Virus record (IMG/VR): IMGVR_UViG_3300033064_002019
Location: 1 to 23,252 of that record
Direction: 5' to 3' (one strand)
From: a virus
DNA: 23,252 nucleotides
Each line of letters opens with the position of its first letter. The first letter of the stretch is position 1. Shown in pieces: positions 1 to 23,252 of this stretch. Below the pieces are notes generated by a model. That model did not search any database. It saw only the letters and a program-made list of their open reading frames with translations, and had not been told where the DNA came from. Both the position numbers and the translations under genes were made by a program.

Positions 1-1
1 G

Positions 2-94
2 CTTTATACGGCTGCGCCTAACGTCCGTGACCAAGTGGATCGCTTTGTAGGTAATCGCGCAAATTTTACGCAGGGCTTACCAGAAAGCTCGTAG
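2..94 (+). CDS. Tail assembly chaperone, short form (gpG-like), 5'-truncated
   Basis: This is the 3' end of a gene that begins before the window; the open frame ends with LPESS and TAG at 92-94. Only 30 residues are visible, so there is no domain evidence. It is called from context: it lies directly upstream of a tape measure gene, and it contains a slippery heptamer from which a -1 shift leads into an adjacent open frame. This is the G/GT arrangement found in most siphophages, where both products coat the tape measure protein during tail assembly and are absent from the virion. An ordinary small tail protein is the alternative. Confidence 0.6.
   Translation, partial: LYTAAPNVRDQVDRFVGNRANFTQGLPESS
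61..67 (+). promoter_or_regulatory. Programmed -1 ribosomal frameshift site (AAATTTT)
   Basis: The bases read A AAT TTT in the frame of the upstream gene (codons AAT 62-64, TTT 65-67). This exactly fits the X XXY YYZ rule for tandem -1 slippage. After slippage the ribosome reads TAC GCA GGG and continues through the frame ending at 408. The zero-frame stop is 25 bases downstream. No stimulatory structure was worked out. Confidence 0.75.
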
Positions 95-408
95 ATTATG
101 GGCGCTGGATGTTTTGGGCGCATGGTAAGCCCGAAGGCTCAAAGATTAGCCGACTAGACACATGGTCGCAGGTTGAAAAGTCGGGAATGCGGCCACCTGA
201 GTTAGATAGCAGGCCGCAACTTCCAGATGAGTGCGCTAATGCTTGGGAAGTATTTTTAACGCTCGGTCACGGGGTGAAGGCAGGCGATATAAAAGCCTAC
301 ATTGATCTGACCGGCAATGATTTAGACGCTTGGGAGGTTGACGGCATATTGTCTCTTGAGCATTGGCGAGGTGTCGATAAACCGTGGCAACAGAATACGC
401 AGCTCTAG
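61..408 (+). CDS. Tail assembly chaperone, frameshift extension (gpT part of gpGT)
   Basis: The frame is open from 55 (the last upstream stop in it is TAA at 52-54) to 408. It has no convincing start: the ATG at 109 lacks a Shine-Dalgarno sequence. It is best read as the -1 extension of the preceding gene, entered at the heptamer 61-67. The C-terminal part (WEVFLTLGHGV...GDIKAYIDLTG...LDAWEVDGILSLE) resembles the small helical tail chaperone family DUF1799, which sits between G and the tape measure. It overlaps the tape measure start by 25 bp, as GT genes often do. Expected role: the T domain recruits the major tail protein to the tape measure-chaperone complex. The family match is from memory of its pattern. 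Confidence 0.7.
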   Translation, partial: KFYAGLTRKLVDYGRWMFWAHGKPEGSKISRLDTWSQVEKSGMRPPELDSRPQLPDECANAWEVFLTLGHGVKAGDIKAYIDLTGNDLDAWEVDGILSLEHWRGVDKPWQQNTQL

Positions 409-2513
409 TTTTTAAGGTTGACTCCAACGAGTTAGCCGTTGCTGATCGCCGCCTTGAGGATGTTGAGAAGCAGTCCGGCAAGACCGAGAAGGCCACTCAC
501 GGCGTTAAGGATGGATTTGATAGCGCTGCCGGTGCTGCACGTACTCTATCGCGCGGGATTCAGCTTGTAGTTGCCTCTATGGCTGTGCGAGAGGTAATCA
601 AGTATGCAGACGCGTGGACTAATGTCGAAAACAGGCTGCGACTTGTAACCGATAGCACGGCGATGCTGGAGTCTGCGCAGCGCAACCTGTTCAACATTGC
701 ACAAGATACCCGCCAATCCTTTGAATCAACAGCGCAACTATACCAGCGTATGGCATCTAGTGCTGACGCTTTGGGCATCTCGTATGATCGAATGCTCAAC
801 ATTACCAAAATTGTCAACCAAACGATGGCAATATCTGGCGCCAGCGCGCAAGAGTCGGCGGCGGCAATCATCCAACTTGGGCAGGCGTTAGGCTCCGGCG
901 CATTGCGTGGCGATGAATTCCGGTCTATTGCCGAGCAAGCGCCTAGACTGCGTGACGCTCTGGTGCAAGGGCTTGGGCTTGACGGTGTTGGCGCATTGCG
1001 CGAATTAGCCGAACAGGGCAAGCTGACCTCTGAGGTGGTAATTACAGCCCTTGAGTCGCAAGGATACGTCATAAACTCAGAATTTGGGGGGATGGAAAAA
1101 ACTGTAGGCCAAGCCACAACCGTAATGACCAACTCTTTTATGAAGCTAGTTGGGCAGATCAACGAGGTAACTGGTGCGACTGGCGCAGCTACTGAAGCTA
1201 TGGGGGAAATGTCTAGCTTTTTAGACGGGATTAGCGAAAAAGACGTAGCCCAGGCACAAAGCCTTCTAGCAGGGCAGTTCTGGTTTAGCCTAGCGAGGGC
1301 TATCCGTGATGCCTCTGGTGCTGCTAGTGACTTCTACTGGATAAACATAAACAGCGGCGCTGATATTGATGACGCGGCTACGCGCATTGTTGTGCTGCGG
1401 GAAGCTTTAGCTGAAATGTATGCCAGGTCTAGCGATGCTACGCAGGGCACGTTTAACTTTAGAGCGCAGGTGCAGTTTCTCAACTCAGAGATTGAGCGCA
1501 CCGAGGAAGTTCTGCGAAAGCCGCTGGAGCAATTACGAGCATTCCAAAGGCTAACTAGCGGCATAGCTATAAACCCATTCACGGGCCTTCCTAGCGCGCC
1601 GCTAGCCGGTCTCGGCGGTGATGGGTACGCATCGCCTACTGTAGCGCCCGAAGCTGCGACCGCCGAAGCTGCGACCGCCGTATCTACACCCTTTGACAGC
1701 GTGGGGGATACTCAGGCGGCGGTGGAGCAATCTAGACTTGACATGCTGGCGCAGCGTGACGCTGATGAGCTAATCATGGCTAACGACCACGCCCAAATGC
1801 TTATTGATGTCGAGCAGGCTAGAATTGATCGAATACAAGAAATGGATGATGAGGCGCTAGCTAGCAAGCTGGACGGGTACTCTGTGTTGCATGATGCTCT
1901 GGAAGGTTTCGGAGAGGATGCTAGCCGCTCGATGGCCCGCGTAATCATGCACGGCGGCGATGCTAAAGACGTTGTGACCTCTTTGGCGGCATCCATTAGC
2001 CAAAATTTAATCGAATCCATGATCGCTTTTGGCATACAGCAGGCCGTAACCTTCGGTCAATCTCAGGCGTTCGCAGCGGCGCAAACAGTGGCAAGCGGGG
2101 CGCAAGCAGCAACTATAGGCGCATTTTGGGCTGTGCCTGCGGCTATGGCATCGCTGGCCACTTTTGGCGGGAATGCCGCGCCTGCGTCTGCGGGCATCGC
2201 TGCCACTGTAGCCGTGGCCGAAGGTCTAACAGTGGTAGGCGGGCGGGAGATTGGCGGGCAGGTATTGCCGAATAACTCTTATCTAGTTGGCGAGCGCGGG
2301 CCGGAAGTTATCACTATGGGGTCAACGGCGGGGAATGTATCGCAAGTACCTCAACCGCAACAGCAAGGCGCGCAGGCTCAGGAGTTGGTTATCACGCAGA
2401 ATATACATGTAATGGACGACAAGGGGGTTAGGGCGGTGCTAGGCGAGCAAAAAGACTTTATCGAGGGGCTGGTGCGTAATGTGCTTGGCGAGCGCGGGGT
2501 GGTGATTGCATGA
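384..2513 (+). CDS. Tail tape measure protein
   Basis: 709 aa. It sets tail length, forms the rod inside the tail tube and is ejected ahead of the DNA. Residues about 70-250 carry the conserved tape-measure N-terminal domain (YADAWTNVENRLRLVT, then a Gln/Ser/Ala-rich helical part with LRGDEFRSIAEQAPRL). Residues about 540-615 are Ala-rich and hydrophobic, fitting the membrane-inserting segment. The C-terminus has the usual GERGPEVI motif. At about 1.5 angstrom per residue the tail would be near 106 nm. The start is GTG, chosen because GCGAGGTG lies about 10 bases upstream and the N-terminus matches the family. A 15-bp unit is repeated in tandem at 1650-1679 in a linker. The stop overlaps the next start (ATGA). 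Confidence 0.93.
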   Translation: MATEYAALVFKVDSNELAVADRRLEDVEKQSGKTEKATHGVKDGFDSAAGAARTLSRGIQLVVASMAVREVIKYADAWTNVENRLRLVTDSTAMLESAQRNLFNIAQDTRQSFESTAQLYQRMASSADALGISYDRMLNITKIVNQTMAISGASAQESAAAIIQLGQALGSGALRGDEFRSIAEQAPRLRDALVQGLGLDGVGALRELAEQGKLTSEVVITALESQGYVINSEFGGMEKTVGQATTVMTNSFMKLVGQINEVTGATGAATEAMGEMSSFLDGISEKDVAQAQSLLAGQFWFSLARAIRDASGAASDFYWININSGADIDDAATRIVVLREALAEMYARSSDATQGTFNFRAQVQFLNSEIERTEEVLRKPLEQLRAFQRLTSGIAINPFTGLPSAPLAGLGGDGYASPTVAPEAATAEAATAVSTPFDSVGDTQAAVEQSRLDMLAQRDADELIMANDHAQMLIDVEQARIDRIQEMDDEALASKLDGYSVLHDALEGFGEDASRSMARVIMHGGDAKDVVTSLAASISQNLIESMIAFGIQQAVTFGQSQAFAAAQTVASGAQAATIGAFWAVPAAMASLATFGGNAAPASAGIAATVAVAEGLTVVGGREIGGQVLPNNSYLVGERGPEVITMGSTAGNVSQVPQPQQQGAQAQELVITQNIHVMDDKGVRAVLGEQKDFIEGLVRNVLGERGVVIA
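1650..1679 (+). repeat. Tandem 15-bp repeat, two copies, in the tape measure linker
   Basis: GAAGCTGCGACCGCC occurs twice in a row and encodes EAATA-EAATA in an Ala/Thr/Pro-rich linker. It is in frame, so gain or loss of units would change length by five residues. Confidence 0.85.
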
Positions 2514-3088
2514 CGTATCCGACAGACCCAGGCTTTGAATCTATTGAGATCATGGATGCCGAAGCTACGCTATCCTCTGAGGCGCTTAACTTGCGCACTC
2601 AAACCCGATCCCTTAATGGTCAGCGGTGGGAAATATCAGGCAGCTATCCGCTGCTAACTCGGGCGGAGGCTGCTGTGATTGTCGCATTTAAGAAGTTGCA
2701 GCGCGGCGCTAACGGGACGTTTACCTTGGTGCTGCCTGAATACTCTGATACGAGCGGCACGGCCACGGGAACAGTCTTAGTTAATGATGCGTCCGGCTTT
2801 GCGATTGATGATACCGCGATCACCATTGACGGGTTGACGGGTATCTTGCAAGCTGGCGATTTTATCAAGTTTGCCAATCACGACAAGGTTTACATGGTGG
2901 TTGCTGACCGTGACGGCGCGGGTGCTTTGACTATATCGCCGCCTTTGCGCGCTGCCGTTGTGGATAACGAAGCGATTACCTATAACTCTGTGCCTTTTAC
3001 AGTACGATTTGCTAAAGACAAGCAAAGTTTTAGCGTCGGCACGCACAACCGGACTCGAATCAAGTCTGACTTTATAGAGGCCGTATGA
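2510..3088 (+). CDS. Distal tail / minor tail protein (gpM-position)
   Basis: 192 aa. Position (tape measure, this gene, hub protein, J-like protein) corresponds to the distal tail proteins that join the tube to the tip complex. The sequence is beta-rich with short motifs (RTQTRSLNGQRWEISGSYPLL; FKKLQRGANGTFTLVLP; FTVRFAKDKQSF). The opening ISGSYPLLTRAEAA and closing VRFAKD parts are typical of phage minor tail proteins that wrap around an inserted domain. Residues about 85-150 look like an inserted beta domain. Start ATG overlaps the tape measure stop (ATGA) and its own stop overlaps the next gene (ATGA), so translation is probably coupled. The exact family was not established. Confidence 0.7.
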   Translation: MTYPTDPGFESIEIMDAEATLSSEALNLRTQTRSLNGQRWEISGSYPLLTRAEAAVIVAFKKLQRGANGTFTLVLPEYSDTSGTATGTVLVNDASGFAIDDTAITIDGLTGILQAGDFIKFANHDKVYMVVADRDGAGALTISPPLRAAVVDNEAITYNSVPFTVRFAKDKQSFSVGTHNRTRIKSDFIEAV

Positions 3089-3717
3089 GCAGGGGCTTAC
3101 ATGCCGACACCATCACAGCGCTTGGTGGCGATTTCCAGATGGCTCACCTTGTCAAGCTCGATCTTGATACGCCTATCTATGTGACAGACTACGGCACGAA
3201 TGTAACCTATGACAGTAATGAGTATCTGGCTTCCGGCCATTTGCTTGCCGTGGATAACATCAAAGAGACCTCCGATTTGCGCGTCGGCACTACGTCGATA
3301 GATTTATCTGCTGTTGAGCAATCCTATGTAAGCGCCTTTTTGACCGGCGATTATATGTCGCGGGGAATGACCATCTATCTCGCCATCATCACCACTGCGC
3401 CCGAACCGGATGTGTACACTCTCAGCCTAGATTATGGCTCAGACACTTACGGGTATGCTGACGCGGACGCTGTATTTAGTCCGATACAGGGCACGCCAAT
3501 AGAGTTATTCACGGGGCAGATTGTCGGCTTCTCGCTGGAAGATGGCGGGTCTAGCAGCGTCCTAACCGTCGAGGCCGCGTCCCACTGGAAAGACTTTCAG
3601 AAGGTTGCAGGGCGGCGCACAACCCCTAATAGCCAAAAGCGATTCTTCGCTACCGATGAAGGAATGGAGTTTGCCGTGGAGCAAAATAGAGAAGTTGTCT
3701 GGGGGAGGAGTAAGTAA
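3085..3717 (+). CDS. Tail hub-associated protein, DUF2163 / phage BR0599 family-like
   Basis: 210 aa. The N-terminal half (HADTITALGGDFQMAHLVKLDLDTPIYVTDYG...LASGHLLAVDNIKET) and the C-terminal motif (WKDFQKVAGRRTTPNSQKRFFATDEGMEFA) match the DUF2163/BR0599-type tail proteins encoded just before the J-like tip protein in many siphophages and in gene transfer agents. Likely role: part of the baseplate hub between distal tail protein and tip. It overlaps the upstream gene by ATGA and the downstream gene by TAATG. The strong ribosome binding site for the next gene (GGGAGGAG, 3703-3710) is inside its last codons. Confidence 0.8.
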   Translation: MSRGLHADTITALGGDFQMAHLVKLDLDTPIYVTDYGTNVTYDSNEYLASGHLLAVDNIKETSDLRVGTTSIDLSAVEQSYVSAFLTGDYMSRGMTIYLAIITTAPEPDVYTLSLDYGSDTYGYADADAVFSPIQGTPIELFTGQIVGFSLEDGGSSSVLTVEAASHWKDFQKVAGRRTTPNSQKRFFATDEGMEFAVEQNREVVWGRSK

Positions 3718-6700
3718 TGGGATGGGGCTTAATTATAGTCGCGATTTCCGTGGTTATCACGTATTTCACTGCGGCAGATGCCCAAAGGAAAGCTAAAAAG
3801 GCCGCAAAGGCCGCCGCCGATAATGCGCGGGGCGTGCTTATACAGCGTAAGGGCATCAATGAGCCTATCCCTGTCATATACGGTCAGCGGCGAGTCGCGG
3901 GCGCGGTGGTATTCACATCCACCAAAAATATACCCGGAGGCTTGCCGAACGAAAAGCTGTATATGGCTATTGTTTTATGCGAAGGGCCTGTCGAGTCTAT
4001 ATCGGATATATACATCAATGGCGAACGACTAGAGGGGTCTAAGTATACCACTCTCGTCACGGTTACGCCCGTGCTTGGCGAAGATGCGCAAACAGCAGAC
4101 AGCACATTAACGACCAATACTAACGAGTGGACATCCTCGCACAAGTTGAGCGGGCTGGCCTATCTATCGGTTGACATTCGTATGCCGGATTGGGGGGATG
4201 ATAATCCCTTCGCTGGAGCTATCCCAGAGTTTACTGCGCTCGTGCGAGGGAGGAAAGTTTACGATCCGCGAACCGCGTCCACGGCGTGGTCTGCAAATGC
4301 CGCGCTGTGTATTCGAGACTACCTAACAAATGCGACCTATGGGAAGGGGCTAGCGTCCGGCAAAATTAACGATGCGATGTTCGGGGCTGCTGCTGACATC
4401 CTTGACGACGCGGAAACGCTAGAGTCAGGCATTACGACGAACATAGGCACGCCTGACGCTGTTGGATCGTGGGGAACGCACGTCATTTCTTACTATGCGG
4501 TCTTTTCTGGGGTTGACCACACGGACAGCCTTCGGCCAGGCTCGGCGGTTACGCAAAACGGCAATCATTTTGAGGTCATATCTGCAAGCCGAATACGGGG
4601 CAGTGATGACACATCGCTGGTTTATGCGGCAGGTACCTCTCCCCCCGCGACGCTTATGACAACTGCGCACGATGTCACTGTCGATCCTGACGGCTCAGCT
4701 TTCGGCTGCCATGCGGTTATAGAGACATCCCACAATATTTTTGACAATATCAATACTCTACTGCTTGGTTGTCGCGGGTCTATGCCGTATTCGCAGGGGC
4801 AGTATGGGCTGCTTCTGGATGTCGCCGGATCGAGCGTATTTAGCTTCGGAGTTGATAATATTATCGACGGTATCTCAATATCAGGCGTGAGCAAGAGCGA
4901 TAAATTTAATCAAGTGCTTGTACGCTACGCAGACCCTAAGGCGGATTACCAATCTAACGAGGTAGTATTCCCGACTGTGGGCGATGCCGATGATGTCACA
5001 TGGTTGGCCGAGGACAACGGCGAACGGCTAACCACGGAATTTGAGGCTGAAACTCTAGCGATGGAGTCGGACGCGCTGAATTTGGCGAAGGCTATTTTAT
5101 ACCACTCAAGATACAATCTGAAAGTTTCGTTTAAATCGACCTCTGAGGCTTTTCAGATAGCGGTCGGGGACGTTGTGGATATCACACATCCCACTCCGGC
5201 ATGGACGGCGCAACTGTTCCGCGTGGAAAGTATCGGGCTAAACCCTGACGGAACGGCTAGCATTGGCGCGCGTGAGTACAATGCGGGGATTTATACCTAC
5301 GATAGTGTGGCGGCGCGAGCTAATGCTATTTTTACCGACTTGCCGAGTACGGACAACGTGGAAGCGCCTACCGCGCTTGTCCTTACAGATAGCTCTGTGC
5401 TGATAGGCGACGGGTCACTGAGTACCATTTTAGACGTGGCGTTTACCGAGTCCGATGATTACTTTGTTTCGGAGCATGAAGTGCAATGGAAGGTCACCAC
5501 AGACAGCGATTACAAATCACTTCGCACAACTAACGCACAAGCGCAGATATACGGCATCGAGGCAGGCAAGACTTACGATGTGCGCGTGAGGGCGATTAAC
5601 AGCTTTGGCAGCGTGTCTAGCTTTATATCTGACACACAGCTAGTTGAGAATGATACAACGGAACCTAGTGCGCCAACAAGCGTCACCGCTACATCTGCGC
5701 CTTTTGCCATTCAGCTATCTTGGACTAATCCGGCGGATGTGGATTTGGATGCGGTAGAGATACACGTTCGGTCTGCCAATACTACTCCGACCGATGACAC
5801 CTACTTAGATGAGACTGTTAAAGCCAAGCCGTACAAAGCACAAACTTTTAGGCTTACGGCTGGGGACTTTTCGCCAAATACCCCTTATTATATTTTTCTG
5901 CGCGCTGTGGATTATGCCGGGAATGAATCATCATTTACATCCAGCGTAAATGCGCAATTTCAGATACCCAGGTCGGCTTATGATTGGAGGTCTGCATCCT
6001 CCATAGGGTCGCAAAATGTCACCATCACTGGCGGGACTGACACAAGTTTTGATGTTCATCCATCCGGGCTCAATGCGGTCATCTTAAACGGGGCTGTTTC
6101 GGGGTCTATCCGCCTTCTCGAATTCGATATGACAGAAAAATTCAACCCCAGCACTGGAGCCACAGGCACTCAGCACACCTACGCATCTGGCATAGGTTTA
6201 TATAGTACTATTCAAGTTATTCGATTTAATTCTGACTGGTCAAAAGCACTGGTGTTGCTGGGCGGGCACATGGTAGCAATGAGCTTTTCTTCGGCTGGGG
6301 ATTTATCAACCGGAAGCGTTGACGCTAGCTTCGATTTCACTTCTACTCTTACTGATGCTGAAAACTTCTGCGTGTCTGGCGATGGTTTAACGCTGTTTAT
6401 CAACAATCAAACATCGGTATATCAGTTTTCCGTTTCTACGGCTTATACGGTGACAGGCATGGCATACGCATCAAAATCATTTACGCCGTCCGTGGGGATT
6501 GGGTGCCTAGAATATATAACGGCTAGCCGCTTGTTTGGCCTGTCTAAGTCAACCCCGACTGGGGTGTTAAAGATCACCGGCTACGAGTTTTATATGTCAA
6601 CTGACGATGACATTTCGACGGCAAAGCTATCCGTTGAGAGCGAGATGGGGGTTGACACATGGGGGAATAATTGTGGCGCAGCAAGGTTCTCGACTGATGG

Positions 6701-6785
6701 CGAGCGCATGATTATACTAGACGGCAGCGGGGTTTCTACAAACTGGATGATTGGGAGCAGTGTATCGTATGTCTTACCTGAATAA
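3717..6785 (+). CDS. Tail tip / host specificity protein, gpJ-like, with FN3 and beta-propeller-like C-terminus
   Basis: 1022 aa. It forms the tail tip and probably contacts the receptor. Residues 2-20 are hydrophobic, followed by a Lys/Ala-rich stretch and the J-family N-terminal signature (GINEPIPVIYGQRRVAGAVVF, CEGPVESISDIYINGE, GRKVYDP). Two fibronectin type III domains lie at about 548-645 and 648-742 (GKTYDVRVRAINSFGSVSS; PYYIFLRAVDYAGNES). From about 752 to the end there are repeated units of the form FNSDW-K-LVLLGG / VSGDGLTLFINNQTSVYQFSVSTAYTVT / FSTDGERMIILDGSG, which resemble the propeller-like repeats at the ends of some phage tail proteins. Start ATG follows GGGAGGAG and overlaps the upstream stop. 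Confidence 0.9.
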   Translation: MGWGLIIVAISVVITYFTAADAQRKAKKAAKAAADNARGVLIQRKGINEPIPVIYGQRRVAGAVVFTSTKNIPGGLPNEKLYMAIVLCEGPVESISDIYINGERLEGSKYTTLVTVTPVLGEDAQTADSTLTTNTNEWTSSHKLSGLAYLSVDIRMPDWGDDNPFAGAIPEFTALVRGRKVYDPRTASTAWSANAALCIRDYLTNATYGKGLASGKINDAMFGAAADILDDAETLESGITTNIGTPDAVGSWGTHVISYYAVFSGVDHTDSLRPGSAVTQNGNHFEVISASRIRGSDDTSLVYAAGTSPPATLMTTAHDVTVDPDGSAFGCHAVIETSHNIFDNINTLLLGCRGSMPYSQGQYGLLLDVAGSSVFSFGVDNIIDGISISGVSKSDKFNQVLVRYADPKADYQSNEVVFPTVGDADDVTWLAEDNGERLTTEFEAETLAMESDALNLAKAILYHSRYNLKVSFKSTSEAFQIAVGDVVDITHPTPAWTAQLFRVESIGLNPDGTASIGAREYNAGIYTYDSVAARANAIFTDLPSTDNVEAPTALVLTDSSVLIGDGSLSTILDVAFTESDDYFVSEHEVQWKVTTDSDYKSLRTTNAQAQIYGIEAGKTYDVRVRAINSFGSVSSFISDTQLVENDTTEPSAPTSVTATSAPFAIQLSWTNPADVDLDAVEIHVRSANTTPTDDTYLDETVKAKPYKAQTFRLTAGDFSPNTPYYIFLRAVDYAGNESSFTSSVNAQFQIPRSAYDWRSASSIGSQNVTITGGTDTSFDVHPSGLNAVILNGAVSGSIRLLEFDMTEKFNPSTGATGTQHTYASGIGLYSTIQVIRFNSDWSKALVLLGGHMVAMSFSSAGDLSTGSVDASFDFTSTLTDAENFCVSGDGLTLFINNQTSVYQFSVSTAYTVTGMAYASKSFTPSVGIGCLEYITASRLFGLSKSTPTGVLKITGYEFYMSTDDDISTAKLSVESEMGVDTWGNNCGAARFSTDGERMIILDGSGVSTNWMIGSSVSYVLPE

Positions 6786-7053
6786 ATGCTTACTTTTTGC
6801 TGCCTTCATAGCCGCATCTGGCTGCACCGCATACACTGAAATAGGCGCGCACCACGCCGTAAACCTTGCTGAGCCAACTGTTGGCTCGTTTGAGCTAGGT
6901 CTGCGCACTAGTGGCGCAAATTATCTTGAGTGCAGTTATACGCACTATTCCGAGCTTATGAACGGGTTTCCTTTTAACAATGCTCACGTTCCCGATCTGA
7001 TGAATATCTACGGATGCAAGGCAGGGATGGAATTTGATATAATGCGACCATGA
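6769..7053 (+). CDS. Small phage lipoprotein
   Basis: 94 aa. A hydrophobic signal (CLLFAAFIAAS) ends in the lipobox AASGC with Cys19, so the mature protein is expected to be lipid-anchored. The mature part is beta-rich (FELGLRTSGANYLECSYTHYSELMNGFPFNNAHV...YGCKAG) and has two further Cys residues that could form a disulfide. Start ATG 6769 was chosen over an in-frame TTG at 6751 because GGGAG (6753-6757) is correctly spaced and the signal peptide begins there. It overlaps the end of the tip gene by 17 bp. Late phage lipoproteins next to tail genes can mask the receptor after infection; here that is only a possibility. Confidence 0.7.
   Translation: MSYLNKCLLFAAFIAASGCTAYTEIGAHHAVNLAEPTVGSFELGLRTSGANYLECSYTHYSELMNGFPFNNAHVPDLMNIYGCKAGMEFDIMRP
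7035..7043 (+). promoter_or_regulatory. Candidate extended -10 promoter (TGATATAAT)
   Basis: A perfect TATAAT (7038-7043) is preceded by TG one base upstream, the extended -10 form. No good -35 was seen. It lies in the last codons of the lipoprotein gene and would start transcription near 7050, at the ATG of the next small gene. It may be chance in a coding region. Confidence 0.3.
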
Positions 7054-7184
7054 AAATTATTGTCTTTATATTTTGTTTGGTTATATCGGCCTGCGCCGGT
7101 GCGCCGGTTGCCACCGATCAGGACAGCGCCGCCGGTGTGCCTGAATTCTGCGCAAAATACCCATCGAGCGCGATATGTCGCTGA
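7050..7184 (+). CDS. 44-aa lipoprotein-like small protein
   Basis: A short gene overlapping both neighbours: ATGA with the upstream lipoprotein, and 10 bp with the downstream peptidase in another frame. The peptide begins MKIIVFIFCLVISAC, a short signal with lipobox VISAC (Cys15). A Pro/Ala/Gly linker follows, and then a Cys-containing tail, EFCAKYPSSAICR. The mature part would be 30 residues. It has no recognised family. Size and type recall small outer-membrane lipoproteins such as o-spanins, but no partner inner-membrane spanin overlaps it. The tight overlaps on both sides and the clear signal argue that it is real. Confidence 0.6.
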   Translation: MKIIVFIFCLVISACAGAPVATDQDSAAGVPEFCAKYPSSAICR

Positions 7185-7585
7185 AGCTATTCAAGGCCGC
7201 AAATAAGGCTGTTAGAGATAGCGGCTTTACCTATGCGACTGATGTCAACCAGCATGGCGTGGTGGAGTCTTGGGACTTGCTGGGCGATATGCGGAAGGGT
7301 GACTGCGAAGATTTTGCCCTGACGCAGATGGAAGCATATCTGGAGCTTGGCGGCGACCGTGACTCGTGCGGACTGGCTCGCGTTGCTACCGAAGTCGCTC
7401 CGGCGTGGCAGATACTAGACCATGCGGTTTTTGTCTATCTCAAAGATGGCAAGATTACCCACCTGACTGACAACCGCTTTATCGACTTTGGCGTTATGGC
7501 CGTTGGCGAGGTGCGTTACCGCTGGTATGACCTGATAACGCCAGATGATCTCAAACTTGGTCGTAAGGCCAAGTTGCTATCATGA
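7175..7585 (+). CDS. Transglutaminase-like cysteine peptidase (BTLCP / peptidase C93-like)
   Basis: 136 aa. It has the papain-fold triad in the right order: Cys44 in KGDCEDFAL, His83 in LDHAVFVY and Asp99 in THLTDNRF. This matches bacterial transglutaminase-like cysteine peptidases, a short stand-alone version of which is common after tail-tip genes in siphophages. It could process a tail protein or cleave cell-wall peptide; the substrate is unknown. Start ATG 7175 lies inside the preceding small lipoprotein gene, and the stop overlaps the PAS gene start (ATGA). Confidence 0.85.
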   Translation: MSLKLFKAANKAVRDSGFTYATDVNQHGVVESWDLLGDMRKGDCEDFALTQMEAYLELGGDRDSCGLARVATEVAPAWQILDHAVFVYLKDGKITHLTDNRFIDFGVMAVGEVRYRWYDLITPDDLKLGRKAKLLS

Positions 7586-8058
7586 GCGCGACCCTCCACA
7601 ATCTTGATGAGATGCGAGAGTTGCGCCTAGCCGTACAGCGGCAGGCCGACATCCATGCGCGGGTCGCTCCGAGAAACGAAGTGCCGACTCTTGACGAAAT
7701 CCGCAACGCCGAAAACATTATGTTCGCTAAAGGTGAGGATGGGCGAATGCTCGCATCGTCTAAGGGATACCGAACGTTAACAGGCGTTAGCTCTGACGCT
7801 TATGAGGGCTTGGATGATGTGGATGTGTGGGGCGAGGATGGGCAGCGATTTGCCGACAATGACGCTTTTGTGAGGATGACAGGCTCGCCGCTTCAGGTGG
7901 TTGAGTTTTGGATGGGCAAGGATGGAATACCCCAAGAGGGCGAGATACTTAAAGTGCCGTATAAATACGGCGATAAAATAGGCACTCTTGGGCGGGTGTT
8001 GCGCGATACGCTGCGCTTTTTAACGATGGACGAATACAGGGCGCGACAACGTGGCTGA
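7582..8058 (+). CDS. Stand-alone PAS-domain protein
   Basis: 158 aa. Residues 1-40 look helical. Residues about 45-148 follow the PAS pattern closely: NIMFAKGEDGRMLASSKGYRTLTG (first strands and helix), EGLDDVDVWGEDGQRFADND (the G-x-x-D-x-D-x-W loop and helix), FVRMTGSPLQVVEFW, and a closing KVPYKYGDKIGTLGRVLRDTL, equivalent to the usual KxPLxDxxGxIxGxxxxxRDxT ending. No kinase, cyclase or HTH output domain is attached. It could sense a small ligand or serve as a protein interaction module. It sits between the cysteine peptidase and the lysis cassette and is translationally coupled to the former (ATGA). The PAS assignment is from pattern recognition, not a search. Confidence 0.7.
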   Translation: MSATLHNLDEMRELRLAVQRQADIHARVAPRNEVPTLDEIRNAENIMFAKGEDGRMLASSKGYRTLTGVSSDAYEGLDDVDVWGEDGQRFADNDAFVRMTGSPLQVVEFWMGKDGIPQEGEILKVPYKYGDKIGTLGRVLRDTLRFLTMDEYRARQRG

Positions 8059-8347
8059 AGAAGAATACGGACTGCGCACAGCCCTGCTGATTAAACTTGC
8101 CGAGAATGTTGAAACATTGCAAAGGCTAGTGGCTGAGCAGGGCGCAACGGATACAGACATCCAGCGCATCATTAACGACATGCAAGATGAAATTCAGCGG
8201 CTGCAAAAGGGCAAGATGGACAGGCCGAAGTGTCTGATCTGGCTTCAAGCGCAATGGCTCAAGGCTTGGGGCATAGTGGTTATCGGTGGGTTTGTGGCAT
8301 GGATGTCGGGACTGCTAGAGAAAATCGGGGAATTGTTCAATGGGTGA
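8051..8347 (+). CDS. Coiled-coil plus transmembrane protein A (lysis-associated)
   Basis: 98 aa with a GTG start. Residues about 8-55 form a heptad-like helix (LIKLAENVETLQRLVAEQ...IQRIINDMQDEIQRLQKGK) and residues about 73-90 a single membrane helix (WGIVVIGGFVAWMSGLL) near the C-terminus. It is paralogous to the protein at 9071-9373: same order of ENV/ENL, acidic coil, K-L/M-D/T...W-L, W-KA, membrane helix. Its last codons overlap the ATG of an endolysin remnant, as the second copy overlaps the intact endolysin. A holin or antiholin role is an inference from context; the family was not recognised. Confidence 0.65.
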   Translation: MAEEEYGLRTALLIKLAENVETLQRLVAEQGATDTDIQRIINDMQDEIQRLQKGKMDRPKCLIWLQAQWLKAWGIVVIGGFVAWMSGLLEKIGELFNG

Positions 8348-8468
8348 AGCAGAAAAAATCGTTTCGGAAGATGCTGCAAACCAAGCACTCATGTCGCGAT
8401 GGTACAAGCAGACACCGGCTCGCGCCGAGCGTCATGCTGACATGCTTGAAGAGGTTACTTGGACATGA
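8340..8468 (+). pseudogene. Internally deleted endolysin remnant (in frame, 42 aa)
   Basis: The frame MGEAEKIVSEDAANQALMSR...ADMLEEVTWT matches the intact endolysin at 9352-9825 with residues 4-7 and 14-120 missing. GCAGAAAAAATCGTTTCG (8349-8366) equals 9373-9390, and 8366-8449 equals 9711-9794 over 84 bp without a mismatch. Counting the shared G, 321 bases (107 codons) are absent, so the frame is kept. The catalytic Glu, Cys and Thr are all lost, so it cannot be a muramidase. It could be relic DNA, or a short peptide still translated from the same overlapping start signal. It ends inside the ATG of the holin gene. Confidence 0.8.
8366..8449 (+). repeat. 84-bp perfect direct repeat, copy 1
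   Basis: Identical to 9711-9794. It encodes the C-terminal lysozyme segment EDAANQALMSRWYKQTPARA and the following residues up to ADMLE. The copies are 1345 bp apart, and recombination between them would remove the holin, TM protein B and most of the endolysin. Confidence 0.95.
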
Positions 8469-8956
8469 GCATATTTGGTGAAATAGCAAAGCTGGCCACA
8501 GGCGGCATCGGCGGGCAGGTGCTGGACATTATCGAGCGGCAATTCCCCGGCAAGCTGACTCCGCAAGAGCAGTCCGAATTGTCGGTAACTCTTGAGCGCA
8601 TGGAAATGGAAAGGGAGCAGCAGGCAAACAATGCCATTGCTGAAGCGGAACGGTCGCTAAACGAGCGAGTAGCGGAATACGAAGGCACTGCATCAGAAAT
8701 CAAAGATATGTGGCTAGTCGGCCCCCTGGTGATTCTGATGCGGTCTTTATTTCGGCCAATATGTTCATACGTCACGCTGTATCTGAATTTTGTGTACTTC
8801 ACTAGCGTTAATGACTGGTCGCCAGAGACAACGAATCTCCTGGTGGTCATTGACGTGATTGTTTTTGGGTTCTGGTTCGGTGAACGAGCCGTGAAAAATG
8901 TACTTCCCATCGTGCTTGCTTGGATGGATAAACGCCAGACAAGCGACCAGCCGTAA
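8465..8956 (+). CDS. Holin, 3TM gene-transfer-release type (GTA_holin_3TM-like)
   Basis: 163 aa. The N-terminal half is a soluble amphipathic helix region (IIERQFPGKLTPQEQSELSVTLERMEMEREQQ). The C-terminal half has two clear and possibly three membrane segments: about 78-110 (MWLVGPLVILMRSLFRPICSYVTLYLNFVYF) and about 120-142 (NLLVVIDVIVFGFWFG). This is the layout of the 3TM holins first described for gene transfer agents. Role: timed permeabilisation of the inner membrane so the endolysin reaches the wall. ATG 8465 was preferred over an in-frame TTG at 8459 because GAAGAGG lies at 8448-8454. It is flanked by the two paralogous TM proteins. Confidence 0.8.
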   Translation: MSIFGEIAKLATGGIGGQVLDIIERQFPGKLTPQEQSELSVTLERMEMEREQQANNAIAEAERSLNERVAEYEGTASEIKDMWLVGPLVILMRSLFRPICSYVTLYLNFVYFTSVNDWSPETTNLLVVIDVIVFGFWFGERAVKNVLPIVLAWMDKRQTSDQP

Positions 8957-9070
8957 ACGAGGATACCGTAAATGGCGTTACTAACTGATCCAGCTACTCG
9001 CAATCGCGTGGGCTACTGAATTCATCTATGGGTGCTGAAGCATCGATGGGCGCAATAATCCACCAACGCT

Positions 9071-9373
9071 TTGCGCACGCAGTTACTACTATCTATCGGG
9101 GAAAACTTGCGCGAAGTAGAGCGCCGCCTGGGAGATTTTGAGAAGCCGCTGGGCGCGCTGGGTATCGAAGATGCAAGATCGGCGTCAGAGCTAAAGCGCA
9201 TGATAGATGAAATTGAAATAAAAATAGCGGCATTGCAGCGCGACAAGCTGACCACGCCAGAGTGGCTGAGGGTATTTGGCCGGGAGTGGCCGAAGGCGTT
9301 AGCCCTGCTTTTGATCGGTGCTATACTTGCCAAAGTGTCGGGATTTTTCACATGGGTGAATCAATGGATTTAG
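9071..9373 (+). CDS. Coiled-coil plus transmembrane protein B, paralogue of A
   Basis: The open frame begins after TAA 9056-9058, and the only early start is TTG 9071 without a Shine-Dalgarno sequence. Residues 3-60 form an acidic coiled coil (IGENLREVERRLGDFEKPL, SELKRMIDEIEIKIAALQRDK), followed by WLRVFGREWPKAL and a membrane helix (LALLLIGAILAKVSGFF). The first aligned residues (LRTQLLLSIGENL) correspond to internal residues of protein A (LRTALLIKLAENV), so the N-terminus seems lost or shifted. An ATG at 9028 in another frame reads up to this point, which may mark a frameshift. It overlaps the endolysin start by 22 bp. Whether it is translated as drawn is uncertain. Confidence 0.6.
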   Translation: MRTQLLLSIGENLREVERRLGDFEKPLGALGIEDARSASELKRMIDEIEIKIAALQRDKLTTPEWLRVFGREWPKALALLLIGAILAKVSGFFTWVNQWI

Positions 9374-9825
9374 CAGAAAAAATCGTTTCGTATGAAGAGG
9401 GCTTTAGGGCAACTCCATACTATTGCTCCGAGTTTTACCCCACGGTCGGGCATGGGTTCAAGATAGGCACCCGCTATGCTCCGATAGAGCAATATAGCTT
9501 TTACCTGCCTGAGCAAGTGTCACGCGCATGGCTGCAATGCATTTTGGTCGATTTAGAGCAGACACTGGCTCACGACAAAGAAACCGAAGCGGCTTTTTTG
9601 AACTGTAACACGGTGCGCAGGGCGGTTCTGATTTCGATGGCGTATCAGCTTGGCATGGCTGGCCTGAAAGGTTTTAAGAAGATGCTTAATGCCGTCGAGC
9701 GTCAGGACTGGGAAGATGCTGCAAACCAAGCACTCATGTCGCGATGGTACAAGCAGACACCGGCTCGCGCCGAGCGTCATGCTGACATGCTTGAGACTGG
9801 CGAGATGTGCGGGGAGTATTTATGA
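9352..9825 (+). CDS. Endolysin, T4-type lysozyme (GH24 muramidase)
   Basis: 157 aa. It cleaves the MurNAc-GlcNAc bond of peptidoglycan at lysis. The triad follows E-x8-(D/C)-x5-T: Glu16, Cys25 and Thr31 in EEGFRATPYYCSEFYPTVGHG. Cys replaces the Asp20 of T4 lysozyme, a variation known to work in this family. The C-terminal lysozyme motif SRWYKQTPARAERHADML is intact. No signal peptide is present, so it needs the holin. ATG 9352 with GGGA 8 bases upstream was chosen; a second ATG is at 9364. The long upstream extension of the frame to a TTG at 9262 overlaps protein B and is not family-like. It shares 84 bp with the remnant at 8340-8468. Confidence 0.92.
   Translation: MGESMDLAEKIVSYEEGFRATPYYCSEFYPTVGHGFKIGTRYAPIEQYSFYLPEQVSRAWLQCILVDLEQTLAHDKETEAAFLNCNTVRRAVLISMAYQLGMAGLKGFKKMLNAVERQDWEDAANQALMSRWYKQTPARAERHADMLETGEMCGEYL
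9711..9794 (+). repeat. 84-bp perfect direct repeat, copy 2
   Basis: This copy lies inside the intact endolysin gene and is identical to 8366-8449; identity stops at 9710 (G versus C) on the left and 9795 on the right. Confidence 0.95.
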
Positions 9826-9977
9826 GCATTATAGGTAGGCTTTTCGGATCAGATGAGGCCGCAGCAGTAAAGACCCCCGATTTTTGTCCCCAGTTTCGTG
9901 CGCACTACTCGCGGGATTTGTTACGGGGAGAGCCTAGACCGTGGCCTAAGCGGCCCGCCTGCGCGGGGTGGTGTTGA
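9822..9977 (+). CDS. 51-aa hypothetical protein after the endolysin
   Basis: The start overlaps the endolysin stop (ATGA). The peptide starts with a possible amphipathic helix (MSIIGRLFGSDEAAAV) and ends in a basic Pro/Arg/Trp-rich part (RGEPRPWPKRPACAGWC). It has no membrane helix or signal, so it does not look like a spanin. No family was recognised. The last gene of the late + strand block, it contains a short GC-rich inverted repeat (CCCGC at 9954-9958, GCGGG at 9963-9967) without a T tract. Confidence 0.5.
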   Translation: MSIIGRLFGSDEAAAVKTPDFCPQFRAHYSRDLLRGEPRPWPKRPACAGWC

Positions 9978-9989
9978 TATTGTATCAGA

Positions 9990-10001
9990 ATCATCGATGA
10001 T
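9990..10001. repeat. 12-bp perfect palindrome ATCATCGATGAT
   Basis: A fully self-complementary 12-mer just after the end of the late operon and before the convergent early genes. Possible protein-binding site; function unknown. Confidence 0.6.
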
Positions 10002-10019
10002 GATGGCGGCATGATTTTT

Positions 10020-10047
10020 GTCAGAAATACTATAGTCTTTTTCTGAC
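10020..10047. terminator. Inverted repeat between convergent operons, weak bidirectional terminator candidate
   Basis: GTCAGAAA (10020-10027) pairs perfectly with TTTCTGAC (10040-10047) across a 12-base loop. It lies in the 157-bp gap between the convergent late (+) and early (-) gene blocks, where a terminator is expected. Neither side has a T tract right after the stem, so intrinsic termination would be weak; a Rho- or protein-dependent role is possible. Confidence 0.35.
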
Positions 10048-10134
10048 AAGATTTGCCTAGTTGCAAGGTGCCACTACTCGCCCTTTGTGTCGCCAGACTC
10101 GGATAAGTGGTGACACTTCCGCCGCTTCAATAGC

Positions 10135-10299
10135 TCAATGCGCTTCTTGTTTGGGTGCGTTCGCGGATTGTGCAGCTTGTCCATTGATCGCTTGACGGGC
10201 GATTTCGTTTTGCTCTTTTTCAACATCCTCCATCACCTGCTTAAATACCCGCTCTTTTTCCGCCGCCGTGGCGGTTCTCATCCATTCGCTAAAGTTCAT
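10135..10299 (-). CDS. 54-aa hypothetical protein
   Basis: Reads MNFSEWMRTATAAEKERVFKQVMEDVEKEQNEIARQAINGQ and ends in a polar Gln/Ala-rich tail. It is predicted to be one long charged helix. A GAAGG lies about 11 bases before the ATG. It starts 18 bp after the stop of the preceding minus-strand gene and is the last gene of the early minus block. No family was recognised. Confidence 0.55.
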   Translation of the reverse strand: MNFSEWMRTATAAEKERVFKQVMEDVEKEQNEIARQAINGQAAQSANAPKQEAH

Positions 10300-10317
10300 T
10301 AATTTGTTAACCTTCGC

Positions 10318-10779
10318 TCATCTTTCCGCACGCTCTAGCGAGTCTCGCCTTAGATTATCTATCGCGTATTGAGGAACACGATACCCGCAATCCCGAAGAT
10401 GAAGAAGAATATCTGCGCAATCAAGAGGGCACTCTACCTCGTAGGTCTGCCCATCGTGATCCAAGCCTATGTTTGTCAGTGGTATGATGTTCCTAGATGT
10501 ATTGTGGAGGCAGACGCTCCACAAATGTGCGAAATTTACCCATGCCTCTAAAGCGATCCTTCGCCACTCCGAACCGTATTCCATCTCTTTCGTTCCGATA
10601 TTGTACGATGCCCCGCTAAACCTGTGCATCCATATTGCAAGCCGACACCCAAAGAGATCCGGAATTGGGGGTATTGCTCTCCTGCGCCCAGCGACATGAA
10701 TCACAAACTTGTCGAAGCAGCTTTCGTAAACGTAAACATCAGACATCCAGTTATCGCTACTCCATCTGCAATAGCTCAT
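10318..10779 (-). CDS. Phage hypothetical protein, MSYCRWSSDN type
   Basis: 153 aa. The opening MSYCRWSSDNWMSDVYVYES is the start of a soluble protein commonly annotated as hypothetical in phages of Gram-negative bacteria. The middle contains GRRRAIPPIPD, and the C-terminal part (GLDHDGQTYEVECPLDCADILLHLRDCGYRVPQYAIDNLRRD) resembles a small helical domain. No catalytic motif was seen. The internal ATG 10779 was chosen over one at 10800 because GGGAGGG sits just upstream and the N-terminus then matches the usual form. It is preceded by a possible promoter at 10823-10851. Confidence 0.7.
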   Translation of the reverse strand: MSYCRWSSDNWMSDVYVYESCFDKFVIHVAGRRRAIPPIPDLFGCRLAIWMHRFSGASYNIGTKEMEYGSEWRRIALEAWVNFAHLWSVCLHNTSRNIIPLTNIGLDHDGQTYEVECPLDCADILLHLRDCGYRVPQYAIDNLRRDSLERAER

Positions 10780-10822
10780 TTTTTGCCCTCCCTTTTCCAA
10801 TAACCATCACCCCACCAGACGC

Positions 10823-10851
10823 ATCGTATATGATGCACATTAGAAGTTCAA
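10823..10851 (-). promoter_or_regulatory. Candidate sigma70-like promoter for the 10779 gene
   Basis: On the minus strand TTGAAC (10846-10851) and TACGAT (10823-10828) are separated by 17 bp, each matching consensus at four of six positions. The site sits about 45-70 bp before the start codon of the 10318-10779 gene. Confidence 0.35.
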
Positions 10852-10880
10852 CTTACGAATTGCGTACATTTATCACGCTT

Positions 10881-10897
10881 GTTCATTAATAATGAAC
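10881..10897. promoter_or_regulatory. Operator-like palindrome GTTCATTA-A-TAATGAAC
   Basis: Two perfect 8-bp arms are separated by one base. It lies in the divergent gap between a minus promoter (10823-10851) and a plus promoter (10956-10983). A second partial copy follows at 10901-10914, so this looks like a dimeric regulator site. Confidence 0.6.
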
Positions 10898-10900
10898 GTC

Positions 10901-10914
10901 ATTCATTAGTGAAC
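10901..10914. promoter_or_regulatory. Second, imperfect operator-like site ATTCATTAGTGAAC
   Basis: Shares TTCATTA and the closing GAAC with the palindrome at 10881-10897 but is three bases shorter. Its start is 20 bp from the start of the first site, about two helical turns, as expected for cooperative binding. Confidence 0.45.
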
Positions 10915-10955
10915 AGCTATGCCGCTTATTCATGGCCCGCATGCATCCTTATCAT

Positions 10956-10983
10956 TTGCATTTATTGGCGTTCGCACCATAAT
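10956..10983 (+). promoter_or_regulatory. Promoter of the TTGCA/CATAAT family
   Basis: TTGCAT (10956-10961), 16 bp, CATAAT (10978-10983). The same two hexamers and spacing occur at two other promoters in the window (minus strand at 14550-14577 and 16823-16850). It would start a transcript near 10990 that reads the 25-aa frame and ends at the terminator 11125-11148. Confidence 0.55.
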
Positions 10984-11018
10984 GCACGGTAACAATATCC
11001 ACTTTATCGAGCAAAATC

Positions 11019-11096
11019 ATGCTAACATTAGCAATTTACTACTTCGCCCTTGCCGCCTTCGCGATAGCGGTTGAAATGTACCAAACAAGAGGGTAA
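11019..11096 (+). CDS. 25-aa membrane microprotein (or non-coding RNA unit)
   Basis: The frame reads MLTLAIYYFALAAFAIAVEMYQTRG: one hydrophobic helix of about 18 residues followed by a short charged tail, the form of a single-pass membrane microprotein. It has a promoter upstream (10956-10983) and a strong terminator 29 bp after the stop, so a transcript of about 155 nt is expected. The ribosome binding site is weak (GAG about 8 bases before ATG). It points against the surrounding minus-strand genes. A regulatory RNA of the same span is the main alternative. Confidence 0.45.
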   Translation: MLTLAIYYFALAAFAIAVEMYQTRG

Positions 11097-11122
11097 ACTA
11101 TCCGATCTCTCCTGTGTTGACT

Positions 11123-12751
11123 TTACCCGCTTCGGCGGGTTTCTTTTTGTCCGCGCCAATCTCCTTTGCCATTAATTGTAATCTGCTGGCGCTTGCCGGA
11201 ATCGAAGCACACTGTCTGCGTATGTGACCAGCTGCTAAAGCCCTTATTGTAGCCCAAGTCCAGCTTTGAGCATGTCCCCGCGCTAGTTGCGCCTCCGATA
11301 ATCCATGCCCCATGTGAGTGCCCTGTGGCGGTCTTGGCGCCCACCTTCGCAAACTGTGCCACGCTTCCCCGCGAACCGTTGTTGCCGACATGTCCGTGGC
11401 GCGTGCAGTCAATGCCCGCAATGGTCAGGGTGTCGTTGTCGTCGCTGTACACTTTCGCGGTTCGCGAATTCAGAGCGCGGCGGTATATGTCTGGCTCGCG
11501 GCCTTCATCCATCGCCTCGTAAACCTCAAGTTCTAGCCGTAGAATAAATGCGGCATTCTCAAAATCTTTGCGGTAGTCAGTCGATCGCAGATAGCGCTTT
11601 ATAAATTCGTCATGATTTGACCAAACCACAATAGACTCGCACCAGTCCCGGTGCGCCAGTGAATCAACAAACTGCCGGTCGCCTTCAAACTCGGCTTTTA
11701 TGCTCCGCTTGCCTTCGCGGTGCAGCCGGTATTGAGCGTGGTGGTCTAGCTGCTCGTGCGGATTGTGGCTTTCACCATCGGTCAGATCGTGGAAGATCTG
11801 GTATGCGGGCTTGAGCGTGTCGAGAATTCCGCCATTGCCCCAGCATGTCTTTTCAACCGTCTTGTCGATGTTGATTCGGTGTATATCGCCCCACTGTATA
11901 AACGCCAGGCGGCCTAGCTTTTCCACCCTCCCGCCGCGCATGGATATTTGTGTGCCCGCATCGTCAAAGTCGCCATTGTCGTCTGCCGTGATCTGACGTG
12001 CGAACCAATCGCCGCTTGGCAAGACTTCGACTAGCAGCGCGCCGAATACATGGTGGAACTCGGCCTTCTGTCCGGCCTTTTGTTGGATGTAGTTTTTCAG
12101 GGTGCAGGTGCCTGTGGTGTATATGTGCTTTGTGGGCTTATCCTTGGCAGTCGGCACCGGGTGCATCATGACTTTAGGGTGCGGAATAACGCTTGACGCT
12201 TCGCCGGTATAATCCTGAAGTCCCGAAATGGGACTAACGGCGGTCGGCAGAATTTGTAGGTTGGCGCAAAAGGCCAGCGTGGGAGCTATCTTAGTTAGGT
12301 CGCTGGTGATGTACGGCAAAACCTTATCGCTGTACCAAGTCGAGATGTCGGCTTTGCTCTTGCTTTCAGCCTTCTCGTTCTTGGTGTTCAGTTGGGTTTT
12401 TGTATAGGTAAAGCCGCTGACAAGAAGATCGGCTTTGACCTGCTTGGAAAACGCCTCGAGGCTCGTCCAAAACCCGCCATGCACTGCGGTATTGCTCTGC
12501 GCGCAAGTCAAAAGGTAGCGCTTGCAGCCAGTTTTGGGCAGCGCAAGATTGACAATTTCCGTTTGCTCTAGCTGTCCCAGACTTTGCAGCTTGTCATCTC
12601 TCGCGTACTTATCTAAAAACCTGTCAAAGCCGCGACGATCCATCCCCAATATTTCTGACGCTTGCTTGCTAGATTTTCCGCACTCAACCCACACTTTCAG
12701 CCGGTGGTCGATTTCGCTTTGATCTAGCGGCACGCCATTGCTCTTTCTCAT
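11123..12751 (-). CDS. HTH-metallophosphoesterase phage protein (calcineurin-like; T5 A1-type?)
   Basis: 542 aa. The N-terminus carries a putative helix-turn-helix (about 25-50, SSKQASEILGMDRRGFDRFLDKYA). The second half has metallophosphoesterase motifs in order: WGDIH (Asp289, His291), IFHDLTD (Asp322), VVWSNHDE (Asn379, His380, replacing the usual GNHD/E) and TGHSHG (His478, His480). This family binds two metal ions and hydrolyses phosphomonoesters or phosphodiesters. Phage members with SNHDEF...RKDPxNA-like sequences resemble the T5 A1 class, linked to host DNA degradation; that link is an inference. Start ATG follows AAAAGGA. The stop lies within the terminator of an opposing + transcript. 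Confidence 0.75.
   Translation of the reverse strand: MRKSNGVPLDQSEIDHRLKVWVECGKSSKQASEILGMDRRGFDRFLDKYARDDKLQSLGQLEQTEIVNLALPKTGCKRYLLTCAQSNTAVHGGFWTSLEAFSKQVKADLLVSGFTYTKTQLNTKNEKAESKSKADISTWYSDKVLPYITSDLTKIAPTLAFCANLQILPTAVSPISGLQDYTGEASSVIPHPKVMMHPVPTAKDKPTKHIYTTGTCTLKNYIQQKAGQKAEFHHVFGALLVEVLPSGDWFARQITADDNGDFDDAGTQISMRGGRVEKLGRLAFIQWGDIHRINIDKTVEKTCWGNGGILDTLKPAYQIFHDLTDGESHNPHEQLDHHAQYRLHREGKRSIKAEFEGDRQFVDSLAHRDWCESIVVWSNHDEFIKRYLRSTDYRKDFENAAFILRLELEVYEAMDEGREPDIYRRALNSRTAKVYSDDNDTLTIAGIDCTRHGHVGNNGSRGSVAQFAKVGAKTATGHSHGAWIIGGATSAGTCSKLDLGYNKGFSSWSHTQTVCFDSGKRQQITINGKGDWRGQKETRRSG
11125..11148 (+). terminator. Rho-independent terminator
   Basis: ACCCGC (11125-11130), TTCG tetraloop, GCGGGT (11135-11140), then TTCTTTTT. 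The T tract is only on the + strand, so it ends the short + transcript. On the minus strand the same bases encode the last residues and stop of the metallophosphoesterase gene. Confidence 0.88.
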
Positions 12752-12782
12752 CTCGCGTCCTTTTGCCTGAAAAGTCGGTGAT

Positions 12783-12803
12783 ATAACCGGAATTTCCGGT
12801 TAT
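12783..12803. repeat. 10-bp perfect inverted repeat in a gene junction
   Basis: ATAACCGGAA (12783-12792), one T, TTCCGGTTAT (12794-12803). It overlaps the stop codon of the DUF3310 gene and lies 30-50 bp before the metallophosphoesterase start on the minus strand. There is no T tract after it in that direction. It could be an operator or an mRNA hairpin protecting or attenuating the downstream message. Confidence 0.7.
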
Positions 12804-13180
12804 GCCAGTTTGTAGTGGGTGATGTCATCCCAAGTCCAGTACCCCGCAGGCTTGGCGTTTTTAGACTCCCATCCAATACACCGAATCCGGCACTCGGTTT
12901 CGGGGTCAATCGGACACTCATCCCTAACCCCACAATTCGGATTAGGTATCCATCCGTCATCGTCTGCCGCTTCTGCGCCCTCATAATCTTCTAAGATCAT
13001 CTCAAGATAATGGATCGCCTTCCGAATATCCTCAGCCCCGTTCTTGTGTGCGTGTCGGCAGGTGTACTTTATGACGTTAGCCTCGCGATAGGGTATATCG
13101 TTTTTAAGAATAAAAACGATCGGCTGTATCGCCATGTCTTTGTAGTGACAGCCGCCGTGCTGCTTATCTAGTGCGCTCAC
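12800..13180 (-). CDS. DUF3310 family protein
   Basis: 126 aa. The signature is complete: GGCHYKDMAIQPIVFILKNDIPYREANVIKYTCRHAHKNGAEDIRKAIHYLEMILEDYE. DUF3310 is a small helical domain very common in phage early regions, sometimes annotated as a nucleotide kinase though its biochemistry is not settled. The C-terminal part adds Cys-containing residues (NPNCGVRDECPIDPETECRIRCIGW) that may bind zinc. The start is GTG, overlapping the upstream stop (GTGA). The stop overlaps a 10-bp inverted repeat. Confidence 0.85.
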   Translation of the reverse strand: MSALDKQHGGCHYKDMAIQPIVFILKNDIPYREANVIKYTCRHAHKNGAEDIRKAIHYLEMILEDYEGAEAADDDGWIPNPNCGVRDECPIDPETECRIRCIGWESKNAKPAGYWTWDDITHYKLA

Positions 13181-13467
13181 GATTCACTCTCCTTTGATGC
13201 GCGATCTAGCGCCTTCTGCGCATCACTAAAAGCAATGCTCCAAACCGCGCCGCAAATGATCTTATAAATGCTGCCTTCGTCGTCACAACTCACTACAGCA
13301 TTAGCTGCGAGGTATTCCATAAAATCGCGCATCTCGCAAGCCAAGCTTGATAGCGGTGTCATTGGTTGGTCGTTGCTTGCTCCCTCACTTATGTAGCCTT
13401 CAAAGCCTTTCATATCCGCCATGCCTTGCAGTTCTTTCATCGTCTCGCTGATTTTAGTCATCGCCAT
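13177..13467 (-). CDS. Hypothetical early protein
   Basis: 96 aa from ATG 13467 (MAMTKISETMKELQGMADMKG...). The frame stays open upstream to an ATG at 13494, and an ATG at 13461 is equally possible; 13467 or 13461 overlap the stop of the preceding 33-aa gene, which favours coupled translation. It is predicted to be helical, without recognised motifs (LACEMRDFMEYLAANAVVSCDDEGSIYKIICGAVWSIAFSDAQKALD). Its stop overlaps the GTG of the DUF3310 gene. Confidence 0.6.
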   Translation of the reverse strand: MAMTKISETMKELQGMADMKGFEGYISEGASNDQPMTPLSSLACEMRDFMEYLAANAVVSCDDEGSIYKIICGAVWSIAFSDAQKALDRASKESES

Positions 13468-13555
13468 GCACCACGCTATCAATAATTGTATCATCTGCCT
13501 TTGCTTCTGCCAGTTCTTGTATGTATCTGGCTGCGCGAGAAAGTAGGGCGCTCAT
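13454..13555 (-). CDS. 33-aa hypothetical protein
   Basis: Reads MSALLSRAARYIQELAEAKADDTIIDSVVHGDD, a single amphipathic helix. The ATG overlaps the upstream stop (ATGA) and the frame overlaps the next gene's start, filling an otherwise empty 57-bp gap in a tightly packed operon. The sequence looks like a genuine small phage protein, but no function is known. Confidence 0.55.
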   Translation of the reverse strand: MSALLSRAARYIQELAEAKADDTIIDSVVHGDD

Positions 13556-13869
13556 ACGTCTATCTCCATCTCTCCAAACTCCTCATCATTAAGCCGATTG
13601 ATAACGTACTGCTTGCGCTCTCGCTCAATCTCAATACGCGCCTCGACTTCTTCTCTTGCGCTAATCGCTTCGGCTTCCGCATCTTCCCACTTTTCTGACA
13701 AGTCAAACATCCCGCCGAAGTTAATCCGTTGCATCTTTTCAAGCTGCGCGATGGTCGCCATGTCGCCCCTGTGCACACCAGACTCGCGGTGTCGCATGAT
13801 GTGGTACTCGGCTGCTTCGAGAAACTCCTCGAGCATGTCTGCGTCTTTTAGGTCCCGAAAAAGGCTCAT
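13552..13869 (-). CDS. Hypothetical early protein, charged coiled coil
   Basis: 105 aa, strongly charged. The N-terminus (MSLFRDLKDADMLEEFLEAAEYHIMRHRESG) is helical, and residues 58-95 (LSEKWEDAEAEAISAREEVEARIEIERERKQYVI) look like a coiled coil. It starts at ATG with GGAGG just upstream and overlaps its neighbours by ATGA on both sides. No family was recognised. Confidence 0.65.
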   Translation of the reverse strand: MSLFRDLKDADMLEEFLEAAEYHIMRHRESGVHRGDMATIAQLEKMQRINFGGMFDLSEKWEDAEAEAISAREEVEARIEIERERKQYVINRLNDEEFGEMEIDV

Positions 13870-14114
13870 GCCTTGCCTCCAATGCGAGGAAACTCGGCGG
13901 ATGGCAACCCCATCGCTTTAAATATATCAGGAGCGTCACTTGTCGCCTCGTTGAGCAGATAGAGATAATAAGCCTCTCTATTCCGCCCTTGCTCACCGCA
14001 ATAATCTACCTGATCTTCAAGCACTGCGCGTAGCTCATTAAGCCCTGCAAGCATGGATCGTAAGGTAGCATTATCCGCCTCAAGTTCAGCAATGTAATCC
14101 TTGAAGTCTCTCAT
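13866..14114 (-). CDS. Hypothetical early protein, coiled coil N-terminus
   Basis: 82 aa from ATG 14114 (MRDFKDYIAELEADNATLRSMLAGLNELRAVLEDQ). The open frame extends further upstream but that part lies opposite the coding frame of the preceding membrane protein; 14114 starts one base after that gene's stop, with GGGG upstream. The first 35 residues form heptads; the rest (REAYYLYLLNEATSDAPDIFKAMGLP) is of unknown type. The stop overlaps the next start (ATGA). Confidence 0.6.
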   Translation of the reverse strand: MRDFKDYIAELEADNATLRSMLAGLNELRAVLEDQVDYCGEQGRNREAYYLYLLNEATSDAPDIFKAMGLPSAEFPRIGGKA

Positions 14115-14115
14115 G

Positions 14116-14313
14116 TCACAACCCCGCCGCCGATAAATCAATAATCCAACATCCACCAACCAAAGCCCCAAACATGGAATATACTGCAAGCATAACAAAT
14201 ACCCACCCATGTAAAGATGGAGTTGCACCTATCGCCCTGCCAGCAAAGTAAAATACCCCCAAAATCATAGTTCCCATAAATGGCGGCAAAAGTAACAGCC
14301 ATAAAATACTCAT
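14116..14313 (-). CDS. Small membrane protein, two TM helices
   Basis: 65 aa. Hydrophobic segments lie at about 2-25 (SILWLLLLPPFMGTMILGVFYFA) and 40-62 (HGWVFVMLAVYSMFGALVGGCWII), linked by a short polar loop. ATG 14313 overlaps the stop of the preceding 54-aa gene (ATGA), which decides it over an in-frame ATG at 14328. Early phage membrane proteins of this size often affect host membrane functions or superinfection; nothing here shows which. Confidence 0.65.
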   Translation of the reverse strand: MSILWLLLLPPFMGTMILGVFYFAGRAIGATPSLHGWVFVMLAVYSMFGALVGGCWIIDLSAAGL

Positions 14314-14474
14314 GATTTGCCCATCCATTCAGCCACCCAGTTAGAATAAATCATCTTCGCCTCAATCATAGCGTTGAACTCGGTCATGCTATCAAGCTCG
14401 GCTATCAGCTTGCGCCCTCTGTGCTCAATGACGGCCATCCATCCGCTATCTGTTGGGTATGTATGTATGCTCAT
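14310..14474 (-). CDS. 54-aa hypothetical protein
   Basis: Reads MSIHTYPTDSGWMAVIEHRGRKLIAELDSMTEFNAMIEAKMIYSNWVAEWMGKS. AGGTGG lies about 10 bases before the ATG, and the ATG overlaps the stop of a 15-codon leader (ATGA). Its own stop overlaps the membrane protein start. It looks like a small alpha/beta protein. No family was recognised. Confidence 0.65.
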   Translation of the reverse strand: MSIHTYPTDSGWMAVIEHRGRKLIAELDSMTEFNAMIEAKMIYSNWVAEWMGKS

Positions 14475-14518
14475 ACCTCGCCACCTCTTGTTATTTCTAT
14501 GGCTTTTCTCAAATTCAT
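14471..14518 (-). CDS. 15-aa leader peptide
   Basis: Reads MNLRKAIEITRGGEV. It has the best ribosome binding site of this operon segment (AGAAGGATAATAAA before ATG) and follows the promoter at 14550-14577 at normal distance. Its stop overlaps the next start (ATGA). The site that binds ribosomes for the next gene lies inside it, so it may set translation of the downstream genes by coupling. Confidence 0.5.
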   Translation of the reverse strand: MNLRKAIEITRGGEV

Positions 14519-14549
14519 TTTATTATCCTTCTGTGTTGTATATGATTCC

Positions 14550-14577
14550 ATTATGCACACATAATTACAGGCTGCAA
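14550..14577 (-). promoter_or_regulatory. Promoter of the TTGCA/CATAAT family
   Basis: On the minus strand: upstream tract AAAATAAATG (14587-14578), TTGCAG (14577-14572), 16 bp, CATAAT (14555-14550), with TGTG just before the -10. The tract overlaps the ninG stop codon. It drives the 14518-11123 gene set. The hexamers and the TGTGCATAATG context are shared with the 16823-16850 promoter. Confidence 0.65.
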
Positions 14578-14580
14578 CAT

Positions 14581-15132
14581 TTATTTTAGCATCTCGCGCA
14601 ACGCCTGGCGGTATTTTTTCTTGATCGCTTTGGCTTCATCTATCGTCCACTTGCGCATCGGGTCATCCGTTTCTATCCGCTCCAGCTCTGCCGCGCCCAG
14701 TTTGATTAGCAGGTTTTTGCGGTATTCGATGACGTTGCCGGACAGGTGCGCGTTACATGGCTGACATTGTTTTGCTAGGTTGGATGGGTCAAATCTAAGG
14801 CTTGAACACGCGCCAACGCTACGATAGTGGCCTGCGTGGTACTGGCCAGAATGGTACCGCTGGCAGCTAATACACGGCTCATCACGGTCGCGCTCGCGTA
14901 TCCAGGCGTTAAAAGCTTGCTGCGCTTCTCGCAGGTGGTCGGATAAAGTTTTGATCTTTTCGCGCCGGGCTTGAGTCGCTTTCTTGCGCGCTTTTTCTTG
15001 AGTGTGCTTTGCTTTTGCTATGCCATGCGAGGCCATGCATTCAACGTCACAGAATCCGCCCCGCTGATAAGCCGATGCGCACTGCTTCGCGGGCGGCAGT
15101 TCAGTCTTGCAGTGTCGGCACTTGCGCGCCAT
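14581..15132 (-). CDS. ninG: NinG-like recombination protein
   Basis: 183 aa. It matches lambda NinG (Rap), an enzyme of phage recombination that cleaves branched DNA. An N-terminal Cys pair (Cys5, Cys8, with Cys28 and Cys32) forms a putative zinc finger; a Lys/Arg-rich helix follows. The core is AWIRERDRDEPCISCQRYHSGQYHAGHYRSVGACSSLRF...NLAKQCQPCNAHLSGNVIEY, with Cys87, Cys90, His99, His102, Cys123, Cys126 and His129, the HNH-like metal site. The start overlaps the 3' end of the upstream 65-aa gene by 32 bp. Its end carries the upstream tract of a promoter. Confidence 0.9.
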   Translation of the reverse strand: MARKCRHCKTELPPAKQCASAYQRGGFCDVECMASHGIAKAKHTQEKARKKATQARREKIKTLSDHLREAQQAFNAWIRERDRDEPCISCQRYHSGQYHAGHYRSVGACSSLRFDPSNLAKQCQPCNAHLSGNVIEYRKNLLIKLGAAELERIETDDPMRKWTIDEAKAIKKKYRQALREMLK

Positions 15133-15298
15133 GCTCGATCACTTTGCAGCATGGTGATACATGCTCGCTCGCATCGCCGTGGTTGAAGTCCATCGTTTCG
15201 TCATCGTCATCGAAAGGCGAGCCGGTCTCTAGCCAGCGCTCGCCGCAAATGGTTGGCTGTGAGAATTTTACAGGGAAGCCTGGAGGTTTATCACTCAT
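15101..15298 (-). CDS. 65-aa hypothetical protein before NinG
   Basis: From ATG 15298 (MSDKPPGFPVKFSQPTICGERWLETGSPFDDDDETMDF...SEHVSPCCKVIEHGAQV). AGGGTGA is suitably placed upstream, and the ATG overlaps the NinB-like gene. It has three Cys and several acidic residues but no recognised domain. Its 3' end overlaps ninG by 32 bp in another frame, more than usual here, so either this end or the ninG start may be misjudged. Confidence 0.5.
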   Translation of the reverse strand: MSDKPPGFPVKFSQPTICGERWLETGSPFDDDDETMDFNHGDASEHVSPCCKVIEHGAQVPTLQD

Positions 15299-15746
15299 AT
15301 CCATTCACCCTTTTTGCGCCGCGAAAGTCTACTGTAGGCCAGTGCTGCTCAATCTTCTCTATGTAGCGGCTAAACTGCTCGCGAACCATTAGTCGCGTAA
15401 CTGGAAAATCGTAAGGCTCAAGCATTATAGCAAGCTTATCCTCATAGCTGAAAGCGTACTTTTTCAGCATCGCGACCCTCTCGGCAGTCTCGGCATCTTC
15501 GCATATGATCGGCATACCGAACCGTAGCTTACAAGTAGCGCGGTAATAATCAGCATCACCCTCGGCGGCTTGGCGCTCCAGCTCGCGATAATAGGCAAAG
15601 CTCAAAGCGTTTTGGTCAACCGTCCGATCCTTGCCGATCTTCCACTTGAAGACAACGTATTTATTCGCGTCATACAGATCGCGCACCCTTGAGATAAAAG
15701 CCTCGCAGGTGTGCGCGCTGTTGACTAGGTGTGCTTCAGATTGCAT
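15291..15746 (-). CDS. NinB-like recombination protein
   Basis: 151 aa from ATG 15746. The N-terminal half has FKWKIGKDRTVDQNALSFAYYREL, resembling the R-S/T-x-D-Q-N motif of NinB (lambda Orf), a recombination mediator that helps load annealing protein on SSB-coated DNA. The rest (YYRATCKLRFGMPII, FSYEDKLAIMLEPYDFPVTRLMVREQFSRYIEKIEQHW) is typical of a wider group of phage proteins with the same opening motif. Neighbours SSB and NinG support a recombination role. The start overlaps the ssb stop (TGATG). The exact family is less certain than the general role. Confidence 0.55.
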   Translation of the reverse strand: MQSEAHLVNSAHTCEAFISRVRDLYDANKYVVFKWKIGKDRTVDQNALSFAYYRELERQAAEGDADYYRATCKLRFGMPIICEDAETAERVAMLKKYAFSYEDKLAIMLEPYDFPVTRLMVREQFSRYIEKIEQHWPTVDFRGAKRVNGYE

Positions 15747-16129
15747 CAAAAGGGCAAAGAGTCGAGGTCATCATCCACAAAGCTAGACGCATGCTCTGGC
15801 TTGGACTTTGGCGCTGGCTGGCTTCCGCCTTCCGCCTTCCCGCCGACCAGATCAATGTTCGACACGTTAAGCGTGAGGTATGTCTTACCGTCATGCTCTC
15901 GCGTCCCCATCTCGCCTGACGCTACAACTTGCGCACCCTTGACTAGATACTGCGGCAGGCCGCCTTCTGCGCGCTTTCCCCATATCGAGCAGTCAAACCA
16001 CAAGGTTTGCTTCTTGTCGCCATATCCAGAATCAACCGCCAGGCTGAAACCGCACACAGATTGACCGCTTTGCGTACTGCGCACTTCGGCATCTTTGCCA
16101 ATGCGCCCTGAAAAAGTACAGTTATTCAT
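15746..16129 (-). CDS. ssb: Single-stranded DNA-binding protein
   Basis: 127 aa. The OB-fold is recognisable from MNNCTFSGRIGKDAEVRSTQSGQSVCGFSLAVDSGYGDKKQTLWFDCSIWGKRAEGGLPQYLVKGAQVVASGEMGTREHDGKTYLTLNVSNIDLVG. A flexible Gly/Pro/Lys linker follows, and the tail ends DDLDSLPF, the acidic interaction tip through which SSB recruits partners. It probably serves the phage DnaB helicase and recombination proteins. AGGAG lies 7-8 bases before ATG. The last base overlaps the NinB-like gene. Confidence 0.95.
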   Translation of the reverse strand: MNNCTFSGRIGKDAEVRSTQSGQSVCGFSLAVDSGYGDKKQTLWFDCSIWGKRAEGGLPQYLVKGAQVVASGEMGTREHDGKTYLTLNVSNIDLVGGKAEGGSQPAPKSKPEHASSFVDDDLDSLPF

Positions 16130-16619
16130 TTTCCGCTCCTGTTTTTAACTTTTTGAATTTACTTACTGATGCAAAAATCTCCTTTGCCACCTCATATCTT
16201 TCGTCCGAAAGAAAATACTTTTTTCCTTTGACAATACACCAATTTAAGCTAATGGGCGGCACATCCAAAAGGTATCTGAACCATGATGTAAGTATTGCGG
16301 TTGTCCTGCTTTTCTTTACCATAATAAAAAACTCATTTCTAAGCTTTAGGTATTCAGCCCCGCTGAACATTGTAATCTTTTTCATTTTGATCCAGCGAGA
16401 AAAGACAGCGTTAATATAGCCGCTTGGCGAAAAAGCCCTTGTCATTACGTTCTGGGAGCCTCGCATAAACACAACAGGCCGACCCTCAAAATACATGCCG
16501 CAATACATGGGATGACCATATCCGACGCTTGTGCCGTACCAGTCAGCCATTCCAATCGGCACCGACTCTTCATAGCCAAGCGCCGCATTAACCGAAGTCA
16601 ACGGGCGCAACCTTCTCAT
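16122..16619 (-). CDS. Hypothetical protein, AT-rich gene
   Basis: 165 aa (MRRLRPLTSVNAALGYEESVPIGMADWYGTSVGYGHPMYCG...). The second half is rich in Lys, Phe and Ile (WIKMKKITMFSGAEYLKLRNEFFIMVKKS...VAKEIFASVSKFKKLKTG). Base composition of the 3' half is clearly more AT-rich than the neighbouring genes, suggesting a separate origin. No domain was recognised. The start overlaps the preceding gene by 32 bp; an internal ATG (MADWYG, at 16550) is an alternative. It overlaps the ssb start by 8 bp. Confidence 0.6.
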   Translation of the reverse strand: MRRLRPLTSVNAALGYEESVPIGMADWYGTSVGYGHPMYCGMYFEGRPVVFMRGSQNVMTRAFSPSGYINAVFSRWIKMKKITMFSGAEYLKLRNEFFIMVKKSRTTAILTSWFRYLLDVPPISLNWCIVKGKKYFLSDERYEVAKEIFASVSKFKKLKTGAENE

Positions 16620-16794
16620 CGCCTAGCCGCTTTTTGGCTAGAGCAAATCGAAGCTCCATATTTATGGTGTTGTATACCTGCTGTGAGTAATTGCAGATAG
16701 CCTTTGCGTCTGCCGCATCCTGCTCGCCTTCAGCAACTTTGTGCATTTGGTCAATTAGGAACTGGCGTATTGTTTTTGTTGATGTTATTGACAT
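16588..16794 (-). CDS. Conserved-type small phage protein
   Basis: 68 aa, helical: MSITSTKTIRQFLIDQMHKVAEGEQDAADAKAICNYSQQVYNTINMELRFALAKKRLGDEKVAPVDFG. The pattern (IRQFLIDQM, G-E-QDAADAKAICN-QQVYNTIN-E) is one seen in small early proteins of many phages; function unknown. It is the first gene behind the promoter at 16823-16850, with AGGAGAAG as ribosome binding site. Confidence 0.75.
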   Translation of the reverse strand: MSITSTKTIRQFLIDQMHKVAEGEQDAADAKAICNYSQQVYNTINMELRFALAKKRLGDEKVAPVDFG

Positions 16795-16822
16795 TTTCTT
16801 CTCCTGTTAAATTACCGTTCTC

Positions 16823-16850
16823 ATTATGCACACTATCGCCTAGCTTGCAA
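16823..16850 (-). promoter_or_regulatory. Promoter of the TTGCA/CATAAT family
   Basis: On the minus strand: AAAATAATTG (16860-16851), TTGCAA (16850-16845), 16 bp, CATAAT (16828-16823), preceded by TGTG. The upstream tract starts at the stop codon of the 16859-17104 gene. It drives the gene set with ssb and ninG. Confidence 0.65.
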
Positions 16851-16858
16851 CAATTATT

Positions 16859-17104
16859 TTATTGCCACCACTCCCGCGATACGGCTGGCATGTGATACTT
16901 GCGATATGCTCCCAGCTCTGCGCAGTCTAGCCGGTGCCGGTTGCGAGACTGCTGCTCAACCTTGCTTATCGCTTCGTCGGCTGTCTCGTGATACCGGCAT
17001 ATCCTGTCTAGCACCTGCTGACGCATAACGCTGGGAGTTATTCCGCACGATTTAGCGGCCTTTGCCATTCTGGCGCGGTTCACACTATCAGCCTTTTTTC
17101 GCAA
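16859..17104 (-). CDS. Small protein with HTH-like segment
   Basis: 81 aa. Residues about 12-45 (RMAKAAKSCGITPSVMRQQVLDRICRYHETADEAIS) resemble the HTH-plus-E/D-EAIS pattern of small phage DNA-binding proteins. The rest is basic and ends REWWQ. It overlaps the upstream gene by 25 bp. It may take part in replication or regulation with the adjacent 98-aa protein, which also has an HTH-like part; this is inferred from position. Confidence 0.55.
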   Translation of the reverse strand: MRKKADSVNRARMAKAAKSCGITPSVMRQQVLDRICRYHETADEAISKVEQQSRNRHRLDCAELGAYRKYHMPAVSREWWQ

Positions 17105-17376
17105 TCGGCCCGCCGAAACCGCCCACGGCTAAACCACAGCCCGACAGTATCACGAGACACGCCAAGCACCCTAGATGCATCGTCAAGCGATTTAAACGGC
17201 CTGCCCGCGATAATGTACAGCAGCCCTCCCGATTCGGTTATTTCGCGCATATACGAACTCTCAGAGATTCTTTCAAGTGTGCGCGCTGCTACTTTCTTTG
17301 GGCATCCCCACCAGGCCGCATAAAATGCCGCAGTCATATCGCTTCCGTCTTTCATGATGTATACGCGCTCTTCCAA
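17080..17376 (-). CDS. Small putative DNA-binding protein
   Basis: 98 aa. The C-terminal part (FKSLDDASRVLGVSRDTVGLWFSRGRFRR) fits a helix-turn-helix. The N-terminal half (MTAAFYAAWWGCPKKVAARTLERISE) may be another helical unit. The start is TTG 17376, chosen because AAGGAGAG lies 7 bases upstream, while the next in-frame ATG at 17355 has no ribosome binding site. It lies directly downstream of the DnaB-type helicase gene. Confidence 0.6.
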   Translation of the reverse strand: MEERVYIMKDGSDMTAAFYAAWWGCPKKVAARTLERISESSYMREITESGGLLYIIAGRPFKSLDDASRVLGVSRDTVGLWFSRGRFRRADCEKRLIV

Positions 17377-17400
17377 TCTATCTCTCCTTTATGTATGCGC

Positions 17401-17437
17401 TAATCCTAAGTCACAGGGGATGCGGTGTAAAGGATTA
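17401..17437. repeat. Inverted repeat downstream of the helicase gene
   Basis: TAATCCT (17401-17407) pairs with AGGATTA (17431-17437) across 23 bases, inside which CAC and GTG can pair further. TTTTT follows on the + strand only. In the minus-strand operon mRNA it would form an intergenic hairpin without a U tail, so processing or attenuation is more likely than termination. Confidence 0.4.
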
Positions 17438-17440
17438 TTT

Positions 17441-18685
17441 TTAGTCTCTGAAGTTTGGCTTTCTTGCTGCTGCCTCTGGCGCATACGTCCCCGTATACGG
17501 TGAAAATCGACACATGCCAAGCTCTTGTGTCAGCATCACACTGAAAAGCTCGCCGTTGCGGTTTTTGCCAGCGAAAAGCTCTGTAATCCCTTTCCTGCTA
17601 CTGTCGGGTAGTAGCTTTGCCTCATCATACAAAAACAAAACAACATCCGCATCCTGTTCAATGCTGCCGGACTCCCTCAAATCAGAATTTCGTGGGCGCG
17701 GGTTACTCCTTTCCTCATGCTTTCTGCTCAGCTGCGAAAGAGCAAAGATCGGGATACCCAAGTCCAAAGATGTCAGCTTTAGCTTTCGGCTGATGTTCGC
17801 CACCTCAAGCACCCTAGAGTCGCCCGTGGATGGCACTAGCTGCAAATAATCAACGAATGCCGCCCGTATGCCACGCTTTCGCACAGACTGGCGTATATGC
17901 GCGCACAGGCTGTCTATGTCATGGTTTCGATCTACAACGCGAAAGCCCTGGCTTTTCAGTGTTGTAATAGCTTGGAGAGTGTTTTCCCATTCGCCTCCAG
18001 ATAATTTTCTATCTCGCATATTGTCATGCGGAATTGATCCCTTTGCACAAATCATTTTCCCCATGACTTGCGAGGTTCCCATCTCATAGCTGTAGTAAGT
18101 CACTGGGGCGGCTCGCAAAAGGTTAGCAGCCAGATTCATGGCCAGAGTTGTTTTACCGACACCAGTGCCCGCAGCAATCACCCAAAGCCCAGCCTCAATT
18201 CCGCCAGTGTGACTGTCGAAAAATCCAGCCTTCAGATCGGTGGGCTCAGACTCAAGGTAAGCCACAAAGCTTTTGTATTCATCCGAATCATCTGCCTTAG
18301 TCTCTACCGCCTCAAGCATAGATTGCGCCTTCGCGACCTTCTCGCTTGCGCTTCCCTCGCCTTGCGACATGCTAATGATCTGAGAACACGCCCGCACAAG
18401 CCTTCGCTGTATAGCGTAGTCCTGAACACGCTTTGCATACGCTGCGATGTTCTGAGTGCTTGTCGCTTGCATCATCAGTTCAGATATGTATGGAGCTAAG
18501 TGCGCTTTGCCAACTTTGTCGGCTACCGTCACCGAGTCGATAGGCTCTGCGCCCATGTCGAGCATTGCTGACCATATCAACGCATGCCTGCCATCGTAGA
18601 AGTCGGCAGGCTGAAGTGGCGCATCTTCAGTCGATCCGGCAAGTAAACAAGCGCCGATAAGGTATTGTTCAATTTCTGTAATCAT
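17441..18685 (-). CDS. Replicative DNA helicase, DnaB type
   Basis: 414 aa. The N-terminal DnaB domain (MITEIEQYLIGACLL...FYDGRHALIWSAMLDM...IDSVTVAD) is followed by the RecA-like motor: Walker A AAGTGVGKTTLAM (residues 171-183), Walker B region AAFVDYLQLV and SQLSRKHEERSNPRPRNSDLRESGSIEQDADVV (motifs H3/H4). It unwinds DNA at the phage fork. It is slightly shorter than host DnaB, as usual for phage copies. ATG 18685 overlaps the stop of the initiator gene (TGATG), which decides the start over a more distal one. It presumably is loaded at the origin by the adjacent initiator. Confidence 0.95.
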   Translation of the reverse strand: MITEIEQYLIGACLLAGSTEDAPLQPADFYDGRHALIWSAMLDMGAEPIDSVTVADKVGKAHLAPYISELMMQATSTQNIAAYAKRVQDYAIQRRLVRACSQIISMSQGEGSASEKVAKAQSMLEAVETKADDSDEYKSFVAYLESEPTDLKAGFFDSHTGGIEAGLWVIAAGTGVGKTTLAMNLAANLLRAAPVTYYSYEMGTSQVMGKMICAKGSIPHDNMRDRKLSGGEWENTLQAITTLKSQGFRVVDRNHDIDSLCAHIRQSVRKRGIRAAFVDYLQLVPSTGDSRVLEVANISRKLKLTSLDLGIPIFALSQLSRKHEERSNPRPRNSDLRESGSIEQDADVVLFLYDEAKLLPDSSRKGITELFAGKNRNGELFSVMLTQELGMCRFSPYTGTYAPEAAARKPNFRD

Positions 18686-19287
18686 CAGTTCCACTCGCAA
18701 TAATTCTGAATCCAGATTCTGACAGCCGCTTTCCAGTCAACCATTTTCTTCTTGCCGACTACCCACCCGCCTGCCGTGTGATGATTAACGAATTTAACAG
18801 CCTGTAGCTCTTTGTCAAATCCTTTCTCAATCATGTAGGCATAAACCAATTCGATAGTTGGGGGCTCAAATCGCTTGCGAGTTTGGGCCTTATCTATATG
18901 GTTAATGGTTAATGGTTCTTGTTTATTGTTTGGTTGAACGTCTGTTGAACGGACGTTCAACGTTCGTTGAGCTTTCGCCTTTGCCGAGGCTTTACCAGCT
19001 TTTACGGCCTTCTCACGCTTATCTTGGTAAGCTAATATCTCTCTATCGGCCCTGTTTTGCACCCAGCAATCGCCATCTTGTCGAAAATACTTATTAAGAA
19101 TGTATGCAACATCGTCGGCATAGTCCTGCAATCCTATCTCTCTAGCAACATCTGTTGAACATCCGTTCAACGGACGTTCGTGCAGGTAGTATTCATCGAG
19201 CATTCTGCGGTAGGCTATGTCCTGAACAGGGGTAAGCCTTGCCGTATGGCTGTGATAGTCGCCAATATTGAATTGGTAATAGTGCAT
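18685..19287 (-). CDS. Replication initiator-like protein, DUF1376 / YdaU type
   Basis: 200 aa. The N-terminal domain (MHYYQFNIGDYHSHTARLTPVQDIAYRRMLDEYYLHERPL...YILNKYF) is DUF1376, found in phage proteins encoded next to DnaB or DnaC-type proteins. A Lys/Ala-rich linker (EKAVKAGKASAKAKAQ) and a C-terminal domain (IELVYAYMIEKGFDKELQAVKFVNHHTAGGWVVGKKKMVDWKAAVRIWIQN), typical of such initiators, follow. Repeats inside the gene (18933-18961 and 19147-19180) encode LNVRSTDV and LNGCSTDV and look like iterons. The arrangement resembles lambda O, with the origin in its own initiator gene. The start overlaps the previous stop (TGATG). Confidence 0.8.
   Translation of the reverse strand: MHYYQFNIGDYHSHTARLTPVQDIAYRRMLDEYYLHERPLNGCSTDVAREIGLQDYADDVAYILNKYFRQDGDCWVQNRADREILAYQDKREKAVKAGKASAKAKAQRTLNVRSTDVQPNNKQEPLTINHIDKAQTRKRFEPPTIELVYAYMIEKGFDKELQAVKFVNHHTAGGWVVGKKKMVDWKAAVRIWIQNYCEWN
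18937..18961 (+). repeat. Iteron-like repeat, block A
   Basis: Contains a perfect inverted repeat with 8-bp arms (18944-18951 and 18954-18961). It matches block B with four mismatches in 25 bp. Confidence 0.7.
19147..19171 (+). repeat. Iteron-like repeat, block B
   Basis: Contains GTTGAAC (19154-19160) and GTTCAAC (19165-19171), 7-bp arms four bases apart, followed by GGACGTTC, which is also present in block A. It begins exactly 210 bp from block A. Confidence 0.7.
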
Positions 19288-19409
19288 CAGACACCAGCCT
19301 TTCGAGCCGCTTCTTTGGCTAGGCGCTCATATTCTTTATGATCTGATGACTTTGGAATGTCGCGTTTTTGCGACTCATAATGCTGATCGTTAGGCTTGCT
19401 TATAGCCAT
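19287..19409 (-). CDS. 40-aa hypothetical protein
   Basis: Reads MAISKPNDQHYESQKRDIPKSSDHKEYERLAKEAARKAGV, a hydrophilic peptide with a C-terminal charged helix. AGGAG lies 8 bases before the ATG. The stop overlaps the ATG of the initiator gene (TGATG), so it is probably translationally coupled to it. No family was recognised. Confidence 0.6.
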   Translation of the reverse strand: MAISKPNDQHYESQKRDIPKSSDHKEYERLAKEAARKAGV

Positions 19410-19418
19410 AATGCGCTC

Positions 19419-19604
19419 CTATCTCTGGCCTATCGAAAGAAGCGCGGCAACCCTAGATAGGATCGGGCTAGTCCTGTGGTAGCTACTCCGCAGTAAGCCG
19501 CGCATAAATGATAACACAATCTCATGCTGCGTTAAGGTCTTTCCATCTGGCAGACTATCGCAAAGCGCGGATAAGGCTGCGTCTAGGTTATTGCCGTGTT
19601 TCAT
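19419..19604 (-). CDS. 61-aa hypothetical protein, first gene of the minus early operon
   Basis: Reads MKHGNNLDAALSALCDSLPDGKTLTQHEIVLSFMRGLLRSSYHR... AGGAG lies upstream of the ATG. The segment ALSALCDSLPDGKTLTQHEI looks like the beginning of small sigma-like HTH proteins of phages (L-T-Q/H-E-EIA...), but the sequence after it no longer fits an HTH, so the gene may be diverged or damaged. Transcribed from the divergent promoter region at 19.65 kb. Confidence 0.5.
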   Translation of the reverse strand: MKHGNNLDAALSALCDSLPDGKTLTQHEIVLSFMRGLLRSSYHRTSPILSRVAALLSIGQR

Positions 19605-19628
19605 AACATCTCCTGTCTTTATGCTCGC

Positions 19629-19657
19629 ATCCTATGCCCATAAAAATAAATTTGCAA
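19629..19657 (-). promoter_or_regulatory. Early leftward promoter, shares its -35 with the rightward promoter
   Basis: On the minus strand TTGCAA (19657-19652), 17 bp, TAGGAT (19634-19629). TTGCAA is self-complementary, so the same hexamer serves as -35 in both directions. The leader to ATG 19604 is short. Confidence 0.45.
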
Positions 19658-19680
19658 ACTGTTTTTGCGTGGTGTATCGT
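19652..19680 (+). promoter_or_regulatory. Early rightward promoter of the TTGCA family
   Basis: AAAATAAAT (19643-19651), TTGCAA (19652-19657), 17 bp, TATCGT (19675-19680). The start of the first rightward gene follows at 19712 behind CGGAG. The upstream tract is the one seen at 14578-14587 and 21977-21986. Confidence 0.5.
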
Positions 19681-19711
19681 TGCCATATCAACACAGACAC
19701 CGGAGAATAAA

Positions 19712-20062
19712 ATGGCTGAATTCCAACACGAAATGCCCGACGAGCCAGCAAGCTGGACATTCAAAGATGCCGAGCGATCGCAAGCACTAGATGCCTGCTT
19801 TGCGAAGGTTTGCAGCGAGACTGATATTGTGTGCGAGGCTTTCGGCCCTGATGCTTGGGGCGATATGCTGCACATCGAAGAAGTAGCGCGTGAGCTTGGC
19901 GAGTTATTGAATGAAATGCGCCACGAGTCAAGAGGTAGTGATGAATACATGCTGGCATCTATGTCAATGGGCAGGCTATTCGCCAAGTACGCCAGCGCAT
20001 ACATAGAAAGATACGCAGAAGATCGCGTAGAGGACGAACTTCAGCGGATGATTGAGCTATGA
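19712..20062 (+). CDS. Hypothetical early protein
   Basis: 116 aa from ATG 19712 (MAEFQHEMPDEPASWTFKDAERSQALDACFAKVCSETD...). It is acidic and helical: VARELGELLNEMRHESRG, MSMGRLFAKYASAYIERYAEDRVEDELQRMIEL. CGGAG about 7-8 bases upstream decides this start; upstream codons of the open frame lie within the promoter. First gene of the rightward early operon; the stop overlaps the next ATG. No family was recognised. Confidence 0.7.
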   Translation: MAEFQHEMPDEPASWTFKDAERSQALDACFAKVCSETDIVCEAFGPDAWGDMLHIEEVARELGELLNEMRHESRGSDEYMLASMSMGRLFAKYASAYIERYAEDRVEDELQRMIEL

Positions 20063-20319
20063 GCATCGGGCGCGCAATAGACCTTTGCACTATTATCGAC
20101 CGTAATTACCCGCTGTGGCCTAGCACTTTTAGCAAGTGCTGCACCGATGACTGCGGAAATTTATCAAGGGGCGGCGGATTGTGCTCTGTATGCGCAGCAT
20201 CCGAGTTGGCGGCACTCGTTGGGCGTGATCTAGCCTATGATTATCTATCCAGCGTATCTGATAAAGCGGACGCTGCACTAAAAATTATGTCAAAACTGAA
20301 GCAGGAGAACGGAAAATGA
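20059..20319 (+). CDS. Hypothetical protein with Cys cluster
   Basis: 86 aa. The segment FSKCCTDDCGNLSRGGGLCSVCAASELAALVGRD has a Cys-x3-Cys and a Cys-x2-Cys, a probable small zinc-binding unit. A helical C-terminus (ADAALKIMSKLKQENGK) follows. It starts in the stop of the previous gene (ATGA) and ends in the start of the erf gene (ATGA), so it is part of the same translationally coupled set. Confidence 0.65.
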   Translation: MSIGRAIDLCTIIDRNYPLWPSTFSKCCTDDCGNLSRGGGLCSVCAASELAALVGRDLAYDYLSSVSDKADAALKIMSKLKQENGK

Positions 20320-20912
20320 GCGACATTAAACAGATAGCATCCGCGCTAGTTAAGGCGCAAAAGAGCTTTGCCCCGGCGCTAAAGTCGGCAACTAACCCGC
20401 ACTTCAAAAGCAAGTATGCAGACCTTGCGGCCTGTGTCGAGGCGGTTGTTGACGCGCTAAACAGCGAAGGCATTATGCTGATTCAAAAAACGCACGATTG
20501 CGAATCAGGCATAAAAGTCGAGACGGTATTTCTGCACGAGTCGGGCGAGGAAGTGAGCGCGGGTATATTGCACGTTCCCGCCCCGAAGCATGACCCGCAA
20601 GGCTACGGTTCTGCTTTGACCTATGCGCGTCGGTACAGCTTAATGGCGGCATGCGGTATCGCTCCAGAGGATGATGACGGCAACCGCGCAACCGCTGCGT
20701 CTAACGCCAAGATCACGCCTGAGCAGGCCGTCAGTCTAAAGATGCGAATTGACTCAACCGAATCAGATCTCGCGAAGTTTTGCCAAGCGATGCGAGTCAG
20801 ATCGCTAACTGATCTGCCCGCTTCTCAATATGCAAAAGCGGATGCGATGCTGGCCAAGAAAGAGGCGCAGTTCGCAGAAGAATACGCCAAAAGCCAGGGT
20901 GCGCCAGAGTGA
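20316..20912 (+). CDS. erf: ERF family single-strand annealing protein
   Basis: 198 aa. The ERF core is clear: ASALVKAQKSFAPALKSATNPHFKSKYADLAACVEAVVDALNSEGIML, HESGEEVSAG, DPQGYGSALTYARRYSLMAACGIAPEDDDGNRA. ERF proteins bind single-stranded DNA and promote annealing in phage recombination and genome circularisation (P22 Erf). The C-terminal part is a helical tail. It is followed directly by a YqaJ-type exonuclease, the usual annealase-exonuclease partnership. ATG overlaps the upstream stop (ATGA) with GGAG upstream; the stop overlaps the next start (GTGA). Confidence 0.93.
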   Translation: MSDIKQIASALVKAQKSFAPALKSATNPHFKSKYADLAACVEAVVDALNSEGIMLIQKTHDCESGIKVETVFLHESGEEVSAGILHVPAPKHDPQGYGSALTYARRYSLMAACGIAPEDDDGNRATAASNAKITPEQAVSLKMRIDSTESDLAKFCQAMRVRSLTDLPASQYAKADAMLAKKEAQFAEEYAKSQGAPE

Positions 20913-21769
20913 GCCTCTCACCGGATCGAAAGGGGCGGATAACCGCCTCAAGGGTCGGCGCAATTCTAGGATTGTCGCCATTTGCAAAGCCTGCTGATGC
21001 AATCCGCGACATGGTGCGAGACTATCACGGGGCGGATCGCGAGTTTGTCGGCAACGTTGCCACAGATTGGGGTAATGAGCATGAAGCCGAGGCGGTTGTT
21101 GACGCTGAGTTTGAGCTTGGCTACACGTTTAACCACACAGGCCATAATCAGCGATTTATGATCCACCCTGAGCATGACTGGCTGGGCGCGACACCTGATG
21201 GCATATCCGAAGATGGCCTATGCCTGCTTGAGGTCAAGTGCCCTTACGGTATGCGCAATGGCGGAGCGTTCAAGTCTTTATCTGTTCAGCCGCACTATTT
21301 CGCGCAGCTCCAGGTTGCAATGTTCTGCGCAGGTGCTGAGTGTGCGCAGTTCGGTCAGTGGTCGCCGGTCGGATGGAGTATGGAATATGTCGAATTTGAC
21401 CGCGACTGGATGTCAGAGCACCTTCCAGCGCTAAAAGCATTCTTTGATCTGTATCAGTCAGAGATCGACAACCCTGCACATCTTGAGCCATTGCGCGGCA
21501 CACTATCAGGCGAGATTGCTTCGGAGCTTTTAGCCGAGTACGATTCGGCTTGCCGATTGTCTGCGCTGGCGGATGAGCGTAAAAAGAGCGCACTAGCTGC
21601 TTTGGTCGAGATGTCCGGCGGCGCAGATGTGGAAATATACGGGCGAAAGCTAACCAAAGTCGTTCGTGAAGGCTCGGTAAGCTACGCAAACGCGATTAAA
21701 GACCTTGCACCGGATGCTGACTTGTCGGCATATAAGGGTAAACCAAGCGCATACTGGAGGCTAACATGA
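20909..21769 (+). CDS. YqaJ-type phage recombinase exonuclease
   Basis: 286 aa with a GTG start. N-terminal motif GRITASRVGAILGLSPF, then WGNEHEAEAV (Glu57/Glu59), LGATPDGI (Asp97), LLEVKCP (Glu108, Lys110) and FAQLQVAMFCAG form the active site of the YqaJ/lambda exonuclease superfamily. The enzyme resects one strand of double-stranded DNA to provide the substrate for the annealase encoded just upstream. The C-terminal part (about 210-286, RLSALADERKKSALAALVEMSGG...SYANAIKDLAPD) is a helical extension common in phage members. The stop overlaps the next ATG. Confidence 0.92.
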   Translation: MSLSPDRKGRITASRVGAILGLSPFAKPADAIRDMVRDYHGADREFVGNVATDWGNEHEAEAVVDAEFELGYTFNHTGHNQRFMIHPEHDWLGATPDGISEDGLCLLEVKCPYGMRNGGAFKSLSVQPHYFAQLQVAMFCAGAECAQFGQWSPVGWSMEYVEFDRDWMSEHLPALKAFFDLYQSEIDNPAHLEPLRGTLSGEIASELLAEYDSACRLSALADERKKSALAALVEMSGGADVEIYGRKLTKVVREGSVSYANAIKDLAPDADLSAYKGKPSAYWRLT

Positions 21770-21978
21770 CACCGATAGGGTCAATCAAGCGAATGCAAGA
21801 CCTCGGCTACTCACTTCCGTGGATACTGCTAAAGTCGCACATAATCAAAACAAAGGGCGATGTAGATTACCACCGGGTCTGCCGCGCACTGCGAGGCGGG
21901 AGCCCGTTAACCGCAGAGGACGCCAAGCGGCTGGCAACACTGCTGCGGCGAGTTGAGCAGTTCGAAGCGGGCGCATAA
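21766..21978 (+). CDS. Small hypothetical protein
   Basis: 70 aa: MTPIGSIKRMQDLGYSLPWILLKSHIIKTKGDVDYHRVCRALRGGSPLTAEDAKRLATLLRRVEQFEAGA. It is basic and helical, and could bind nucleic acid, but no defined HTH was recognised. ATG overlaps the exonuclease stop. Its stop codon is directly followed by the upstream tract of the promoter at 21987-22014. Confidence 0.6.
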   Translation: MTPIGSIKRMQDLGYSLPWILLKSHIIKTKGDVDYHRVCRALRGGSPLTAEDAKRLATLLRRVEQFEAGA

Positions 21979-21986
21979 AATAAATG

Positions 21987-22014
21987 TTGCATAAAGCCTG
22001 AAAGATGATAGTAT
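21987..22014 (+). promoter_or_regulatory. Promoter of the TTGCA family
   Basis: AAAATAAATG (21977-21986), TTGCAT (21987-21992), 16 bp, TAGTAT (22009-22014). The upstream tract begins within the stop codon of the preceding gene. It drives the small genes from 22039 onward. Confidence 0.55.
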
Positions 22015-22038
22015 TTCAGAAACAAACAGGAGAATAAT

Positions 22039-22275
22039 ATGAAACACTTGATCCGCGAACTACGCTATTGGAAGCAAGACACCCTAGCGGCCATAGGCGA
22101 CTGGCTGAAAGGTAAAGAAGATGCGCTGTGGTATTGGTCAACAATCCCCGCAGCGTGCCTAGGATGGGGGGCAGTGTTCGGCTTTATCGCTTGGCTGATT
22201 ATCCCCGCATTTGCTGTATGGGTCTCTGTGCTTACGTCAGTCGCGGCTTATTGGCTGTATACGGAGCAAAGCTAA
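22039..22275 (+). CDS. Small membrane protein, two TM helices
   Basis: 78 aa. An N-terminal amphipathic charged part (MKHLIRELRYWKQDTLAAIGDWLKGKEDALWYW) is followed by two hydrophobic segments (STIPAACLGWGAVFGFIAWLII and AFAVWVSVLTSVAAYWLYT). AGGAG lies about 7 bases before ATG. The stop overlaps the next ATG (TAATG). First gene after its own promoter. Function unknown; an early membrane protein could act on the host envelope. Confidence 0.7.
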   Translation: MKHLIRELRYWKQDTLAAIGDWLKGKEDALWYWSTIPAACLGWGAVFGFIAWLIIPAFAVWVSVLTSVAAYWLYTEQS

Positions 22276-22592
22276 TGGGTCTATACACAGTAAAGAAATT
22301 GGATTGGAGTTCTGGTGCAGAATTTAAGATGGCTGATGCTGTAACAGGGATGGTATATTCAGTTTTTTACTCAAGCCATTTGCCAGTTTGCGGGTGGAAG
22401 GCATCTTGTGAGCGGGATATTTTAACTCCAGAACCTGTATCACTTGAGGCCGCCAAAGCAGCAGCCGAAGCGCATCACCTTGCTGAGATGGAGAGGGGGT
22501 TGGTGAAGGTTGATATTGAGTCACAGATCAAGCGACTCAGAATTTGGGCGGATAAGGAGACACAGCTAGCAGAGAGTGAGGTGACGGAATGA
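22275..22592 (+). CDS. Hypothetical early protein
   Basis: 105 aa from ATG 22275, which overlaps the upstream stop (TAATG). The first half is beta-like (MGLYTVKKLDWSSGAEFKMADAVTGMVYSVFYSS...), the second helical and charged (SLEAAKAAAEAHHLAEMERGLVKVDIESQIKRLRIW). The frame extends upstream over the membrane protein gene, but that part is a different-frame shadow. The stop overlaps the next ATG. No family was recognised. Confidence 0.65.
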   Translation: MGLYTVKKLDWSSGAEFKMADAVTGMVYSVFYSSHLPVCGWKASCERDILTPEPVSLEAAKAAAEAHHLAEMERGLVKVDIESQIKRLRIWADKETQLAESEVTE

Positions 22593-22777
22593 GCAGAACC
22601 ACTCATCACAGAAAGCAAAGCGAAACTCACGCTGGCTACGACTATGGTGGGAGATACAAGTGTAACAAGTTATACAACAACGGGTATGGAATCATCGCAC
22701 GATGGCGTGGAAAACGCGAACGGCGAGCAGTAGCTAAGGCCGAAATACTTAAGGCAGAACATGAGATAGCAGAATGA
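22589..22777 (+). CDS. Small basic hypothetical protein
   Basis: 62 aa: MSRTTHHRKQSETHAGYDYGGRYKCNKLYNNGYGIIARWRGKRERRAVAKAEILKAEHEIAE. The middle is Tyr/Gly/Asn-rich and basic, the end a charged helix. It may bind nucleic acid. It overlaps both neighbours (ATGA). Confidence 0.6.
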   Translation: MSRTTHHRKQSETHAGYDYGGRYKCNKLYNNGYGIIARWRGKRERRAVAKAEILKAEHEIAE

Positions 22778-22836
22778 GAGATAAGAACCGACAGCGCATG
22801 GCGGATGGATTTACCTACGACTTGGGAGGTGAGTGA
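22774..22836 (+). CDS. 20-aa peptide gene
   Basis: Reads MRDKNRQRMADGFTYDLGGE. It starts in the stop of the gene before (ATGA) and ends in the start of the gene after (TGATG), filling the gap exactly. The strong ribosome binding site for the next gene (GGGAGGTGAG) lies in its last codons. It may serve mainly to couple translation. Confidence 0.4.
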   Translation: MRDKNRQRMADGFTYDLGGE

Positions 22837-22994
22837 TGGCCGACATAATCCCATTCCCGCAAGAGTCTGAAGCATACGCCTGCGCTGATTGCCAAACCGC
22901 TGAAGTTATCTGCTTTACTGATGGGCAGGTGATGTGCAATAGCTGCGGCGAGATGCTTGATCTAATGGTGATTAATGTTGCAAGAGGTGAGTAA
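22836..22994 (+). CDS. 52-aa zinc-ribbon-like protein
   Basis: Two Cys-x2-Cys pairs, Cys16/Cys19 (CADC) and Cys34/Cys37 (CNSC), with 14 residues between the pairs, form a probable zinc ribbon (EAYACADCQTAEVICFTDG, VMCNSCGEMLDLM). GGGAGGTGAG is directly upstream of the ATG. It overlaps the next gene by 20 bp. Its role is not known; such small proteins can bind nucleic acids or host proteins. Confidence 0.65.
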   Translation: MADIIPFPQESEAYACADCQTAEVICFTDGQVMCNSCGEMLDLMVINVARGE

Positions 22995-23223
22995 TGTAAT
23001 CAATCTGCACCCCTCGCTGGACGTAGCCGAGACACTGCGGCACATAGCCGATCAGATAGACGCGCATGAATATGCTGGTAATACATGCACGATGGTGCTA
23101 GATAGCGAGTATTTGTATCACTTTGGGCGCAACTTGGACGATGATATTGCTGTCGGGGCTGCGTGCTATGATTTACAGTTAGGCACTGCAATACTTATGC
23201 GGCCTGCTTTGGATGTAATTTGA
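22975..23223 (+). CDS. Hypothetical phage protein
   Basis: 82 aa. The pattern SLDVAETLRHIADQIDAHEYAGNTCTMVLDSEYLYHFGR...VGAACYDLQLGTAILMRP is that of a small protein seen in many phages of Gram-negative hosts (helix LRHIADQID, then a CT-V-L strand); function unknown. ATG 22975 is used; a GTG at 22987 is possible. An ATG at 22995 behind a good ribosome binding site is followed at once by TAA in another frame and is not a gene. Confidence 0.65.
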   Translation: MLQEVSNVINLHPSLDVAETLRHIADQIDAHEYAGNTCTMVLDSEYLYHFGRNLDDDIAVGAACYDLQLGTAILMRPALDVI

Positions 23224-23252
23224 GCAAGACAGATGGCGGGTGAAATCTGTTA

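Follow-up and report, generated by a model that had tools for sequence, protein, structure and literature searches.

Why does a phage carry, next to its lysis genes, a gene that encodes a PAS domain and little else? The question is raised by a phage found in environmental DNA, of which a stretch of 23,252 nucleotides (IMG/VR record IMGVR_UViG_3300033064_002019; here called the window) was analysed. The original prediction described the product of the gene at 7582–8058 as a PAS fold with no output domain, placed it between a cysteine peptidase and the lysis genes, and suggested that it could influence the timing of lysis or else serve as a structural or virion domain. The analysis below places far higher confidence in the PAS fold than in any lysis-regulation mechanism.

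Sequence and fold of the PAS protein

The protein consists of an N-terminal helix (residues 3–28), a PAS domain (residues ~45–146) and a short C-terminal helix. Its sole Pfam match is PAS_4 (PF08448), on residues 47–137, with an E-value of 1.8e-4 and a score of 22.2 bits, slightly short of the 23.1-bit cutoff; searches of PHROGs and NCBIfam gave no match. A tblastn search of 2.3 Gb returned one phage match, the ‘PAS fold protein’ g078 of Cellulophaga phage phi14:2 (E 5e-4). The two proteins align at 31% over 80 aa, with a phmmer E-value of 6.6e-9 in a small local set, and are homologous by both methods. The PAS_4 cutoff is passed by L011, a relative of phi14:2 g078, at 32.4 bits, and the protein of phage MA9V-2 scores 32 bits. 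Run against a small local set, a profile built from the phage PAS sequences also finds PAS regions within large bacterial ORFs (E-values of 1e-11 to 1e-15).

The structure was modelled with AlphaFold2 from a six-sequence alignment, which included two phage relatives and three PAS regions of bacterial ORFs. The model has a mean pLDDT of 85.8, with much of the PAS core above 90. It shows the PAS topology: strands A-beta and B-beta, the C, D, E and F helices, and then three long strands, G-, H- and I-beta. Of the 50 PDB matches that Foldseek lists, essentially every one is a PAS or LOV protein or a complex in which one is present; E-values go down to 4.5e-5, with a probability of 1.00. They include the BvgS PAS domain, VqmA (among them the phage VqmA-DPO complex, 7dwm), NifL, LIC_11128 and CPS_1291, and TM-scores to several isolated PAS domains are 0.65–0.71 when normalised by target length. 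The model, the structural matches and the homology to phi14:2 g078 all bear out the predicted fold. No kinase, HTH or cyclase is found by Pfam in the frame, which ends at 8058, and outside the PAS core there are just helices, none of them a TM-like segment. The product of 7582–8058 is thus confirmed as a canonical single PAS domain behind a helix, without an output domain.

The protein contains no cysteine, and its only histidines, at positions 6 and 25, are in the N-terminal helix, outside the PAS core. Light sensing of the LOV type, PYP chemistry and standard heme sensing are therefore unlikely. Candidates for what it might bind include a flavin, a metabolite or a protein partner.

A terminator-like hairpin followed by TTTTT lies at 8001–8016, in the 3′ part of the PAS gene and just before the coiled-coil/TM gene; it could be due to chance, there being 10 such sites in the region against 3.8 expected.

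Organization of the lysis cassette

The features surrounding the PAS gene are collected in Table 1. As predicted, the gene lies between that of a C93-type cysteine peptidase and the lysis genes. The stop codon of the peptidase gene overlaps the start of the PAS gene (ATGA), and the last 8 nt of the PAS gene overlap the GTG start of the gene for HolA (GTGGCTGA). Since both junctions overlap, the three genes look translationally coupled.

Table 1. Features of the window from the tail gene to the endolysin.
Feature	Coordinates	Strand	Evidence
J-type tail gene, upstream of the lipoproteins	3717–6785		
Putative lipoprotein, lipobox ASGC, after the tail gene	6769–7053	+	sequence
Small putative lipoprotein, 44 aa, lipobox ISAC	7050–7184	+	sequence
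Transglutaminase-like cysteine peptidase, Peptidase_C93/BTLCP, LapG-type	7175–7585	+	PF06035, E 1.2e-6, above cutoff
Single-PAS protein	7582–8058	+	158 aa, ATG start, TGA stop
Coiled-coil protein with C-terminal TM (HolA), 98 aa, XhlA-like layout, GTG start	8051–8347	+	hydropathy, sequence
Internally deleted lysozyme remnant, 42 aa	8340–8468	+	self-comparison, translation
Holin of the 3-TM type	8465–8956	+	tblastn, E 8e-28 to 4e-21
Second coiled-coil protein with C-terminal TM (HolB), 100 aa	9071–9373	+	hydropathy, sequence
T4-type lysozyme (endolysin)	9352–9825	+	PF00959, E 2.9e-7; phrog_7 endolysin, E 1e-12

Homologues of the 3-TM protein adjoin an M15 peptidase, amidase or endolysin gene in Vibrio and Shewanella phages; that of Shewanella phage X14 is annotated ‘Holin of 3TMs’ and stands beside an endolysin. 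The lysozyme has the E-8aa-C-5aa-T triad, and no SAR or signal sequence was seen in it. It is encoded about four genes downstream of the PAS gene, with the holin in between. The presence of a 3-TM holin homologue together with a lysozyme therefore defines a lysis cassette that includes a holin of its own; going by gene order the PAS gene is the predicted first or second gene of that cassette. The lipoprotein at the end of the tail gene is a possible outer-membrane lysis partner.

HolA and HolB are paralogues (blastp, 26% over 98 columns). Their layout is shared with the XhlA-type lysis proteins, in which a coiled coil is followed by a C-terminal TM; a weak profile similarity is found for HolB only (phrog_1193 ‘hemolysin’, E 0.034). 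To our knowledge, XhlA-type proteins have no PAS partner. A tblastn search found no relatives of HolB in phages, which left the coil-TM family untraced.

In the lysozyme remnant, 84 bp at 8366–8449 are 100% identical to 9710–9793 of the intact lysozyme gene, in contrast with the 26% between HolA and HolB. The remnant may represent a recent duplication, a gene conversion or an artefact of metagenome assembly. Past the lysis genes, the segment 9950–10140 folds better than shuffled sequences (z -3.15) into a long hairpin, a possible convergent terminator between the late and early gene blocks.

Single-PAS genes in other phages

No close relatives of the PAS protein were found in scans of IMG/VR and GTDB, or in a plasmid search, and profile scans of viral contigs gave only phi14:2 and one relative. 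The J-type tail gene also occurs in many viral contigs from metagenomes, as well as in Pelagibacter phages (HTVC111P) and Roseobacter phages. PAS_4 was detected in none of the 42 contigs and 3 isolate phages that have related J-type tail genes, many of the contigs being short fragments; in this set, matches were limited to the window and to PAS-bearing records added on purpose. The PAS gene has therefore been acquired or retained apart from the tail module, and would seem not to be essential for this tail type. Homologues of the lysis genes were likewise not found in the tail-related contigs and isolates, apart from a lysozyme in a few. The PAS gene had been called unusual for its position; this holds among the tail-related phages and does not hold for phages at large, as the more distant relatives show.

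Starting from phi14:2 g078, tblastn leads to the Chryseobacterium phages MA9V-1 and MA9V-2 and to Brevundimonas phages. A Foldseek search of predicted viral structures leads to gp090 of phi18:3 and gp108 of phi19:1, the matches being tied to these annotated genes by organism and length. Both belong to families without an assigned function (phrog_10199 and phrog_31932), which match each other and, weakly, the PAS region of phi14:2 (E 0.0019). The phrog_10199 group is found in 24 Cellulophaga phage records and has no Pfam match. Its identity as a PAS domain is indirect, indicated by Foldseek (E 5.5e-6) and hhalign (E 3.5e-4); the AlphaFold2 model of phi18:3 gp090 is poor (pLDDT 37) and was left out of the PAS evidence. 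A fecal record with a PAS match, MT837829 (H74), was set aside as an unverified 6.5-kb scaffold with no annotation.

In Cellulophaga phages of several families, single-PAS genes are located one to five genes from an endolysin, and most single-PAS relatives carry an N-terminal TM segment or coil. The gene for phi14:2 g078 (TM-coil-PAS) is immediately upstream of a GH19 endolysin. In phi18:3 and phi46:3 a TM-PAS gene lies two genes before a GH108 endolysin and has multi-TM neighbours, and in phi38:2 the TM-PAS gene (gp11) overlaps that of an M15 endolysin. The TM-coil-PAS genes of phi19:1 and Nekkels adjoin a holin-like gene and are in the same late block as a GH19 lysozyme, five genes before it. 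The PAS gene of Ingeline lies two genes before a DUF5675 gene, and downstream of that of L011 come a DUF5675 gene and, next to it, a gene with an N-terminal TM. In the Chryseobacterium jumbo phage MA9V-2, a TM-coil-PAS gene stands two genes after a GH108 gene. The Brevundimonas jumbo phages are the exception to this proximity, for in them 24 genes (38 kb) separate the PAS gene and the lysozyme.

The muralytic enzymes concerned are mutually unrelated (PF00959; PF00182, GH19; PF05838, GH108; PF13539, M15), so the PAS gene has been kept while the endolysins differ. A Fisher combination of the gene distances gives a p-value of about 3e-5 over eight lineages, or 2e-4 when the phrog_10199 group is represented by a single member; this rough test was devised after viewing the neighbourhoods, uses gene counts and one endolysin per genome, counts DUF5675 as muralytic and treats lineages that are not fully independent, and its result is indicative only.

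Two further observations concern these loci. DUF5675 (PF18925, phrog_1501; L011:649–1257 and L108:5189–5620) occupies, in two phages, the endolysin slot one or two genes after a TM-PAS gene, and on this positional ground may be an unrecognised muralytic enzyme. In MA9V-2, two overlapping membrane or lipoprotein genes directly 3′ of the TM-PAS gene (L003:4608–5631) look like spanin-type partners.

A membrane-anchored partner and a proposed role in lysis timing

In every lineage whose neighbours were examined the PAS domain is accompanied by a TM segment, and usually by a coiled coil too. In the Bacteroidota phages the TM is fused N-terminally to the PAS domain. The window protein does not have TM, coil and PAS in one polypeptide; here, as in the Brevundimonas phages, the PAS protein is soluble and the next gene, which overlaps it by 8–11 nt, encodes a coil followed by a TM at the C-terminus. 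That the parts are fused in one lineage and encoded by overlapping genes in another is a usual sign of a physical pair, and suggests that the PAS and coil-TM proteins form one. By the positive-inside rule, read by eye rather than computed, the coil of the window protein HolA and the PAS domains of phi14:2, L011 and MA9V would be cytoplasmic, and the PAS domain of phi18:3 could be periplasmic.

These features lead us to propose that the PAS protein is a membrane-docked regulator of lysis timing that acts through its coil-TM partner, a reading to which we assign a probability of roughly 0.4. The soluble cytoplasmic PAS protein would pair with the product of the next, overlapping gene by docking onto the cytoplasmic coiled coil of HolA, presumed to sit in the inner membrane. 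A small ligand or another cue to the state of the cell might then switch the dimer state or the contacts of the PAS protein, and this switch would delay or release lysis by the holin and lysozyme, so that the PAS protein would behave as a gated anti-holin or lysis regulator. The analysis shows the PAS fold, the overlapping gene order, the separate 3-TM holin and lysozyme, single-PAS genes that recur next to endolysins of unrelated types, and the fusions of TM or coil to PAS in other phages. With a 3-TM holin encoded separately in the window, that role need not fall to the PAS protein and HolA. The idea of an influence on lysis timing, put forward in the original prediction, thus gains indirect support from the recurrence near muralytic genes of unrelated phages and from the TM/coil fusions and overlaps. 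The PAS/coil-TM pair of the Brevundimonas phages, some 38 kb from the lysis cassette, counts against it.

Alternative explanations

The main rival is that the PAS protein is directed at the host. PAS domains bind one another, and in Brevundimonas phages the copies lie away from the lysis genes; on these grounds a cytoplasmic protein that sequesters a PAS-bearing regulator of the host (e.g. a sensor kinase), or mimics its PAS dimer, has to be considered, the lysis operon merely setting late expression. Such a decoy or moonlighting sensor would suit a domain that lacks an output and whose type occurs in large bacterial PAS ORFs, and absence from the tail-related phages is what would be expected of an accessory gene. 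It leaves unexplained, however, both the recurrence beside unrelated types of muralytic enzyme and the fusion or overlap with TM and coil in every lineage whose neighbours were examined, and we regard it as unlikely. A further reading is that the TM/coil-PAS protein, or the PAS and coil-TM pair, forms the pore itself, as a holin that bears a PAS domain on the cytoplasmic side. In phi14:2, L011 and phi38:2 the PAS gene directly precedes an endolysin-type gene, the usual place of a holin, and the N-terminal part of the TM/coil-PAS protein matches phrog ‘hol-like chemotaxis’ families. The window, however, encodes a 3-TM holin homologue of its own, a distinct holin-like gene adjoins the PAS gene in phi19:1, two of the neighbours in phi18:3 are multi-TM proteins, and holins with a single TM, although known, are uncommon; a pore-forming role is accordingly improbable for the PAS protein.

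A minor virion, tail-assembly or injected protein would also fit a gene that is encoded just past the tail tip genes, with a few genes between it and the J-like tail gene, and the PAS genes of phi14:2, phi18:3, phi38:2 and Ingeline likewise follow structural genes. The Cellulophaga records tag many structural genes ‘experimental MS/MS proteomics’, but in the records examined none of the PAS genes (g078, gp090, gp108 and gp11) bears this flag, which disfavours the virion alternative raised in the original prediction. Anchored relatives moreover suit a membrane role better than a virion one, and the gene is missing from phages that share the tail module; we therefore give a virion role a low probability. 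That the similarity to PAS reflects chance composition, or a decaying fragment acquired horizontally and without function, might be argued from the Pfam score below the cutoff, the lack of close relatives and the broken lysozyme copy nearby, a sign of ongoing rearrangement. Set against this are an intact reading frame whose start and stop both overlap other genes, a GC3 of 0.59 similar to that of its neighbours, the conserved G-x-x-D-x-D-x-W and K-x-P positions and a confidently predicted fold, which leave this explanation very improbable.

Relation to known systems and implications

The closest phage relative in sequence, phi14:2 g078 (Crassvirales, Steigviridae), resembles the window protein in being a single PAS domain without an output, encoded by a late gene beside an endolysin. 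It differs in its fused N-terminal TM and coiled coil, whereas the window PAS stands alone, overlapped by a separate coil-TM gene, and it comes from a different phage group. The phrog_10199/phrog_31932 proteins (phi18:3, Ingeline, phi38:2, phi19:1, Nekkels) share with the window a PAS-like domain, C-terminal in their case, and a location near endolysins, but are membrane-anchored and too diverged for Pfam.

Among known systems, the nearest working precedent is VqmA of phage VP882, a phage-encoded PAS protein that steers a phage lysis decision. VqmA is a PAS-HTH quorum-sensing receptor that acts transcriptionally in the lysis-lysogeny switch; the window protein, by contrast, is the product of a late-type gene, and with its PAS domain ending at residue ~146 of 158 and no Pfam HTH it lacks the C-terminal HTH of VqmA. 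T4 holin T and its antiholin RI offer an analogy only, no homology being claimed, in that a sensory protein-protein contact delays lysis. Sensing by T and RI is periplasmic, whereas the window PAS is predicted to be cytoplasmic. Beyond T4 RI/T and transcriptional quorum-sensing receptors such as VqmA, we know of few phage lysis sensors.

Single-PAS proteins are a known type, since databases hold ‘PAS domain’ entries from uncultured phages. In the papers searched, on PAS in connection with phage holins, lysis or endolysins, no lysis cassette is described as containing a PAS protein, and the paper on Ingeline and Nekkels reports membrane proteins near lysins and no PAS (PMC8776804). The occurrence of PAS genes at lysis loci thus appears not to have been described previously. 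It is possible, if somewhat on the unlikely side, that PAS is a recurring and unrecognised sensory module of phage lysis cassettes, which in membrane-anchored or coil-TM-coupled forms would sense a host cue and gate lysis, and which has been kept beside endolysins exchanged for unrelated enzymes in several Bacteroidota phage families and in the phage described here.

Phages tune lysis to conditions, and some may use PAS sensors to time the bursting of the host. If this is true, PAS modules coupled to lysis genes would represent a new class of sensor, one that operates late in infection. Such a module could explain unannotated membrane genes in the lysis loci of Cellulophaga and Chryseobacterium phages, and it is testable in the cultured phages of both genera.
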